DNA from: an uncultured Hyphomonadaceae bacterium
GTDB taxonomy: Bacteria > Pseudomonadota > Alphaproteobacteria > Caulobacterales > Hyphomonadaceae
Length of the DNA: 64,000 bases
Assembly: GCA_938084575.1 (NCBI GenBank)
Contig: CALKFG010000003.1
Span: 177,595 to 241,594, forward strand
Direction of reading: 5' to 3'
A model generated the notes under the pieces. The model had not been told where the DNA came from and did not search any database. It saw only the letters and a program-made list of their open reading frames with translations. This document shows positions 1 to 64,000 of this stretch, in pieces. Position 1 is the first letter of the stretch. Each line of letters opens with the position of its first letter. The translations under genes were made by a program, and so were the position numbers.

Positions 1-1
1 T

Positions 2-478
2 GGCGTGACGCTGAAGGGCGCGCGTTTGGCCTGGGTTGGCGACGGCAATAATGTCTGTGCGAGTTTCATGCATGCTGCCGCACCCTTCGGCTTCAGCCTG
101 GCAGTTGGAACGCCCACAGATTACCAGCCCGCCGACTGGGATGTGGATATTATCACCCATCAGGGGGGGCAGATCGAGCAGTTCAGCTCGGCGGAGGCCG
201 CCGTCGACGGAGCCGATGTCGTGATTGCCGACACGTTCATTTCCATGGGGGATGCCGATGCCAGCCAGCGTCTGGCCGATCTTGGTCCATTTCGTGTCGA
301 TGAGGCCCTGATGGCAAAGGCCGCGCCGGGGGCCAAATTCCTTCACTGTCTCCCCGCCCATCGCGGGGAAGAGGTCTCGGCCGAAGTGATTGACGGACCC
401 CGGTCTCTGGTTTTTGACGAAGCCGAAAACCGGCTGCACGCCCAAAAGGCCGTGTTGCGCTGGTGTCTGGGCCTCTAG
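2..478 (+). CDS. argF: Ornithine carbamoyltransferase, C-terminal part (truncated by window start)
   Basis: Transfers the carbamoyl group of carbamoyl phosphate to ornithine to give citrulline in arginine synthesis; cytosolic trimer. Only the ornithine-binding C-terminal half is present; the reading frame is open to the left edge, so the GTG at base 5 is not the real start. Visible motifs in track numbering: DGNN (13-16), a D-x4-SMG motif (DTFISMG, 76-82) and the catalytic loop HCLPAHR (114-120) characteristic of OTCases. The C-terminal LHAQKAVL helix is also typical. Its stop overlaps the stop of the convergent flavoprotein gene in CTAG. The carbamoyl-phosphate-binding STRT motif lies outside the window, so OTCase rather than another transcarbamylase is called from HCLPAHR. 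Confidence 0.93.
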
Positions 479-1740
479 CCTGCTGCTGCGAGCGGGGTTT
501 CCTGATTCAGACCGCTTGCGCGCACGCGGTCTGCCACCTGCTGAGCACTGACGGCGGCACCTTCATGCAGGCCATTGTTGAGCCAAGCGCCGGCGAAGAA
601 CAGTCCTCTGCGTCCCATATTCGCGATGAGGTGATCGCGTGAACGAAGCGCTTCGGGCGTGTAAACCGGGACGGTGTGACGGCAGCTGTAGAGTTGCTTT
701 TCCGGCGCGATTTTCTGGTCGAGACCGTAGGCGAAGCTGTAGGGGGGATGCTCGGGCAAGCCACAAAACTGGTTGAGCGCAGTGTTGTAGCCATAGGTGT
801 CCGTGCCTCCATCAACAAACAGGTCCATTGGAGTCCGGTGGGTCGCCCTGTAGGGGGTGTAAAAGGCATCGTCCCGATGGACGACAGTCTCAAATTCGCG
901 GTCCGACCAGGCTCCGAACCAGTTTTGTTCCAGCTCATCTGCATCGGTTACAATATTGAGCACCTGTCCGGGCGTGGTGGCCAGAATGGCCGCATCGACG
1001 GTCAGGCTCTGGCCGCGGGCCTGCACCTCAATCCCCCGTGGGGTCCTGCGGAGGCGGACATGGCCGGCATTGGTGACGACATCGAATGTACCTCGATCCG
1101 CGATCCGGGTCAGATAGGTTGAGACCCCATTCTTAACATACGACCAGTCGGGATGACGCAACGAACGGAGATAGGGCGCGACCAGTTGAACCGGCAGCCG
1201 GTCTGTGTCCGGGAAGGGTGTTGAGTAAGCCAGCGACAAAAGCGATCGGAGAAAGTCATCGAGGACAGGGTTCGTGCCGAGAAGTTCGCCAACCGCCATG
1301 TCGTCACGGCCCTTATATCGCGAGATCGCCCGGAAACCGGCCGCGTAGTCAGAGCGCAACCGCCAGATCTGCGCGGCATAACCGGGCATGCGCAACAGCG
1401 CTGCCAGTACGGACCGGTTCAGGAAATCGCCTGGTCGTGACGGGAAGTAGCCTTTGCTATGATAAAGCGAGGAGCTGGGCTGGCTTTCTTGCAGAGCGAT
1501 GCCCAGCTCATCCAGCAGGGCGTGCAGAACTGGCGACGATGTCTTGTGAAATCCTAAGACGCCGCATTCAAGCCGCAATGTGCGCGGAAGACTGTCTGTC
1601 GTGACATTGCCATTCAAGGTGCGGACATTGCCGCCCAGAATGGCATCTTTTTCGAACACAGTGATCTGATGATCGCTCTGGAGCCGGTGTGCCGCCATGA
1701 GGCCACTGGCCCCGCCACCAATGATTGCAAGACGTGCCAT
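475..1740 (-). CDS. NAD(P)/FAD-binding amine-oxidase-like flavoprotein
   Basis: A 421-aa flavoprotein with an N-terminal dinucleotide-binding signature ([12 protein letters not shown], about residues 5-16) followed by an acidic FAD-ribose-binding strand ([10 protein letters not shown]) and a C-terminal flavin-contact motif ([17 protein letters not shown]). The layout fits the COG2907-like group of predicted FAD-binding proteins related to amine oxidases and phytoene desaturases. In other proteobacteria such genes often sit with cyclopropane-fatty-acid or photo-oxidative-stress genes; no such neighbour is seen here, so the substrate is unknown. The ATG at 1740 has a GGGAG ribosome binding site 6 bases upstream. 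A palindrome (AACAAAC-N7-GTTTGTT) lies 16 bases upstream of the start and may be an operator. Confidence 0.8.
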
Positions 1741-1755
1741 GTCGCTCCCAAAGTC

Positions 1756-1776
1756 AACAAACTGAACCTGTTTGTT
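1756..1776. promoter_or_regulatory. Palindrome upstream of the flavoprotein gene (candidate operator)
   Basis: AACAAAC, 7 bases, GTTTGTT: a perfect 7-bp inverted repeat in the 72-base gap before the flavoprotein start. It has no T-tract, so a protein-binding site is more likely than a terminator. A smaller repeat (AAGTC-TTAT-GACTT, 1785-1798) lies beside it. The regulator is unknown. Confidence 0.35.
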
Positions 1777-1812
1777 AACCGTGTAAGTCTTATGACTTCG
1801 TAAAACTTGATC

Positions 1813-2025
1813 TTAGTCAGATGCCTCTGGCCCGGCGTTCATCCAGCGCAAAACGGGCCTCAGCGGAACGGCCCAGCCAAGGCCGGCAATCACAAAGAAG
1901 ATCAGGGCACGCCAGGCGGGTCCGTCGGCAAGGCGCGAGCCAATTGAGCCGGCGGCCCAGATCCAGAAGCCAAGAAAGACGAGGATAACGAGGCTGGCAA
2001 TCAGTCGCCGCTTGGGTCGGGTCAT
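1813..2025 (-). CDS. DUF2842 family small membrane protein
   Basis: A 70-aa protein with a basic start (MTRPKRR) and two predicted membrane helices (about 9-26 and 38-54), ending in the family-like W-x-V/L-P-LRPVLRWM stretch. Size, helix spacing and the PLxxWM-type end match DUF2842, a small alphaproteobacterial family of unknown function that is commonly found beside heme A synthase, as here with divergent ctaA. The start has an AAGGA ribosome binding site about 8 bases upstream. A role near cytochrome oxidase or heme A synthesis is inferred from position only. Confidence 0.75.
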   Translation of the reverse strand: MTRPKRRLIASLVILVFLGFWIWAAGSIGSRLADGPAWRALIFFVIAGLGWAVPLRPVLRWMNAGPEASD

Positions 2026-2090
2026 TCAAAATTCCTTGCTGCGACGCCTTGGCGGCTTGTAAATGCTGGCTGGAAAGGCATTTAGCGCAA

Positions 2091-3176
2091 ATGACGCCAA
2101 GCTCAATTCCCTCAAATGCCGCGCAGGCCATGCGGATCTGGCTGGTTCTGATTGGACTGCTTGTTTATGCAATGATCCTGATTGGTGGTGCAACCCGCCT
2201 GACCGACAGCGGACTGTCGATTACGGAATGGGCGCCGATCAAGGGCATTCTGCCGCCCGTCGGGCCGGAGGCGTGGGCGTCAGAGTTTGGCAAATATCGC
2301 CAGACCGCGGAATTTCAGCAGCAGAATTACAATATGACCCTGGCGGAATTCCAGTTCATTTACTGGTGGGAGTGGGGCCATCGTCTGTTTGGCAGACTAA
2401 TTGGGCTCGTGGCGATTATTGGCTTCGGTTTTTTTGCGCTGAAAGGGTGGCTGAACAGGATATGGCTCATCCGGCTTGTGATCCTGATTGGTCTGGGCGC
2501 TCTCCAGGGCTTGATTGGCTGGTGGATGGTCGCCAGCGGTATTGGCGAAACCACTCGTCTCGATGTCGCACCCTATCGGCTGATGACCCATTTTGGGCTG
2601 GCCCTGCTGATTATCACGCTGACCAGCTGGTACTGGATGGAACTGGGATCGCGTCCGGCACGCAACCCAGCCGTCGCCAGCGGGGGGGCGCCATTCTGGC
2701 CGGCGGCTCTTCTTTTGACCCTGGTTGCCCTGCAGATGCTGACGGGGGCGCTCGTTGCCGGACTCGACGCCGGGCGGTCTTATACAGACTGGCCGCTGAT
2801 GGCGGGGGAACTGATCCCGGGCCATTACCTGCAGACAGATCTTGGCTTGCGAAGCCTGTTCGAAGGGCGCGCCGCCACGCAGTTCAATCACCGTTTCCTT
2901 GCCTATGGGCTGTTTGTTGCCGCGTTTCTGATCGCCGTCTGGCAGCGACGGGGCCCGCTGGCGCGGTCCTTTGCCGGGGTCGCAGCCCTCGTCACCGCCC
3001 AGGCCGTCCTGGGCATTGTCACCCTTGTTTATGCGGCGCCGCTTCAGCTGGCCCTGATGCATCAGGGGCTGGGTGTCATTGTGCTTCTGGCATCCGTCCG
3101 GCTTGTCTGGCGTGCGTCATGTCTTAACGCAGCTCCTCTGGCAGCCGGGACAGGGTCAGAGGGCTCGGGTCAATAA
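2091..3176 (+). CDS. ctaA: Heme A synthase (Cox15 type)
   Basis: Integral membrane enzyme that oxidises the C8 methyl of heme O to the formyl of heme A for aa3-type cytochrome oxidase. About eight hydrophobic helices; four conserved histidines appear in the expected settings (WEWGHRLFGR, MTHFGLAL, FNHRFLAYG, LMHQGLGV), as does the N-terminal GGATRLTDSGLSITEW signature. The ORF track starts at a TTG at 2049; the ATG at 2091 gives the usual short N terminus and 361 aa, so I prefer it. The last 53 bases overlap the convergent lipoprotein gene. Confidence 0.93.
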   Translation: MTPSSIPSNAAQAMRIWLVLIGLLVYAMILIGGATRLTDSGLSITEWAPIKGILPPVGPEAWASEFGKYRQTAEFQQQNYNMTLAEFQFIYWWEWGHRLFGRLIGLVAIIGFGFFALKGWLNRIWLIRLVILIGLGALQGLIGWWMVASGIGETTRLDVAPYRLMTHFGLALLIITLTSWYWMELGSRPARNPAVASGGAPFWPAALLLTLVALQMLTGALVAGLDAGRSYTDWPLMAGELIPGHYLQTDLGLRSLFEGRAATQFNHRFLAYGLFVAAFLIAVWQRRGPLARSFAGVAALVTAQAVLGIVTLVYAAPLQLALMHQGLGVIVLLASVRLVWRASCLNAAPLAAGTGSEGSGQ

Positions 3177-4125
3177 GAACAGCCCGGGAGTCGCCGGGTT
3201 GGACCTCACCCACCATGACAACCAGGCCGCCTGGATAGCCTCCGGTGCGTGCATCGCCCGTACTGGCCAGCGCGACGGGCCGGGCCGGCATGAAGACTGA
3301 CAGGCCGTCGCGGATCAGCACGTCCCGTCTGGACCCATCATCGGTGATTTCCTGGAGGTTTCCCGAAGAGTCCAGTGTCAGGAGATAGGTCAGGCCATTG
3401 CGTTCCAGCGCGCTGGCATCGCGGATCGGTTCCGAGAACGTCATCGCGCCTTCGGGGCCGATCAGGCAGGCGGTGATGGGGGCGTCTGCAAGCATAGGTG
3501 TGTCCGGGATAAAGCTCAGCGTGTCGCCAGCCTCGTTAATTCGGCCCGTGATCAGCTGGTATGGATTGGTATCCGTCCAGTAGGCCAGTTGCATCAGCCC
3601 AGCCTTCGCACCATCGGGCGCGCCGGAACACAGGCCTGCGGCCGGGGCTGGCTGGATCATGTCGAGATTAAAGGCGACGGGTGCGTCCAGCTCCCCGGCA
3701 TGAATGTAGAGCTGGATATTTCCATCACGCTGGATCGCCGGGAACAGGGTGACGCCCGTCCCGGCCAGGTCGACAAAAAGGCCGTCGCCCACTTCGCGCA
3801 CCCCAACAGCTGCCGGCGCGGTCAGCTGTTCGGCTTCGAAGTCAAAGAATTGAAGGCTGCCTTGTTCATTGGTCAGGGCTATGCGGGACCCCCAGGCGCC
3901 GGCCAGCCCGACACTGGTCAGTGGAATGGACAGCGAAGATGTGTTCCAAACCGCTGGCAGGCTCAAGGTCTCCCCTGCGCGGATTGGGGTCCCGTCTTCA
4001 ATTGCGTCCCTCGTGGGGGTGTTTTTCGGGCTGCCACAAGCCGTGCAGACGAATAACACTGCGAGGGTGGAACGCGCGTTGACAAGCGCGAATGGGGTGC
4101 TTAAACGCGGGCGCTTGAACATCAT
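3124..4125 (-). CDS. Secreted lipoprotein of unknown function
   Basis: 333 aa starting with a basic n-region, a hydrophobic stretch and a lipobox-like end (AVLFVCTAC-G; acylated Cys near residue 30), so probably anchored in a membrane facing the periplasm. The rest is rich in short beta-like repeats and Gly/Asp turns, possibly a propeller-like fold; I recognise no family. The ORF track starts at 4197, inside rplM, but the ATG at 4125 has CGGAG 7 bases upstream and places the signal peptide at the N terminus. The 3' end overlaps ctaA by 53 bases, and the 5' end carries a probable rplM promoter on the other strand. Confidence 0.65.
   Translation of the reverse strand: MMFKRPRLSTPFALVNARSTLAVLFVCTACGSPKNTPTRDAIEDGTPIRAGETLSLPAVWNTSSLSIPLTSVGLAGAWGSRIALTNEQGSLQFFDFEAEQLTAPAAVGVREVGDGLFVDLAGTGVTLFPAIQRDGNIQLYIHAGELDAPVAFNLDMIQPAPAAGLCSGAPDGAKAGLMQLAYWTDTNPYQLITGRINEAGDTLSFIPDTPMLADAPITACLIGPEGAMTFSEPIRDASALERNGLTYLLTLDSSGNLQEITDDGSRRDVLIRDGLSVFMPARPVALASTGDARTGGYPGGLVVMVGEVQPGDSRAVLIDPSPLTLSRLPEELR
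4079..4107 (+). promoter_or_regulatory. Probable sigma-70-type promoter of rplM-rpsI
   Basis: A perfect TTGACA (4079-4084), 17 bases, then TAAACG (4102-4107); start of transcription would be about 46 bases before the rplM ATG. Only 34 bases separate the lipoprotein start from rplM, so the ribosomal-protein promoter is expected to lie inside the signal-peptide region of the opposing gene, as this one does. The -10 is weak. Confidence 0.45.
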
Positions 4126-4159
4126 CCGATAACTCCGAGTAAAAGGCTCCTGCGGGGCA

Positions 4160-4624
4160 ATGAAAACATATAACGCACCAGCTGATGTAGAGACCAAATG
4201 GGTTGTGATCGATGCGACCGATGTCGTGATCGGCCGTCTCGCGTCTTATGTCGCAAAACGCCTGCGTGGCAAACACCGCGCAGACTTCACACCGCATATA
4301 GATACCGGCGACCACGTTATCGTGATCAATGCCCGCAAGGCAAAATTCACCGGGAATAAGCTGCGGGACAAGATCTATTATCGCCATACCGGTTATCCCG
4401 GTGGCATCAAGGACACCACGGCGGGCAAGATTTTGTCCGGGCGGTTCCCTGAGCGCGCCATTGAGATGGCGATTAAGCGGATGCTGCCAAAGGAAAGTTC
4501 GCTGGCACGCAAGCAGTTCGGTAAGCTTCGGGTCTATCCTGATGCGGCGCATCCTCACGAAGCGCAACAGCCTGAGACGGTCGACTTTGCCGCTCTGAAT
4601 GCCAAGAATACGAAGGCCATTTAA
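4160..4624 (+). CDS. rplM: 50S ribosomal protein L13
   Basis: 154-aa early-assembly protein of the large subunit that binds 23S rRNA. The start MKTYNAP and the blocks [38 protein letters not shown] and [13 protein letters not shown]-like end ([15 protein letters not shown]) are diagnostic for alphaproteobacterial L13. It is followed after two bases by rpsI, the near-universal L13-S9 operon. Expression is presumably driven from the promoter embedded in the divergent lipoprotein gene. Confidence 0.97.
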
Positions 4625-4626
4625 GC

Positions 4627-5115
4627 ATGTCTGAGACAGCCAATACCCTTGAAGACCTGAAGAACGTGACGGCCGAAGGCGGTCTGACGCCTGCCGCGGC
4701 CGCACCGGTCGAGCCGAAAATCGACGCTCAGGGACGGTCCTATGCGACGGGCCGACGCAAGTCGGCAACGGCACGGGTCTGGATCCGTCCGGGTACGGGC
4801 AAGATCGTCATCAATGGGAAGGACCAGGGAGAGTACTTCGCGCGTCCCGTTCTGCGGATGGTGATTGAGCAGCCCCTGATTGAATCCGACCGCCGGACAC
4901 AGTTTGACGTAATCGCGACGGTCAAAGGGTCTGGCCTGTCCGGTCAGGCCGGCGCCGTGCGCCACGGCATTGCCCGGGCACTGGTCAATTACGAGCCGGA
5001 ACTGCGCCGCGTCTTGAAGCCGTTCGGCTTCATGACCCGCGATCCACGGACCGTAGAGCGGAAGAAATATGGCCGTGCGAAAGCCCGCCGCAGCTTCCAG
5101 TTTTCGAAGCGCTAA
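4627..5115 (+). CDS. rpsI: 30S ribosomal protein S9
   Basis: 162-aa small-subunit head protein whose C-terminal tail reaches the P-site tRNA. Motifs: [34 protein letters not shown], and the basic end RRSFQFSKR with the required terminal Lys-Arg. It has an N-terminal extension of about 35 residues (Ala/Glu-rich) before the core, common in alphaproteobacteria. It is cotranscribed with rplM and followed by a strong hairpin terminator. Confidence 0.97.
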
Positions 5116-5143
5116 GCCGTCCCGAACAGGACAGATTTGGACG

Positions 5144-5174
5144 AGGCGCTTCCGCTGTGGAGCGCCTTTTTCTT
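5144..5174 (+). terminator. Rho-independent terminator after rpsI
   Basis: AGGCGCT, 10-base loop, AGCGCCT followed by TTTTTCTTT. It ends the rplM-rpsI transcript. It also shows that the TTG start (5137) given for argC in the ORF track is wrong, since that would put the terminator inside the gene. Confidence 0.85.
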
Positions 5175-5196
5175 TGGTGAAAGCAGGATCGCGCAG

Positions 5197-6240
5197 ATGA
5201 GTGATGAAACCAGGCTCAGGGCGGCTATTCTCGGGGCCTCCGGCTATACGGGGGCGGAAACGGTGCGGCTTCTGGCGGACCATCCCCGTGTCGAGGTCCG
5301 CGCGGCGACCGGACATGCCCTGGCTGGCAAGGCGCTGTCTGACATTTTCCCCCATCTGGCCGGACCCAGTGATCTGGCGGTTGTCCGGCCCGACGATGTC
5401 GACTGGTCACAGATCGATGTCGTGTTCGGGTGCCTGCCGCATGGCACCAGCCAGGATGTGATCGAAACCCTTCCCGGGCATATAAAGGTGATCGATCTGT
5501 CCGCGGATTACCGGCTGTCCAGTCCCGGGATATATGAGTCAACCTATGGGCGGGCCCACGCGGCACCGGCGCGGCTGCAAACCAGAATCTACGGACTGCC
5601 GGAGTGGCCTCAAAACGAACTTGAGGGGAGTGAGCTTGTCGCCTGTCCCGGATGTTACCCCACGGCCAGCCTTCTGGCCCTGCTGCCCCTGGTTGGCGCG
5701 GTAATTGATCGCGATCATATTATTATAGATGCCAAGTCCGGAGTGTCCGGGGCTGGCCGCGGGCTGAAGGAGGGCAATCTGTTCTCTGAGGCGGCCGAGG
5801 GCACCCATGCCTATGGGATTGGCACGCACCGCCATGCGCCGGAAATTGACCAGGAGCTCAACCGGGTGGTCGGTCGCGACGACATTGCCGTGACCTTTAC
5901 ACCTCACCTTTTGCCCATGGTCCGCGGAGAGCTGGTGACCTGCCATGTCCGCGGCGATGCCGATCAGATCCATGCAGCCCTGACAAATCAGTATCACACC
6001 GCGCCCTTTGTCACGGTTCTGCCGCTGGGCAGCCCGTCGCCCGATACCCGCCATGTGCGCGGGACCAATCACTGCCGTATCGGTGTTTGGCCCGACCGGG
6101 TGCCCGGTCGCAGCATTGTGATTGCCGTCATCGACAACCTTATCAAGGGCTCAAGTGGTCAGGCCATTCAGAATCTCAACCGGGTCATGGGATGGGACGA
6201 AACGCTTGGCCTTGGGCGGCTTCAGCCTCTGTTTCCCTAA
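5197..6240 (+). CDS. argC: N-acetyl-gamma-glutamyl-phosphate reductase
   Basis: Reduces N-acetylglutamyl phosphate to the semialdehyde with NADPH in arginine synthesis. 347 aa from the ATG at 5197, chosen because the upstream TTG lies before the rpsI terminator. The Rossmann motif AAILGASGYTGAE is at residues 9-21; the active-site cysteine is in VACPGCYPTAS, and the conserved GVSGAGRG and HRHAPEI motifs follow. Long-form type 1 ArgC size. The last 56 bases overlap the convergent TIGR04282-like gene. It has no other arg gene next to it here apart from argF 4.7 kb upstream. Confidence 0.95.
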   Translation: MSDETRLRAAILGASGYTGAETVRLLADHPRVEVRAATGHALAGKALSDIFPHLAGPSDLAVVRPDDVDWSQIDVVFGCLPHGTSQDVIETLPGHIKVIDLSADYRLSSPGIYESTYGRAHAAPARLQTRIYGLPEWPQNELEGSELVACPGCYPTASLLALLPLVGAVIDRDHIIIDAKSGVSGAGRGLKEGNLFSEAAEGTHAYGIGTHRHAPEIDQELNRVVGRDDIAVTFTPHLLPMVRGELVTCHVRGDADQIHAALTNQYHTAPFVTVLPLGSPSPDTRHVRGTNHCRIGVWPDRVPGRSIVIAVIDNLIKGSSGQAIQNLNRVMGWDETLGLGRLQPLFP

Positions 6241-6850
6241 TCGGCCGCCGCGCGCGCTGGCGCCAGTCATACAGGTCTTCGGCAAGGTCGAGGTCGATCA
6301 GGGTCGGTAACAGGGCACAGCGTGTCCCGGCGGGCAGGTTCGCCCGGACATCATTCAGCGCCTGCGGCCCCGACCAGCGCACCGGGGCAAAGGGAGAGGC
6401 TGTCCGCGCGCTGGTGTTCAGGCCGAACAGGTAAAAGCCGCCATCCCGGGCGGGTCCGAACACCGCATCATGGGTGTGCAGGGTGCGGATGGCGGTGCGG
6501 ATCAGGGCGCCGCTCAGGTCCGGAGCATCTGTCCCGATAAAGATCACCGGTCCGGGAGGGGCGCCCGCCAGCCCCTTGTCGAGTCGCGCTGACAGGTCGC
6601 CCCGGCCCTGGTCATGTATTTCCAGCCCGGTGGCGAGCCGGCCGAGTCCGCCGAGCCGGGCATGGCCGGGATCCAGGCAGAGGCGCACATCCCACGACCC
6701 GGCACGGAGTGCCCGCAGCGTTCGGGCCAGACTCATCGTCGCTATTCGCCGGGCGGTCACTCCGGACCCGAGGCTGCGCGCCAGCCGGGTCTTGGACCGG
6801 CCGATCCGGGGTGGCTTGGCAAAGACCAGCACCATGGGCCGGGGCTTCAT
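6185..6850 (-). CDS. TIGR04282/DUF2064-family nucleotidyl/glycosyl-transferase-like protein
   Basis: 221 aa resembling the DUF2064 (TIGR04282, CofC/GT-A-like) family: LVFAKPPRIGRSKTRLA at the N terminus, FIGTDAPDLSGALI in the centre (the DAPDL acidic motif) and ARDGGFYLFGL near the nucleotide site. Family members are named for arsenosugar biosynthesis by association, but biochemical proof is thin. The adjacent upstream gene belongs to the partner family TIGR04283, which supports a joint two-enzyme glycosyl transfer pathway. No arsenic methylation genes are visible in the window, so arsenosugar synthesis is not claimed. The 3' end overlaps argC by 56 bases. Confidence 0.8.
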   Translation of the reverse strand: MKPRPMVLVFAKPPRIGRSKTRLARSLGSGVTARRIATMSLARTLRALRAGSWDVRLCLDPGHARLGGLGRLATGLEIHDQGRGDLSARLDKGLAGAPPGPVIFIGTDAPDLSGALIRTAIRTLHTHDAVFGPARDGGFYLFGLNTSARTASPFAPVRWSGPQALNDVRANLPAGTRCALLPTLIDLDLAEDLYDWRQRARRPIRETEAEAAQGQAFRPIP

Positions 6851-6872
6851 CGGACCGCTCCAGCACGCTGTC

Positions 6873-7559
6873 TCATGGCCTGCGCCGAACCAGTTTGGCG
6901 GGGTCGGCCCCGAGCAGGACGCGGGCGATCAGCCAGGCATTGCGCCAGCTGCGCCGTCGCCAGCCTTCGGCTTCATATTTGACCGCAGAGGTCCGGGCCT
7001 GCGCACTGAGATGGGCGAGGCGGGCGCGCCCCAGGGCCCGCACGATCTCGACGTCTTCCATGAAGGGCGTGTCGTGATAGCCGCCAATTGCATCATAAAG
7101 CTGGCGCGAGATCAGCAGGCCCTGGTCGCCATAGGGCAGGCCGAGGCGCCGGGCCCGCCAGTTGGCCCGGGCCGCGACGCGTCGGGCCATCGGGTGGTCG
7201 GACCGGAAGGCCAGGGTGAAACTCGCGGCCTTGTCGGCCCGCTGGTCGATATGCGCGTGAACCCGTTCCGCCCAGTCCCGGCTCAGCGCGGTATCGGCGT
7301 GCAGGAAGAGAAGCCAGGCCCCCCGCGCGGCCTCGCCGCCGAGGCGCAGCTGGTGCGCCCGCTCGCGGCGGTCGGTCGAGATGATTCGGGCGCCGGCATC
7401 TTCCGCGATCACCCGCGTGGCATCGGAACTGTTGCCATCAACAAGGATGACTTCCCGGACAAGGTCCGCGCTCAGGCCCGGCATCAGGCTGGCCAGGCAG
7501 AGGGGTAAGTCCTCTGCTGCATTCAGGGCCGGGATAATGATGGAAAGCGGCGCGGGCAT
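6873..7559 (-). CDS. TIGR04283-like family 2 glycosyltransferase
   Basis: 228 aa GT-A glycosyltransferase: N-terminal PLSIIIPALNAAEDLP, the nucleotide-binding EVILVDGNSSDAT, and a DXD-type motif in LFLHADT. GDQGLLISRQLY and PFMEDVEIVRALGRA match the C-terminal part of TIGR04283 proteins. It precedes the TIGR04282-like gene by 22 bases on the same strand and the two are probably one operon. The acceptor is unknown. Confidence 0.85.
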   Translation of the reverse strand: MPAPLSIIIPALNAAEDLPLCLASLMPGLSADLVREVILVDGNSSDATRVIAEDAGARIISTDRRERAHQLRLGGEAARGAWLLFLHADTALSRDWAERVHAHIDQRADKAASFTLAFRSDHPMARRVAARANWRARRLGLPYGDQGLLISRQLYDAIGGYHDTPFMEDVEIVRALGRARLAHLSAQARTSAVKYEAEGWRRRSWRNAWLIARVLLGADPAKLVRRRP

Positions 7560-7639
7560 AGGGAGACATCTGACAGGTTTTGGCCAGCTTGCAATGCCTG
7601 TTGCCGCCCGGGGTCAGGCCCGGGGGCAGGGGAACAGGG

Positions 7640-8479
7640 TCAGGTCGCCACGCCCAGCGCGTCCAGCCGGGCCCGGGCCAGAAGAAGGTCGCGCCAGCTG
7701 CGACTCTTATCCTGAGGGCGACGCAGCAAATAGGCCGGGTGGAATAAGGGAATCAGCGGTGCCGTGGTCCCTGCCGGGGTCTGAAAAACAGCTTCCTGGC
7801 CGCGCAGCCGCATAATACCGGTGCGCGTATCGAGCAGGCTTTTTGCCGCCACGCCCCCCATGGCCAGAATCAATTTCGGGGCGCCGAGGTCCACCATGCG
7901 ATCAAGGAAAGGGCGACAGACGGCCAGCTCATCCGGGTCGGGATTGAGGTTTCCCGGCGGACGCCAATAATTCACATTGGTGATGAAGACATTGGTCGTC
8001 CGGTCCAGCCCGATCGCCCCCAGCATCTTGTCCAGCAACTGACCGGCAGGTCCGACAAAGGGCAGGCCCTGACGGTCTTCTTCCGCCCCCGGGCCTTCCC
8101 CGATAACCATGACGGGAGCCCCGACAACACCGTCGCAGACCACGGTCTTTTCGCACAGGCTTTTCAGAGGCGAGCCTTCGAATCCTTCAATCGCCGTCTT
8201 CAGGCTGGCCATGTCGGTCGCTGCCGCGCTGAGCCGGCGGGCGTCCTCGATCCAGTCTTCCAGCGGTCTGGGCCGACCCGGACGCCGCCGTGAGGGTGTG
8301 GTTCCGGTCGGGGCAGGTGCCGGGGCGGCTGGGGCGGCTGGGGCTGCCATTGGGGGTGTCACCCTGGCCGCGCCGGGCGCCTGTCGCGTGCCCGGCATCG
8401 GGTCGGCGACATCGACGCCCATGTCCGACCACCATTCGGTCAGGCTCTGCAAGGCTTTGTCCGTGACGCTTTGGGGCAT
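7640..8479 (-). CDS. Uracil-DNA glycosylase, family 4 type
   Basis: Removes uracil from DNA to start base-excision repair. 279 aa: an N-terminal Pro/Ala-rich linker (about 30-75), then the catalytic fold with VMVIGEGPGAEEDRQGLPF, the ITNVNYWRPPGN segment, LAMGGVAAKSLL and the C-terminal FHPAYLLRRP motif. Family 4 enzymes usually carry four Fe-S cysteines; here the usual N-terminal Cys position reads GSPLK and the Cys-Arg-Pro-Pro position reads WRPP, so an intact cluster is doubtful, although C residues occur nearby (SLCEKTVVC, VCRPFL). ATG at 8479 follows an AGGT ribosome binding site. Divergent from etfQO. Confidence 0.88.
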   Translation of the reverse strand: MPQSVTDKALQSLTEWWSDMGVDVADPMPGTRQAPGAARVTPPMAAPAAPAAPAPAPTGTTPSRRRPGRPRPLEDWIEDARRLSAAATDMASLKTAIEGFEGSPLKSLCEKTVVCDGVVGAPVMVIGEGPGAEEDRQGLPFVGPAGQLLDKMLGAIGLDRTTNVFITNVNYWRPPGNLNPDPDELAVCRPFLDRMVDLGAPKLILAMGGVAAKSLLDTRTGIMRLRGQEAVFQTPAGTTAPLIPLFHPAYLLRRPQDKSRSWRDLLLARARLDALGVAT

Positions 8480-8492
8480 TGTGACCTGAAAA

Positions 8493-8522
8493 TTAGACGT
8501 TAAACCGGGGACGATCTAGATA
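8493..8522 (+). promoter_or_regulatory. Possible promoter of the ETF-QO gene
   Basis: TTAGAC (8493-8498), 18 bases, TAGATA (8517-8522), in the 94-base divergent gap between the uracil-DNA glycosylase gene and the ETF-QO gene. Agreement with consensus is moderate; no operator is obvious. Confidence 0.35.
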
Positions 8523-8573
8523 AAGTGTATCGGGTTAGCCGCGCGGCGCTACCCATGATTTGGAGAAAGACTG

Positions 8574-10253
8574 ATGAGCGAACGCGAAGCCATGGAATTC
8601 GACCTCGTAATTGTCGGCGGTGGGCCAGCGGGCCTGTCCGCGGCGATCCGGGCGAAGCAGCTGGCAAACGAGGCTGGAGAAGAGCTTGAAGTGGTCGTTC
8701 TGGAAAAGGGCGGCGAGATCGGTGCCCATATCCTGTCCGGGATCGTGCTGGACCCCAAGGCGCTTGATGAGCTGATCCCGGACTGGCGGTCCCGCGACGA
8801 CCGTCCTTTGCGGACCGAGGTCACCAAGGACAAGTACAAGCTGCTCGGCCCAAAGGGGTCCATGGGCATGCCGACCTTCGGCTTTCCGCCCTTCATGCAC
8901 AATCATGGCTGCTTTGCCGGATCGCTGGCGAACACCTGCCGCTGGCTTGGCCAGGAAGCCGAGAATCTCGGCGTCCAGGTGTTTCCGGGCTTCGCCGCGT
9001 CGGAGATTGTCTATGGGGATAAGGGTGAGGTCCGCGGCGTCGTGGCGGGGGTCATGGGTGTCGCCGAGGATGGCACCCACAAGCCTGATTATGAGCCGGG
9101 GATGGAATTGCTGGGGAAATACGTCCTCCTGGCTGAGGGGGCCCGCGGCTCGCTGACCAAGGGTGTTAAGGCGAAATATGACCTTGAGGCGGCGTGTGAC
9201 CCCCAGAAATATGGGATCGGCCTGAAGGAAGTCTGGTCCGTTCCACGTGACCATGCCGAGTTTCACGACGGTTATGTCCAGCACACGTTCGGCTGGCCAG
9301 TGCAGGATAAGGACGGCAATGGCGGCGGCTTTCTCTACCATTTCAGGGACGGCGATGAGTGCTTTGTCTCGGTCGGTTACGTCGTCCACCTGAATTATAA
9401 AAACCCGTGGCTGGCCCCCTATGAGGAATTCCAGCGCTACAAGCATCATGATGAAATCTCGAAATTCCTGAAAGGCGGCAAGCGGGTCTCTTATGGCGCC
9501 CGGGCCATCACGTCGGGCGGGCTGCAATCGGTGCCGAAACTGGCCTTTCCGGGCGGCGCCCTGATTGGCTGTTCGGCCGGATTCGTCAATCTGCCCCGGA
9601 TCAAGGGGACGCATAATGCCATGAAGACCGGCATGATGGCGGCAGAAGCTGCGGTGGCGGCCATTCGGGAGGGGCGCGGCGGTGATGAGCTGGTCGCCTA
9701 TGAAGAGGCTTATGAGACAAGCTGGGTCCGCACCGACCTGTCACAGGTGCGTAATGTGAAGCCGCTGATGTCGCGCTTCGGCACCCTGGCCGGGGCGGTC
9801 ATTTCCATGCCGGACATGTGGCTGCGTTATCTGTTCGGCTTCGGATATCTGACCACGCAGCGGCATAAAAAACCCGACCATGCCTATCTCAAGCCAGCCG
9901 ATAAATGTGCCCGGATCACCTATCCCAAGCCTGACGGCGTTCTGAGCTTCGACAAGCTGACCAGCGTGTCCTTTACAAACACCTATCATGCCGAGGACCA
10001 GCCGGTGCATCTTAAGCTGCGCGATCCGGAGCTGCAAAAAACATCCGAATATGATGTCTATGCCGGTCCATCGGCGCGGTATTGTCCGGCGGGTGTGTAT
10101 GAGTGGATCGAGGAAGATGGCAAAGCGCCCCGCTTCCAGATCAACTCGCAGAACTGCATCCATTGCAAGACCTGCGATATCAAGGATCCAAACCAGAATA
10201 TCAACTGGGAGACCCCTGAAGGCGGGGGTGGTCCCGCTTATCCCAATATGTAG
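8574..10253 (+). CDS. Electron transfer flavoprotein-ubiquinone oxidoreductase
   Basis: Inner-membrane-associated FAD and [4Fe-4S] enzyme passing electrons from acyl-CoA dehydrogenases via ETF to ubiquinone. 559 aa: FAD motif VIVGGGPAGLSAAIRA (about 12-27), the HILSGIVLDP and GCFAGSL segments, the AEGARGSLTK region, and the C-terminal ferredoxin-like cluster motif with CPAGVYEW and CIHCKTCDIKDP, complete for all four cysteines. Start ATG preceded by TGGAGAAAGACTG. Full-length for the family. Followed after 8 bases by a small membrane protein gene, likely cotranscribed. Confidence 0.96.
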   Translation: MSEREAMEFDLVIVGGGPAGLSAAIRAKQLANEAGEELEVVVLEKGGEIGAHILSGIVLDPKALDELIPDWRSRDDRPLRTEVTKDKYKLLGPKGSMGMPTFGFPPFMHNHGCFAGSLANTCRWLGQEAENLGVQVFPGFAASEIVYGDKGEVRGVVAGVMGVAEDGTHKPDYEPGMELLGKYVLLAEGARGSLTKGVKAKYDLEAACDPQKYGIGLKEVWSVPRDHAEFHDGYVQHTFGWPVQDKDGNGGGFLYHFRDGDECFVSVGYVVHLNYKNPWLAPYEEFQRYKHHDEISKFLKGGKRVSYGARAITSGGLQSVPKLAFPGGALIGCSAGFVNLPRIKGTHNAMKTGMMAAEAAVAAIREGRGGDELVAYEEAYETSWVRTDLSQVRNVKPLMSRFGTLAGAVISMPDMWLRYLFGFGYLTTQRHKKPDHAYLKPADKCARITYPKPDGVLSFDKLTSVSFTNTYHAEDQPVHLKLRDPELQKTSEYDVYAGPSARYCPAGVYEWIEEDGKAPRFQINSQNCIHCKTCDIKDPNQNINWETPEGGGGPAYPNM

Positions 10254-10261
10254 GGGAATTT

Positions 10262-10840
10262 GTGACGGATTCTGACGCGTTTTCCGAGTTTACCTTCCGG
10301 CCCGCCCCGATGCGGCCCGAATATGTCTGGGCCGTGCGGCAGGGGCATGTCATGCGGCGCGGCGGTCAGGCCTTCAATCTTGCCGGTGTCGATGCGGCCA
10401 GCTGGGGTGACGTGTCGTATCGCGGCACACGCAGCGCCTGGCTGGATTTGCAGGCCGGGTCGCAGAAGCTGCGTCTGGAATGCAGCGAGGGCGGCCTGAG
10501 CCAAGACCGGGGCCAGTTCATCGGTCTGGTCATAGCGGTGCTCGACGAGCTGGATCAGCGATCACCGCGTCTGGGCGTCCGTTATGATCAGGCTGGCGTC
10601 TATGGCCGGGCCATGTTCATCCTGGGTCTTCTGCTGGGCCTGGTTGGCGCCATCTGCGTCTATGCCGGCCTTGCCGACTTCGGCTCGGCCCGCGCCTGGG
10701 GGGTATTCGCGGTCGGGGCCGGTGCGATTGCCGGCTGTTCTGTCCTGACCTGGACCCACCGGCCATGGCGCCCGTCTGGCATGGCCCGTCCGGCGGAATT
10801 GAAAGCGTTACTGACCGTGCAGGAAAGCCAGCGGCCTTAG
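10262..10840 (+). CDS. Membrane protein of unknown function
   Basis: 192 aa from a GTG start 8 bases after the ETF-QO stop. The N-terminal half (about 10-105) looks like a compact soluble beta domain; RGGQAFNLAGV and LQAGSQKLRLEC recall small bacterial PH-like domains, but this is not secure. Two hydrophobic helices follow (about 118-138 and 145-163) and a short basic tail. I do not recognise a family. Position suggests it travels with ETF-QO. Its TAG stop overlaps the TAA stop of ispE within TTAG. Confidence 0.65.
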   Translation: MTDSDAFSEFTFRPAPMRPEYVWAVRQGHVMRRGGQAFNLAGVDAASWGDVSYRGTRSAWLDLQAGSQKLRLECSEGGLSQDRGQFIGLVIAVLDELDQRSPRLGVRYDQAGVYGRAMFILGLLLGLVGAICVYAGLADFGSARAWGVFAVGAGAIAGCSVLTWTHRPWRPSGMARPAELKALLTVQESQRP

Positions 10841-11751
10841 CCGGGTGCGGCGTCGGCGCCGGTCTTGCCGGGGGTCCCCAACAGGCAGGCCACGCACCAG
10901 TGGTCGGGATATGTGTCGCGATAAATCGCAGCGGCCCTGTGCGCCGCCTCGGCCGTCTCGAAGACGGCGAAACAGGTCGCTCCGGATCCGCTCATCCGGA
11001 CGAAACGGGCGGCGGGCAACGTCTTCAGCGCGTTCAGCACATGGCCAATTCCGGGAAACTGCGCGATGGCTGGCGCGGCCAGATCATTCCGGGTGCGACG
11101 CCTGAGAAATCCGATCAGGGCGCGAACGCTGAGGGGCTTCGCGGCCAGCGGCGGATGCTGCAGGGGGCGCACAGAGCCCCGGTCATAGGCTTCGAAGACC
11201 GGGCCCGTCGGGCAGGCAAGTCCCGGATTGACCAGCAGGACGGGCAATGGCGGCAGCCCGGCATGCGGGTCAAACACGTCGCCCTCGCCGCGCATCCAGC
11301 CGGTCTGGCTGTACAGGCACGCCAGTACGTCGCCGCCAAGGCCGGGGGCAATGCGGCGCGCGGTGGCGTGGGCGCCGGGGTCAGGTGTGGCCTGAACGAT
11401 CAGCCGAAGGGCGGCGGCAGCGTCTGCCGACCCTCCGCCGATCCCGGCCGCGGCCGGCAGGTTTTTCACCAGCTGGAAGGACAGGTGGGGCGCCTGATCT
11501 GGCATGGCCTGATGCATGGCCCGGGCCGCTTTCAGCACGAGATTGTCACGGGCTGGGCCACAGGCCTCTGCATAGGGGCCGGATACGGCCAGGCTGGACA
11601 TGCTGGCCGGGCGCGCCGTCAGCAGGTCCGCCACCTGGGTCTCGGTGAAGGCCAGAAGCGAGATCAGCGCGTGTCGCCCATTGTCCTGGACCGGGCCGAC
11701 ATGCAGGGACAAATTGACCTTGGCCGGGGCATGGGCGCTGTAGAGCGTCAT
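10837..11751 (-). CDS. ispE: 4-diphosphocytidyl-2-C-methyl-D-erythritol kinase
   Basis: GHMP kinase of the MEP isoprenoid pathway; phosphorylates CDP-ME at the 2-hydroxyl. The ORF track extends to 11907, but the true start is the ATG at 11751, which overlaps the upstream stop as ATGA; this gives 304 aa beginning MTLYSAHAPAKVNLSLHV, with the family's AKVNL motif. The ATP-binding GHMP loop is LPAAAGIGGGSADAAA, and the C-terminal motif is VRMSGSGATCFAVF. Translational coupling to two TPR lipoproteins is seen in several alphaproteobacteria. Confidence 0.95.
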   Translation of the reverse strand: MTLYSAHAPAKVNLSLHVGPVQDNGRHALISLLAFTETQVADLLTARPASMSSLAVSGPYAEACGPARDNLVLKAARAMHQAMPDQAPHLSFQLVKNLPAAAGIGGGSADAAAALRLIVQATPDPGAHATARRIAPGLGGDVLACLYSQTGWMRGEGDVFDPHAGLPPLPVLLVNPGLACPTGPVFEAYDRGSVRPLQHPPLAAKPLSVRALIGFLRRRTRNDLAAPAIAQFPGIGHVLNALKTLPAARFVRMSGSGATCFAVFETAEAAHRAAAIYRDTYPDHWCVACLLGTPGKTGADAAPG

Positions 11752-13520
11752 GGCCGATCCGGTTGCGGCTGCCGCAGAGGGGGGGACCAGCGGGCCGGTT
11801 CCACGGCGAGTTTTGCGGCATAGGCGGCCCGGGCGGTGTCGCTGTCGGCCAGATCCATAGCGCGCTGCCACTGATACCCCGCTTCGGTGTAGCGTCCGGT
11901 CTGCCAATAGGCATCGCCGAGATGGTCGAGGATACTGGCCGCCCGGGGCAGCAATTCGGTTGCGCGTTCGAGATGATAGACGGCCCGGTCATACTGGCCC
12001 AGCTTGTAATAGGCCCATCCGAGGCTGTCGGTGATGGCACCATTGTCGGGCGCCCGGACAAGGGCGCGCTCGATCAGGGCCAGACCCCGCTCCAGGCGGA
12101 TGCCGCGATTAATCCAGCTATAGCCAAGATAATTGAGGAGGTCCGGATTGTCGGGATTAAGGCCAAGGGCCGTTTCGAGGTCGCTTTCGGCCGGGGCCCA
12201 GTAGCCGAGCTGCTCGCGTGCCGCGCCGCGTGCGAAATACAGCCGCCAGTCATAGACCCCGCGTGCGGCATCGGCGTCGATGACCTGGCTGATCACCTCA
12301 ATGGCCTGTCCCAGCCGGCCCGTCGACCGCAGAAGATCGCCATACTGGATCCTGATATTGCGGTCGTCTGTGCGCGCCAGAGTGGTCCGGACCAGCTCCA
12401 GCGCGTCCGCCTCGCGCCCCTCCCGCAGCAGGATCCAGGCCAGCTGTCCCTGGGTTGAGATGTGGTAGGGTGAGTCCGCGGCAATGCCCCGCAGAAGGCG
12501 GATGGCCTCCGGGCGTCGACCGCCGCGGTCGAGCGCGTCGGCCCAGAGCGTTCGGGCGGAATCGAGCTCGGGGTCCAGATGCAGCGCCAGCGCGAAATAC
12601 ACCGCGGCCACGTCGCTGGGCTGCTGTTGGCTCAGCGCGGCAGCCGCGGCATAGATAAACAGCGCCATGCCCTGCCGGCTGCCAAGCGCGGCGGGCGGCG
12701 CCACCTGCCCGGTTTCGATATCGGCGGCGAGGGCTGACAGGGCCGGGTGCCGGCCCACCGTCTCGCGGAACGCCCGGAGCCGGTCGAGGGCCGCGTCGGG
12801 CTGGCCAGCCCGGGCCATCAGCCGGGCCTCTGTCTCGACCCCGATCGCGGTTCCGGCCCGGTCCGTCCACAGCTCTGCGAAGTCCGCCATGGCGCCCGCC
12901 TGATCCCCGGTATCTGCTTTCATGCGCGCGGCGAGCGTTTTCCCGATCTGGCGCAGCACGGGATTGTCGCCACCGGCATTTGCCTGTCGCTGGATGCCCG
13001 CTGTGGGAGCCTGTTCGAACACCAGCCAGGCTTTGATCGTATCGGCCAGGCTGGCATGAAACTGGCTGCGCCACGACGTCGCCAACAGGCTCAGGGCACG
13101 GTCGTCCTGGCCTTTGGCAATGGCATCAATGGCGAGGGTCAGCCGGGCGAGGTCGCTGGCTTTCAGGCTCGACAAAGGGAGGGTGAGGGCAAGCGTGTTG
13201 GCCTCTGCAACCTGACCCACCAACAGGGTGGAGAAAATGGCCCGGTCGGCGATGACCGGGTCCTGCATCTGGCGCTGGGAAATCTGGCGATACGCGTCCG
13301 AGGCCGTCTGCGGATCATCCGTCAGGGAGGCATAGCGGGCGACGGTAAACCGGGCAAAGTCACGGGCCTCAAGCCGGATCCGGGTTTCCGCTTCGACCTG
13401 ATCCAGCCCGGGGTCCGGAGTGGCGAGTCCGGACGGGCTGACACAGGCGCCGAGCCCGAGCGACACACCGACAAGGAGCAGTTTGGCGAGGCGCCGGGCG
13501 GGGAAAGCAAAATCGGTCAT
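11748..13520 (-). CDS. TPR-repeat lipoprotein (second of a tandem pair)
   Basis: About 590 aa, predicted outer- or inner-membrane-anchored lipoprotein with a signal ending LGLGAC-V and many degenerate tetratricopeptide repeats, clearest in the C-terminal third (for example LNYLGYSWINRG, DSLGWAYYKLGQYDRAV, LDHLGDAYWQTGRYTEA). TPR solenoids usually serve as protein-protein scaffolds; the partner is unknown. The ORF track starts at 13580; I prefer the ATG at 13520 because it gives a normal-length signal peptide, though the site AGGAG lies further upstream and the start is uncertain. It overlaps ispE as ATGA and probably derives from the same duplication as the upstream gene. Confidence 0.8.
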   Translation of the reverse strand: MTDFAFPARRLAKLLLVGVSLGLGACVSPSGLATPDPGLDQVEAETRIRLEARDFARFTVARYASLTDDPQTASDAYRQISQRQMQDPVIADRAIFSTLLVGQVAEANTLALTLPLSSLKASDLARLTLAIDAIAKGQDDRALSLLATSWRSQFHASLADTIKAWLVFEQAPTAGIQRQANAGGDNPVLRQIGKTLAARMKADTGDQAGAMADFAELWTDRAGTAIGVETEARLMARAGQPDAALDRLRAFRETVGRHPALSALAADIETGQVAPPAALGSRQGMALFIYAAAAALSQQQPSDVAAVYFALALHLDPELDSARTLWADALDRGGRRPEAIRLLRGIAADSPYHISTQGQLAWILLREGREADALELVRTTLARTDDRNIRIQYGDLLRSTGRLGQAIEVISQVIDADAARGVYDWRLYFARGAAREQLGYWAPAESDLETALGLNPDNPDLLNYLGYSWINRGIRLERGLALIERALVRAPDNGAITDSLGWAYYKLGQYDRAVYHLERATELLPRAASILDHLGDAYWQTGRYTEAGYQWQRAMDLADSDTARAAYAAKLAVEPARWSPPLRQPQPDRP

Positions 13521-13548
13521 GTTGGGCAGTCGGACAATGTCCAGCGGA

Positions 13549-15483
13549 TCAAATCTCCTGACGGTCAATTTCTCCATCATCGCTCAGCGACACATCGGGC
13601 AAGGGCTGCTTTTCAGGTGGTGGCCCCTTGAGGCCATTTTCCAGCTTGTCTTCAATCAGGCTGCGATCCGCGTCTGGTGGAAATTCGTCAAGGGCGTTGC
13701 GCCAGGCCATGCGCGCTTCCTCCGTCAGACCGAGGTGCCAGTAGACATCGCCCAAATGGTCCTCGATTTCCCAATTGCGGTTGGGGGCAAGTTCGCGGCG
13801 GCTCAGTTCGATGTAGAACCGGGCGCCCTCAAGGTCACCCAGCTTGTAGCGGACCCAGCCGAAACTGTCGGCGATATAGCTGTTCCCCGGTGCCAGGGCG
13901 ACAGCCCGCGCCAGGACTTTGAAGGCTTCCTCGAGCCGGTCTGTATGGATCACAAGATAGTAGCCGAGCGTGTTCAGCATGTAAGGATCATTCGGCCGCC
14001 CAAGAGCCTCGTTGCGGAGAAGAGAAAGACCCCGCTCGACCTGCCCGGCCTCGGCCAGTGCATTGGCCAGAAGCAGGCGGTGCGCGTGCGTGTCATCCAG
14101 ATCGCGGGCGTCCCTGGCATGGCGCAGGGCGGCATCAAGGACGCCGAACTGACGGAAGACGAAGTAACTCGTACGATGGGCGAATGCTCTTTCGGCATCG
14201 GTTTCGGCCAGATCGGGCAGCTCGGCCGCCAGCCGCAGCGCCGACTCCTCCTCGTTGAGCAGGGCATAGAGGCGCAGGGCCGAGGTCGAGATCGATAAAA
14301 GCCTGTCGGGGGTGCCGAGGGTCAGCGCCTGGTCGAGGGCGGCGCGGGCATCGTCGGGCCGGTCCAGCCGCAAAAGCGTGTTGGCTTCGGCAATCTTGAG
14401 ATCGGCTGAGGGGGCGGGGGCGGCCTGCAGCACATTCAGCGCCCCGTCATAGAGAGCCTCTTTATACAGATCCTCGAAGACATTCAGGCGCAGGGTGTCA
14501 TTCTCCGGCGCGATGAGCAGGGCCATCTGGTCCAGCGCGCCGCCCCAGCTATTATAACCCCGCAGGCGCGCCCCGACGACGGCGACGTCGAACAGGTTCT
14601 GATAATACACCGCCAGCGTGTAATCGTGCAGTGCCCGGGCGAAGCCGTTCCGCAGGTCGAGGTCTTCCGCCTCCGGCATGCCCCGCCCACTCGCGAGGCC
14701 GTCAATCGCGGCCCTATAAACGACAGCCTGCTCCGGATCCGCGTCGGCAAGCCGCTGATACAAGGCCTGAGCCGCCTCGATCTGGCCTTCCCGTCGTAAC
14801 AGCAGGGCATGGCGCGCCACCACCAGCTGGATATGGGAATAGACCAGACCCTGCGGATCGAAATCATGTTCGGGGGCGATGATCTGCGAAGGCATCATGG
14901 CCGAGTAAACAGCGAGGGCCTCGTCATGCCGTTCCAGGGCCTCCAGCAGGGTGGCAAGTGACAGGTCACCGGTCAGCCCGGGCAGCTGTCGGGACAGGGC
15001 GCGGTGGGCCGCAAGCGCATCCTCCCCTTTACCGTCAAGCGCCAGGTACCAGGCTTCCAGAAAGCGCGCCAGCTGACTGGGCGGGGTCACGTCCAGTGCT
15101 GGCTTCAGGGTTCGCAGGGCGGACGGCATGTCGCCTTTGCCGGCCGCATCCAGCGACAACATGACCGCGCTATTGGGCGTAGTCGCTCCGTCGCGCAGGG
15201 CCTTCAGTTTTAGAATGGTCAGGAACGCCGCCATATCGCCCGCCTGGATGGCGTCATCGGGCTCATCATAGGCGTTCACCCCAATCGGGCGCCCGTCCTC
15301 GTCGCGCCGCGCCGTGCGCAGGGCTGGCGCCGACACATCATAGCTGCCGCTATATTCGGCGAGGGCGGCCATCAGCTGCTTTTGACGGGGCGTGGGGTCC
15401 GGCATGTCCTGAGCTGGCGGCGTCACGCATGCTGTCAGCCCGATAAGACAGGCAGAGATCAGGGCTGTGCCAAAGCGCAACAT
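13549..15483 (-). CDS. TPR-repeat lipoprotein (first of a tandem pair)
   Basis: 644 aa from the ATG at 15483 (a GTG two codons earlier is possible). Signal peptide MLRFGTALISACLIGLTAC-V with a classical lipobox. TPR-like helical pairs run through the protein; the C-terminal stretch (LNTLGYYLVIHTDRLEEAF, DSFGWVRYKLGDLEGAR, EDHLGDVYWHLGLTEEA) is closely similar in pattern to that of the downstream gene, which points to an ancestral tandem duplication. It is followed at once by the second TPR gene and ispE. Function unknown; envelope scaffolding is an inference. Confidence 0.8.
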   Translation of the reverse strand: MLRFGTALISACLIGLTACVTPPAQDMPDPTPRQKQLMAALAEYSGSYDVSAPALRTARRDEDGRPIGVNAYDEPDDAIQAGDMAAFLTILKLKALRDGATTPNSAVMLSLDAAGKGDMPSALRTLKPALDVTPPSQLARFLEAWYLALDGKGEDALAAHRALSRQLPGLTGDLSLATLLEALERHDEALAVYSAMMPSQIIAPEHDFDPQGLVYSHIQLVVARHALLLRREGQIEAAQALYQRLADADPEQAVVYRAAIDGLASGRGMPEAEDLDLRNGFARALHDYTLAVYYQNLFDVAVVGARLRGYNSWGGALDQMALLIAPENDTLRLNVFEDLYKEALYDGALNVLQAAPAPSADLKIAEANTLLRLDRPDDARAALDQALTLGTPDRLLSISTSALRLYALLNEEESALRLAAELPDLAETDAERAFAHRTSYFVFRQFGVLDAALRHARDARDLDDTHAHRLLLANALAEAGQVERGLSLLRNEALGRPNDPYMLNTLGYYLVIHTDRLEEAFKVLARAVALAPGNSYIADSFGWVRYKLGDLEGARFYIELSRRELAPNRNWEIEDHLGDVYWHLGLTEEARMAWRNALDEFPPDADRSLIEDKLENGLKGPPPEKQPLPDVSLSDDGEIDRQEI

Positions 15484-15571
15484 GATCACACATCACCCCG
15501 CATGATCTGGACGCTGGGTGCCGGCCCGCCGCCAGCCTGTCTCGGATGCGGCGGGGCCGTGAAACGCATGA

Positions 15572-16585
15572 TCAGTTGACCCGGTTAAGACAAAAGTCTG
15601 CCAGTTGGCGCAGCGCCCGTGTCCAGGTATTCTGAGGCAGGGTGTTCAGCGCGGCCTTGGCCAGCTCGGCATAGGCGCGGGCCTCGGCAGCGGTCGCGTC
15701 AGCAGCGCCGGTTGAGCGGATGAGATGGATAGCGTGCGCAAGGTCAGACTCGCGCTGCTGGTCGACGTCCAGAACCCGGTCCCAGAAGGCGATGTCCTCG
15801 GCATCTCCGCGACGCCGGGCAATGATGACGGGCAGGGTCACCTTGCCTTCGCGAAAATCGTCGCCAACCGATTTTCCGATCACCGAGGTGGTGCCGCCAT
15901 AATCAAGCGCGTCGTCAACAATCTGAAAAGCCAGACCCAGATTGCGTCCATAGGCGGCAAGGGCCTCGGCATGTTCTGCGCCCCCGGCAGACAGGGCGCC
16001 GGCCCGGGCGGACGCCTCAAACAGGGCTGCAGTCTTGGCTTCGATGATGGCCAGATATTCCTCGGTTGGCAGGTCGCGCCGGCCGGCGGCCGCCAGCTGG
16101 CGGACTTCGCCCTCGGCAATGATAGAGGCCGCCTGAGACAGAATATCGAGAATTTCGAGATTGCCGGTCTCGACCATGAGTGTGAAGGCGCGCGCAAACA
16201 GGAAGTCGCCAACCAGGATCGAGGCGGAATTGCCCCACAGGTTCTTTGCCGCCTTCTTGCCACGTCGCAGGTCGCTTTCATCGACGACGTCATCATGAAG
16301 CAGCGTGGCGGTGTGGATGAATTCCACAGCAGCGGCCAGAGCATGGGTGCCATGCGACGTTTCACCGACGGCACGTGCGGCCGCGAGGGTGACGAGCGGA
16401 CGCAGGCGCTTGCCCCCCGCTGAAACAATATAGCCGGACAGGTTTGGAATGACGGCCACGGGGCTGGCCGCCCGTGTATGCAGCAGCGCTTCGGTCGCGC
16501 CCAGATCCTCAGAGAGGTCCTCTTGCAAGCGATCAATGAATGTCTCAGAATCGCCTTCTGAGCGGGGTTTTACAGTCGCGGTCAC
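15572..16585 (-). CDS. Long-chain trans-polyprenyl diphosphate synthase
   Basis: Condenses isopentenyl diphosphate units into an all-trans chain, probably the octa/nona/decaprenyl side chain of ubiquinone. 337 aa from a GTG start with AGGA 8 bases upstream. First Asp-rich motif LLHDDVVDESDLRRG, the GNSASILVGDFLFARAF segment and second motif FQIVDDALDYGG are all intact; the GGKRLRP substrate motif is near residue 57. Chain length cannot be read with confidence, so ispB/ddsA is not assigned. It shares pathway with ispE 4 kb away. Confidence 0.92.
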   Translation of the reverse strand: MTATVKPRSEGDSETFIDRLQEDLSEDLGATEALLHTRAASPVAVIPNLSGYIVSAGGKRLRPLVTLAAARAVGETSHGTHALAAAVEFIHTATLLHDDVVDESDLRRGKKAAKNLWGNSASILVGDFLFARAFTLMVETGNLEILDILSQAASIIAEGEVRQLAAAGRRDLPTEEYLAIIEAKTAALFEASARAGALSAGGAEHAEALAAYGRNLGLAFQIVDDALDYGGTTSVIGKSVGDDFREGKVTLPVIIARRRGDAEDIAFWDRVLDVDQQRESDLAHAIHLIRSTGAADATAAEARAYAELAKAALNTLPQNTWTRALRQLADFCLNRVN

Positions 16586-16690
16586 GGAAACGTCCTATTC
16601 CAGATTCGGTTGGCATTCCATATCATCGGTGCCGAAGGTGCGGCCGGGCTGCCTGTTGCTCATGTCAGACATATGTTCGAAGGAGACAGG

Positions 16691-16900
16691 ATGGAAGAAA
16701 TTTTTCGCACCAATGACTATGTCAAACTGTCCTATGTTCGTCATCTGCTTGCCGAAGAGGGGATTGAAGCCTTCGTGCTCGACGAGCACACAGCCACCAT
16801 TGATGGCCGTGGACCCATGATTCCCATTCGCGTCACGGTGAGGTCTGATCAGGCTGCCAGGGCACGGTTTACGCTAAAGGATGTCGATCAGGACGCATGA
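16691..16900 (+). CDS. DUF2007 domain protein
   Basis: A 69-aa protein, MEEIFRTNDYVKLSYVRHLL onward, fitting the DUF2007 fold (a small ferredoxin-like domain also called putative signal-transducing protein) with its I/V-x-A-x-V-L and P-I-R-V-x-V strands. The ORF track starts at 16610, but AAGGAGACAGG directly precedes the ATG at 16691. It overlaps the next gene as ATGA, so the two are coupled. Biochemical role unknown. Confidence 0.8.
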   Translation: MEEIFRTNDYVKLSYVRHLLAEEGIEAFVLDEHTATIDGRGPMIPIRVTVRSDQAARARFTLKDVDQDA

Positions 16901-17649
16901 CCGTATCGCTTGATCCTACGCGTGATGCGTTTCTTGGCGGTCGCGTCCATGTCCACCAGCCAAGACAGGGGTTTCGGGCCGGAACCGACAGCGTACTTCT
17001 GGCCGCCGCTCTACCCGATCAGCTGTCCGGTCGGGCTCTGGAGCTGGGATGTGGTGCCGGCGGTGCGCTTTTGCCTGCCGCGTGGCGGCTCTCCCATCTG
17101 CGGTTTGATGGCCTTGAACGGGACCCGGACATGCGGGCGATGTGTCTGCGCGGCGTGCAGGACAATGCCATGTCTGAACGGGTTGGGGTTATGGCCGGAG
17201 ATGTCGCCTCTTTGTCTCCGGGGCTGGAGAATGCTTATGATCTGGTGTTTTCCAACCCGCCTTTTTTTCCGGCCGGGACGATCGAGCCGCCGGCCCCGGG
17301 AAAAGAGCAGGCCTATTTGGAGAGCGTGTCCCTCAAGGACTGGATTTCTGCCATGTTGTTTGCCGCACGGCCAAAAGGGACGCTGATCCTGATTCACCGG
17401 GCGGCGCAGCTCGCGCCCCTATTAGGGGCTCTGGACGGGCGGGCCGGTGATATCGCGGTGATGCCCGTGCGGTCTTATCCCGGGGCCGATGCAAAACGGG
17501 TGATCGTGCGGTGCCGCAAGGGACTGAAACGCGGCCCCCTGCGCCTGCTGAGTGGTCTGGAGATTTACCGGTCTCGTGGCGGTGCCACCAGTTCCCTGCT
17601 GGAGGCGGTCTCGCGGCAGGGAGTCGGGCTGGACTGGGAAAACGGATAA
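16897..17649 (+). CDS. TrmN6-like tRNA/N6-adenine methyltransferase
   Basis: 250-aa SAM-dependent methyltransferase. The SAM motif I is [16 protein letters not shown] (about 48-63) and the amino-methylating motif IV is [10 protein letters not shown], which indicates methylation of an exocyclic amino group. Size and the N-terminal [11 protein letters not shown] motif match the TrmN6 (YfiC) family, which modifies A37 of tRNA-Val in Escherichia coli. The precise tRNA here is an inference. Coupled to the DUF2007 gene through a 4-base overlap and followed by glyQ. Confidence 0.85.
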
Positions 17650-17719
17650 GCCGCCGGTTGCGGGACGGGCTGGGAACCGCTACCGGGGGACATTGGAAAG
17701 AGATGTTCAGGGCCAGACC

Positions 17720-18619
17720 ATGACAATGCCAGTCGCCAGAGACAAACCCGCCTCGTTTCAGGACCTGATTTTGCGCCTGCAGGCCTATTGGGCCGCGCAG
17801 GGCTGCGCCATATTGCAGCCCTATGATATGGAAGTCGGCGCGGGCACGCTGCATCCGGCCACCGTGCTGCGGGCTCTCGGTCCGCGAGATTGGCGCGCAG
17901 CTTATGTCCAGCCCTCCCGGCGACCGGCCGATGCGCGTTATGGGGAGAACCCAAATCGTCTCGGCCATTATTACCAGTTTCAGGTCATCCTGAAGCCGAA
18001 CCCTCAGGATTTACAGGATCTGTATCTCAACTCCCTGTACGAGATCGGCATTGATCCCGGCCTGCACGATATCCGCTTTGTCGAGGATGACTGGGAAAAC
18101 CCCACCGTCGGCGCCTGGGGGCTGGGATGGGAAGTCTGGTGCGACGGCATGGAAGTCAGCCAGTACACCTATTTCCAGCAGGTGGGCGGGCTTGATGTCT
18201 TGCCGGTTTCAGGTGAGCTGACCTATGGGCTGGAACGCCTGGCCATGTATGTTTTTGGGGTTGAGAATGTGTACGATCTGCCGTTCAACGCGCCGGACAG
18301 TGCTGTGCCGTTGACCTATGGCGATGTGTTCCTGGAAAATGAGCGCCAGCAGTCCGCCTTCAATTTTGAATATTCCGATGTCGACATGCTGCAACGCTGG
18401 TTTCAGGATTGCGAAACGCAGTCGACCGCCCTGCGTATGGCTGAAAAGCCTCTGCCGGCTTATGATTTTGCTCTCAAGGCCAGCCATGTTTTCAATTTGA
18501 TCGATGCCCGGGGCGTGATCTCGCCAACCGAACGCCAGTCCTTTATCGCGCGGGTCCGTGACCTGGCGCGGGGAGCCGCGGAAGTGTGGGCAAGCCAGCA
18601 GGCGGCAGACGTCGGCTGA
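17720..18619 (+). CDS. glyQ: Glycyl-tRNA synthetase alpha subunit
   Basis: Catalytic (ATP/glycine-activating) subunit of the alpha2beta2 bacterial GlyRS. 299 aa from ATG 17720 (ATG 17726 is also possible); the track start at 17552 lies inside the preceding gene. Class II motifs are seen: [17 protein letters not shown] at the N terminus, [22 protein letters not shown] and [19 protein letters not shown]. The beta subunit gene glyS follows after an intervening CDGSH gene. Confidence 0.96.
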
Positions 18620-18675
18620 CAGGCTCAGCACTTGGGTGCGTGGGATGGGCTGGCTTGGAACAAGAGGAGAAAAAG

Positions 18676-18918
18676 ATGACGGACAAAGCTGAAATTGCGG
18701 GCATGACGCCGGTTGGTGTCGATGTCGAAGCGGGCAAGACTTATTGGTGGTGCAGCTGCGGCCGGTCCAAAAAGCAGCCTTTCTGTGACGGGTCTCACAA
18801 GCCCACGGATTTTGTTCCGGTAGGGTGGGAGGCCCCAAAGACCGGAAAGGTGTTTTTCTGCGCCTGCAAACGGACCCAGAAGGCCCCGCTTTGCGATGGG
18901 TCGCACAACGGGCTGTAA
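18676..18918 (+). CDS. Double CDGSH iron-sulfur domain protein
   Basis: 80 aa from ATG 18676 with AGGAG upstream; the track start at 18586 lies inside glyQ. It holds two complete [2Fe-2S] binding motifs, CSCGRSKKQPFCDGSH (about 32-47) and CACKRTQKAPLCDGSH (about 61-76), each with the 3Cys-1His ligand set of mitoNEET-like proteins. The paired arrangement resembles the class with two CDGSH domains in one chain (as in MiNT). No membrane anchor, so presumably cytosolic. Role in redox or cluster transfer is inferred. It interrupts glyQ-glyS. Confidence 0.9.
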   Translation: MTDKAEIAGMTPVGVDVEAGKTYWWCSCGRSKKQPFCDGSHKPTDFVPVGWEAPKTGKVFFCACKRTQKAPLCDGSHNGL

Positions 18919-18978
18919 GCTTGCCAGCCGGCGCACCGCCGCTTATCTGACCTCCCTTTCGTGATTGGTTGATCCCTC

Positions 18979-21039
18979 ATGCCTGACCTCCTTCTGGAAC
19001 TCCTGAGTGAAGAAATTCCGGCCCGCATGCAGGCGCGCGCCGAGGCCGACCTTCTGCGTGCGGTTATTGACGGCCTGGGTGCCGAGGGACTGGCGGGAGG
19101 CGCCACGCTATCCCAGTCGGGTCCACGACGGCTGTGTGTCATGGTCGAAGGCCTGCCGGCTCGGTCGGACGACAAGGTTGAGGAACGCAAGGGCCCGAAA
19201 GTGGGCGCGCCGGATCAGGCCATTCAGGGATTTCTGCGCGGCGCGGGGCTGACGGACATCTCGCAGGCGGACATCCGGTTCGATTCAAAAAAGGGCGATG
19301 TCTATGTTGCGACACGCACTCTGCCGGGCCGGGAAACGCAGGCCATACTCGCCGAGCTGGTACCGGACATTGTCCGCAAGTTCCATTGGCCGAAATCCAT
19401 GCGAACAGGCCATGGCACGTTGCGCTGGGTCCGCCCTCTGCAGCGGGTGCTTTGCCTGTTTGACGGGGCCGTGGTGCCTTTCAACATTGAAGGCATTGCC
19501 AGTGGCGATCAGACCGAGGGCCACCGGGTGCATGGGCGGGGTCCCTACCGGGTAAGGTCCGCTGACGACTATGTCGCCCAGCTCTCGGGCCCCGGCCACG
19601 TCATGCTGAACCGGGCTGACCGGCTTGGGTTCATCCAGGACCGGGCGCAGGCGATCTGCGCTGCCTCGGGGCTTGAGCTGGTTGAGGATCAGGGGCTTCT
19701 GGAGGAAGTGGCGGGTCTGGCGGAATGGCCGCAGTTGATCCTGGGCAATATGGATCCGGCCTTTCTGGATTTACCCGACGAGGTTGTCCGGCTTTCGATG
19801 CGGGTGCACCAGAAATATTTTGCGACGCGTGACCCGTCAACGGGGCAGCTGGCGCCGCATTTTATCGTCGTGGCAAATTTGGCGGCAAAGGATGGTGGCG
19901 CCCAGATCGCCGCCGGCAATGCCCGTGTGCTCTCGGCCCGGCTGGAAGATGCCCGCTTCTTCTGGGAAAATGACCGGCGGGGCGGGCTTGAGGCCATGGT
20001 TCCGAAACTGACCCGGATTGATTTCAAGCAGGGTCTGGGCACGGTCGCCGACAAGGTGGCGCGGACGGTGGCTCTGGCACAGGTCCTGGCGCCGGTTACC
20101 GGTGCCGACCTGCAGCAGGTTGAGCGCGCGGCCCGGCTCTGCAAGGCGGATCTCGTCTCCGAAATGGTGTACGAGTTTCCCGAATTGCAAGGCGTTATGG
20201 GGCGGTACTACGCTCTGGCGTCCGGCGAGCCTGCGGCCATAGCCGAGGCCATTGCCGATCACTACCGTCCGCAGGGACCATCTGACACTGTGCCGTCCGC
20301 ACCGGTGGCGATGACGGTCGCGCTGGCCGACAAGCTGGATACGCTGGTCGGGTTCTGGGCGATCGGGGAGACGCCAACGGGCTCGAAAGACCCTTTCGCC
20401 CTTCGGCGCGCCGCACTTGGTGTTGTTCGGATTATCCTCGAGAACGGGCTTCGCCTTGGGCTCCGGGACATCTGTGACCAGCATGCCCGCACGCTGGGCC
20501 AGTCCGGCGACCATGATGACTTGCTGGCCTTTTTCGCCGACAGGCTGAAGCCGCATTTGAGGGATAAGGGCCAGCGCCATGACCTGCTGGACGCGGTCTT
20601 CGCGCTGGGCGAGGATGATCTGGTCCTGATCGTTAAGCGCGTTGATGCGCTGACGACTTTTGTCGACAGCGAGGACGGTGCCAATCTGCTGGCCGGTTTC
20701 AAACGCGCGGCAAATATCCTCAAGGCCGAAGAAAAGCGGGGCTGGACCGCGGGTGCTGACGTCGATGCCGCCCTGATCGCACAAGGCCCGGCGGCGGAGC
20801 AGGCGCTCTACGACGCGGTGTGTCATGCGGAATCCATCCTGTCGCTGGCCGTGGTGGATGAAGCGTTCGAAACGGCGATGGCCGCCCTGTCGGGATTGCG
20901 CGGTGCGGTTGATGCCTTTTTCGACGCGGTCATCGTGAATGATGAGGACCCGGCTGTGCGGGCAAACCGGCTGGCCTTGCTCGACCGGATGCGCGCGGCG
21001 ATGCACACGGTTGCCGATTTTGACCAGATCGCCGGCTAG
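18979..21039 (+). CDS. glyS: Glycyl-tRNA synthetase beta subunit
   Basis: 686-aa tRNA-recognition subunit of the alpha2beta2 GlyRS. It begins MPDLLLELLSEEIPARMQ, the family's hallmark start, and carries the KFHWPKSMRTGHGTLRWVRPLQ and RMHQKYFAT-like (RVHQKYFATRDPS) blocks and the C-terminal anticodon-binding DALRP-like helical region. Full length. Located 60 bases after the CDGSH gene in the same direction. Confidence 0.96.
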   Translation: MPDLLLELLSEEIPARMQARAEADLLRAVIDGLGAEGLAGGATLSQSGPRRLCVMVEGLPARSDDKVEERKGPKVGAPDQAIQGFLRGAGLTDISQADIRFDSKKGDVYVATRTLPGRETQAILAELVPDIVRKFHWPKSMRTGHGTLRWVRPLQRVLCLFDGAVVPFNIEGIASGDQTEGHRVHGRGPYRVRSADDYVAQLSGPGHVMLNRADRLGFIQDRAQAICAASGLELVEDQGLLEEVAGLAEWPQLILGNMDPAFLDLPDEVVRLSMRVHQKYFATRDPSTGQLAPHFIVVANLAAKDGGAQIAAGNARVLSARLEDARFFWENDRRGGLEAMVPKLTRIDFKQGLGTVADKVARTVALAQVLAPVTGADLQQVERAARLCKADLVSEMVYEFPELQGVMGRYYALASGEPAAIAEAIADHYRPQGPSDTVPSAPVAMTVALADKLDTLVGFWAIGETPTGSKDPFALRRAALGVVRIILENGLRLGLRDICDQHARTLGQSGDHDDLLAFFADRLKPHLRDKGQRHDLLDAVFALGEDDLVLIVKRVDALTTFVDSEDGANLLAGFKRAANILKAEEKRGWTAGADVDAALIAQGPAAEQALYDAVCHAESILSLAVVDEAFETAMAALSGLRGAVDAFFDAVIVNDEDPAVRANRLALLDRMRAAMHTVADFDQIAG

Positions 21040-21120
21040 GCCAAGGCGATATGGTTCAAGGCTGCCTCGCTGCACAAGAACGAGGTTTTCGCGCCTCGAC
21101 AACGGTGTCAATGAGTTCCG

Positions 21121-21137
21121 CCACTTGATTCAAGTGG
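21121..21137. promoter_or_regulatory. Perfect palindrome upstream of ppdK (candidate operator)
   Basis: CCACTTGA-T-TCAAGTGG, a 17-base perfect palindrome in the 182-base gap between glyS and ppdK, 85 bases before the ppdK start. No T-tract follows. A second hairpin (GCGCGA-N6-TCGCGC, 21155-21172) sits between it and the gene. A site for a dimeric regulator of ppdK is the simplest reading; unproven. Confidence 0.35.
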
Positions 21138-21221
21138 CCATTCGTGGCGGTTAAGCGCGATCTGGGTCGCGCAGACATGCGCGGGCTTTGAGGGACAGGC
21201 AGACATTCGGGAGGACGGGCC

Positions 21222-23906
21222 ATGGCCGAGACCGCACAGGCAGAAACCAAATGGGTCTACTCCTTTGGCGGCGGAGGATCCGACGGCGATGCATCCCTGA
21301 AGAATCTTCTCGGGGGCAAGGGCGCCAATCTGGCCGAAATGGCCACTTTGGGCTTGCCAGTCCCGCCCGGTTTCACCCTCTCGACGGAAGTTTGTACGGC
21401 ATATTATGATCTCGGCCAGGCCTATCCCGCGGGTCTTCGCGACCAGGTAGACGCGGCGCTGGATGCGCTGGAAGGCAAGACGGGCAAGGTGTTTGGTGAT
21501 GCCGAAAACCCTTTGCTGGTGTCGGTCCGGTCCGGTGCTCGGGCCTCGATGCCGGGCATGATGGATACCGTGCTCAATCTGGGGCTGTCAGACACCACGG
21601 TCGCGGGACTGGCGGCCAAGGCAGGAGACCGGTTTGCCTACGATTCCTACAGGCGCTTCATCCAGATGTATTCGAATGTCGTGATGGGCCTCAGCCATGA
21701 TACTTTTGAATACATCCTCGATGATCACAAGGAACGTCAGGGACTCGATCTTGATACCCAGATGACGGCCGGGGACTGGAAAGACATTGTCAGTCAGTAC
21801 AAGGCGGCCGTTCTGAAAGAACTTGGTATGCCCTTTCCTGATGATGCCCGCGAGCAGCTTTGGGGCGCCATCAGCGCCGTCTTTGGCAGCTGGATGAATG
21901 ACCGCGCGATCCTCTACCGCAAGTTGAACGATATCCCCCAGGCCTGGGGCACCGCTGTAAACGTCCAGTCCATGGTGTTCGGCAATATGGGTGAGAGTTC
22001 AGCGACCGGTGTCGCCTTTACCCGCGACCCGTCCACCGGTGATCCGGCATTTTACGGCGAATTCCTGACCAATGCGCAGGGGGAAGATGTCGTGGCCGGG
22101 ATCAGGACGCCGGCGCCGATATCGCGTCAGCGGGCGGATGAGCTGAAGTCGGATGAAGCGCCCCTCGAAGAGGTGATGCCTGCCGTCTACAAGGAGCTGG
22201 TCGAGGTCGCCAACACGCTTGAGGCCCACTATCGCGATATGCAGGATATTGAGTTCACGGTTGAAGATAACCGGCTGTATATGCTGCAGACGCGGACCGG
22301 CAAACGCACAGCGGCTGCCGCGCTCAAGATCGCTGTTGACATGAAGGAAGACGGGTTGATCACGGAGGAGGAGGCCGTCCTCCGGCTCGAGCCAAGGCAA
22401 CTCGATCAGCTGCTCCACCCGATGATTTCGGATTCGGCGGTCCGGGACGTTATCGTCACCGGCCTTCCGGCCAGTCCAGGTGCAGCGGTCGGCGAGGTCG
22501 TGTTCAGCAGCGATGAAGCCGCCCGGCTTGCGGAGGCGGGGCGGGCTGTCATTCTCGTGCGGATTGAGACCAGCCCGGAAGATATTCACGGCATGCACGC
22601 CGCGAAGGCGATTGTCACCGCCCGTGGCGGCATGACCTCACACGCGGCAGTGGTCGCGCGCGGCATGGGGCGTCCCTGTGTCTGTGGCGCTGGCTCACTG
22701 CAGATCAATTATGCAGAAGGCGAGGTGCGCGTGGGCGGCCGGGTCGTGAAGAAGGGCGATGTGATCACGGTCGACGGGGCTGCAGGACAAGTCCTCGCAG
22801 GCTCTGTGGAGATGCGCCAGCCGGACCTGTCGGGAGATTTTGGCAAGCTGATGAGCTGGGCCGACAAGGTGCGGCGCCTTCGGGTGCGCGCCAATGCCGA
22901 AACACCGGATGATGTGAAGGTTGCCCGCGATTTCGGTGCAGAAGGGATCGGTCTGTGCCGGACCGAGCACATGTTCTTCGACAGCACGCGGATCCCGGTT
23001 GTCCGGTCGATGATTCTGGCTGGCACCCAGGCAGGACGTGTCGACGCGCTGAACAAGCTGTTACCGATGCAGCGGGCCGACTTCCTCGAGATTTTCCGGA
23101 TCATGGCGGATCGCCCGTGTACCATTCGCCTGCTCGATCCGCCGCTGCATGAATTTATGCCGCACAGCGAGAACGAGATTGAAGATGTTGCGGCTGCGTC
23201 CGGTATTGATCCTGCAGATGTCCGCGCCAGTATTGATGCCTTGCATGAAAGCAACCCGATGCTGGGCCATCGTGGCTGTCGCCTCGGCATTACCTATCCT
23301 GAAATCTATGAAATGCAGGCACGGGCTATTTTCGAGGCGGCCGTGGCCTTTGCCAAGGAAACCGGACAGAAGCCAGAGCCAGAGGTGATGATCCCGCTGG
23401 TCGCCACCCGTCAGGAATTCGACATTCTCAAGACCGTTGTTGACCGGGCGGCCGCCGCCGTGTTTGAGGAGACAGGGACCCAGCTGGATTACCTTGTCGG
23501 CACAATGATTGAACTTCCCCGCGCCGCGCTGCGGGCAGGCGATATTGCAGAGACTGCGGAATTCTTTTCTTTCGGAACCAATGACCTTACCCAGACCACA
23601 TTGGGGATTTCCCGGGATGATGCCGGTCGTTTTCTGAGCGCTTATGAGGCCCAGGGAATTTATGAAAAGGATCCTTTTGTGACGATCGATCAGGACGGCG
23701 TTGGAGAGCTTGTACGGCTGGCCACAGAGCGCGGTCGGGCCGCGCGTGCCGATATCAAGCTGGGCATTTGCGGTGAACATGGTGGCGACCCTGCTTCCAT
23801 TCAGTTTTGCGAGTCGATCGGCCTGAATTATGTGTCCTGCTCGCCCTACCGGGTCCCCATTGCCCGGCTCGCGGCCGCTCATGCCGCTCTGTCGCATCGG
23901 GACTGA
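21222..23906 (+). CDS. ppdK: Pyruvate, phosphate dikinase
   Basis: Interconverts pyruvate + ATP + Pi and PEP + AMP + PPi; in heterotrophs it supports gluconeogenesis or pyrophosphate-linked glycolysis. 894 aa, full length. Order: ATP-grasp nucleotide domain with GGKGANLAEMATLGLPVPPGF (about 29-49), the phosphohistidine swivel domain with GGMTSHAAVVARGMG (His about residue 474), and the C-terminal PEP/pyruvate TIM barrel with SFGTNDLTQTT and the catalytic-cysteine region GICGEHGGDP. The ribosome binding site is GGGAGGACGGGCC before the ATG. PEP synthase is excluded by the domain order and size. Confidence 0.96.
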   Translation: MAETAQAETKWVYSFGGGGSDGDASLKNLLGGKGANLAEMATLGLPVPPGFTLSTEVCTAYYDLGQAYPAGLRDQVDAALDALEGKTGKVFGDAENPLLVSVRSGARASMPGMMDTVLNLGLSDTTVAGLAAKAGDRFAYDSYRRFIQMYSNVVMGLSHDTFEYILDDHKERQGLDLDTQMTAGDWKDIVSQYKAAVLKELGMPFPDDAREQLWGAISAVFGSWMNDRAILYRKLNDIPQAWGTAVNVQSMVFGNMGESSATGVAFTRDPSTGDPAFYGEFLTNAQGEDVVAGIRTPAPISRQRADELKSDEAPLEEVMPAVYKELVEVANTLEAHYRDMQDIEFTVEDNRLYMLQTRTGKRTAAAALKIAVDMKEDGLITEEEAVLRLEPRQLDQLLHPMISDSAVRDVIVTGLPASPGAAVGEVVFSSDEAARLAEAGRAVILVRIETSPEDIHGMHAAKAIVTARGGMTSHAAVVARGMGRPCVCGAGSLQINYAEGEVRVGGRVVKKGDVITVDGAAGQVLAGSVEMRQPDLSGDFGKLMSWADKVRRLRVRANAETPDDVKVARDFGAEGIGLCRTEHMFFDSTRIPVVRSMILAGTQAGRVDALNKLLPMQRADFLEIFRIMADRPCTIRLLDPPLHEFMPHSENEIEDVAAASGIDPADVRASIDALHESNPMLGHRGCRLGITYPEIYEMQARAIFEAAVAFAKETGQKPEPEVMIPLVATRQEFDILKTVVDRAAAAVFEETGTQLDYLVGTMIELPRAALRAGDIAETAEFFSFGTNDLTQTTLGISRDDAGRFLSAYEAQGIYEKDPFVTIDQDGVGELVRLATERGRAARADIKLGICGEHGGDPASIQFCESIGLNYVSCSPYRVPIARLAAAHAALSHRD

Positions 23907-24249
23907 GGGGAGGTCGCACTCCGCTTTCGTTGCCATGATGTGTTGCTGTAATGCAACACCTGACTGCGTCACGGTTGTCGGGGTATTTCTGTAAATTGAA
24001 TCGAAACCGTAATAAAATCGGGGTGTTGCTTCCTCAAGTGGCGCGCGCTTGCCGATTTTCCTCGCCTCCTGGCCACGTCGGGAGGGCAAAAACGGCTGGC
24101 TTAATCGCGTCCAAAGATTGATTTTTTGCTGTCGTGTCAAATATGGAGCAACAACCAACGCGTAGATTGGGTGATGACGAAACAGGACCGACGCTGGCTT
24201 CAGGCTTGCATGAGTGGTCGGCATGTGGATGCGCAGGGAACAGGCAGCA
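23907..24249. other. Non-coding gap between ppdK and the SleB-type hydrolase
   Basis: About 340 bases, less GC-rich than its surroundings. A stem-loop GTGTTGC-TGTAAT-GCAACAC (23940-23959) follows ppdK by 33 bases but lacks a U-tract, so it is at best an atypical terminator; the half-site GTGTTGC recurs at 24023. A weak promoter-like stretch (TTGATT with AATATG about 16 bases later, near 24117-24145) precedes the hydrolase. I see no convincing small gene or RNA. Confidence 0.5.
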
Positions 24250-25338
24250 ATGACAGCTTACAGGCCCCAGTTTCGGACGGGCGCCTCCATGACAATGACG
24301 ATACGGCATTGGTGGAGAGCTTTGTCGCGGGACCGTCGCAGGACGGTTCTCGGGCGCGCCACGGCGAGCCTCGGTGCCTTTGGCCTCTTCGCAGCCGGCC
24401 TGCCGGCCGTCTCCGATCTGAATGCCGAACGGCTGGATGATCAGAGATTTCGGATCAATAGCGAGCGCCTGGCGTCGACCAATGATGCCGGCCATGTCAT
24501 GCGGACTGACCCGTTCTCTCCGGAACTCTTGCAGCATAGCTGGCTGAGATCGGTAGAATACTCTTTTGCGCGCGATCCCGTCTCTGCAGTGAGCCCCTTG
24601 GCCGCCATGGAACGTGACCAGGCCGCGCTTGACGGGCTGAGACGGTTTGACCGCCTGCACACGGCACGTGCGGAGGACATGTCGCAACAGACACAATGCC
24701 TTGCCGAGGCCGTGTATTATGAAGCCCGCAGCGAAAGTTTGTTTGGCCAGATCAGCGTTGCAGAGGTGATTTACAATCGCGTCCGGGACCACCGTTTCCC
24801 GGACACGATATGTGACGTTGTTTATCAGGGCTCGACCCGCACCACGGGATGCCAGTTTACCTTTACCTGCGATGGCGCCCTGAACCGAGAACCGCGCGGC
24901 TGGCGCTGGGAGCAGGCGCAGACGGTTGCCTCGCATGTTTTGCTGGAGCTGAACGAACCTTTGACGGCTGGGGCGACGCATTATCATGCGACTTATGTCG
25001 ATCCGGTTTGGAATTCGGGTTTGATCCGGACCAAGAAAATTGGTCGCCACATCTTTTACCGGTTCCCACGGGGGGCAGAATGGTCGTTTGCCAAGGCGCG
25101 CCAGCGAGACCGTTTGGCTCGGCGCCGAGCCGGTCTGGCCAGTCTGACGTCCGGCGCCCCGGCGGACGAGGTCAGCGTGATCCGTTTGCCCTCAGAGGCC
25201 ATGCATGGGGACGAAACAACCCCGTCCGTGATCAGCTCAATCCCGACCGAACGGCCGGCCAGTGAGCGCGCCGAAGATGATGACGCGATCCAAATCAGCG
25301 CGTTTGAACCCAATGCCAGTGCTGCGCCGGTGACCTGA
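24250..25338 (+). CDS. SleB/CwlJ-type cell wall hydrolase
   Basis: About 362 aa. A hydrophobic signal-anchor (about 37-55, ASLGAFGLFAAGLPAV) is followed by a Hydrolase_2 domain: CLAEAVYYEARSESLFGQ contains the catalytic glutamate region, then EVIYNRVRDHRFPDTIC, a Cys-containing GCQFTFTCDG loop, and THYHATYVDPVW. This family cleaves peptidoglycan (lytic transglycosylase or amidase-like) and is common as a non-sporulation protein in alphaproteobacteria. The C-terminal 90 residues are disordered and acidic. Start uncertain: the track uses GTG 24214; ATG 24250 or 24289 would also leave an intact anchor. Confidence 0.85.
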   Translation: MTAYRPQFRTGASMTMTIRHWWRALSRDRRRTVLGRATASLGAFGLFAAGLPAVSDLNAERLDDQRFRINSERLASTNDAGHVMRTDPFSPELLQHSWLRSVEYSFARDPVSAVSPLAAMERDQAALDGLRRFDRLHTARAEDMSQQTQCLAEAVYYEARSESLFGQISVAEVIYNRVRDHRFPDTICDVVYQGSTRTTGCQFTFTCDGALNREPRGWRWEQAQTVASHVLLELNEPLTAGATHYHATYVDPVWNSGLIRTKKIGRHIFYRFPRGAEWSFAKARQRDRLARRRAGLASLTSGAPADEVSVIRLPSEAMHGDETTPSVISSIPTERPASERAEDDDAIQISAFEPNASAAPVT

Positions 25339-25342
25339 AAGG

Positions 25343-26197
25343 TCAGCTGGTCGTTATATCCAGTCCAAGATCGAAATTTGGCGCTGAGTGTGTCAGGGCT
25401 CCGACCGAAATATAGTCGACTCCAGTTTCTGCGATGGCCGCAATCCGGTCCAGCGTAATGCCGCCGCTGGCCTCTGTCAGGCATTGCCCGTCAATCATGC
25501 TCACGGCCGTGTGCAACTGCTCGGGCGACATGTTGTCGAGCAAGACGGCATGAGGCTTGTGGCGCAGGGCTTCGGACAGCTGATCGAGCGTATCCACTTC
25601 GATTTCGATCATCCGCAGGTGGCCGGCATAAGCCTTTGCGCGGTCCAGCGCCGTGGCGATCGACCCGCTGGCGGCAATGTGATTGTCTTTGATGAGAATG
25701 GCATCGTCGAGGCCATAGCGGTGAGAGGTGCCTCCGCCACAGCGAACGGCTCGTTTCTCCAGCGCGCGATGTCCGGGGGTCGTTTTCCGGGTGCAGACAA
25801 TTTTAGCGTGGGTATGAGAGACGCGGTCTGTGTAAGTGCGCGTCAGCGTGGCAATGCCGGACAACCGTCCGAGGAAGTTCAGTACGGTACGCTCGGCAAT
25901 CAGAATAGACCGCGCTGACCCCGACAGCGTGGCGACGCTTTGCCCGGGCGTCACCGCTTCGCCATCCCCGGCCAGGATCTCTATCTGCACTGAAGGGTCC
26001 ACCAGTTTCAAACTGTAGCGGGCCGCGTCCAGTCCGGCCAGAACCCCGTGGCCTCGCGCGATGATATGGGCGGTCAGCTGCAGGGTCTCCGGCAATATCG
26101 CATCGCTGGTCAGGTCCCCGGCGCGACCAAGGTCCTCGCTCAGAGCCAGGCGAACGATCGGGTCGAGAATAATGTCGGGAAGAGGGGGCGGGGTCAT
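25343..26197 (-). CDS. nadC: Nicotinate-nucleotide pyrophosphorylase (carboxylating)
   Basis: Quinolinate phosphoribosyltransferase: converts quinolinate and PRPP to nicotinate mononucleotide, CO2 and PPi. 284 aa with EDLGRAGDLTSD near the N terminus, ERTVLNFLGRLSGIAT, CTRKTTPGHRALEKRAVRCGGG and LIKDNHIA, then the C-terminal EASGGITLDRI. Complete for the family. Its ATG overlaps the nadB stop as ATGA, so it is the last gene of the nad operon. Confidence 0.96.
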   Translation of the reverse strand: MTPPPLPDIILDPIVRLALSEDLGRAGDLTSDAILPETLQLTAHIIARGHGVLAGLDAARYSLKLVDPSVQIEILAGDGEAVTPGQSVATLSGSARSILIAERTVLNFLGRLSGIATLTRTYTDRVSHTHAKIVCTRKTTPGHRALEKRAVRCGGGTSHRYGLDDAILIKDNHIAASGSIATALDRAKAYAGHLRMIEIEVDTLDQLSEALRHKPHAVLLDNMSPEQLHTAVSMIDGQCLTEASGGITLDRIAAIAETGVDYISVGALTHSAPNFDLGLDITTS

Positions 26198-27750
26198 GCT
26201 GTAAGTTCACTCTCTGTCTGGCGGACGGCCTCGGCTTGGAGGAAGGTGCGCTGGGCGGTCTGGGACGTATCGGGAAAATCAGCGCGGTAATGCCCACCGC
26301 GGCTTTCTTCCCGGTTGAATGCGGCTTCGGCCATCAAGTGCGCCGTGATCAATTCACGCGCCGGGCCATAAGTCTCGCGCAGCCTGGCAATATCAGCTCT
26401 CAGCTCTGTCAGACCGGTCCGATGGCGGATGACGCCACAATGACGTGCCATACTCTCGCGCAGGGTTTGCAGGGGGGCATCCGGCAGATCGGACGACACC
26501 CGGCTGCGGCTGGCCCGTAAGGCGCGGCGATCACTGTCGCGCAGCCGATCGGCAATTCGTGCCGCCATAACGACGGCTTCGAGCAGAGAGTTGGACGCGA
26601 GCCGGTTGGCGCCATGTGCGCCGGTGCTGGCGCATTCTCCGCACACGCTGAGGCCGTCCAGGCTGGCTTTTCCCCAGATGTCGGAGAGAATGCCCCCCAT
26701 ATGATAATGCATCGCCGGTGCGACGGGAATAGGCTGGTATTGGGGATCAATTCCGGCCCGTTGGCAGGCGCCAAAGACAGTGGGGAAATGCTGGCGGATG
26801 GCGCCGCCGATCGCGTCGCGCGTATCGAGGAAGACCTTTCTTCCCGCCAGGATTTCGGCGTGGATGGCGCGGGCGACCTGGTCGCGCGGTGCCAGTTCAC
26901 TGTCCGGATGATAGTCGGCCATGAACGCGGCGCCGGTTTCATTGATCAGGATCGCGCCTTCACCCCGCAGCGCCTCCGTCGCGAGAGGGGCTGGATCGAG
27001 CCCGACATCCATTGCGGTGGGGTGAAACTGTACGAATTCGGGATCTGCAATCACCGCGCCGGTTTCGAAGGCCATGGCCAGTGCTTCGCCGCGGGCCCCG
27101 GACGGATTGGTCGTTACGCGAAACAATCCGCCGGACCCGCCGGTGCACAATATGGTTTCAGGAGCCGGGCACGCGCGGAGCTGTTGGTCTCTGCTTTTTA
27201 AAATGGCACCACAGATCCTGCCCTGGTCGTCCTGAAGCAAAGCAGCGGCACTGGCATTCTCGATCAGATCAATGTGCTCGGACTGGCGGACCGCGCGGGT
27301 CAGAGCGTCCATAATCGCCCGACCGGCCAGATCACCCGCGACACGTGCGACCCGAGGGTGAGAGTGGGCCGCTTCGAGGGACAGGGCCAGATCGCCGCTC
27401 GGGGTCCGGTCGAACGGAACGCCAAGGGCGATCAGGTCTCGGACACGGGCGGGTCCTTCGGATGCAATCAGCTGGGCGATAACCGGATCAACCAGGCCGG
27501 CACCGGCGGCCACGGTATCGGCGGCGTGCTGTTCCACGCTGTCATGTGGATGCAGCGCGGCCGCGAGACCGCCTTGCGCCCAGGCAGACGAGGCCGCCTG
27601 TCCCAGCGGTGCGGGGGTCACAATTGTGCAGGCCCGGGGGGCCAGGCGCAGGGCGAGAAAGAGACCCGCAAGTCCGGCACCGAGAATCAGAACGCGGTTG
27701 GTGTCGCGACCAGACTGGGCCACTTGGGAAATCACCCTGGTCGACGGCAT
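26194..27750 (-). CDS. nadB: L-aspartate oxidase
   Basis: FAD enzyme oxidising L-aspartate to iminoaspartate for quinolinate synthesis. 518 aa: FAD motif VLILGAGLAGLFLALRL (about 19-35), SSAWAQGGLAAAL, the HPTAMD substrate loop, and the succinate-dehydrogenase-like MGGILSDIWGKASLDGL and GANRLASNSLLEA motifs. The start shares one base with the preceding gene's stop (TGATG), implying coupling; downstream nadC overlaps by ATGA. Confidence 0.95.
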   Translation of the reverse strand: MPSTRVISQVAQSGRDTNRVLILGAGLAGLFLALRLAPRACTIVTPAPLGQAASSAWAQGGLAAALHPHDSVEQHAADTVAAGAGLVDPVIAQLIASEGPARVRDLIALGVPFDRTPSGDLALSLEAAHSHPRVARVAGDLAGRAIMDALTRAVRQSEHIDLIENASAAALLQDDQGRICGAILKSRDQQLRACPAPETILCTGGSGGLFRVTTNPSGARGEALAMAFETGAVIADPEFVQFHPTAMDVGLDPAPLATEALRGEGAILINETGAAFMADYHPDSELAPRDQVARAIHAEILAGRKVFLDTRDAIGGAIRQHFPTVFGACQRAGIDPQYQPIPVAPAMHYHMGGILSDIWGKASLDGLSVCGECASTGAHGANRLASNSLLEAVVMAARIADRLRDSDRRALRASRSRVSSDLPDAPLQTLRESMARHCGVIRHRTGLTELRADIARLRETYGPARELITAHLMAEAAFNREESRGGHYRADFPDTSQTAQRTFLQAEAVRQTESELTA

Positions 27751-28199
27751 CAGGAAATACCTTCAATCGCCCGGCGAAACAGAACCGGGGCGGTCGCCGC
27801 CGAGATCAGCGCCCCGTACATCAACGACGCGTCCTGTATGGTGAGGTTGAAATTATCGGGGACATAAATGAGGTCATCTGTCTTTTGTTCCAGAACCTGG
27901 TCAATTGTCGAGCGGACGGTCAGCTGCTTGCCGAAGCGACGCGCATGACATGACTGGACGACCACGCTGCGTCCCCACATGGCACACATCTCGACAGCCG
28001 TCAGTTCGCAGGCATAGCGGCCGCTGTCAGGATGGCTGGTGAGCTGCATGGTGCCTGTCATCAGGCATTGTCCATCGCGGTAGGGCTTGGTCTGAAAGGA
28101 CCATGATCCCAGCACGTCGAGCGGGTCGGTGGTCTGCGCCTGGGCTGTGGTAAGCCACATCATGGCGCCAATGCCTGACAGAAGGGGGCGCAGGGCCAT
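27750..28199 (-). CDS. Secreted protein of unknown function inside the nad operon
   Basis: 149 aa from the ATG at 28199, with CGGAGACCGT immediately before it; the track start at 28406 lies in nadA. Signal peptide MALRPLLSGIGAMMWLTTAQA-Q, then a single domain beginning DVLGSWSF with four cysteines (QCLM, YACEL, EMCAM, QSCH), enough for two disulfides in the periplasm, and strand-like motifs such as LIYVPDNFNLTI. It looks like a small beta-barrel/lipocalin-like fold but I assign no family. It lies between nadA and nadB, 73 bases after nadA and coupled to nadB (TGATG), so it is expressed with NAD synthesis genes; its role there is unknown. Confidence 0.7.
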   Translation of the reverse strand: MALRPLLSGIGAMMWLTTAQAQTTDPLDVLGSWSFQTKPYRDGQCLMTGTMQLTSHPDSGRYACELTAVEMCAMWGRSVVVQSCHARRFGKQLTVRSTIDQVLEQKTDDLIYVPDNFNLTIQDASLMYGALISAATAPVLFRRAIEGIS

Positions 28200-28272
28200 G
28201 ACGGTCTCCGATTTTTCCTGGCGCCACGACAGGTGGGCCCGCCTGGCGTGCGTCCAAAGGGCGCTGGAGGGG

Positions 28273-29412
28273 TTAAATGACCTCAATTTCCTTGGCCGCC
28301 AATCCCGTTCGAAACGCAAGCGGTGTCGACAGTTTCGGCAGGGCGAGCATCGCGTCAATGGCTGATTTAGCCCGCTGTCGTACCGCCTCGTCGATCTCAA
28401 CTTCATGGCGCATGTCGGTCAGGCAGGTATAAATGTTCTCGAGCGTGATCTGCTTCATGTGGGGGCACAAATTGCACGGACGCACAAATTCAACGTCCGG
28501 ATTTTCAGCGGCGACATTGTCACTCATCGAACACTCCGTCAGCAGGACAACTTTAGACGGGTTATGGTCCGACACGTAATGTGCAAGGGCGGCGGTCGAT
28601 CCGGCAAAATCCGAGACCTCCAGAACATCCGGCGGGCATTCGGGATGCGCCAGGATCATGACACCGGGATGGGCGTCACGCAGGGCCTGAACATCATCAG
28701 CTGAAAACAGTTCATGGACTTCGCAGGCCCCTGGCCAGGTGATGATGCGAATATCGGTCTGGCTGGCCACATTCCGCGCCAGATACTGGTCTGGCACCAG
28801 GATGACCGTGTCGGTATTCCAGTCCTTCGCGATTGCCTCGACCACCTGAACGGCGTTGGAACTGGTACAGGTGATGTGGCACTCTGCTTTGACGTCCGCC
28901 GTGGTGTTGACATAGGTGACAACGGGATAGGCGGGATATCGCTGCTTTATCAGGGCGACGTCCGCACCGGTAATGGAGCTGGCCAGCGAGCACCCGGCTT
29001 CAAGGCTGGGAATCAGCACAGTTTTCTCTGGAGCGAGCACTTTGGAGGTCTCGGCCATGAAGTGAACCCCGGCCTGGACGATAATGTCGGCGTCGACCTC
29101 GGCCGCCTCCCGGGCGAGCTGAAGGCTGTCGCCGCGAATATCCCCGACGAGACGAAAGATGTCCGGAGTCATGTAATTGTGGGCCAGGATCACGGCATTT
29201 TTTTCGGCCTTCAGCCGATTGATGGCCGCGACCAACGGCGCAATCGCCGGCCACTCCATGGGCGTGATGAAATCCGACGCCAATGGATAGAGGTGGTCGG
29301 TTTCGGCCTTGACCTGGCTGTTGTAGTCCAGCCCGCCGGGGCCATCCCGCGACGCACTGCGGCTCGGCGTTGGCGTTGGGCAGCCGGGGCCTGCATCAAT
29401 CAATCTGGCCAT
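28273..29412 (-). CDS. nadA: Quinolinate synthase
   Basis: [4Fe-4S] enzyme condensing iminoaspartate with dihydroxyacetone phosphate to quinolinate. 379 aa; three cluster cysteines in the usual contexts are SLEAGCSLA, WPGACEVHE and RPCNLCPHMK, and the motifs ILAHNYMTPDI, VQAGVHFMAETSKVL and the VTYVNTTADVKAECHITCTSSNA stretch support the call. The first 30 residues (Pro/Ser-rich) are a non-conserved extension, common in alphaproteobacteria. ATG 29412 has AGGAG 7 bases upstream. First gene of the leftward nadA-hyp-nadB-nadC operon, preceded by two palindromic sites. Confidence 0.96.
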   Translation of the reverse strand: MARLIDAGPGCPTPTPSRSASRDGPGGLDYNSQVKAETDHLYPLASDFITPMEWPAIAPLVAAINRLKAEKNAVILAHNYMTPDIFRLVGDIRGDSLQLAREAAEVDADIIVQAGVHFMAETSKVLAPEKTVLIPSLEAGCSLASSITGADVALIKQRYPAYPVVTYVNTTADVKAECHITCTSSNAVQVVEAIAKDWNTDTVILVPDQYLARNVASQTDIRIITWPGACEVHELFSADDVQALRDAHPGVMILAHPECPPDVLEVSDFAGSTAALAHYVSDHNPSKVVLLTECSMSDNVAAENPDVEFVRPCNLCPHMKQITLENIYTCLTDMRHEVEIDEAVRQRAKSAIDAMLALPKLSTPLAFRTGLAAKEIEVI

Positions 29413-29425
29413 GTCTACACTCCTG

Positions 29426-29446
29426 TTATGCTCTATTCGAGCATTA
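29426..29446 (-). promoter_or_regulatory. nad operon operator, proximal copy
   Basis: ATGCTC-N5-GAGCAT (29428-29444), a perfect inverted repeat with AT-rich flanks, 16 bases upstream of the nadA start and directly before its ribosome binding site. A related site with the same spacing lies 71 bases further upstream. NadQ or another NAD-responsive repressor of alphaproteobacteria would fit by context, but I cannot verify the motif. Confidence 0.55.
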
Positions 29447-29496
29447 GTGGTCGGGATCTCCGCTCAGCGGGGTGCTCCTCTGACCCGGACAACAAC

Positions 29497-29517
29497 TTAT
29501 GCTGAAACTGAGCAAAA
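29497..29517 (-). promoter_or_regulatory. nad operon operator, distal copy
   Basis: TTATGCTG-N5-GAGCAAAA: same half-sites, spacing and orientation as the proximal copy but less symmetric. On the coding strand both read T-x-x-TGCTC-N5-xAGCATAA. Centre-to-centre distance is 71 bases, near seven helical turns, which would allow cooperative or looped binding. Confidence 0.5.
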
Positions 29518-29602
29518 GGGGACATAGGGTCGCCGGCGGTATTTGGCAAGTCTGTTTCGGGTGCGCGTCTTGGCGGTGCCGCTGGTATTCTCGGTGCAGC
29601 GC

Positions 29603-29617
29603 TTAATCTCTGATTAA
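29603..29617. promoter_or_regulatory. AT-rich palindrome upstream of the 111-aa gene
   Basis: TTAATC-TCT-GATTAA, 66 bases before the 29683 start, in the divergent gap with nadA. Possible operator or promoter element; no known motif recognised. Confidence 0.3.
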
Positions 29618-29682
29618 TACAAAAAACCTTGCAACGGAACAAAACATGAATTTAAAACAAAATGGAACACAAGGAGAACAAT

Positions 29683-30018
29683 ATGCGTCAGATGAATTTT
29701 CGTGGATTGTCAGGGGAAGCTTATGGCTTCCGCCGTGTCGAACCCAATGCGCCTTGGGCCGCGGTGGCCGGTATCGCCCTTTTTGCGGCCCGTGGAACTT
29801 ATGGATGGCGGGTTGTGCGCGTCGCCAGTCTGCAGGGGAAGCTGCATGATGTGCAGCCAATCTGGGCTTTCGCCGATGCCCAGCGCTATGGGGCAAGGGC
29901 GGTGTTTATTCTGAATGAAAAGGATAGCGAGCGTCGCAGCAAAATCCTGGCAGACCTAACAGCGGGTCTTGATCCGGTGTGCGCGGACAACCGGACCGGT
30001 CAAGCCCTGGCGGCCTAA
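29683..30018 (+). CDS. Conserved-looking protein of unknown function
   Basis: 111 aa. The ATG at 29683 has an excellent AAGGAG 8 bases upstream, better than the track start at 29662. The protein starts MRQMNFRGLSGEAYGFRRVE, has one moderately hydrophobic segment (WAAVAGIALFAARG, too short and interrupted for a clear membrane helix) and a VQPIWAFADAQRYGARAVFIL block. No signal peptide or metal motif. The leader is AT-rich with A/C-rich repeats. Monocistronic: flanked by divergent nadA and a convergent DUF885 gene. I recognise no family. Confidence 0.65.
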   Translation: MRQMNFRGLSGEAYGFRRVEPNAPWAAVAGIALFAARGTYGWRVVRVASLQGKLHDVQPIWAFADAQRYGARAVFILNEKDSERRSKILADLTAGLDPVCADNRTGQALAA

Positions 30019-30033
30019 TTTGGTACGGCGAGC

Positions 30034-31866
30034 CTAGAGCTGGCTTTCATACCATGCCTCGACATCGTCCTTAACCATGTCGAATGGCCGTGGACCATCC
30101 CCCAGCAGAACCTCTTGAAATACGGGCTCACGATACGTGTCGCCAAGGATGGCTCTGGCCCTGACGCGCAGCGTCGTCAGCCGGCGTGCCCCCTCCAGCC
30201 GGGCGGCGTAATGGCCTGGCCGGGCTGCGATCATCGCGACTGCATCCCAGGCGAGGTCGGCGCTCAGCGCCGTTTCCCGCATCAGATAGTCGCGTGTTTC
30301 GTCGGCCGACCAATGCGCATGGTGCAGCCCGGTATCGGCGGCGGCCAGTCCGGCCTCAATCAGCTGCCAGTGCTGCCAGGCGAGGCGGTGTGGTCCGGCT
30401 TGCAGGCGCGCTGAGGCCTGAACATGGGCGTCAGATTGCCATCCAAGCTGAAAGCCGGGGAAGTTGAGCGCCAGCCTTATCCGAGCGGTCCCGGCCCGGC
30501 CCCTGATGGCGGTTGCGATACGCGTCGCAGGCGTCTGAAAGTCAGCTGACAGGAACAGAGCCTGAAGCCAGTCCGGCCACTTCGCGATTTGGGAGGAGCT
30601 GATGAGCAGACGGGCCGGGCGGGATTCGTCAGCCGCGTGTTGCTCGAACCTGACGCCTGTGAGGTCGACAGAATCTTCAGGCAACGCATTTTCTCGCGTC
30701 AGCGGGCTGGGATCAAACCCTCCAGCCGGATCGGGGGCGATCTCGGTAAAGGTGGTTTCAAGCCGGTAGGATAAGGTGTTCAACGCGGTTCCGGTCTGTG
30801 GACGGCCAATGTCCCCTGCGTCTGGAGCAAGGGCGTCGAGCGTCTTGAGCAAGGCCGTGCGTCGGTCCGCAGTCACGTCGAGGTGCAGGGCATGAAGGGC
30901 GCCGGTGGTGAACGGGCTGGATCCGATATGCCAGTCGAGAAATTTGCGAAAGGCGTCGCCGCTGCCGGGCAGCGTCCACAGACCCGTCGTCAGCGGAGCG
31001 GTCTGGCGCAGGGCGTCGATGTCATTTGCAACGCGAAGATAGGCCGGCCGCAGGGCGTCCCGGACGATGCCGCGGGCCGCTTCGGTCAGTGCTTGTCGAT
31101 CTTTGTCGGTGATGACCGGCACACCAGACATCAGATTGTCCAGATCTGCTGACAGGCCTTCCAGCGTTGGGGCGCCCGGCTGGAGCAGTCGGTCGAGGCG
31201 CTGATAGAGCTGGTCTAGAAGCAGCCGCGGCGGCACGATCCCGGTCTCGGCATCCGCGCGCAACCGCCGGCGGGTGTCGTCAATTGCCCCGGAAAGCTCG
31301 TCCAGTCGTCGGACAAACGCCTCGGCATCGGCAAGATTTTCAACTCTGTGTATTCGGCTTAGCAGGTCGGGACCCTCAATCCAGATTCCTGAGAACGGGT
31401 CAATCGCATAAGGCGCGACGCCGAGAGGCGAGAGACGTCCATATCCGATCGACTGGAGTTCAGTCAGCCGCAGATAGGCATCCGTAACGGTTCGAAGGTC
31501 GCGGGCCAGGAGATGGTCTTCTGGCAGGACAGGTCGGCGACCCAACTGATCGAGCAGGTCCAGACGCAACAATCGGGATCGTTCAAATCCTGCCTGCGAC
31601 ACATCGGAAAGGCGGGCATTCCCAGCTGGGGCGGCGAGGTCCGAAAAGCCCAGGCGGTCGGCGGAATCCGGAGCTAGAATCATCTCCGTGCGCAGGGTGT
31701 CGGTTAGGATGAAATCCGCCTGAGCCAGTGTTTTGTGGTCCAGTCTGGGTTCGTTTGGTGTCGGTGAACAGGCCGCTGCGATGATCCACATCGCGCCCAG
31801 AAGGACGGGTCGGAAGACCCCGAACCGCCACTGCTCTGTTTGCAACTGGTTCCGACCCGTCTGCAT
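30034..31866 (-). CDS. DUF885-family lipoprotein, probably catalytically inactive
   Basis: 610 aa, signal peptide ending MWIIAAAC-S (lipobox), start with AGGGAGG upstream. The C-terminal 100 residues match the DUF885 end: AAADTGLHHAHWSADETRDYL, ARPGHYAARLEGARRLTTLR and VFQEVLLGDGPRPFDMV. DUF885 proteins are zinc-peptidase-like and carry HExxPGHxxQ and an EGWALY motif. Here the first position reads ALNFPGFQLGWQ, with no His-Glu pair or His after PG, and the EGWALY segment is missing, the two flanks being joined by a shorter linker. Hence a likely non-enzymatic family member in the envelope. Confidence 0.75.
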   Translation of the reverse strand: MQTGRNQLQTEQWRFGVFRPVLLGAMWIIAAACSPTPNEPRLDHKTLAQADFILTDTLRTEMILAPDSADRLGFSDLAAPAGNARLSDVSQAGFERSRLLRLDLLDQLGRRPVLPEDHLLARDLRTVTDAYLRLTELQSIGYGRLSPLGVAPYAIDPFSGIWIEGPDLLSRIHRVENLADAEAFVRRLDELSGAIDDTRRRLRADAETGIVPPRLLLDQLYQRLDRLLQPGAPTLEGLSADLDNLMSGVPVITDKDRQALTEAARGIVRDALRPAYLRVANDIDALRQTAPLTTGLWTLPGSGDAFRKFLDWHIGSSPFTTGALHALHLDVTADRRTALLKTLDALAPDAGDIGRPQTGTALNTLSYRLETTFTEIAPDPAGGFDPSPLTRENALPEDSVDLTGVRFEQHAADESRPARLLISSSQIAKWPDWLQALFLSADFQTPATRIATAIRGRAGTARIRLALNFPGFQLGWQSDAHVQASARLQAGPHRLAWQHWQLIEAGLAAADTGLHHAHWSADETRDYLMRETALSADLAWDAVAMIAARPGHYAARLEGARRLTTLRVRARAILGDTYREPVFQEVLLGDGPRPFDMVKDDVEAWYESQL

Positions 31867-31941
31867 TAAGGCGCACCCTCCCTGTTGTCCGATACGGTCA
31901 TTTCAGATACACCCCGCCCGTCTCAACTGTGGGAGTAACCC

Positions 31942-32733
31942 GTGGAATCTTCATCGTCCAACCAAAACACCGCCCTGACCGGTAACGTCCTGTTCTACAA
32001 GAACCCTCAGCCGCTCTCTGCTGAGCAGCATGGGGGTCTGGGAATTAAAACAGTCGAACAGCCTTTTTCCTTCCTCCGGGAGGCGCATGCTATTCCTGTG
32101 ACCGTGTCTGAGTTCGGCCTGCTTGGTGCCAGCTACCCGGTGATTTTTGTTGGTGAGGATCGGTCGCCGGTGGCCGTTATGGGGATCCGGCAAAGTGAAA
32201 ACCTGTTCATCAATGATCAGGGCATGGTGGACCCGGACTTCTACACGCCTGCTTTTGCCCGGCGTTATCCTTTTGTATTTGCAAATGACGGGGCAGGCGA
32301 ACGGCTGCTCTTGTGTGTCGACCGTGATGCTGACATCGTCACCAATCAACCGGAAGTCCCGTTTTTTGAAAACGGTGAGCCGACCGATTACACCAACAAT
32401 GCCATTGAATTCTGCAAGGAGTTCGAACGGCAGCGGCGGTTGACGATAGATTTCGTCGGGACCCTTCAGAAACTGGACCTGTTCACGCAAAAGACGGTGA
32501 CGTTTCAGGGGCGCGATCAAAGTGGTAATGAAGTGGGTGAGCTTCAAAAAATCGCTGACTATTGGGCCGTGGATGAAGAAAAGTTCAACGCGCTGAACGA
32601 CGAGCAGTTTCTTGAATTGCGTAAGAGCGGTGCCATTAGCGGGATTTACGCGCATCTGGTGTCGCTGTTGAATTGGAATCGCGTTATTCAGAGAGCGGTC
32701 CGGGTTCAGCAAGAGACCGCGGCATCCAGCTAG
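31942..32733 (+). CDS. SapC family protein
   Basis: 263 aa from a GTG start with GGGAG 7 bases upstream. The sequence fits SapC (PF07277), first described beside a surface-layer protein of Campylobacter but widespread in alphaproteobacteria: FSFLREAHAIPVTVSEF, YPVIFVGEDRSPVAVMGIRQSENLF, RRYPFVFA and the later LTIDFVGTLQKLDLF segments. No signal peptide, so probably cytosolic or delivered otherwise. Function is unsettled. It is a single-gene unit ended by the strong terminator just downstream. Confidence 0.85.
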   Translation: MESSSSNQNTALTGNVLFYKNPQPLSAEQHGGLGIKTVEQPFSFLREAHAIPVTVSEFGLLGASYPVIFVGEDRSPVAVMGIRQSENLFINDQGMVDPDFYTPAFARRYPFVFANDGAGERLLLCVDRDADIVTNQPEVPFFENGEPTDYTNNAIEFCKEFERQRRLTIDFVGTLQKLDLFTQKTVTFQGRDQSGNEVGELQKIADYWAVDEEKFNALNDEQFLELRKSGAISGIYAHLVSLLNWNRVIQRAVRVQQETAASS

Positions 32734-32760
32734 ACCTTTTGACCCCGAGTTTTTCATTTA

Positions 32761-32792
32761 GCGGGCGTCTCAAAAGGACGCCCGCTTTTTTT
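32761..32792 (+). terminator. Rho-independent terminator after the SapC gene
   Basis: GCGGGCGTC, 7-base loop, GACGCCCGC, then TTTTTTT: a perfect 9-bp GC-rich stem and U-tract, the strongest intrinsic terminator in the window. It also rules out the TTG start at 32791 for the following gene. Confidence 0.95.
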
Positions 32793-32805
32793 GCCCGGTC
32801 GGCAG

Positions 32806-35121
32806 ATGGACTTCGGGTCCGGAGGCGACGGCACACAGAAACTCAGAGGTAAATTAATTTTGACCTTGATTTTACGCCCTCTGCTCCTTTGGCTGGGACT
32901 GTTGCTGTTGGCCATGCCGGGCATGGCACAGTTGACCGATGCCGGCCGCGCAAAGGTCGGCTTGATTTCCGAGCGCGCTGTCGGAGTGCCGGGCGAAACG
33001 GTTTGGCTTGGCCTGTCCTTCGACATGGATCCAGGCTGGCATATCTATTGGCGAAATCCCGGGGATGCCGGGATCGCCCCAAAGCTAACCTGGACCGACG
33101 ACAGCGATATTCGGGCCAGCCAGGTGGGTGTTTTAAGCTGGCCGATGCCTGAGCTTCTGCCGATCGTCGACGGCGAAATCATGGATTATGGGTATTCTGG
33201 AAACGTGGTTTTGCCCTTTGAGGTGACGCTGCCGGACCAGGCTCAGAATGTTGTTCTGGCCGCGGCGGTTGCGGACTATTTGATTTGTGAAAATGTCTGC
33301 ATTCCTGAGCGCGCCAGAGTCGAGATCAAGCTCAACCTCGGTACATTTCCGGAACCGGATCGGTCCGGTGCGAGGCGGATCAGTGAAGCACTGGCACAGG
33401 TGCCTCAGAGGGTTGAGGGGCCGGCTCATCTTACGGCAGATGGGCCCTATTGGGTTCTTTCTGTTGTCTCCACAAGGCTTGCCGGGGCGGTTGGGGACCC
33501 CGTTCGCCTGTTTCCCTTTGGTCATGATATTGTTCATGCCGCTGGCCAGCCCAGTGAGCGCGGTCCAGAAGGCCTGCGGCTCCGTCTGACGCCGGCCGGG
33601 AACGCGGATCCCCTGCCGGAGCGCTTTCAGGGCGTTCTGCGCGTCGGGGATGAAGCCGTCGAGATCAATGCCGTTCCGGGCCCAATTTTGCCGAAGACAG
33701 ACGGCCTGAGCCAGCCGGCCAATGGGACTGAAACGGGCATCCTCGGCCTGATTTTTCTGGCCTTGCTCGGGGGGCTGATCCTCAACCTTATGCCCTGTGT
33801 GCTTCCGGTCTTGTCGATCAAGGCGATCGGGTTTGTCCATGCGGCTGCGGGCGGGCGGACGGCCGATGCGCGCGCCCATGGCCTGTGGTACACGGCGGGG
33901 GTTCTGGTGGCCTTCCTGGTCCTCGCAGCCGCCGTGATCGCCGTCCGAAGTGTGACCGGCATCGCGATTTGGGGATTTTGGTTTCAGGATCCACGTATTG
34001 TCACCGCTCTTATTCTGTTGGTGTATCTGATCGGCCTCTGGTTGCTCGGATTGATCGAAATGGGCGCATCCGTACAGGGGCTTGGCAGTGGCCTTGCTGG
34101 GCGGCAGGGCAGGGTGGGGGCATTCTTCACTGGCGGGCTGGCCGCCGTGGTTGGCGCGCCATGCACGGGCCCTTTCCTTGGGGCTGCACTGGGGTCGGTG
34201 ATGATCCAGCCGTCACAGAATGTAATCATGGTCCTGCTGGCGATGGGTGTGGGCATGACTTTGCCCATGCTTGCGCTGAGTTTTCTGCCAGGGTTGCAGA
34301 AACGGCTGCCACGGCCAGGGCCCTGGATGGAAACCCTGAAGCAGGTCTTTGCTTTTCCAATGTTTCTTACCGCGGCCTGGCTGCTTTCGGTTCTTGGCGC
34401 TCTCTCGGGCTACAGGAGTGTCGCTTTTGTTGCCGCGGGAGCCGCTCTGATTGGGTTTGGCCTGTGGGCCTGGCGCATGTCTGATCGGGGGGCAAAGGCC
34501 ATACTTCTTTCCGTTGCCAGCCTGACCAGCATTGTGCCGGTCTTCATGCTCTTGTCGATCACGACCCTTGAAAGCGGTTTGATGGCCTTATCAGGGGCGG
34601 TGGTCCTGGTCGGTCTGATCATTCTGATCAGCCGCAGCCCTGATCGCGTCGCACGCCGTTGCGCTAGAGCCCTCGCAGTCGTGGCAATTGTGGGGGGAGT
34701 ATTATGGCCATTGGTTCAGGCAAATCGGGTGGCGGCGCCCGCGGATAGCGCCGGCCAGTACAGCGCCTCTTATCCAACGGAGGCGTGGTCGCCCGAGCGG
34801 GTTGATACACTTCTGGCGCAGGGCCGGCCGGTTTTTGTCGACTTTACGGCGGAATGGTGTGCCACGTGCCAGGCGAACAAGATCCAGACGCTGTCATCGC
34901 TGAAAGTTGGCCGTGCATTCGAGCGGGCGGGAGTCGTGTTTCTGGTCGCAGACTATACACGCTTCGATGCAGATATTGCCGCCGCTCTGGTCGAACATGG
35001 CCGCGCCGGTGTGCCAATGTATTTATGGTATGCGGCGGGTGCGCGCCAGCCTGTGGTTTTGCCGGAAATCCTGTCAGTTGGACTGGTCACAGGCCTCGTT
35101 GAAGGGGATCCAAAGACATGA
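32806..35121 (+). CDS. DsbD/ScsB-like thiol:disulfide interchange protein
   Basis: Membrane electron conduit carrying reducing power from cytosolic thioredoxin to periplasmic thiols. 771 aa from ATG 32806; TTG 32860, which has AGAGGT upstream and gives a clean signal peptide, is an equally possible start. Layout: signal peptide to about residue 42, periplasmic N-terminal domain with WHIYWRNPGDAG and the CENVC pair, eight or so membrane helices with the redox motifs LMPCVLPVLS and GAPCTGPFLG, and a C-terminal thioredoxin domain with AEWCATCQAN (Cys about 685 and 688) and cis-Pro GVPMYLW. The CENVC pair is closer to ScsB than to classical DsbD. The next small gene overlaps as ATGA. Confidence 0.9.
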   Translation: MDFGSGGDGTQKLRGKLILTLILRPLLLWLGLLLLAMPGMAQLTDAGRAKVGLISERAVGVPGETVWLGLSFDMDPGWHIYWRNPGDAGIAPKLTWTDDSDIRASQVGVLSWPMPELLPIVDGEIMDYGYSGNVVLPFEVTLPDQAQNVVLAAAVADYLICENVCIPERARVEIKLNLGTFPEPDRSGARRISEALAQVPQRVEGPAHLTADGPYWVLSVVSTRLAGAVGDPVRLFPFGHDIVHAAGQPSERGPEGLRLRLTPAGNADPLPERFQGVLRVGDEAVEINAVPGPILPKTDGLSQPANGTETGILGLIFLALLGGLILNLMPCVLPVLSIKAIGFVHAAAGGRTADARAHGLWYTAGVLVAFLVLAAAVIAVRSVTGIAIWGFWFQDPRIVTALILLVYLIGLWLLGLIEMGASVQGLGSGLAGRQGRVGAFFTGGLAAVVGAPCTGPFLGAALGSVMIQPSQNVIMVLLAMGVGMTLPMLALSFLPGLQKRLPRPGPWMETLKQVFAFPMFLTAAWLLSVLGALSGYRSVAFVAAGAALIGFGLWAWRMSDRGAKAILLSVASLTSIVPVFMLLSITTLESGLMALSGAVVLVGLIILISRSPDRVARRCARALAVVAIVGGVLWPLVQANRVAAPADSAGQYSASYPTEAWSPERVDTLLAQGRPVFVDFTAEWCATCQANKIQTLSSLKVGRAFERAGVVFLVADYTRFDADIAAALVEHGRAGVPMYLWYAAGARQPVVLPEILSVGLVTGLVEGDPKT

Positions 35122-35270
35122 AGACACCTGTGATTACGCGTCAGGGGCTGGGGCTGGTTGTTGGTATGGTGGCGGCAATCGCATTGACCGCTGCAGCCCT
35201 CATCAGTTTTTCTGCCGGCGACGGTTTCGAAATCCGGCCCGACTCGGGCGAGGTCCGAGAGGCTGGTTGA
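35118..35270 (+). CDS. 50-aa single-helix membrane peptide coupled to the DsbD-like gene
   Basis: Too short for the ORF track. ATG at 35118 overlaps the DsbD-like stop as ATGA; the reading frame runs 50 codons to TGA. The peptide MKTPVITRQG is followed by one strongly hydrophobic helix (about 11-31, GLGLVVGMVAAIALTAAALI) and a short acidic tail. The coupling and clean helix argue that it is real; it could be an accessory to the transporter or the remnant N terminus of a longer thioredoxin-like protein. No family recognised. Confidence 0.55.
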   Translation: MKTPVITRQGLGLVVGMVAAIALTAAALISFSAGDGFEIRPDSGEVREAG

Positions 35271-35286
35271 CAGGCTCTTCCCGGGT

Positions 35287-36705
35287 CTATTGATCCCGCA
35301 GATGCCAGATGGGGGTTCGTATGAGCACCCAGACGATTAGCATGACCATTCCGATCGCGGGGACCAGAGCGATGCGGTAAGGACCAAAGGCGTCCACAAG
35401 TCCCCCCATCAGGGCGGCGCCAATGGGGGCCCCCGCCATGAAGCCCAGTTGGTAGATCGACAGGACCCTTGCAATCTGGTCTTTGGGAGCCGCGTCCTGG
35501 ACAATTGACCGGCTCATCGCGATCGATATGCCGGCTGACAGGCCCCATCCAAACACGATCATAAGGAAGCCCCAGTGCGGGATTTGTGTGACCATGGGCA
35601 GTATGGCGAGCGATCCCAGCAATTGGGCCAGCAGGAGAAGGCGTCCGGGCCGGTTGATCGTCTTGATAAGGGACAGAGCTGCCGAGGATACAAAGGCGCC
35701 CATCCAGAAGGTGACGAACATGTCCCTTATGCCATCACTCGACAGGCCGTACACATCGCGGTTGATAATGGGCAGGACCACCAGAAAGGCGCCGATAACA
35801 AAAACGCCGACGCCGAACATCAGGACGGTCATGGCCCAAAGCTTGGCATCCGCGGCAACAACCTTGAACCCCTCCGCAATGTCGCCAAAAGCGGCGCCTA
35901 TGCCGCTTCGACCGGTTTTGACCTTTCGCCCGCGTGCAAGGAACAAAGCCATGATGGCGCCAGATCCGACGATCACGCCCTGCAGTGCGACCAGAATCCA
36001 GCTCTCGATCGGGCCGATGCCGATGCCGCCCAGCCAAGCCGGCAGGCGGGTAAGCTTGTCGGCATATCCTCCGAGAATGAGTCCTGTGATCTGAGCCGCA
36101 AACTGGACGAGAATGGCAAAGGCCACGCCTTTCTGTAGCGACACTCCAGAGCCAACCCGTCCCCTGCGTTCGACGACTTCATTCAGGATGGAATCGCGGG
36201 CCGGCATCATGAAGGCGCCCACCGTGCCGAGTGAAAGACCGTAGAGGAGCATGATGGTATAGCTGAGATTGTTCGTCGCGATGGCGATCGCAAGCCCGAA
36301 CCCTGGCACTGCAGCGGCTAGGTGCAGGAAGATCAGGAGGGGCTTCCCGGAGGCACGTTCTGCGACAACGCCACCGATCAGCAAAAAGATCACCGATGGA
36401 CCTGACAGGGCCAGATTGGCGAGTCCGAGTTCGGTTCCGTCAAGTCCGAGTGTATTGGTGATGAGGTGAGGGAAGAGGACCATTTGAAGCCCAAAGGCGA
36501 CAAACCATGTGGCTTGTACGGACAGATAGGCAGGCAGCTCCACCTGGACCCCTCGTCGTGTCCGGATTGCGAGGAGCGATTGCGCACTTTCGAGTACGCT
36601 GGCGCCCGCCTTCACGGCAGAGGCCATGCCACTCATGGGCGAACGGGCATTCCCCAGAGTGTCGATGTCTTCGACCGGTGTCGCCTCTTCCGGCTTGTCC
36701 GTCAT
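35287..36705 (-). CDS. MFS transporter
   Basis: 472 aa from ATG 36705, where AGGAGG lies 10 bases upstream; the track start at 36807 is likely too long. About 60 hydrophilic N-terminal residues, then roughly twelve membrane helices. The inter-helix signature FLLIGGVVAERASGKPLL and the repeated PARDSILNEVVERRGR-type loop resemble the major facilitator superfamily, in the MFS_3/enterobactin-exporter-like group of drug or siderophore exporters. Substrate unknown. It is divergent from the DoxX-like gene. Confidence 0.85.
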   Translation of the reverse strand: MTDKPEEATPVEDIDTLGNARSPMSGMASAVKAGASVLESAQSLLAIRTRRGVQVELPAYLSVQATWFVAFGLQMVLFPHLITNTLGLDGTELGLANLALSGPSVIFLLIGGVVAERASGKPLLIFLHLAAAVPGFGLAIAIATNNLSYTIMLLYGLSLGTVGAFMMPARDSILNEVVERRGRVGSGVSLQKGVAFAILVQFAAQITGLILGGYADKLTRLPAWLGGIGIGPIESWILVALQGVIVGSGAIMALFLARGRKVKTGRSGIGAAFGDIAEGFKVVAADAKLWAMTVLMFGVGVFVIGAFLVVLPIINRDVYGLSSDGIRDMFVTFWMGAFVSSAALSLIKTINRPGRLLLLAQLLGSLAILPMVTQIPHWGFLMIVFGWGLSAGISIAMSRSIVQDAAPKDQIARVLSIYQLGFMAGAPIGAALMGGLVDAFGPYRIALVPAIGMVMLIVWVLIRTPIWHLRDQ

Positions 36706-36842
36706 CCCGTCAGTGCCTCCTGATCGCAAGGTTCTCAACCAAAGACAGCGAAAATGCAAAGCGGGTTCTGTCAAAAAGGGCTCGGTGTTGACCGGCAATT
36801 GGTTCATGTTGATCGAAGGGTTTGTCGGGATATGAAAGAAAG

Positions 36843-37313
36843 ATGATGGTCGGCATCAGGGGTTTTGGCAGCTGGGTCCTCGCCTTGTTTCTTGCCTTCA
36901 TGTTTTTGCAGGCCACCCTGCATCCGTTGCCGAACCCGCCCGAGGGCATGGTCCAACTGCATGATGCGGCCGGTGTGAACATCATTTTTGCAACTCTGGC
37001 TGAACGGACCGGGCTGGATTGGATTGAGCCGCAGGGGCGATACAGCATTGCCGGTCTGGAATTGGCGGCTGTGTTTTTGCTGATTGTCCCCCGATTAAGG
37101 CGTTGGGGTGCTTTGCTGTCCTCTTTCATCATGGCGGGGGCTGTCAGCCTTCATCTGGTTCCCGGTTTGCTTGGACGTGAGCTTCCGCGGTCGTTGAAGG
37201 CTGGTGAAGGGGCGACGGATGGGGGAGCGCTTTTTGCATTGGCCATCGCTATGCTGACAGCGAGCCTGCTGCTGTATCTGATGCATCCGAGGACACGTCT
37301 TGCGGCCAGATAG
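36843..37313 (+). CDS. DoxX-like membrane protein
   Basis: About 156 aa (ATG 36843 or 36846; the track uses TTG 36822). Four predicted helices: WVLALFLAFMFLQATL, a central NIIFATLA segment, GLELAAVFLLIVPRLRRWGALL and ALAIAMLTASLLLYLM. The R-Y-x-x-x-G-x-x-E-L-x-A pattern followed by LL-x-x-P-R-x-R-R-x-G-A-L-L and SLHL is DoxX/DoxX-like. Such proteins are small inner-membrane proteins linked in some bacteria to redox homeostasis; function here unknown. It precedes the Mrp operon in the same direction. Confidence 0.65.
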   Translation: MMVGIRGFGSWVLALFLAFMFLQATLHPLPNPPEGMVQLHDAAGVNIIFATLAERTGLDWIEPQGRYSIAGLELAAVFLLIVPRLRRWGALLSSFIMAGAVSLHLVPGLLGRELPRSLKAGEGATDGGALFALAIAMLTASLLLYLMHPRTRLAAR

Positions 37314-37418
37314 GGTGGGACAATTTGCCAGGACACTTATCAGCGTGATTGAGCCATTTTTTTGCCAATTCCCGGTTCCGGGTCTGGCCAAAGCGGGCAA
37401 TGGGCTTTAATTCCCGCG

Positions 37419-37943
37419 ATGACGGGTCAGCTTTGGCCGAAGCAGGATCGACCAAAAGTGCTGAATTTCTTCGGGTTAATTGTGGTGTTGTCGGGCCTCT
37501 GGCTTGGCCTTTCCGGGCACTATCAGCCATTGATCATGTGGCTCGGCGGTCTTTCGGTGCTGCTGTCGGCTTTCTTGGCCGTGCGGCTCGAGACGCTGGA
37601 CAGAGAGTCGGCCCCCTTTTTCGGATTGCCGGGGATATTGACCTACTGGGTTTGGCTGATGATCGAAATCGTGAAGGCGAACTGGATCGTGATCAAGGCA
37701 TGCTTGCGGGCCGAGCTGGATATCAACCCCGCCCTTGTCAAGGTGAAAACCAGCTGTGAGAGCGATCTCGCGCGCACCACATTTGCCAATTCGATAACGC
37801 TGACCCCCGGCACTGTGAGCGTGACGCTGGAGGGAGATAAAATCCTGGTGCATGCCTTGTACGAGGAAGAGGCCCAGCCGGAAGTCTTCGCCGAAATGGA
37901 TCGCCGTTCCAAACGGGCTGTGGACAGCCGGGTGACGGCATGA
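37419..37943 (+). CDS. mrpE: Mrp-type antiporter subunit E
   Basis: First gene of the ten-gene Mrp-type cation/proton antiporter operon. 174 aa from ATG 37419; the GTG at 37458 (VLNFFGLIV) is another plausible start with a weak GCAGGA ahead. Two or three N-terminal helices, then the MrpE cytoplasmic domain with the hallmark FANSITLTPGTVSVTLEG. Needed for complex assembly in the well-studied systems. Ends in ATGA overlap with mrpF. Confidence 0.9.
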   Translation: MTGQLWPKQDRPKVLNFFGLIVVLSGLWLGLSGHYQPLIMWLGGLSVLLSAFLAVRLETLDRESAPFFGLPGILTYWVWLMIEIVKANWIVIKACLRAELDINPALVKVKTSCESDLARTTFANSITLTPGTVSVTLEGDKILVHALYEEEAQPEVFAEMDRRSKRAVDSRVTA

Positions 37944-38227
37944 TCGGCGCGGCGGCCCTCGCCTTGGTGGTGGCGATTGTCCTGATGCTGGTTCGGGCCC
38001 TGAGCGGCCCGACCCTTTATGACCGGGTGCTGGCGGTGAATTCGATCGGGACAAAGATTGTTTTGCTGCTTGGCGTGCTTGGCTTTCTGATGGACAGGCC
38101 AGATTTCCTGGACATCTCGCTCCTCTACGCCCTGATCAATTTTGTCGCCACTGTCGCTGTGTTGAAGTTCTTTCGTTACCGGTCTTTCCAGGTGCCTTTG
38201 CGCCGCCGGACAGGAGGGCGCCGGTGA
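37940..38227 (+). CDS. mrpF: Mrp-type antiporter subunit F
   Basis: 95 aa, three helices. The motif GPTLYDRVLAVNSIGTKIVLLL, containing the functionally important acidic residue of the DR pair, is diagnostic for MrpF. Last residues are Arg-rich. Overlaps mrpE by ATGA and mrpG by TGATG. Confidence 0.93.
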   Translation: MIGAAALALVVAIVLMLVRALSGPTLYDRVLAVNSIGTKIVLLLGVLGFLMDRPDFLDISLLYALINFVATVAVLKFFRYRSFQVPLRRRTGGRR

Positions 38228-38595
38228 TGAGTGCGACTGTGTCCTTCCTGCTCGACATCAAACCTGTTCTGGGTGCCTTTTTGTGTCTGGCCGGGGCAAT
38301 TCTGGCGGTTGTCGGCACGGTTGGAGTTTTGCGGTTTCCTGATTTCTACACCCGCTTGCATGCGGCCAGTGTGACTGACACATCAGCACTCACCCTTGCT
38401 ATTCTCGGTATGGCGCTGATGTCGCCGTCCTGGCTTGTCGTTTTCAAGCTGGCGGCAATCTGGGCGTTCTTCTTTCTGACTGGGCCGACATCAAGCCATG
38501 CGGTTGCGAATGCGGCCCACACGGCCGGGCTCCAGCCGCTTATCGGGGCGCAGGCGCGGAGCGGACGGGGGGGACGTGATCATGACGGGGAATGA
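38227..38595 (+). CDS. mrpG: Mrp-type antiporter subunit G
   Basis: 122 aa, three helices. GTVGVLRFPDFYTRLHAASVTDT is the MrpG signature. ATG 38227 overlaps the mrpF stop; a GTG one codon upstream is the track start. The 3' end runs 14 bases past the next ATG (38582), so the two are tightly coupled. Confidence 0.93.
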   Translation: MSATVSFLLDIKPVLGAFLCLAGAILAVVGTVGVLRFPDFYTRLHAASVTDTSALTLAILGMALMSPSWLVVFKLAAIWAFFFLTGPTSSHAVANAAHTAGLQPLIGAQARSGRGGRDHDGE

Positions 38596-39226
38596 GGGCG
38601 CCGACCACGCGGTCGCGCTGCTAAATATAGGTCTTCTGAGTATTCTTTTTATTGTCGCTGTTGCAATGGCGCGGTTGCGGAGCCTGTTCGCGATCGTGAT
38701 GCTTTCCGGCATCTATTCGCTTGTTTCCGCGACCTGGTTTGTTGCGCTTGATGCCGTCGATGTGGCCTTTACCGAGGCCTCGGTTGGGGCCGGAATTTCC
38801 ACCGCCCTGTTTCTGGCGGCAATGGTGCTGACGTCGCGGACGGCCAAACCTGAAAAGGGCGCGACCAAAATTGTGCCATTACTGGTTGTGATCGCGACCG
38901 GTGCGGTCCTGGTTTATGCCACCATCGACCTTCCGGGGTTCGGAGATCCCGGGTCGCCGGCCAACAGCCATATCGGTGTCGAATATCTTGCACGAACCAA
39001 GGCTGAAATCGGTATTCCGAATGTGGTAACGGCCGTTCTGGCGAGCTATCGCGGATTTGACACCCTGGGCGAGGTCGGCGTGGTCTTTGCCGCCGGTCTG
39101 GCGGTCACTTTGCTATTGGGCTTCGGAGAACGCGCTCTGGGCAGTTCGCGGTCTCAAGCAGCCGGACGACCGCGTCCGAAGGAAGTTTCGGGACTGGACG
39201 GGAAGGATGGGCAAAGCGATGACTGA
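38582..39226 (+). CDS. MrpA C-terminal-like subunit (DUF4040 / MbhD-MbhE type)
   Basis: 214 aa standing alone where most Mrp operons have one giant MrpA. About five or six helices: LSILFIVAVAMARLRSLFAIVMLSGIYSL and ALDAVDVAFTEASVGAGISTALFLAAMVLTSR match DUF4040 (MbhD-like; the TEASVGAG acidic site), and the later GFDTLGEVGVVFAAGLAVTLLLG matches the MbhE-like part of the MrpA C terminus. It therefore supplies the MrpA C-terminal half as a separate polypeptide. ATG 38582 chosen; GTG 38576 is possible. Overlaps mrpB by 8 bases. Confidence 0.85.
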   Translation: MTGNEGADHAVALLNIGLLSILFIVAVAMARLRSLFAIVMLSGIYSLVSATWFVALDAVDVAFTEASVGAGISTALFLAAMVLTSRTAKPEKGATKIVPLLVVIATGAVLVYATIDLPGFGDPGSPANSHIGVEYLARTKAEIGIPNVVTAVLASYRGFDTLGEVGVVFAAGLAVTLLLGFGERALGSSRSQAAGRPRPKEVSGLDGKDGQSDD

Positions 39227-39668
39227 TCACCATGTGATCCTCCGCATCGTTGCCAAAGTGCTGATCCCCTTTATCGCGCTTTACGGCTTCTATGTTCAGT
39301 TTCATGGCGAATACAGCCCGGGCGGGGGTTTTCAGGCCGGTGTTATTCTGGCGGTGACGCTGATCCTGTACTCATTGATTTTCGGCATCGCACCGACAAT
39401 GCGGGCCGTTACACCTGTATTTGCCCGGGGCGTAGCGGCTTTTGGGTTTTTGCTCTACGCGGCTGTCGGCATCGCAGCCCTCATCGGGGGAGGTAATTTC
39501 CTCGATTATGATGCCCTTGTGGACGAGCCTGAGGGCGGACATCTGGGCCAACATCTCGGCATCATCGTGATAGAGATTGGCGTTCTGATGGCGGTCGCCG
39601 GGTCCATGACAGCCATATTCTATGCCTTTGCGGGACGCGTCAGCGAGATCCGGGACGAGGACTGGTAA
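39219..39668 (+). CDS. mrpB: Mrp-type antiporter subunit B
   Basis: 149 aa from ATG 39219 (track start 39057 lies inside the previous gene). Four helices; the MnhB signature FYVQFHGEYSPGGGFQAGVILA is clear. It corresponds to MbhF in the archaeal hydrogenase naming. Stop is one base before the mrpC ATG. Confidence 0.92.
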   Translation: MTDHHVILRIVAKVLIPFIALYGFYVQFHGEYSPGGGFQAGVILAVTLILYSLIFGIAPTMRAVTPVFARGVAAFGFLLYAAVGIAALIGGGNFLDYDALVDEPEGGHLGQHLGIIVIEIGVLMAVAGSMTAIFYAFAGRVSEIRDEDW

Positions 39669-39669
39669 G

Positions 39670-40191
39670 ATGGTCGATTTCGTGCTCGAGCGAGGCAATT
39701 ACTGGGCCATTATCGGACTGATGATGATTGGTCTGTATATGGCATTTGCCTCGACCAATCTTATCAAGCGTCTGATTGGATTAGGCACGTTTCAGACGTC
39801 GATCATTCTGTTTTATATTTCGCTTTCGCGGATTGATGGTGGCACCGCCCCTATCTTAAAGGGCAGCGACTATAAGACAGGGTATGGCGATAAGCATGAT
39901 GCGATGTCGTCTTATGGCGAGGGTGCTGTGGACGCCGCGGGGCACAAGCTGAGTGACGCCGGCCTCGATTATGTTTATTCAAATCCCCTGCCACATGTGT
40001 TGATGCTGACCGCGATTGTGGTTGGGGTCGCGACTCTGGCGGTTGGCCTGGCGCTTATCGTTCGTATTCGAGAAGCCTATGGCACGGTTGAAATAGACGA
40101 AATCAGCGGAATGGATCTTGAGGTTTCTCGCATTGAGGCGGCTGATGAAGCTGCCGAGCGACAGGCCGTGCAGGGGGGAGCCTCATCGTGA
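39670..40191 (+). CDS. mrpC: Mrp-type antiporter subunit C (NuoK-like) with a hydrophilic insertion
   Basis: 173 aa, longer than the usual 110-120. Three NuoK-like helices: YWAIIGLMMIGLYMAFAS, the GLGTFQTSIILFYISLSRIDGGTAPI block, and NPLPHVLMLTAIVVGVATLAVGLALIVRIREAYG. Between PIL and NPLPH, where most MrpC have only a few residues, there is a hydrophilic insert of about 35 residues (65-100, SDYKTGYGDKHDAMSSYGEG and on). The C-terminal 30 residues are acidic. Start ATG 39670; the stop overlaps the next GTG. Confidence 0.88.
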   Translation: MVDFVLERGNYWAIIGLMMIGLYMAFASTNLIKRLIGLGTFQTSIILFYISLSRIDGGTAPILKGSDYKTGYGDKHDAMSSYGEGAVDAAGHKLSDAGLDYVYSNPLPHVLMLTAIVVGVATLAVGLALIVRIREAYGTVEIDEISGMDLEVSRIEAADEAAERQAVQGGASS

Positions 40192-41717
40192 TTGACGCTT
40201 TGCTCGCTATGGTGCCGGCAGTTTTGGTGGCGCATGCTCCTGCCTTGCTGGTGGTCGCTCCCATGTTGTTGGCTCCTATTGTTGCGATGCTGCCCAATGG
40301 CCGCGTCGCCTGGTGGCTAACGATGTTGGCAACGGGTTTTTCGTTGCTCATGGCATTGGTTTTGCTGGCACAGGTCCGGTCAGTCGAGGGTGGCGCAATC
40401 CTGTCTTACGCGATGGGGGGATGGGCGCCGCCGGCGGGCATAGAATTCAGGATTGATTCGCTCAATTCCATGGTCTTGTTGCTTGTGACGGGGATGGGCT
40501 TTCTGGCGTCGGTCTTCGGATGGACGAGCATCAGGGCCGAAATCACCTCGGCTAAGACGTCTATGTTCTTTTCTGCCTATCTTGTGTGTTTTACAGGTTT
40601 GTGCGGCGTGGCGGCGACCGGCGACGCGTTCAACCTGTTCGTATTCCTCGAGATTTCTTCAATCGCCACCTATGTCCTGGTGGCGCTGGGTGCGGGCCGG
40701 GACCGACGTGCTTTGCCGGCGGCATCCAATTATCTTTTGATGGGCACGATCGGCGCGTCTTTCTTTGTGGTTGGCGTCGGGTTCCTCTACGCGGCCACCG
40801 GTACGCTGAACATGGCCGAGCTCTCTGTCCGTCTGGATGCCGTGCGGGACAACAAGGCTGTTCTTGCCGGCTATGCCTTTATCTTCGTCGGGCTTGGGCT
40901 GAAGGCTGCAATGTTCCCATTGCATCAATGGCTGCCGAATGCCTATGCCTACAGTCCGAGCTTTGTGACCATGTTCCTCGCAGCTACAGCTACCAAGGTC
41001 GCGATTTACGCGCTGATCCGGTTCCTGTTTACGGTCTTTGGGCTGGAATTTGCCTTTGAAGGGTCAAGCCTGATCTGGATCCTCATGCCGATGGGGATTG
41101 CGGCGATGATTGCCTGCTCGTTTCAAGCCGTCTTTCAGACGGATATCCGGCGCATGCTAGCCTATTCTTCTGTGGCACAAGTCGGATACATCTTGCTCGG
41201 TGTCTCGCTTGGGACGGCCGCTGGTGTTTCCGCGGGGCTCTTGCATCTGGTCAATCATGGCGTGATCAAGGGGGCTCTGTTTATGGCGGTTGCTGGCGTC
41301 GTACTGGTATATCAGGGAACAAGTCTGAATGATTTCAGGGGGCTGGGGCGATCGGCGCCCTGGACCATGACAGCCTTTGGGATTTCCGCTCTGTCGCTGA
41401 TCGGCGTGCCTCTAACAGCCGGCTTCCAGTCTAAATTTGCTTTGGTTACCGCGCTTCTGGAACAGGGATGGTGGTGGGCGGCGGCAGCTGTGGTGTTCTC
41501 CAGTGTTCTGGCTGTGGTGTATATGGGGCGCATTTTGGAGGCGGTCTTTTTTCAGGCTCCGATCAACCCGAATAAGCGTCAAAAAGAAGCGCCTCTGACG
41601 ATACTCGTACCGCTCTGGGTTCTGGTGGCGATCAGTCTGTGGATCGGCCTGGGGGGCAGTTTTGTGATTGGTTTGGCTGACGGTGCTGCGGCTTCACTGT
41701 TTGGTGGAGGAACGTGA
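40188..41717 (+). CDS. mrpD: Mrp antiporter-like subunit D (first of three)
   Basis: 509 aa, about 14 helices, of the NuoN/NuoM/MrpD family that forms proton or Na+ channels. GTG start with GGGGAG upstream and overlap of the mrpC stop. Conserved charged residues are the TM5 glutamate in FVFLEISS (about 155) and TM7 lysine in GLGLKAAMFPLHQWLP (about 239). The sequence SYSSVAQVGYILLGVSLG-like block and HLVNHGVIKGALFM are typical. It takes the position of MbhH in the archaeal order. Confidence 0.88.
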   Translation: MIDALLAMVPAVLVAHAPALLVVAPMLLAPIVAMLPNGRVAWWLTMLATGFSLLMALVLLAQVRSVEGGAILSYAMGGWAPPAGIEFRIDSLNSMVLLLVTGMGFLASVFGWTSIRAEITSAKTSMFFSAYLVCFTGLCGVAATGDAFNLFVFLEISSIATYVLVALGAGRDRRALPAASNYLLMGTIGASFFVVGVGFLYAATGTLNMAELSVRLDAVRDNKAVLAGYAFIFVGLGLKAAMFPLHQWLPNAYAYSPSFVTMFLAATATKVAIYALIRFLFTVFGLEFAFEGSSLIWILMPMGIAAMIACSFQAVFQTDIRRMLAYSSVAQVGYILLGVSLGTAAGVSAGLLHLVNHGVIKGALFMAVAGVVLVYQGTSLNDFRGLGRSAPWTMTAFGISALSLIGVPLTAGFQSKFALVTALLEQGWWWAAAAVVFSSVLAVVYMGRILEAVFFQAPINPNKRQKEAPLTILVPLWVLVAISLWIGLGGSFVIGLADGAAASLFGGGT

Positions 41718-43228
41718 TGAGCGGTGAATTTGCGATCCTGAGTGCTTTACTGCTTCCGCTAGCTATTTGTGCCGGCATCTTTGTCACCAGCTGGCTGCCG
41801 GACCTGAGAGAAGGGGTGACCCTCATTGGGGCCAGTATCCTTTTCTTTCTTGTTATAATCATTGCTATGAAGCTGGCGAACGGCGCCGCGCCAGAGCTGA
41901 GCCTTTGGCAGGCGGCTCCGGGTCTTGTGTTTGCTTTTCGCATTGAGCCCTTGGGTGCCCTGTTTGCGCTCGTCGCGAGTGGATTATGGATCGTCAACAG
42001 CTTCTATTCGATCGGCTATATGCGTGGGAACCGGGAACGAAACCAGACCCGTTTCTATATGTGTTTCGCAATCGCGATCTTTGGCGCCATGGGCGTTGCT
42101 ATGGCAGCGAATTTGTTCACCCTGTTCGTGTTCTACGAGGTCTTGACCTTGTCCACCTACCCCCTCGTCGCGCATAAGGGTGATGCGAATGCACAAAGGG
42201 GCGCGCGGATTTACCTGATGACGCTTTTGGGAACGTCGATTGGGTTCCTCCTGGTTGCGGTAATATGGACCGGAATACTGGCCGGGAGCTTGGATTTTGT
42301 TCCCGGGGGACTCTTGTCAGGTGTGGATGACCTGTCGCCTGTCGTGGCCAGCATACTGCTCTTATTGTTTGCTTTTGGCGTCGGCAAAGCAGCGCTGATG
42401 CCGTTTCATTTCTGGCTGCCCAACGCGATGGTTGCGCCGACGCCTGTCTCAGCATTGCTCCATGCTGTCGCCGTTGTTAAAGCCGGGGTCTTCACAGTGC
42501 TCAAAGTGTCCATCTATATTTTTGGTGAGGAGCTCCTGAACGAAACAACCTCCCGGGATTTTATTCTAGCGGTCGCATGTGTTACCATTGTGGTGGCGTC
42601 ACTGATCGCCATGACCAAGGATAATCTGAAAGCGCGGCTAGCCTATTCCACCGTTGCGCAGCTGGCCTATGTGACCTGTGGGGCCATGCTGGCAAATGCG
42701 GCCGGTTTCATGGGCGCTGCGCTGCAAATTCCCGCGCATGCGGCAGGAAAAATCACTCTTTTTATGTGTGCCGGCGCAATTTATGTCGCGACAGGGCTAA
42801 CAAATATTTCCGACATGCGAGGGCTTGGGCGAAGGATGCCACTGGTATTTATCGCGTTTTTCGTTGCGTCGCTTTCTATCATTGGCATTCCACCGCTGGT
42901 GGGGGGATGGCCAAAGTACGAATTGATGCAGGGCGCCTTCGATGCAGATCTTTCTTATGTTCCGATCGTGCTCATCGTTTCGTCATTGCTGAACATTGCG
43001 TACCTGCTGCCGATTCCAATCCTGGCTCTGATGCCGCCGGTCGGCAGCGCTGAGCCTGCGCCGTTTAAACGGACGGGCGGCGCACCAGTCCTCACTGTGG
43101 CCGCGCCATGCGTCACGGCACTTCTATGCCTTTTGATGTTTTTTGCCGTTGGCCCGATGAGCGCGTTCCTTGAGCCAGCCACTGGCATTCGGGACGTGAC
43201 TGTGAACCTTGCTGGAGAAGCCCCATGA
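41717..43228 (+). CDS. MrpA N-terminal-like antiporter subunit (second of three)
   Basis: 503 aa from ATG 41717 (GTG 41714 is in-frame). About 14 helices. The motif NAMVAPTPVSALLHAVAVVKAGVF is typical of MrpA/NuoL-type subunits rather than MrpD, so I read this as the separated N-terminal half of MrpA. TM5 Glu is in FVFYEVLTLS (about 141) and TM7 Lys in FGVGKAALMPFHFWLPNAM (about 224). Overlaps the preceding gene and the MrpX gene by a few bases. Confidence 0.85.
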   Translation: MSGEFAILSALLLPLAICAGIFVTSWLPDLREGVTLIGASILFFLVIIIAMKLANGAAPELSLWQAAPGLVFAFRIEPLGALFALVASGLWIVNSFYSIGYMRGNRERNQTRFYMCFAIAIFGAMGVAMAANLFTLFVFYEVLTLSTYPLVAHKGDANAQRGARIYLMTLLGTSIGFLLVAVIWTGILAGSLDFVPGGLLSGVDDLSPVVASILLLLFAFGVGKAALMPFHFWLPNAMVAPTPVSALLHAVAVVKAGVFTVLKVSIYIFGEELLNETTSRDFILAVACVTIVVASLIAMTKDNLKARLAYSTVAQLAYVTCGAMLANAAGFMGAALQIPAHAAGKITLFMCAGAIYVATGLTNISDMRGLGRRMPLVFIAFFVASLSIIGIPPLVGGWPKYELMQGAFDADLSYVPIVLIVSSLLNIAYLLPIPILALMPPVGSAEPAPFKRTGGAPVLTVAAPCVTALLCLLMFFAVGPMSAFLEPATGIRDVTVNLAGEAP

Positions 43229-43602
43229 CGATGGCGCCAGAGCGCGACGAGAACGGTCGTTTCATGAAGACAGAGCCTGAAGCCCGGGCTTTGCCGGGAT
43301 CGGACTCAGTGCACCCGCTGTCAAAGGTGCTATTTGGGTGGGTCGAACACAGACGGACGCCGAGGCTTTTGCTGACGGTTGTTGTTCTGGTTTCAATCGG
43401 TCTCTTTTCAGCCGACTTCATTCTCGACCGGCATGATTATCTGTCTCTCGCGGAAACGACGGGTTTCTATGCCATTTGGGGGTTTGGCTCGTTTGCGCTT
43501 GCGGTCCTGGCAGGCTGGCCCCTGGGTTATCTGCTCAGGCGGAGCGAGGATTATTACGGTGAGGCTGAAACGCGCCCAAAAGATACGGAGACCGGGGAAT
43601 GA
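43225..43602 (+). CDS. Two-helix accessory protein of the Mrp operon (MrpX)
   Basis: 125 aa with ATGA overlap upstream and overlap downstream with the last antiporter subunit. Hydrophilic N terminus (about 1-40), two helices (LLLTVVVLVSIGLFSADFIL and AIWGFGSFALAVLAGWPLGYLL), and an acidic tail. There is no counterpart in the standard MrpA-G set. Its position inside the overlapping operon suggests a structural or regulatory partner of the complex; no function is claimed. The name MrpX is only a label. Confidence 0.8.
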   Translation: MTMAPERDENGRFMKTEPEARALPGSDSVHPLSKVLFGWVEHRRTPRLLLTVVVLVSIGLFSADFILDRHDYLSLAETTGFYAIWGFGSFALAVLAGWPLGYLLRRSEDYYGEAETRPKDTETGE

Positions 43603-45374
43603 TGTCTTTCCTGTCGTCGGTTAATCCTGGTATTCTTCTGGTCGTTGTCGGTCTGATCGCTGTTTTGCTGCCATGGCAGCGTGCCCGTCAGTTTGCCCTG
43701 GCGGCTGCGCCAATTCTCGGACTTGTTCTGCTGGTAAGTGCCGAGCGCGGTGTCGACCTGGCATCGGCACAGGTTTTGGGTTTGGATCTCGTTTTGTTTC
43801 GGGTCGACAGCCTGTCATTCATCTTTGCCCTCGCCTTCCTGATCGCAGCGTTTCTAAATGCAATTTATGCCATGCATACCGATGATGCTCTGCAGGATGG
43901 CATGGCCATGGCCTATGCCGGCGCTGGCATTGCAGCGACATTGGCTGGCGATTTGATGACCCTGTTTATTTTCTGGGAAATCACAGCCGTCAGCTCTGTT
44001 TTCCTGATCCTTCGCGCCGGGACCAAGGCCGCCTATCAGGCGGCTATGAGATATCTGGTTGTTCAGGTTCTCTCAGGTGTCTTGCTCCTGAACGGATTGG
44101 TCTATGTCTACGGTGCCGGGGGAGATTTGTCCCTGACCGCGTTCACCAGCTTTTCGGAACCTGGAGCGATGCTCATTTTCATCGCTTTTGCCATAAAGGC
44201 GGCTTTCCCGTTTTTGCATAACTGGCTTCAGGATGCCTACCCAAAGGCAACTGTTGTTGGTGCCGTCGTTCTATCTGCTTTCACAACTAAGCTCGCGGTT
44301 TATGCCTTTGCGCGGATGTTTCCAGGGTTCGAAATCCTGATCTGGATCGGGGCTGTCATGACAGTGTTTCCGGTCTTTTTCGCCGTTATTGAAAACGATC
44401 TGCGCAAGGTGCTCTCCTATTCGTTGAACAATCAGCTTGGTTTCATGATCTGTGCCATCGGAATCGGTACCCCGCTCGCGATTAACGGGGCAGCCGGTCA
44501 TGCTTTTGCCCATATTATTTATAAGGGCTTGTTGTTTATGAGCATGGGCGCGGTGCTTTATCGCGTCGGCACGACCAAAGCGAGTGAACTCGGTGGGCTA
44601 TATAAGTCCATGCCCTGGACAACGGTATTTTGCCTTATCGGTGCCATGTCAATTTCCGCTTTTCCTTTGTTTTCCGGCTTTGTTGCGAAGTCGATGACGA
44701 TGAGCGCGGTTGGCAGCGGCGGCTATACGGTCGTCTGGCTGATGCTCCTTTTTGCATCGGCTGGTGTGCTGGAGCATTCCGGGATCAAAATCCCTTATTT
44801 TACTTTCTTCGGCCACGATGCGGGCCACCGGGTAAAAGAGGCACCTTTCAATATGCTTGTCGCGATGGGACTTGCGGCTTTTATCTGTATTGCGATTGGC
44901 CTGCCCATGATCGGTGGCCTGGGGTATGGCTGGTTATACAGCCTTTTGCCATGTACCGCGGCTGCTGCGGCTGATGTCTGTTTGTCGTCGGGTGAGCCCA
45001 TCAAGGTCTATCAACCCTATACTCTGGACCACGTGATCACGCAGCTGCAATTGTTGGTTCTGGCAATTCTGGCGTTCATGACCCTAAAGCGGTTCGGGCT
45101 TTATCCGCCGGAAAAACCAGGCACCATTCTCGACAGCGATTGGATTTACCGAAAGCCAGGCTTTGGTTTGGCCAGATGGTCTGCAGAAGTTTGGACAAAG
45201 CTTGGACCGGCGTTGACGCGTCTTTCCGGGGTATTGGCGCAGCGAACTTTCGATCGCTTGGAGGCTGCTTTCAGCCCGCGTGGTGCTCTTGCGAGAGGCG
45301 GATTGACCACAACCATGTCTGTCTGGGCTGCCGTACTTCTGGGTCTGGTTATGCTGATTATGCTGGTGGTCTAG
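43599..45374 (+). CDS. Mrp antiporter-like subunit D (third of three)
   Basis: 591 aa, about 15-16 helices; NuoM/MrpD type. Charged residues: TM5 Glu in LFIFWEITAVSS (about 127) and TM7 Lys in IAFAIKAAFPFLHNWLQDAYPKA (about 200); the HAFAHIIYKGLLFMSMGA block follows. Its C-terminal 130 residues form an extra amphipathic stretch and a final helix (MSVWAAVLLGLVMLIMLVV), recalling the lateral helix of NuoL. It closes the operon; ATG 43599 overlaps the previous stop. Confidence 0.88.
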   Translation: MMSFLSSVNPGILLVVVGLIAVLLPWQRARQFALAAAPILGLVLLVSAERGVDLASAQVLGLDLVLFRVDSLSFIFALAFLIAAFLNAIYAMHTDDALQDGMAMAYAGAGIAATLAGDLMTLFIFWEITAVSSVFLILRAGTKAAYQAAMRYLVVQVLSGVLLLNGLVYVYGAGGDLSLTAFTSFSEPGAMLIFIAFAIKAAFPFLHNWLQDAYPKATVVGAVVLSAFTTKLAVYAFARMFPGFEILIWIGAVMTVFPVFFAVIENDLRKVLSYSLNNQLGFMICAIGIGTPLAINGAAGHAFAHIIYKGLLFMSMGAVLYRVGTTKASELGGLYKSMPWTTVFCLIGAMSISAFPLFSGFVAKSMTMSAVGSGGYTVVWLMLLFASAGVLEHSGIKIPYFTFFGHDAGHRVKEAPFNMLVAMGLAAFICIAIGLPMIGGLGYGWLYSLLPCTAAAAADVCLSSGEPIKVYQPYTLDHVITQLQLLVLAILAFMTLKRFGLYPPEKPGTILDSDWIYRKPGFGLARWSAEVWTKLGPALTRLSGVLAQRTFDRLEAAFSPRGALARGGLTTTMSVWAAVLLGLVMLIMLVV

Positions 45375-45547
45375 AGCCAAATCCCATCTATAAGCGTGCC
45401 CGGCACAGCAAAGACGTTTTTTAAGCATGAAGACTTCAGTTTGAAGATATATAATAGTTGTGGTTCCTATATTTTAAAAATAACTTTTATTGCTCGCAAT
45501 ATTAGTTTACGCTTTGAGCAGAGGGGTCGTCTTTTAAGGCTACCACA
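45375..45547. promoter_or_regulatory. AT-rich leader and promoter region of mucR
   Basis: Much lower GC than the surroundings, with a perfect TATAAT at 45450-45455 but no clear -35, and runs such as TATATTTTAAAAATAAC and GCAATATTAG between it and the gene. MucR/Ros proteins favour AT-rich DNA with T steps and often repress their own gene, so autoregulation is plausible. Also the presumed end of the Mrp transcript; no terminator hairpin seen. Confidence 0.4.
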
Positions 45548-45985
45548 ATGCAAAATTTTGAGCATCTTGATGGTTCCGGGCAGTCTTCGGACCCTGTTTG
45601 GAACATTACTGCGCAGCTTGTCGGCGCGTACGTAAGTCACAATGAAATCAATCCAAGTGAGTTTTTGGACCTGATCGGTCAAGTTCTGGCCAGAGTTGAG
45701 CGGCTGGGAAAAGAGGCGAGCAGTTTTGTCGCCCGGACGCCTGCTGTACCGATCCCTGACTCTATCAGAGATGATTTTCTGATTTGCTTAGAAGACGGGC
45801 GAAGATTCAAATCCATGAAACGGCACTTGCGATCAAGGTACAATCTTAGTCCTCAGGCTTACAGAGATCGTTGGGGTTTGCCAGACACCTATCCGATGGT
45901 GGCACCAAGCTATGCCCGTAGGCGTTCAAACTTGGCCAAAGAAATGGGACTGGGAAAAGCTCCGATTGATACGATCTCGAAATAA
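45548..45985 (+). CDS. MucR/Ros family transcriptional regulator
   Basis: 145 aa. The C-terminal half is diagnostic: IRDDFLICLEDGRRFKSMKRHLRSRYNLSPQAYRDRWGLP, then YPMVAPSYARRRSNLAKEMGLG. This is the prokaryotic zinc-finger-like fold; the usual second Cys is Asp (CLED) and the second His region reads RSRYN, so zinc binding may be lost, as in some MucR homologues. These are H-NS-like DNA organisers regulating surface, motility and cell-cycle genes in alphaproteobacteria. Start ATG 45548 with AAGG upstream. Followed by PAS_5 and a DnaA-C-like gene. Confidence 0.88.
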   Translation: MQNFEHLDGSGQSSDPVWNITAQLVGAYVSHNEINPSEFLDLIGQVLARVERLGKEASSFVARTPAVPIPDSIRDDFLICLEDGRRFKSMKRHLRSRYNLSPQAYRDRWGLPDTYPMVAPSYARRRSNLAKEMGLGKAPIDTISK

Positions 45986-45998
45986 AAAAATGAATTCG

Positions 45999-46008
45999 AT
46001 TTCGAAAT
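45999..46008. promoter_or_regulatory. AT-rich palindrome between mucR and the PAS_5 gene
   Basis: ATTTCGAAAT, a perfect 10-base palindrome, within an AT-rich 126-base gap also containing two GAATTC copies. Possible regulator site; weak on its own. Confidence 0.2.
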
Positions 46009-46111
46009 GAATCGGTTAAGTCTGAAGAATTAAGAATTTGTTTTCTTTTTATCTTGAATCGCCGCGCGAATTCATTCATCACCTTCTGTACTGGTGCCAT
46101 GGGGGTGGTAA

Positions 46112-46618
46112 ATGTTTGGATCAAAGGCCTTTTGCGGGCTGACAAAGTCACAGAACGAAATCGTTCGCTATTGGCGGTCAATTTGTTCCCCAGGCGAGCT
46201 GCCGGCGCGGGATTGTCTCGACCCCGGGGCGCTTCGTGCTTACCTCTCTGCGATCTCTATGATTCAGGTTGGCGCAGATGGCGCGTTTCGGTTCAGGTTG
46301 GTCGGGTCCGGTTTGAGGGCTGTATTCGGTCGAGATGTCGGGGGCCAGGTCCTCGGGTCTCTCACAGGGGCATCGGCTGATATGTTTTCCTTGGGGCTGG
46401 GGCTGGAGGCCACGATCGAGCGCCGGGCACCTGTGGGGGGTATTACAGGTCGCGCAAACGAGCAGCAGGCTTGGTTGAGATTGCCTTTTGCGGGTGCACC
46501 CGGAGAGGGAATGGTCATTCTTTGCCATGACGAGCTGCTTCGTCAACGCGTTGAGACCGGATCCCAAGGGCAATGGTCCTCAACTCTGTCCCATTCGGAG
46601 TCCGGCATAGCGGCTTGA
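46112..46618 (+). CDS. PAS_5 domain protein
   Basis: 168 aa from ATG 46112 preceded by GGGGGTGG. A single alphaproteobacterial PAS_5-type domain (RYWRSICSPGELPARDCLDPGALRAYL, FRFRLVGSGLRAVFGRDVGGQVLG, residues about 18-150) with no output domain. In this family an adapter or sensor function is assumed; ligand unknown. Placed next to mucR and a DnaA-C-like gene, so probably regulatory. Its leader is AT-rich like that of mucR. Confidence 0.8.
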   Translation: MFGSKAFCGLTKSQNEIVRYWRSICSPGELPARDCLDPGALRAYLSAISMIQVGADGAFRFRLVGSGLRAVFGRDVGGQVLGSLTGASADMFSLGLGLEATIERRAPVGGITGRANEQQAWLRLPFAGAPGEGMVILCHDELLRQRVETGSQGQWSSTLSHSESGIAA

Positions 46619-46687
46619 GTTACTGGGGTTAGTCCAATTGAAATAGGAAAATTATCCTATCTTCTATCCGCTCATGATAGGGGTGGA

Positions 46688-47047
46688 ATGGCCTATTATG
46701 GAGCCCCAATAATGGTGGAACGGTACAATGATGACCGGAATGGTGCCAGGCTTGCTGCCGGCTTGGTAGCTTATGCGCTTGATCTTACTGCAGATGGTAT
46801 CCTTTCTGGGGAGCGCGGAAATCAAGATGTTTCGAGGGGGCGCCAGGTGGCTATGTATTTGGCGCATGTTGGGTTGGGTATGAGTCTTGCGCGGGTCGGC
46901 TACGCTTTCGGACGAGACAGGTCGACGGTTGCACATGGCTGTCAACTGGTGGAAGAATTTCGCGATGATCCGGAGTTTGATATCTGGATTGAGCGGCTTG
47001 AAACTGGGCTCAGCGTCGTTGCCGGGCTCAGGGACCTGGCGGCCTAG
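46688..47047 (+). CDS. DnaA C-terminal-like helix-turn-helix protein
   Basis: 119 aa. RGRQVAMYLAHVGLGMSLARVGYAFGRDRSTVAHGCQLVEEF is the domain IV (Bac_DnaA_C) fold: the S/T-L-x-x-V/I-G-x-x-FG-R-D-x-STV-x-H helix-turn-helix of DnaA without its ATPase. Such stand-alone proteins occur near mucR in alphaproteobacteria. It could bind DnaA boxes or act as an ordinary repressor; the specificity is unknown. The GGGTGGA directly before ATG 46688 is the ribosome binding site. Confidence 0.85.
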   Translation: MAYYGAPIMVERYNDDRNGARLAAGLVAYALDLTADGILSGERGNQDVSRGRQVAMYLAHVGLGMSLARVGYAFGRDRSTVAHGCQLVEEFRDDPEFDIWIERLETGLSVVAGLRDLAA

Positions 47048-47116
47048 ATTGGCCGGCTGAAGTTGGACAGCGTTGCGGGATGCACAAGATAACCGGATAG
47101 AGCGCGAAGGGTGTTT

Positions 47117-47551
47117 TTAAGCGGCTGGTGCCTCGCTAGGCATTGTTGTCGCGTATTGTTGAATACGGCGCACCATTGAGGCAAGGCCGTTTGATCGCTG
47201 TGCGCTGAGTGCTCCGGAAACGCCTATGTCATTTAGATAGCCAGCTGCGTCGAAACTTGATATTTCTTCTCTGGTTGCGCCCGAGTAAAGGCGAATGAGT
47301 ATGGCGATCAGGCCCGATACCAGAACGGCGTCGGACTCTGCCCTTAAAAGAAGCCGTCCTGACTTATCTTGCCCTGGGACCATCCAGACTTGGGAAGCAC
47401 AGCCCCGGACCTTTGTGACGTCCGTCCGTTCTGAAGCCCCCAAGGCGGGATTGGCTTTTCCAAGATCAATGATGTGCGCGTAGCGCTCTTCCCAGTCTTC
47501 AAGAAAGGCAAAATCTTCGGCAATTTCTGCGGCACGTCTGGCTAAGGTCAT
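47117..47551 (-). CDS. sufE: SufE-type cysteine desulfuration protein
   Basis: Sulfur acceptor that takes persulfide from SufS in Fe-S cluster assembly. 144 aa from ATG 47551 (track start 47635 appears too long). Motifs: IAEDFAFLEDWEERYAHIIDLG and the active-site cysteine in VTKVRGCASQVWM, then LIAILIRLYSGAT. Full family length. It lies convergent with the DnaA-C-like gene; the rest of the suf operon is not in the window. Confidence 0.9.
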   Translation of the reverse strand: MTLARRAAEIAEDFAFLEDWEERYAHIIDLGKANPALGASERTDVTKVRGCASQVWMVPGQDKSGRLLLRAESDAVLVSGLIAILIRLYSGATREEISSFDAAGYLNDIGVSGALSAQRSNGLASMVRRIQQYATTMPSEAPAA

Positions 47552-47639
47552 GGCGGTGTTCTGGTCCAACAGACCGCAAAAGAAAAGCGTCATGTGCATG
47601 GATGGGCTGACTCCGACACCTGTTTTCGTTGTCAAACAC

Positions 47640-48656
47640 CTATTCGGTTAGGCGACTGAAGCACCGCCCTATGTCAGCCAAGGCGTGCTCTCCGATACAG
47701 AAGGGCACTTCGTAATGTTTGTGGGCCGCTGCAACGCATTGCTGCAAATTGAGATTGGCCATGGTGACGCAGCTGGAGGTCGTTCTTTCCCGCATTGCCC
47801 GGCGCATGGGATCAACAGAGACGGTATCTGTTCCAATGATCCGATAGGCTGCGAGAGTCGCGATCCGGTCGGCAATGCCTTCTTTCTCTCGGGCGATTCG
47901 AGCCTGCGGCGTGAAATCTGAAATCGAGTCCGGGATCCGAATGGCAGCGGCGGCACTTGAAATGGAATCCCAAACCGAAGACGCTCCGGATTGGCCTGCA
48001 TTTGCCAGAACCGGCGCGATGCTGGGTGAGGCCAAAGCTTCTCTAAGCGCGGCACGAGCTGGTATGCCGGTCACTGTAGATTGGGTTAGCCCGTTCGCCT
48101 TTGCGCTCGAGTCTCTTACGCGTCGCATCGCCCAGCTTGAGCCCTGCAGGGAGTATGCCTGCTCCTTCACAAAAGCCGCAGCATTGATCAGACGACGCTC
48201 ATCTGCCTCCAAGGCCGAAAGAGAGACTGAGACGGCAGCATTTCCGCCGTTCAGAGTGCGAGCGTAACGTATATCGTTCCTCAATCCCCCGATCAGGACC
48301 TCGCGCCCATAAAAACTTTCTGTACCCAAAACGGAGTCACGAAACTCGATGTTCTGGGCTGCGATTAGCGCAGAATATGCTAGCCAACCTTCTGTAAGCT
48401 GGTCCGGATTGTGGCCACCAAGGCTCGTCAACGACTGATCGATGTCTGTTGCAGAGGAAAAGCCTCTCTCCTGAACATCCGTCACCTCTACGTGATATGT
48501 GGCGTAGAGGGCTGCTGCGTCTGTCAAGGGGTCGAAAGAAACCGGCGGGGAGGTCAAAACGGGCTGAACGGCGGGCACGATGAGTTGTGCATGCGCTGCG
48601 AAACCGAGGCTCGCTAATCCCGCACAAACTGCGGCCGCCAGTTTTGACAATGCCAT
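47640..48656 (-). CDS. Secreted protein of unknown function
   Basis: 338 aa from ATG 48656, which has GGGAGCGTAGA upstream. Signal peptide MALSKLAAAVCAGLASLGFAAHA-Q. The mature part is largely alpha-helical and Ala/Ser-rich, with VSFDPLTDAAALYATYHVEV near the N terminus and four Cys in the last 50 residues (SSCVTM, QQCVAA, PFCIGE, GRCFSR), consistent with two disulfides. I recognise no family. It is divergent from the histidine kinase gene with a palindrome between; the 88-base gap to sufE on the same strand is not evidence of an operon. Confidence 0.7.
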   Translation of the reverse strand: MALSKLAAAVCAGLASLGFAAHAQLIVPAVQPVLTSPPVSFDPLTDAAALYATYHVEVTDVQERGFSSATDIDQSLTSLGGHNPDQLTEGWLAYSALIAAQNIEFRDSVLGTESFYGREVLIGGLRNDIRYARTLNGGNAAVSVSLSALEADERRLINAAAFVKEQAYSLQGSSWAMRRVRDSSAKANGLTQSTVTGIPARAALREALASPSIAPVLANAGQSGASSVWDSISSAAAAIRIPDSISDFTPQARIAREKEGIADRIATLAAYRIIGTDTVSVDPMRRAMRERTTSSCVTMANLNLQQCVAAAHKHYEVPFCIGEHALADIGRCFSRLTE

Positions 48657-48695
48657 TCTACGCTCCCATTGCTGCTTATAGTGACTGAGCTGATT

Positions 48696-48709
48696 TGGCT
48701 TGCAAGCCA
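48696..48709. promoter_or_regulatory. Perfect palindrome between the secreted-protein and kinase genes
   Basis: TGGCTTGCAAGCCA, 14 bases, exactly self-complementary, in the 109-base divergent gap. Placed 40 bases before the secreted-protein start and 57 before the kinase start, a good position for a shared operator. Regulator unknown. Confidence 0.4.
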
Positions 48710-48765
48710 GTTGGCGCGTCAATTGCAGTCTTCATCAGAAATTTAATGTCTCCAACGGGAGCAGA

Positions 48766-50190
48766 ATGGCTAATAAAACTCACCGGTACGTTAAGATGTT
48801 TCAATCAGATCGAAGTTTGGAGCTTAATCCGGCCCGTCTTGCGGGCGTGATGGTGTGCACCATTCTTGCGACCTCTGTGACACTTCTCGCGGGAGGCCTA
48901 AGTTCTACGGCTGGCCTTCTCATGCTCGTTTTGCCCCTATGGCTATTGGGGTTACAGGATGCTCACGATGCGCGCCACGCTGCGCTGGCCAGCCTTGCCG
49001 GCGCAGGCTTGCTGGCGTTCGTTGAGCTCGCAGGCCTGACGCCACCTGCTCTTAAGGGGCTGCATGATGTGGCAGCCTGGGGCGGGGTAGGCCTCATTTG
49101 TGCAATTGGCCTCGTCTTCCTCCAGCGCAATGCCAGCCTGATCGACCGCTCGAAAATGAGCCAAATTGAACCAACAGAGCCGCCTGAAAAGCAGGGGGAG
49201 ACCGACGGCTTGCTGCCGGAGACGGGCCCTATTCTGCTTGTCAGCGTGTCGTCTTTGGGCTTGATTGGCAAAATAGCGGGGGCACGACATTGGTTGCCCA
49301 ATTTGCGCCCTGGTCGAGCCGCGGATGCCTGCCTGATCGATGTTGAAGGTGTCGCTCTAAAAGAGGGACGCGTCGTGTTGTCGGGGGGGATCGAGGGGGA
49401 GATGCGGCGGGTGGCCATTCCAAATGGCGCTCTTTACGTGTTTCTTAGAGGGCATGGAGGGGCCGTAGAGACCGAGATGGCGCGAGAGTTAAGTCAGAAG
49501 CTTGAACAGCGAACCGAGTTCTTTGCGGGGCTCGGACATGATTTGAGGAGCCCTTTAAATGCCGTTTTAGGGTTTGCGGACATCATGCAGAGTGAGCTTC
49601 AAGGGCCCTTGCCCGAGGCCTACCGTGACTATCCCGGGCTTATTCGCGAGTCGGGTGAAATGCTCTTGCGTTTGGTCGATGATATGCTCTCCTACGCGCG
49701 CTCCGAAGCGGGGACGTTCGAGATCCATACTGAGCCGCTGGATCTTGCGCCAATGATTGAGGATGTTCGCCGCGCTTTCAAGCCGATCGCGGACCGATCA
49801 GGTGTGAGGCTCGAATGTGTGAGTGACAACATGGTGTGGGCGGAGGCCGACCCGCATGCTGTCCGCCGGATTTGGGATAATCTGGTTTCCAATGCCATCA
49901 AATATTCCGATGCGGGCAGTACTGTGAGCCTGTCCGCCATGTGCGCAGGTGATAGGGTCTCATTGTCTGTGAGCGATGAAGGAAGCGGTATGGATGCGGA
50001 AGATTTAGCGAATATTGCTCGGCCATTCGAGCAGGGCCGCAATGCCAAAGGACGGGCAGGCACCGGTCTGGGCCTGGCGATGGTGAAACTGCTGTCCGAT
50101 ATGCATAGTGGGAAGACAACCATACGAACTGCACCAGGTCAGGGAACGCAGGTCACGGTGACCCTGCCCGCGGCGCAACCACAAGCATGA
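48766..50190 (+). CDS. Membrane-bound sensor histidine kinase
   Basis: 474 aa from ATG 48766 (GGGAG 6 bases upstream). Four hydrophobic segments near the N terminus (about 28-125), a cytoplasmic region with a cluster of charged residues, then HisKA with GLGHDLRSPLNAVLGFADIM (phosphorylated His about 261) and HATPase with NLVSNAIKYSD, DEGSGMDAEDL and GTGLGLAMVKLLSD. All catalytic boxes (H, N, G1, G2) are intact. No adjacent response regulator is seen, so it is an orphan here. DUF1491 follows. Confidence 0.9.
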   Translation: MANKTHRYVKMFQSDRSLELNPARLAGVMVCTILATSVTLLAGGLSSTAGLLMLVLPLWLLGLQDAHDARHAALASLAGAGLLAFVELAGLTPPALKGLHDVAAWGGVGLICAIGLVFLQRNASLIDRSKMSQIEPTEPPEKQGETDGLLPETGPILLVSVSSLGLIGKIAGARHWLPNLRPGRAADACLIDVEGVALKEGRVVLSGGIEGEMRRVAIPNGALYVFLRGHGGAVETEMARELSQKLEQRTEFFAGLGHDLRSPLNAVLGFADIMQSELQGPLPEAYRDYPGLIRESGEMLLRLVDDMLSYARSEAGTFEIHTEPLDLAPMIEDVRRAFKPIADRSGVRLECVSDNMVWAEADPHAVRRIWDNLVSNAIKYSDAGSTVSLSAMCAGDRVSLSVSDEGSGMDAEDLANIARPFEQGRNAKGRAGTGLGLAMVKLLSDMHSGKTTIRTAPGQGTQVTVTLPAAQPQA

Positions 50191-50208
50191 CAGGTGAAAA
50201 GATAGCCC

Positions 50209-50559
50209 ATGTTTGATGATCGCCTGCCAACCGGACTTTGGGTCAAGGCTCTGGTCCGCAGGGCTCTGCTTGGGGGGGCGGGCGCTTTTGTTCTGCACGC
50301 AGGTGATGAATCGCGTGGTGATGTTGTGGTCAAAATTGCAGACCTTCGCGGCGGGGCGAAAGTCTTCGTTCCGCGAACAGGTCTGGACGGCGTTCGGCGG
50401 TTCGTCGACCTGGCCGGACGCGGCGCTGGCCCGGATGAGGCAAGTGCTGATGACTATATTTGCCGGGCGCGGGATCGCGATACGGATCTGTGGGTGATTG
50501 AGATTGAAGATCCAAAAGGCCGTCATTTCCTGACGGAGCCGGTGGAATCCATATCGTAA
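50209..50559 (+). CDS. DUF1491 family protein
   Basis: 116 aa. LPTGLWVKALVRRALLGGAGAFVLHAGDESRGDVVVKI at the N terminus and DTDLWVIEIEDPKGRHFL at the C terminus match DUF1491, a small alphaproteobacterial family with a probable GIY-like/alpha-beta fold and no assigned function. It starts 18 bases after the histidine kinase stop and is probably cotranscribed with it. Confidence 0.85.
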   Translation: MFDDRLPTGLWVKALVRRALLGGAGAFVLHAGDESRGDVVVKIADLRGGAKVFVPRTGLDGVRRFVDLAGRGAGPDEASADDYICRARDRDTDLWVIEIEDPKGRHFLTEPVESIS

Positions 50560-50845
50560 AGCCCAACCGGTTCTGTGCTGCCTACTGCCCGGCCCCAGAG
50601 GCATGTAAGCGCTCTTGGCCGGGATTTATATCGCCGGGCCTTTTCGGCTGGGCGACAGATACGGCTAGCCAGCACGGGTGCGGCATTTGCCGCCCCCTTG
50701 CGATCCGGAGGCTTTGGTCCGGCTTGGCTGTCCGCACAGGTGCCCGATAAAGACTTGTGTAAAATAGCGGGGGTCAGGGGTGGCCTTTCGTTGCCCCCCG
50801 CCATTATTTCCGCTAACGCATCGCAGCATAACTCACGGAACCGAG
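50560..50845. other. Gap before prfC with two hairpins
   Basis: 286 bases. CCCGGCC (50588-50594) pairs perfectly with GGCCGGG (50617-50623), and the latter region also competes with a second hairpin (TCGCC..GGCGA, 50631-50655). Near the prfC start, GCGGGGG (50767-50773) can pair with CCCCCGC (50795-50801). None has a clean U-tract. The 92-codon ORF in the track (50575-50853, GTG start) lacks a ribosome binding site and overlaps prfC. Confidence 0.4.
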
Positions 50846-52453
50846 ATGTCTGATCGATTACCGCAGGAGGCGGACCGCCGCCGGACCTTTGCTATTATTT
50901 CGCATCCGGATGCGGGCAAAACCACCCTGACTGAAAATTTGCTTCTGGCCGGAGGCGCGATCCGGGCTGCCGGGGAGGTCGCTGCGCGTGGGGAACGGCG
51001 GCGCACCACGTCGGACTGGATGAAAATCGAACGGGACCGGGGAATTTCGGTCAGTGCCTCGGTGATGACCTTTGAGCACAATAATAAAGTCTACAATCTG
51101 CTAGATACTCCCGGTCACGAGGATTTTTCCGAGGATACATATCGCACCCTGACGGCCGCGGACTGCGCCATCATGGTGCTTGATGCCGCTAAGGGTATCG
51201 AGCCGCAAACCTTGAAGCTCTTTGAGGTTTGCAGATTGCGAGATATTCCCATTGTAACCTTCATCAATAAGATCGACCGGGAGGCCCTCGACCCACTTGA
51301 ATTGTTGGACGAGATTCAGGACCAGCTTCAACTTGATACAGCGCCGCTTTTCTGGCCCGCAGCCAGTGGACAACGATTTGGTGGCATGTTGGACCTTAGA
51401 TCCGGTGATTTCCTGCATTACTCCAGGCGAACGGCCGAGACTGGCGTCCAGCCGGGCATGAGCCCTCGTGTTCGACTGGAGGAGGTGAAAAACCAGCTGG
51501 ATGCCAGTGCGGTGGAAGAATTAGAGGAAGGGGCCGCGCTGGCCAAAGAAATCCTGCCTGCGATCGATCCTGTGGCTTTCCTCGAGGGGCATATGACCCC
51601 GGTTATTTTCGGAACGGCCCTGCGCCATTTTGGCGTTGGCGAACTTCTCGCCTGCCTTGAAGAATTTGCACCAGCGCCGCGTCCTCAGGTCGCGAAAAGC
51701 AAGGACACGCCGATTACCCTGCAGCGAAACGACCAGGATGTGTCAGGTTTTGTATTCAAGATCCAGGCGAATATGGACCCCAATCATCGAGATCGCGTTG
51801 CGTTTTTGCGATTGTGCTCGGGAGAGTTCCGGCGCGGCATGAAGCTGAAAACAGCCGCCGGCAAGCAGGTGAATGTGCATAATCCGCTGATGTTTCTGGC
51901 ACAGGACCGCGGAATTGCCGAAACCGCCTATGCTGGGGATGTTATCGGGGTCCCCAATCATGGGCAGCTTCGGGTCGGCGACAGTCTGTCGGTGCAGGGC
52001 AATATTCGGTTTGCGGGCATCCCTAATTTCGCGCCTGAAATTCTCCGGCGGGCGCGCCCCAGAGATCCAATGAAGGCCAAGCACCTGCGTAAGGCCCTTG
52101 AAAGCCTGGCTGAGGAGGGGGTCACCCAACTCTTTAAACCGACCATCGGCTCGGATATGATTGTCGGGGCGGTCGGAAATTTGCAGATCGACGTCATGGC
52201 CGAACGAATGGTCAATGAATATGGTTTGGATGTCGTATTTGAGCCCGCGCCCTACAATCTGGCACGCTGGATACAGTGTGACGATCCATCAAAACTCGAA
52301 GCGTTTATTGAAAAGAACAAGTCTGCTACTGGCATCGATCTTGACGGCGCCCCTGTTTACTTGGGCAAAAATGCCTGGGAGGTTGGTTATGCTGCAGAGA
52401 AAAATCCGGATTTGCGTTTCACCGAAACAAGGGAACGGCTTTTAGAGGCTTGA
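50846..52453 (+). CDS. prfC: Peptide chain release factor 3
   Basis: GTPase that releases RF1/RF2 from the ribosome after termination. 535 aa from ATG 50846; the track start at 50780 lies before it. G1 SHPDAGKTTLTENLL, G3 LLDTPGHEDFSEDTYR, G4 FINKIDRE, and the class-specific C-terminal domain with VGAVGNLQIDVMAERM. The SHPDAGKT loop separates RF3 from EF-G (which has AHIDAGKT). Confidence 0.95.
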   Translation: MSDRLPQEADRRRTFAIISHPDAGKTTLTENLLLAGGAIRAAGEVAARGERRRTTSDWMKIERDRGISVSASVMTFEHNNKVYNLLDTPGHEDFSEDTYRTLTAADCAIMVLDAAKGIEPQTLKLFEVCRLRDIPIVTFINKIDREALDPLELLDEIQDQLQLDTAPLFWPAASGQRFGGMLDLRSGDFLHYSRRTAETGVQPGMSPRVRLEEVKNQLDASAVEELEEGAALAKEILPAIDPVAFLEGHMTPVIFGTALRHFGVGELLACLEEFAPAPRPQVAKSKDTPITLQRNDQDVSGFVFKIQANMDPNHRDRVAFLRLCSGEFRRGMKLKTAAGKQVNVHNPLMFLAQDRGIAETAYAGDVIGVPNHGQLRVGDSLSVQGNIRFAGIPNFAPEILRRARPRDPMKAKHLRKALESLAEEGVTQLFKPTIGSDMIVGAVGNLQIDVMAERMVNEYGLDVVFEPAPYNLARWIQCDDPSKLEAFIEKNKSATGIDLDGAPVYLGKNAWEVGYAAEKNPDLRFTETRERLLEA

Positions 52454-52633
52454 TCCTGGTCAGGTTAAGAAGCTGCTCTGACGATTGAAACGTGTTGTTG
52501 TATCAGGCTCGTAAGTGAGACGGGCACTATTCCTTCGAAGATGCAAAGCATAACGATTGTTGCCCCTAGGCAAACTGAACGAGTTCTGCATAAGTCGGAT
52601 CCGACATCGCTTCCTGGAGTCTGGAGATTTTTA

Positions 52634-54295
52634 ATGGCCCTACGACCTCTTCTCGCCGTTGGCGCACTTGGCTTGAGCACATTTTTAACGGCATGCGGAG
52701 GCGCCGATAATGGGTCTGGCGCTCAGGGACAAGATGATGTGCCAACCCTGAGACGGGGCATCTCCGCGAAAGTCGACACGCTTGATCCCCATCGTTCATC
52801 TGCGGCGTGGGAGAATATTGTCATTGGCGATATGATTATCGGGCTGATGCAGACCGCGGCGGACGGCACCGTTATCCCGGGTGTGGCGGAGAGCTGGAGC
52901 CTCGATGAGTCGGGTCTGGTTTGGACGTTCAACTTGCGGCAGGACGCAGTGTGGTCAGACGGTGTGCCTCTGACGGCGAATGATTTTGTTTTTGCGCTGC
53001 GACGTATTCAGGACCCAAATCTCGCCTCGCAGTACGCCTCACTGCTGTATCTGATCAAGAATGCGGCGGCTGTGAACAACTTTAATCCTGAAGCGGGGGA
53101 AGGCCTTCCACCTGAGGAGCTGGGTGTCCGGGCGGTTGACGATTACACCCTCGAAATCACACTGAATGAGCCGGCACCATATTTTCTGGAGCTTCTGACC
53201 CATTACACCACCTACCCGGTGCCGAAGCATGCGGTCGAGCAATATGGAGAAGCCTGGGTTGATCCCGACAATATCGTTGTGAATGGACCGTATAAACTGG
53301 TTTATTGGGTGACCGGAAATCAAATTGTGACTGAGAAGAACCCCTCTTTTTGGGACGCTGAAAGTGTTTGCTTCGAGCGGGTGACCTATTTTGAGCTGGA
53401 AGATGCCACAGCCGTGGAGCGGCGCATTGAGGCTGGTGAGCTCGACATAAATAATGCGTTTGATGGAACCCGCAAAGCCGAGCTGGAAGCGCGGTTTCCA
53501 GGGTGGCCACGGACTTCGCCGGGGCTGCTGACAACCTATTGGAGCTTTAATTCGAGTTCGGCTCCGATGAACGATCCTCGCATTCGCAAGGCCCTGGCCA
53601 TGGCGCTGGACCGGGAATATATGGTCGATAAGGTTCTGACACCGGGCTATGTGCCGGCCTACAGCTTCGTGCCGCCCATGATCGGGAATTATGAGGTTGA
53701 GCGGCCGGTTGTCAGTTGGTCGGAGTTGTCACGAGCCGACCGCCTGGCGCTGGCAAAAGGCCTGCTAGAGGAAGCTGGCTATGGGCCGGACAATCCTCTG
53801 ACTTTCGAGTACATTTTCAGGTCGACGGACGATAATCCCAAGGTCGCGCCGGTTGCCCAGTCCAACTGGAACGATATCGCCCCCTGGGTGAATGCTCAAA
53901 TCCTTCGCCAAGACACCAAAGTTCTCTATGCACGGTTGCGACAGTCGGATTTTGAAGTGGCCGACGGAGCATGGATTGCGGATTTCAGCGATCCAATCAA
54001 CTTCCTCTATTTGCTTGATTCCCGGACGGGCCAGCAGAATTATGGAAACTACGACAATCCGGAATATGATGCCCTCCTGTCGACTGCGAGCATGGACTTT
54101 AATTTAAACACGCGTGCCGAGACTTTCGCTCAGGCTGAGGCCATCATGCTTGAGGAGACGCCGATAACGCCGATGTGGTTCGCCGTTACAAAGAATATGG
54201 TTGACCCAAGCCTTGAGGGCTGGGCCGAGAATCCCAAAGACATACACCGGTCGCGGTGGTTGTGTCGGGCGGATCTGAGATCCGACCCTGAATAG
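52634..54295 (+). CDS. Peptide ABC transporter substrate-binding lipoprotein (OppA-like)
   Basis: 553 aa from ATG 52634 (GGAG 8 bases upstream). Signal peptide with lipobox TFLTAC-G. The SBP_bac_5 domain shows TLRRGISAKVDTLDPHRSS, PGVAESWSLDESGLVWTFNLR and AQNYGNYDNPEYDALL-like motifs, and LALAKGLLEEAGYG near the middle. Periplasmic solute capture for oligopeptides. The likely permease genes oppB/oppC lie 4 kb downstream on the other strand, separated by unrelated genes; no ATPase gene is seen. Confidence 0.9.
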   Translation: MALRPLLAVGALGLSTFLTACGGADNGSGAQGQDDVPTLRRGISAKVDTLDPHRSSAAWENIVIGDMIIGLMQTAADGTVIPGVAESWSLDESGLVWTFNLRQDAVWSDGVPLTANDFVFALRRIQDPNLASQYASLLYLIKNAAAVNNFNPEAGEGLPPEELGVRAVDDYTLEITLNEPAPYFLELLTHYTTYPVPKHAVEQYGEAWVDPDNIVVNGPYKLVYWVTGNQIVTEKNPSFWDAESVCFERVTYFELEDATAVERRIEAGELDINNAFDGTRKAELEARFPGWPRTSPGLLTTYWSFNSSSAPMNDPRIRKALAMALDREYMVDKVLTPGYVPAYSFVPPMIGNYEVERPVVSWSELSRADRLALAKGLLEEAGYGPDNPLTFEYIFRSTDDNPKVAPVAQSNWNDIAPWVNAQILRQDTKVLYARLRQSDFEVADGAWIADFSDPINFLYLLDSRTGQQNYGNYDNPEYDALLSTASMDFNLNTRAETFAQAEAIMLEETPITPMWFAVTKNMVDPSLEGWAENPKDIHRSRWLCRADLRSDPE

Positions 54296-54437
54296 GCTCG
54301 ATGTGACGGTCCGCTTTTGGATTCCAGCGCCTGTTTCGCCAGTCTGAAATGGGCAAGGCCGTACCGTGCTGTGTTACGGTGGATGGGCTTGATGTATGAA
54401 GGTGCAGGTTGGGTGGAGGTGGTGGATTTGACAGGAC

Positions 54438-55202
54438 ATGCGTAACCGCCCGGTTCCAGAAGTTTCCGAAGCCGATCAGGCTTTCATGCGCGCCCTTCTG
54501 TTGTACGAGGACCCAGCGCTCATGGTTTTTAAGAAGCCATCGGGGCTTGCGGTGCAGACACGCGGCAATCGGGGGCGAAGTTTTGACCATCTATTGTGGA
54601 GTTTTGCGCGTTCAAATGGCAAGCGCCCCAGACTCGTTCACAGATTGGATACGGGGACATCGGGCGTTCTCCTGGTTGGACGAACCAAGCCGGCTACGGC
54701 CTTTCTGTCTCAGGCTTTCGCCCGTCGGGATGTGAAGAAGACTTATCTTGCGGCTGTCCGTGGACGCGAACAGAGCAAGGAGCAGGGTGAAATTTCAGTA
54801 AGTCTGGTCAGTCAAGGACGCCGGACCCACGTTGTCACGGGCGATCAGGAAAATAATTCAGCGCTGACACGCTGGTGGCGGCTGGGTCAGTCTGGGCCTG
54901 AAATGGGTTCTGGTAATCGGGACGGTGCTTCGTTGCTGCGGGTTCAGCCGCTGACGGGGCGCATGCACCAGATCCGGGCTCACCTGGCCTATGTGGGTTG
55001 GCCGATTATAGGGGATACGCTCTATGGTAACGTCCCGAGCACAGACGCTTTGGCGCCAACGCGCCTTATGTTGCATGCTCTGCGTCTGGATGTCCCTCAT
55101 CCGGATGGCGGGCGCCGGATATTTGAGGCTCCGCCACCGGAAGATTTCTATACCGGGCTGTTGGCTGCCGGGCTTCAGCCTCCTGCGCCAGGAAGCGTGT
55201 AG
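54438..55202 (+). CDS. RluA-family pseudouridine synthase without S4 domain
   Basis: 254 aa. Catalytic aspartate in PRLVHRLDTGTSGVLLV (about 66-82); RPQTGR-like motif appears as VQPLTGRMHQIRAHLAYVGWPIIGDTLYG. No S4 domain, so it resembles TruC/RluA rather than RluC or RluD; the target RNA cannot be told. The 3' end overlaps the AbgT gene by 28 bases. Confidence 0.9.
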   Translation: MRNRPVPEVSEADQAFMRALLLYEDPALMVFKKPSGLAVQTRGNRGRSFDHLLWSFARSNGKRPRLVHRLDTGTSGVLLVGRTKPATAFLSQAFARRDVKKTYLAAVRGREQSKEQGEISVSLVSQGRRTHVVTGDQENNSALTRWWRLGQSGPEMGSGNRDGASLLRVQPLTGRMHQIRAHLAYVGWPIIGDTLYGNVPSTDALAPTRLMLHALRLDVPHPDGGRRIFEAPPPEDFYTGLLAAGLQPPAPGSV

Positions 55203-56830
55203 CTGATTGGCGCGCCTGGTCCAAGCGGAAGGTCGAAGTAGACAAATCCAACGGTCAGCGCCAATCCTGTTATCAGCAGCAGGATTGAGTAGGGAAGCAT
55301 GATGGCGGTCAGGCTCCCAAGGCCGAAATCAGACTGCCATCGCTGAGCAAAGACGAGAATGAGCGGGAAATAGACCATCAGCGGTGTGATGATGTTGGTG
55401 GCACTGTCGCCCACTCTGTAAACGGCGGTTGCGCCATCCGGGCTCACGCCGAGAAGCATCAACATCGGGACGAGGACTGGTGCAAGCAGCGCCCACTTGG
55501 CGGAAGCCGACCCGACAAAAATATTGATCAGAGCGGAGAACAGCAGGATCAGGGCGAGCAGAAACGGCAAGGGAAGGCCAGAGCTCTCAATCGCGTCGGC
55601 CCCGTGGACCGCAGAGATGAGACCAAGGTTGGACCAGTTGAACATGGCTACGAAATGGGCAGCCGCAAAGGCCAGAACCAGATAATAGCCCATATCTTTC
55701 ATGGACTCCGCCATCATGTCGACAAGATCGCGATGCCCCTTAATTGTCCCCGCTGCAGAACCATAGGCCCAGCCAGCTGCCAGGAACAAGGCAAGGAAAC
55801 CCGCGACAAGGGATCGAAAAAAGGGAGCGAGGCGCTCATACCAGGCTTTATCAGCTGCGAGGTCGGGCGCCACGCCTGCCGCAATGAATTCCGGGGTCGT
55901 CAGGTAGAGCGGGGTGCCAGGGCCAATTGTAATAAAGACCCAGAAGGCAACCACCGCCAGACAGGCCAGTCCGGCTCTTGCCAGCCCCTTACGCTCTGTT
56001 GCGGTCAGTGGCGCGGCATCTCCGGAAAAGGAATTGGCGGCAGCGCCGACGGGTACATACCGGCCCAGGCGGGGTTCGATAATCCGGTCGGTGACATACC
56101 AGATGACGGGAATAAACATCAGTGTCATGACTTGGATGAAATACATGTTCCCTGCAAAATTCGGCTGATAGCTGGGATCCAGAATGTTCGCGCCTTCCTG
56201 GGTTATCCCGTAGAGCAGGGCGTCCAGCTGGCCTGGGGCTAGGTTGGCAGAAAATCCGCCGGACACGCCAGCGAAGGCTGCGGCGATGCCTGCGATGGGA
56301 TGGCGTCCTGCTGAAGCAAACAGGACACCAGCCAGGGGAATCAGGACGACATAGGCCGCATCTGCGGCATGGTTTGAGACCATGGCAATGAGAGCGACAA
56401 CGGGGGTCAGCAGAGATACCGGGGCCCCCCGGACCGCGGACCGCATGGCAGACGAAAACAGGCCGGAGCGTTCGGCGACGCCGGCTCCCAGCATCACCAC
56501 CAGCACATAACCCAGGGGGTGAAAGTGGGTGAAGGTCTGGGGCATGTCCACGATAAGCCGTTCAATATTCTCCGGAGCGAGCAGACTGACGGCAGAGATA
56601 ATGCCATCACTCCCAATGCCGAAACGCGCCTTTTGAGCGTCTGGCATCCCCGCAAGCACATCTGCGCTAAGCGTCGCATTTGCGCCCAATATGGCGCTGA
56701 CGACGGACAGGACCAGCAAGGCCAGGATGAGGTAGATGAACAGGAAGACAGGATCCGGCAACCGGTTCCCCTGGCGTTCGACCCATCCCAGAACTCCGCT
56801 GGTTCCGGTGCTTGCTGCTGTATCCGACAT
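55175..56830 (-). CDS. AbgT family transporter
   Basis: 551-aa integral membrane protein. LDWVERQGNRLPDPVFLFIYL-type start (GWVERQGNRLPDPVFLF), NHAADAAYVVLIPLAGVLF and the PLMVYFPLILVFAQRW end are typical of AbgT, first described for p-aminobenzoyl-glutamate uptake; several family members are sulfonamide exporters. About 13 helices including re-entrant loops. ATG 56830 has AAGGAG 7 bases upstream. No AbgA/AbgB hydrolase genes adjacent, so export is as likely as uptake. Confidence 0.88.
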   Translation of the reverse strand: MSDTAASTGTSGVLGWVERQGNRLPDPVFLFIYLILALLVLSVVSAILGANATLSADVLAGMPDAQKARFGIGSDGIISAVSLLAPENIERLIVDMPQTFTHFHPLGYVLVVMLGAGVAERSGLFSSAMRSAVRGAPVSLLTPVVALIAMVSNHAADAAYVVLIPLAGVLFASAGRHPIAGIAAAFAGVSGGFSANLAPGQLDALLYGITQEGANILDPSYQPNFAGNMYFIQVMTLMFIPVIWYVTDRIIEPRLGRYVPVGAAANSFSGDAAPLTATERKGLARAGLACLAVVAFWVFITIGPGTPLYLTTPEFIAAGVAPDLAADKAWYERLAPFFRSLVAGFLALFLAAGWAYGSAAGTIKGHRDLVDMMAESMKDMGYYLVLAFAAAHFVAMFNWSNLGLISAVHGADAIESSGLPLPFLLALILLFSALINIFVGSASAKWALLAPVLVPMLMLLGVSPDGATAVYRVGDSATNIITPLMVYFPLILVFAQRWQSDFGLGSLTAIMLPYSILLLITGLALTVGFVYFDLPLGPGAPISYTLPGAGG

Positions 56831-56949
56831 GAGCCACTCCTTTTTATGAGCTGTCTTATTCTATTGGCCTGCACGCGACACTCTGACAAGCAGGGGGGTG
56901 GTTCAAAGGGTCTGTCTATCTGGTCAAAACCGGATTAGGAGGGGCAGAG

Positions 56950-57330
56950 ATGATGTCAGGTTTTCTTTTTGTGGCGGGCGGTGGAGCTCTGGGGGCATGC
57001 TTGCGCTATGCCGTCTCCCTGGCGTGCGCGCCAATGGGGCCGCATTCTGGTGCGGTTGCGACGTTGATTGTAAATCTGGCCGGTAGCCTCGCCCTTGGCC
57101 TGTTCGCAGCGTGGGCGCTTGTCCGGAACGTGTCTCCTTCAGCGAGTATGTTTATCGGCGTTGGTGTTCTGGGAGCATTCACGACCTTTTCAGCGTTCTC
57201 GCGTGAGACGGTCCTGATTTATCTCAGTGGTGCAGTTATGCAGGCTGCTGGGTATGTGCTTGCCAATTTGTTCGGTGCTGTCGGCGCCTTCGCGCTGGGC
57301 TTCTGGTTTCTGCGGAAGGTGCTGGCATGA
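56950..57330 (+). CDS. crcB: Fluoride exporter CrcB/Fluc
   Basis: 126 aa, four helices; dual-topology fluoride channel. GGALGACLRYAVS, LIVNLAGSLALG (the N-x-x-G pore asparagine) and GVLGAFTTFSAFSRE (the phenylalanine box and central Na+ TTFS site) are intact. AGGAGG lies 7 bases before ATG 56950. No fluoride riboswitch consensus is visible upstream. ATGA overlap with the next pseudouridine synthase gene. Confidence 0.94.
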   Translation: MMSGFLFVAGGGALGACLRYAVSLACAPMGPHSGAVATLIVNLAGSLALGLFAAWALVRNVSPSASMFIGVGVLGAFTTFSAFSRETVLIYLSGAVMQAAGYVLANLFGAVGAFALGFWFLRKVLA

Positions 57331-58316
57331 AGGGGCAGGTGATCACAGAAACCGTGAGTTCTAAGGAAGATGGCGTGCGGCTGGATCGCTGGATTAAACG
57401 GCGTTTGCCAATCACCCAGGGACAGATCGAGAAATTGCTGCGCACGGGTCAGATCCGGGTAGAAGGCGGACGTGCCAAGGCCAATACCCGCCTGGAGGCG
57501 GGCATGATGGTTCGGTTGCCGCCGGTTTCTGAGGGTCATGCGGTGCACAAGTCCGGCACGTCCTCACGTGATTCCAGGGCGCTCGACTTTCTTAAACCCC
57601 TGATCCTGTACCAGGATGATGACCTGATCGCTCTGAACAAGCCGGCAGGTATTGCGGTCCAGGGAGGCAGCAAGCAGGGCCCCCGACATATTGACGGCAT
57701 GCTGGATGTTCTGGGCGACGGGGAATATCGCCCGAGACTGGTTCACCGGCTGGACAAGGAGACATCGGGTGTGCTCGTCATTGCCCGTCACCCTGCCGCT
57801 GCCGCGCGTCTGGGGGAGCTGTTCCGGTCTCGCGAGCTGACGAAAATTTACTGGGCCGTCACGGTCGGCGTGCCGCATCCCCATGCCGGTCAGCTCAGAA
57901 GCTGGATGCGTAAGGGTGAGGGAAGCGAAGGGGTCGAGCGGATGAGGCTTGGCGTGCACGGGGACAAAGTGTCCAAGCACGCGGTGACCGACTACATCAC
58001 GGTGTCAACAGCCGGTCAGAAGGCGGCGTGGGTTGCGCTTCGTCCGCAAACGGGCCGCACACACCAGCTTCGCTTTCATATGCACGAGCTGGGCACCAGC
58101 ATTCTGGGGGATGACAAATACTGCACTGTGCGCGAGGTGCCTCAGGGCGTTGGCAATGGCCTGCACCTGCATGCCCGGGCGCTGATCATCCCGCGCCGCA
58201 GCGGTCGTGCGATTCACATCGAGGCACCGCTGTCGGGTACCATGCGGGAAACCTTTTCCAAGTTCGGCTTCCTTGAGAGCGAAGCCGGACGGACGGCAGA
58301 CGAGCTGTTCGTCTAG
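57327..58316 (+). CDS. RluC-like 23S rRNA pseudouridine synthase
   Basis: 329 aa with an N-terminal S4 RNA-binding domain (DGVRLDRWIKRRLPITQGQIEKLLRTGQIRV) and the RluA catalytic domain; active Asp in RLVHRLDKETSGVLVIAR. LRPQTGRTHQLRFHMHELG is the further motif. Domain layout favours RluC over RluD but the sites are not proven. Coupled to crcB; the crcB-rluC pair is common in alphaproteobacteria. Its TAG overlaps the oppC stop in CTAG. Confidence 0.92.
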   Translation: MKGQVITETVSSKEDGVRLDRWIKRRLPITQGQIEKLLRTGQIRVEGGRAKANTRLEAGMMVRLPPVSEGHAVHKSGTSSRDSRALDFLKPLILYQDDDLIALNKPAGIAVQGGSKQGPRHIDGMLDVLGDGEYRPRLVHRLDKETSGVLVIARHPAAAARLGELFRSRELTKIYWAVTVGVPHPHAGQLRSWMRKGEGSEGVERMRLGVHGDKVSKHAVTDYITVSTAGQKAAWVALRPQTGRTHQLRFHMHELGTSILGDDKYCTVREVPQGVGNGLHLHARALIIPRRSGRAIHIEAPLSGTMRETFSKFGFLESEAGRTADELFV

Positions 58317-59215
58317 CGGTCCTTCGGGTCTAGCGCGTCGCGCAATCCGTCACCGATAAAGTTCAGGCACAACAGGGTCAGCCCCATGGTGATCGCCGGT
58401 GCCATGAGCATCCACGGCTTGTCCTGCATTTCCTTGGCGCCTTCGGAAATCAGCACGCCCAGCGACGTCAGGGGTTCATTCACGCCGAGGCCGAGAAAGG
58501 AGAGAAAACTCTCTGCCATGATGACCACCGGGATGGTCAGGGTGACATAAACCGCCACCGGACCGACGACATTGGGCAGGATGTGGCGGCGAATAATGGT
58601 GAAGAAGGGCACGCCCGTGGCGCGGGCCGCTTCGATGAATTCCATGTTTTTCAAAGCCAGGGTCTGCCCCCGGACAATGCGGGACATAGTCAGCCACTCG
58701 ACGGCTCCGATGGCGGCAAAAATCAGGATGATATTGCGGCCAAACACAGTCAGCAGAAGGATGACAAAAAAGATGAATGGCATCGCATAGAGCACATCGA
58801 CAAAGCGCATCATCAGATTGTCGATACGTCCCCCGACAAAGCCGGCTGTCGCCCCCCAGCTGACGCCAATCACAAGCGACACAATGGTCGCGACGATGCC
58901 GACCGCCAGCGAAATTCGCAGACCGATCATCAGGCGGGCGAACAGGTCGCGACCCTGGGCGTCGGTCCCGAGAATATGCCAATTGTCCAGCGTCGGCCCG
59001 ATTTCATTGTTTGACGAAATGGTGCGGTAGTCATGCACCCACAGCATCGGGCCAATCAGAGCCGTCAGGATCAGAAGCGACAGGATGATCATCGACATCA
59101 CGGCGGCTTTGTTACGGAACAGCCGTGCCCGCGCGTCATCCCACAGGGACCGTCCGCCCTGAATGGCCGTGGTTACGGCCTGTTTTCGGCCGGTCAGGTC
59201 AAGCGTGTCAGACAT
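58313..59215 (-). CDS. Oligopeptide ABC transporter permease (OppC type)
   Basis: 300 aa. N-terminal cytoplasmic helix, five or six membrane helices and the binding-protein-dependent transport loop (EAA motif: EAARATGVPFFTIIRRHILPNVVGP, about 184-209). The HILGTDAQGRDLFARLMIG N-terminal signature is typical for OppC/DppC. Start shares one base with the oppB stop (TGATG). The matching solute-binding protein is probably the OppA-like gene at 52.6 kb; no ATPases in the window. Confidence 0.92.
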   Translation of the reverse strand: MSDTLDLTGRKQAVTTAIQGGRSLWDDARARLFRNKAAVMSMIILSLLILTALIGPMLWVHDYRTISSNNEIGPTLDNWHILGTDAQGRDLFARLMIGLRISLAVGIVATIVSLVIGVSWGATAGFVGGRIDNLMMRFVDVLYAMPFIFFVILLLTVFGRNIILIFAAIGAVEWLTMSRIVRGQTLALKNMEFIEAARATGVPFFTIIRRHILPNVVGPVAVYVTLTIPVVIMAESFLSFLGLGVNEPLTSLGVLISEGAKEMQDKPWMLMAPAITMGLTLLCLNFIGDGLRDALDPKDR

Positions 59216-60186
59216 CAGTCATAGCTCACTTTCGGATCCAGCATGGCATAAAGCACGTCGGCGATCAGGTTGAAGATGACGATCAGGACGGCATAGATGA
59301 CCAGCGCCCCCATCACCAATGTATAGTCCCGGTTGATGGCACCATCCACGAAATAGCTTCCCATTCCGGGCAGGCCGAAAATGCGTTCAATCACCAGCGA
59401 TCCGGTCATAACGCCGGCCATGGCCGGCCCGGCATAGCTGATCAGAGGCAGGATCGCCGACGGCAGGGCATGGCGCAGGATGATCTCCCTTTCCGACAAT
59501 CCCTTGGCCCGGGCGGTCCGGATATGCCCTGCGCGCATGGTCTCGATCATGGAGGCCCGCATCAGGCGCGAAATAATGGCGATTTGCGGCAAAGCCAGGG
59601 TCAGCACCGGCAGTGTCATATTGTGCAGCGTCATGCCGATATTGGGATAGGTCCCGAGCCCACCCACGGCAAACAGGCCGGCGCCGAGCGCGAAGACCAG
59701 AATCAGGATCGGGCCGCTGACAAAGGTCGGTATGGAAATTCCCGCCATGGCGAAGCCCATCACCGTATAGTCGCCGAGCGTGTTCTGGCGCAGACCGGCA
59801 AAAATGCCCAGAACCGTGCCGACGAGGAGCGCCACCAGCATCGACCACAGACCGATGGTCAGGCTGATCGGCAGGCCGTCGGCAATCAGGTCGTTAACGC
59901 TCTTGCCCAGCGTCTTCATCGAGGGGCCGAAATCGAGCCGGACAATGCCGGCAAGATAGTCCAGATATTGCATGATGAGGGGCTTATCGAGCCCAAACTT
60001 GGCCTTGATCGCCGCTTCGGTTGCCGCGTTCAGCTTGCGTTCGCCGTCAAACGGGCCGCCCGGCGCCAGGCGCATCATGAAAAAGGCCACTGTGGTGATC
60101 ACCAGAAGCGTCGGAATGGCAATCAGCAAGCGCCGCCCAATATACCCCCACGGGATCCGGCTCAGGCTTCTTTGCAGGGCTGACAA
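59215..60186 (-). CDS. Oligopeptide ABC transporter permease (OppB type)
   Basis: 323 aa from a TTG start at 60186, needed because the next Met is residue 37 inside the first helix; AGGAGG lies about 10 bases upstream. Six helices. First-helix region GRRLLIAIPTLLVITTVAFFMMRLAPGGPFD is diagnostic for OppB; the EAA-type loop is MRAGHIRTARAKGLSEREIILRHALP. Coupled to oppC. Substrate assumed to be peptides. Confidence 0.92.
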   Translation of the reverse strand: MSALQRSLSRIPWGYIGRRLLIAIPTLLVITTVAFFMMRLAPGGPFDGERKLNAATEAAIKAKFGLDKPLIMQYLDYLAGIVRLDFGPSMKTLGKSVNDLIADGLPISLTIGLWSMLVALLVGTVLGIFAGLRQNTLGDYTVMGFAMAGISIPTFVSGPILILVFALGAGLFAVGGLGTYPNIGMTLHNMTLPVLTLALPQIAIISRLMRASMIETMRAGHIRTARAKGLSEREIILRHALPSAILPLISYAGPAMAGVMTGSLVIERIFGLPGMGSYFVDGAINRDYTLVMGALVIYAVLIVIFNLIADVLYAMLDPKVSYD

Positions 60187-60306
60187 AAGTCGGAGCCTCC
60201 TCTAGATGGTGGTCGCGCTGCCGTGCTGGCCTTGGCATTTTTTATTCGAAGCTTAGGTTCACATCGCATTGGCGGTTGTCAATCATGACATGCACTGGAG
60301 ACGAAG

Positions 60307-60717
60307 ATGGCGGATATCCGAACCGTGACCGATGGCTTTGCCGTCGCACCGCAGATCAGCGAAGCTGACGTGCCCGCGATCGCCGCTGCCGGGTTCAAGA
60401 CCATCATTGCCAACCGGCCGGATGGCGAAGGCGGTATTGACCAGCCCCGTATGGGGGCGATCCGCGCCGCAGCGGAATCCCTTGGGCTGGCTTTCGTGGC
60501 CATTCCTTTTTCCGGTGCGCCGACCCCCGACATATTGGAGCGCATTCAGGCCGCCCTGGCGGAAGCGCCAGCCCCCGTGCTGGCCTATTGCCGGACCGGC
60601 ACGCGGTCGATAACAGCCTGGGCCCTGACCTATGCCGGACAGGGGGCGGGGGATGATATCGTCGATGCCGGTGCCCGGGCCGGCTATGATCTGTCCGGAC
60701 TTCGCCCGCTGCTCTAG
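60307..60717 (+). CDS. TIGR01244/DUF442 family phosphatase-like protein
   Basis: 136 aa; a small PTP-fold protein with the P-loop CRTGTRS (Cys-x5-Arg, about 98-104). The N-terminal VAPQISEADVPAIAAAGFKTIIANRPDGEG is typical for the family. Usually called beta-lactamase-hydrolase-like N-terminal or sulfur transferase, with sulfide or persulfide chemistry proposed. Good ribosome binding site (TGGAGACGAAG). Divergent from oppB. Confidence 0.85.
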   Translation: MADIRTVTDGFAVAPQISEADVPAIAAAGFKTIIANRPDGEGGIDQPRMGAIRAAAESLGLAFVAIPFSGAPTPDILERIQAALAEAPAPVLAYCRTGTRSITAWALTYAGQGAGDDIVDAGARAGYDLSGLRPLL

Positions 60718-60837
60718 GGGCTGGCGACGCGGCATTTTGGCCGGTCTGCCCGGCGGCATGGTGATTAGCGGTTGATCGCGCCGCCATGTCATGCGATTCA
60801 CGCAGAGGGCGTCGTTGCCCGGCGCAGGGAGTAAAGC

Positions 60838-61764
60838 ATGTCGCGGAGCTGGCTTGCCGACTTTAAATACGAAAATGGCGCCTGGCTGGTCAAAAAGACG
60901 GGTCATCGCGTGCCCGCCAGAAGCTCTCTGATCGGCGATATTTTCACCTGGCTGACCTTTTACACGCTGGCGCAGTCGTGGCGAACCTGGCGCCTGGTGA
61001 CCGGCCATCGCCGTCCGACCATTGCCTTTTATCCGGAAAAGCCCCGGCCCTGGTATTTCATATGGCCGGTCATGCATGTCTCTGGGACGAAACTGATTTC
61101 CGACCCCAGCGCAGCCGACATTGTGTTCCAGTTCGATGATTCGACCGAAAGCCTGCACACCCCGCCCAGGGTGAAACCCGGGGCCCGGTTGGTGAACTTC
61201 AACTGTACGGATATTTCCAAGAGCCGCGTCGCCGAAGCGTTTGAGCGGGCGGCCGGGTACGGGCTGGCCGTGGATCCGGAAAAGTTCCATGGTGCAATGG
61301 TGGAAAAGTCGGAAAAGAATGCCTGCCATGACGGGTGTATTCTTGAAGGGCCGTTGGTGCCCGTGGCGGACAAGGTCTATCAGCGGGTCATTGATAATGA
61401 AACAGAGGCCGGCCTGGTGGAAGACCTGCGCTGCTGCATCGTGGGCGGCCGGCCCGCCCTGGTGTTCCGCAAGCGCCGCCCGGTCGGACGCCGTTTTCTG
61501 AATGAGAACACCGCGGTGGACCTGGATGTCCTGGCGAATTGCTTTACGCAGGATGAAATTGAACTGATCAGCCGGTTCGCGTCTGAACTCGGTCTGGAGT
61601 GGGGCGGGGTCGACGTGCTGCGCGACAGGACCTCCGGCCAGATCTTCATCGTCGACGCGAACAAGACGGATATGGGCCCGCCCGTGGCGCTCAATCTTGG
61701 GGACAAGTTGAAATCCACGCGGCGGATGGCCAAGGCCTTTGTCGCGGCTTTCGCCCCGAACTGA
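60838..61764 (+). CDS. ATP-grasp-like protein of unknown substrate
   Basis: 308 aa from ATG 60838 (AGGGAG 8 bases upstream). The middle and C-terminal parts resemble ATP-grasp ligases: the segment VPVADKVYQRVIDNE, the strand pair LRCCIVGGRPALVFRKRRP and the metal-ligand end GLEWGGVDVLRDRTSGQIFIVDANKTDMGPP, in which Asp-x-Asn and the two acidic residues fit Mg-ATP ligands. The N-terminal 90 residues, with basic and aromatic character, are unassigned. No partner gene identifies the product. It precedes an MBL hydrolase. Confidence 0.7.
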   Translation: MSRSWLADFKYENGAWLVKKTGHRVPARSSLIGDIFTWLTFYTLAQSWRTWRLVTGHRRPTIAFYPEKPRPWYFIWPVMHVSGTKLISDPSAADIVFQFDDSTESLHTPPRVKPGARLVNFNCTDISKSRVAEAFERAAGYGLAVDPEKFHGAMVEKSEKNACHDGCILEGPLVPVADKVYQRVIDNETEAGLVEDLRCCIVGGRPALVFRKRRPVGRRFLNENTAVDLDVLANCFTQDEIELISRFASELGLEWGGVDVLRDRTSGQIFIVDANKTDMGPPVALNLGDKLKSTRRMAKAFVAAFAPN

Positions 61765-61821
61765 AATGGAACAGGTCCGGTGCGACCGGCCTGTCCGAAG
61801 AGAACGAGAAACTGTCCGCCT

Positions 61822-62751
61822 ATGCCCATTCCCTTTGTTCGAGATATCGAGTTCGCCTATGGCGAGGTTGCGCAGGTGTCGCCGCTGCTGCGACGTGTCA
61901 TTGCCAATAATCCCAGCCCTTTCACTTATGTCGGGACCGGCGTTTACATTGTCGGCCGTGGCGAGGTCGCGGTGATTGATCCCGGCCCGATGGACATGGA
62001 CCATTTCGAAGCCCTGAAGCGCGCCCTCAAGGGTGAGACGGTCAAATACGTGCTGGTCACGCATGGTCATTCCGATCATTCGCCTCTGGCCCGGCCGCTG
62101 GCGCAGTGGGCCGGATGCCAGGTCTATGCCAAGGCCGGCGGCCAGCCGACCGCCAAGGGCGAGCTGGGGTCCGAGGACGATGCGGGTTTTGTCCCCGACG
62201 TCTGCGTACAGGAGGGCGACCAGTTCAGCGGTCCGGGCTGGACGCTGGAGGTGATTGAAACGCCGGGACACACCCAGACCCATATCTGTTTTGCCCTGAA
62301 GGAAGAGCAGGCCTGCCTGACCGGTGACCATATTATGGGCTGGTCGACGACGATTGTGGCACCGCCGGATGGCCACATGGCCGACTATTTCAACAGCCTC
62401 GACAAGATTGCCGCGCGGGACTTCGAAACATTGTGGCCGACACATGGTGCCCCGGTGCAGGGAGGCGCGTTTGTCCGCCGCTTCATCCAGGCCTATCGCC
62501 AGCACAGGCAGGACCGGGAGGACGGCGTCCTCGACCAGCTTGCCGGCGATGTGCACGACATTCCGGCCATGGTGCGCGCGATGTATATCGGCCTTGAAGA
62601 GCGTCTGTTTCCGGCGGCCTGCCTGTCGCTTCTGGGGCATATGATGAAGCTGATTGATGACGGCCGGGTGGTCTGCGACAGCCAGCCGCCGGTGATCCAG
62701 AGCCGGTTCCGTCTGGCCGGCCCTGCCGCGCAGGACCCTGGGAGCGTTTAG
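61822..62751 (+). CDS. MBL-fold metallohydrolase (LACTB2-like)
   Basis: 309 aa from ATG 61822. Zinc motif VTHGHSDHSPL (HxHxDH, about 81-91) with further His ligands in ETPGHTQTHI and LWPTHGAPV. The C-terminal 80 residues form a winged-helix-like cap, as in LACTB2-type proteins (endoribonuclease-like or thioesterase-like). The TAG stop overlaps the DUF1499 stop in TTAG. Substrate unknown. Confidence 0.88.
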   Translation: MPIPFVRDIEFAYGEVAQVSPLLRRVIANNPSPFTYVGTGVYIVGRGEVAVIDPGPMDMDHFEALKRALKGETVKYVLVTHGHSDHSPLARPLAQWAGCQVYAKAGGQPTAKGELGSEDDAGFVPDVCVQEGDQFSGPGWTLEVIETPGHTQTHICFALKEEQACLTGDHIMGWSTTIVAPPDGHMADYFNSLDKIAARDFETLWPTHGAPVQGGAFVRRFIQAYRQHRQDREDGVLDQLAGDVHDIPAMVRAMYIGLEERLFPAACLSLLGHMMKLIDDGRVVCDSQPPVIQSRFRLAGPAAQDPGSV

Positions 62752-63635
62752 GGTGCCCAGCGGCCGTCGCCGCGATCCCGCACTTCGCTGAGAAGCCCGT
62801 GGACGCGTTTTGAGTTCGCGCCGAGATCCGACAGGCCGACCCGGCTGGTCGACCGGATGTCGAGCCGGGTAACGCCGTCGACCGACCGCACGCGCACGGC
62901 GACATCATCCTTGAACCCGAACCAGCCTGACTGGGCCGTGGCTTCGATCTGGATCGTGTCCGGATCCTGTGTCTCCGGTGCCGTGACCGGTGTCCATCCC
63001 CGCCGGTCCATAAGCCGGGCGGCCAGCGCCGCGACCTCCGCCCGTGACAGGTCGAAGTAGACCGGATCGAGGCGGGGATACAGGGCGTCCTCGTCGTCTG
63101 GCGATGTCGGCTCGGCGTCGGCCTGCAGCTCCGAGACCAGGCGACCGGCGGTTCCCGGCCAGCGGCTGTCGGCATAATCGGGAACCCTTGGCGCGGCCAG
63201 AACGGGGTTTGTGGCTCCGTCCTCGGTCCGCGCGGCCATCAGTACGGCGCTGAACATGACCGGGTCGTCCCAGTCCGTCTGGACATCGTGGATCGGCGGC
63301 AGGGATGTCGCCAGCCCGCCAAACCCGACCAGACGGAAAGCACACATCGCGGCAATCAGGGTTGCGGCCAGCGCCAGGATCAGCGGCTGGACGCGGGGAT
63401 ATTTAATCAGGGCGATGACCTGTGCGACCAGACCGAGGCCAAGGGCCAGCATGGCCAGCTTGGCACCGATTCCGATGGTCATTTGCAGCAGGCCGACCTG
63501 ATAGGTCCACAGGCCGAACCGGGTGCCAAGGGCGGAGACCATGAACCAGAGCACGGTAAAAACCGACACGGCCAGTGAAAAGGCGGCGAGTTTCATGCGC
63601 CAGCCGGCGCGGGGTGTTGCGGATGCATCCGTCAT
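62748..63635 (-). CDS. DUF1499 membrane protein
   Basis: 295 aa. Three or four N-terminal helices (about 15-110) followed by a soluble DUF1499 domain: DVQTDWDDPVMFSAVL and YPRLDPVYFDLSRAEVAALAARLMDRRGW, then the end SVDGVTRLDIRSTSRVGLSDLGANSKRV, with the S-R-x-G-x-S-D-x-G-x-N pattern of the family. Function unknown; likely envelope-associated. ATG 63635 with GGAG upstream. Confidence 0.88.
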   Translation of the reverse strand: MTDASATPRAGWRMKLAAFSLAVSVFTVLWFMVSALGTRFGLWTYQVGLLQMTIGIGAKLAMLALGLGLVAQVIALIKYPRVQPLILALAATLIAAMCAFRLVGFGGLATSLPPIHDVQTDWDDPVMFSAVLMAARTEDGATNPVLAAPRVPDYADSRWPGTAGRLVSELQADAEPTSPDDEDALYPRLDPVYFDLSRAEVAALAARLMDRRGWTPVTAPETQDPDTIQIEATAQSGWFGFKDDVAVRVRSVDGVTRLDIRSTSRVGLSDLGANSKRVHGLLSEVRDRGDGRWAP

Positions 63636-64000
63636 GCTTTGGCTCCATGCCCTTCAGTTTATCCTGGTCATTGTGATAGGTAGCTATATAAGGCGGCGGG
63701 CCGGGAAAGACACGTCCGACCGGCACAAAAAGGCCTCAACTAAGCCCACGCGCTTTGTCCGGACCGCGTCATGGCGTCCGGGCATGCGGCAGGGCCGGGT
63801 GCGTCCGTGACGAACGCGAGGTGACTGCCTGCCTTTCAGCGAGGCGGTAAGCGTCCGGAACGGACGCACCCGCGGCGGCATCTTGCTTATGCTCTTTGGC
63901 CCCCCGGTTCCCTGACCGGGGTGACGACCGGGCTGGACCGGACCAACTGACGCGCCTTGAAGCAGCCCGCCCCGTCGGGGACGGGTTGTCCTTCTCGTCC
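63636..64000. other. Right-end non-coding region with several GC-rich hairpins
   Basis: 365 bases without a convincing gene. It holds GCGTCCG-GAA-CGGACGC (63851-63867), CCCCGGT-N6-ACCGGGG (63902-63921) and CCCGTC-GGG-GACGGG (63971-63985), all perfect stems, the last followed by a T/C-rich run. A rightward promoter-like pair (TGGTCA 63665, TATAAG 63687, spacing 16) precedes them. A structured RNA or a terminator series for a gene beyond the edge is possible. Confidence 0.4.

Follow-up and report, generated by a model that had tools for sequence, protein, structure and literature searches.

Two conserved palindromes upstream of nadA in a Henriciella-like bacterium as probable operators of the NAD biosynthesis repressor NadQ

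The genes for de novo NAD synthesis lie on the minus strand of the 64,000-nucleotide stretch of DNA that was analysed (the window), in the order nadA-orfX-nadB-nadC. The source of the window is a Henriciella-like member of the Hyphomonadaceae. The assignment of the nad genes is supported by Pfam, and both of the sites discussed here lie upstream of these nadABC genes. The features of the locus are the following:

25343-26197, minus strand: nadC, quinolinate phosphoribosyltransferase (Pfam QRPTase_C and QRPTase_N)
26194-27750, minus strand: nadB, L-aspartate oxidase (FAD_binding_2 and Succ_DH_flav_C; identified as nadB from its place between nadA and nadC)
27750-28199, minus strand: orfX, between nadA and nadB, 149 amino acids, possibly exported (tblastn matches in 70 of the 80 related loci)
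28273-29412, minus strand: nadA, quinolinate synthase (Pfam PF02445, E = 4.4e-107)
29420-29424, minus strand: AGGAG, likely ribosome-binding site of nadA, located by reading
29428-29444, no strand: proximal operator, perfect palindrome ATGCTC-TATTC-GAGCAT, predicted NadQ site that fits the NadQ consensus
29499-29515, no strand: distal operator ATGCTG-AAACT-GAGCAA, predicted weaker NadQ site
29522-29550, minus strand: predicted distal promoter CTTGCC-N17-CTATGT, located by reading, ending 6 nt before the distal operator

The proximal site, ATGCTCTATTCGAGCAT, matches the pattern ATGCTC-N5-GAGCAT without a mismatch and is found 15 nt from the nadA start, 3 nt from the AGGAG. The distal site, ATGCTGAAACTGAGCAA, has two mismatches and the same half-site spacing, and lies further upstream of nadA, 71 bases from the proximal site when measured from start to start. 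The original prediction of a palindrome just before the ribosome-binding site, followed upstream by a second, less symmetric copy with equal spacing, is thereby confirmed. In the entire 2.33-Mb assembly there is a single exact match to the pattern, and no match to a reversed control pattern. The perfect proximal site is more than chance. The window alone does not make the distal site significant, because matches with up to three mismatches are about as frequent in the window (38) as expected (32.8). The case for its reality is its conservation in relatives.

The comparison set consisted of 80 related nadA loci, mostly of Henriciella, Hyphomonas, Ponticaulis and other Hyphomonadaceae, which together with the window gave 81 upstream regions. 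When the pattern was sought in these regions, as the original prediction had proposed, a proximal site with at most one mismatch was found near nadA in 77 of the 81. A second site, counted at up to three mismatches, accompanied it in 70 (70 of 81 regions, or 70 of the 77 with a proximal site). The second site lies 63-198 nt upstream of the first among the relatives, and the distance from the proximal site to the nadA start codon varies as well. The motif is rare elsewhere: the 938 kb of DNA flanking the same loci contain no exact match and five matches with one mismatch. At up to three mismatches the flanking DNA yields 729 matches, from which about 9 second sites are estimated to arise by chance, against the 70 seen.

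The regulator to which these sites most likely belong is NadQ (COG4111). The regulon of this protein has been published for Proteobacteria, and that paper gives the operator consensus as ttATRCTCannntGAGYATaa and the core regulon as nadABC (Leyn et al. 2016, PMC5343134). The core of the consensus, ATRCTC-N5-GAGYAT, is matched by the proximal site without mismatch and by the distal site with two. Structures of NadQ are available (PDB 7q91-7q94), and the protein is described as ATP-responsive in the title of Minazzato et al. 2022; the notion of an 'NAD-responsive' operator, with which the two sites had originally been introduced, is therefore doubtful.

Of 105 genomes in the family, 101 have a DNA-binding domain of the NadQ/NrtR type above the cut-off; the domain search gave no match in genome G001. 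Among twelve genomes compared for co-occurrence, the domain was present in all eight with sites and in none of the four without them. This is supporting evidence rather than proof, because no completeness values accompany these genomes and because the site-less relatives, four members of one related group (Robiginitomaculum and Hellea), count as few independent events. The nadA locus most similar to that of the window (L031, 87% identity) apparently comes from genome G031, whose protein aligns over nearly its full length with the NadQ structure 7q91 (E = 5e-79). The gene, nadQ, directly adjoins the twin sites in several members of the family, including G077. In the Henriciella relatives it is flanked by an HD-domain gene and a rhomboid gene, close to a gene for a Zur-type regulator, with argS, ispH and purB further on and, in several of them, ctrA nearby (the names argS, ispH, purB and ctrA were assigned by reading the sequences). 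Autoregulation of nadQ was sought in the Henriciella relatives, and no site with one mismatch or less was found near the gene except where nadQ adjoins nadA. At L141:8190-9880, nadQ overlaps the end of the HD-domain gene, which encodes a YfbR-like nucleotidase, and this pairing is conserved in the Henriciella relatives.

Neither the NadQ domain nor a NadQ protein was found in the window's own assembly (G000), the completeness of which is estimated at 96%. The nadQ neighbourhood was compared by means of protein queries; a DNA-level search with the 8.8-kb nadQ region gave nothing useful. All the orthologues tested from this neighbourhood, including those of argS, ispH, purB and ctrA, were absent from G000, where only distant paralogues were detected, and a nadA control query gave its match at 87%. 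Essential functions are expected of arginyl-tRNA synthetase, IspH and CtrA. Since such neighbours are missing together with nadQ, the absence of nadQ most probably reflects a stretch of the chromosome that was left out of the assembly and not the loss of the gene. A true loss, after which the operators would be decaying relics or would be used by another regulator, would agree with the failure to find either domain or protein in an assembly of this completeness, with the two mismatches of the distal site and with the missing -35 element before the proximal site. It is nevertheless judged distinctly unlikely: a gap is a much better account than a deletion of the simultaneous absence of neighbours such as argS, ispH and ctrA (as named by reading), the proximal site has remained perfect, and nadQ is present in the relative whose nadA is closest to that of the window.

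The original prediction had left the choice of repressor of de novo NAD synthesis between NadQ and NrtR. The comparison with published motifs favors the first, whose consensus fits. Assignment of the sites to NrtR, a Nudix-related repressor, could appeal to the type of DNA-binding domain that NrtR and NadQ share, as stated in PMC5343134, and to the repression of nadABC by NrtR in Mycobacterium (PMC6800001). However, the NrtR motif is GTTTTCGA-N7-TCGAAAAC in Mycobacterium and ATA-N-TTTA-N3-TAAAA-N2-ATA in Streptococcus (PMC6800001), and both window sites, by reading, differ from these. Moreover, the protein of the relatives aligns with the solved NadQ over its full length, whereas other Nudix-type regulators align over the DNA-binding domain only. 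NrtR was consequently rejected as highly improbable. Its regulon in Mycobacterium and Streptococcus resembles the present one in repressing NAD biosynthesis, including nadABC in Mycobacterium, and in the related DNA-binding domain of the regulator, and is unlike it in operator sequence (PMC6800001). NadR of the Enterobacteriales likewise represses nadA and other NAD genes, but is reported in PMC5343134 to be absent from every lineage of Proteobacteria other than the Enterobacteriales.

It is scarcely credible that the proximal palindrome folds instead into an RNA hairpin that regulates nadA translation from the leader or belongs to a riboswitch, and this reading was rejected. The palindrome does end 3 nt before the AGGAG ribosome-binding site. 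However, many relatives pair ATACTC half-sites with GAGCAT or GAGCAA, which breaks the stem but fits the NadQ consensus fully or almost so, and the palindrome is not at a constant distance from the start codon. In a search of 29350-29750 at E-values up to 5, none of the Rfam covariance models, including the NAD riboswitch families, matched, and an NAD riboswitch was dismissed on this result as well.

That NadQ governs nad genes in the family had already been published. Taken together, the motif, position, conservation and co-occurrence point to binding of NadQ at both sites. The two palindromes are thus very probably NadQ operators, and NadQ bound to them would block the transcription of nadA-orfX-nadB-nadC.

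The surroundings of the sites suggest how such a block might operate. In the aligned upstream regions, CTTGA precedes the proximal site in 65 of 77, against a chance expectation of 1.2%, and its TTGA nearly always begins 28-29 nt ahead of that site. The proximal site is itself overlapped by a TATTAT- or TATAAT-like element in the aligned relatives. Before the distal site, CTTGC is found in 39 of 70 relatives, against a background of 1.7%. It appears from these alignments that most relatives have a separate promoter-like element at each of the two operators, a feature absent from the original prediction. The window has kept the distal promoter and lacks the proximal -35 element, which is likewise absent from L031. 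A scan with consensus promoters returned no promoter above threshold in this region, CTTGCC-N17-CTATGT included.

The distal operator is situated at the likely transcription start of CTTGCC-N17-CTATGT, and NadQ bound there would block initiation. In most relatives a second promoter has its -10 element overlapping the proximal operator, and bound NadQ would be expected to block this promoter too. In the window this second promoter has no recognisable -35 element, and the proximal site may serve mainly as a roadblock for transcription started at the distal promoter. A tentative model, put forward as a possibility with the balance somewhat against it, is that the nad operon of the Hyphomonadaceae is served by two promoters in tandem, each equipped with its own NadQ operator, and that in the lineage of the window the second promoter has been lost while its operator persists as a roadblock. 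Cooperation between the two sites is possible, though unsupported; a fixed helical phasing of the two was rejected, as a spacing of 63-198 nt is too variable.

The circuit agrees with the published NadQ regulon in its operator consensus, in its nadABC target and in the presence of the regulator in nearly all genomes of the family. It differs in having two operators per promoter region, each placed on its own promoter-like element in the relatives, an arrangement not encountered in the passages of the literature consulted. It also differs in that no extra nadD or nadE sites are proposed in the window genome. The four one-mismatch matches in the assembly all lie inside or at the edge of open frames, and with a single exact match besides, no wider regulon is proposed for this genome.

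The regulator, the motif and the target had already been published, and the addition made here is a modest architectural refinement; the window offers a solid, if unexceptional, instance of a control circuit already known. The published NadQ prediction is extended to about 80 genomes and backed by co-occurrence. The model of one operator per promoter is concrete and testable in cultured Henriciella and Hyphomonas, and the locus illustrates how, in an incomplete assembly, a regulator that was merely not assembled can be distinguished from one truly lost.

Two further open frames accompany the operon. The orfX product, for which a Pfam search gave no matches, has a signal-like N-terminus and is an uncharacterised protein kept inside the NAD operon. 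An open frame of 118 amino acids on the plus strand (29662-30018), also with no matches in a Pfam search, lies upstream of nadA in the opposite direction and has relatives in 15 of the 80 loci.
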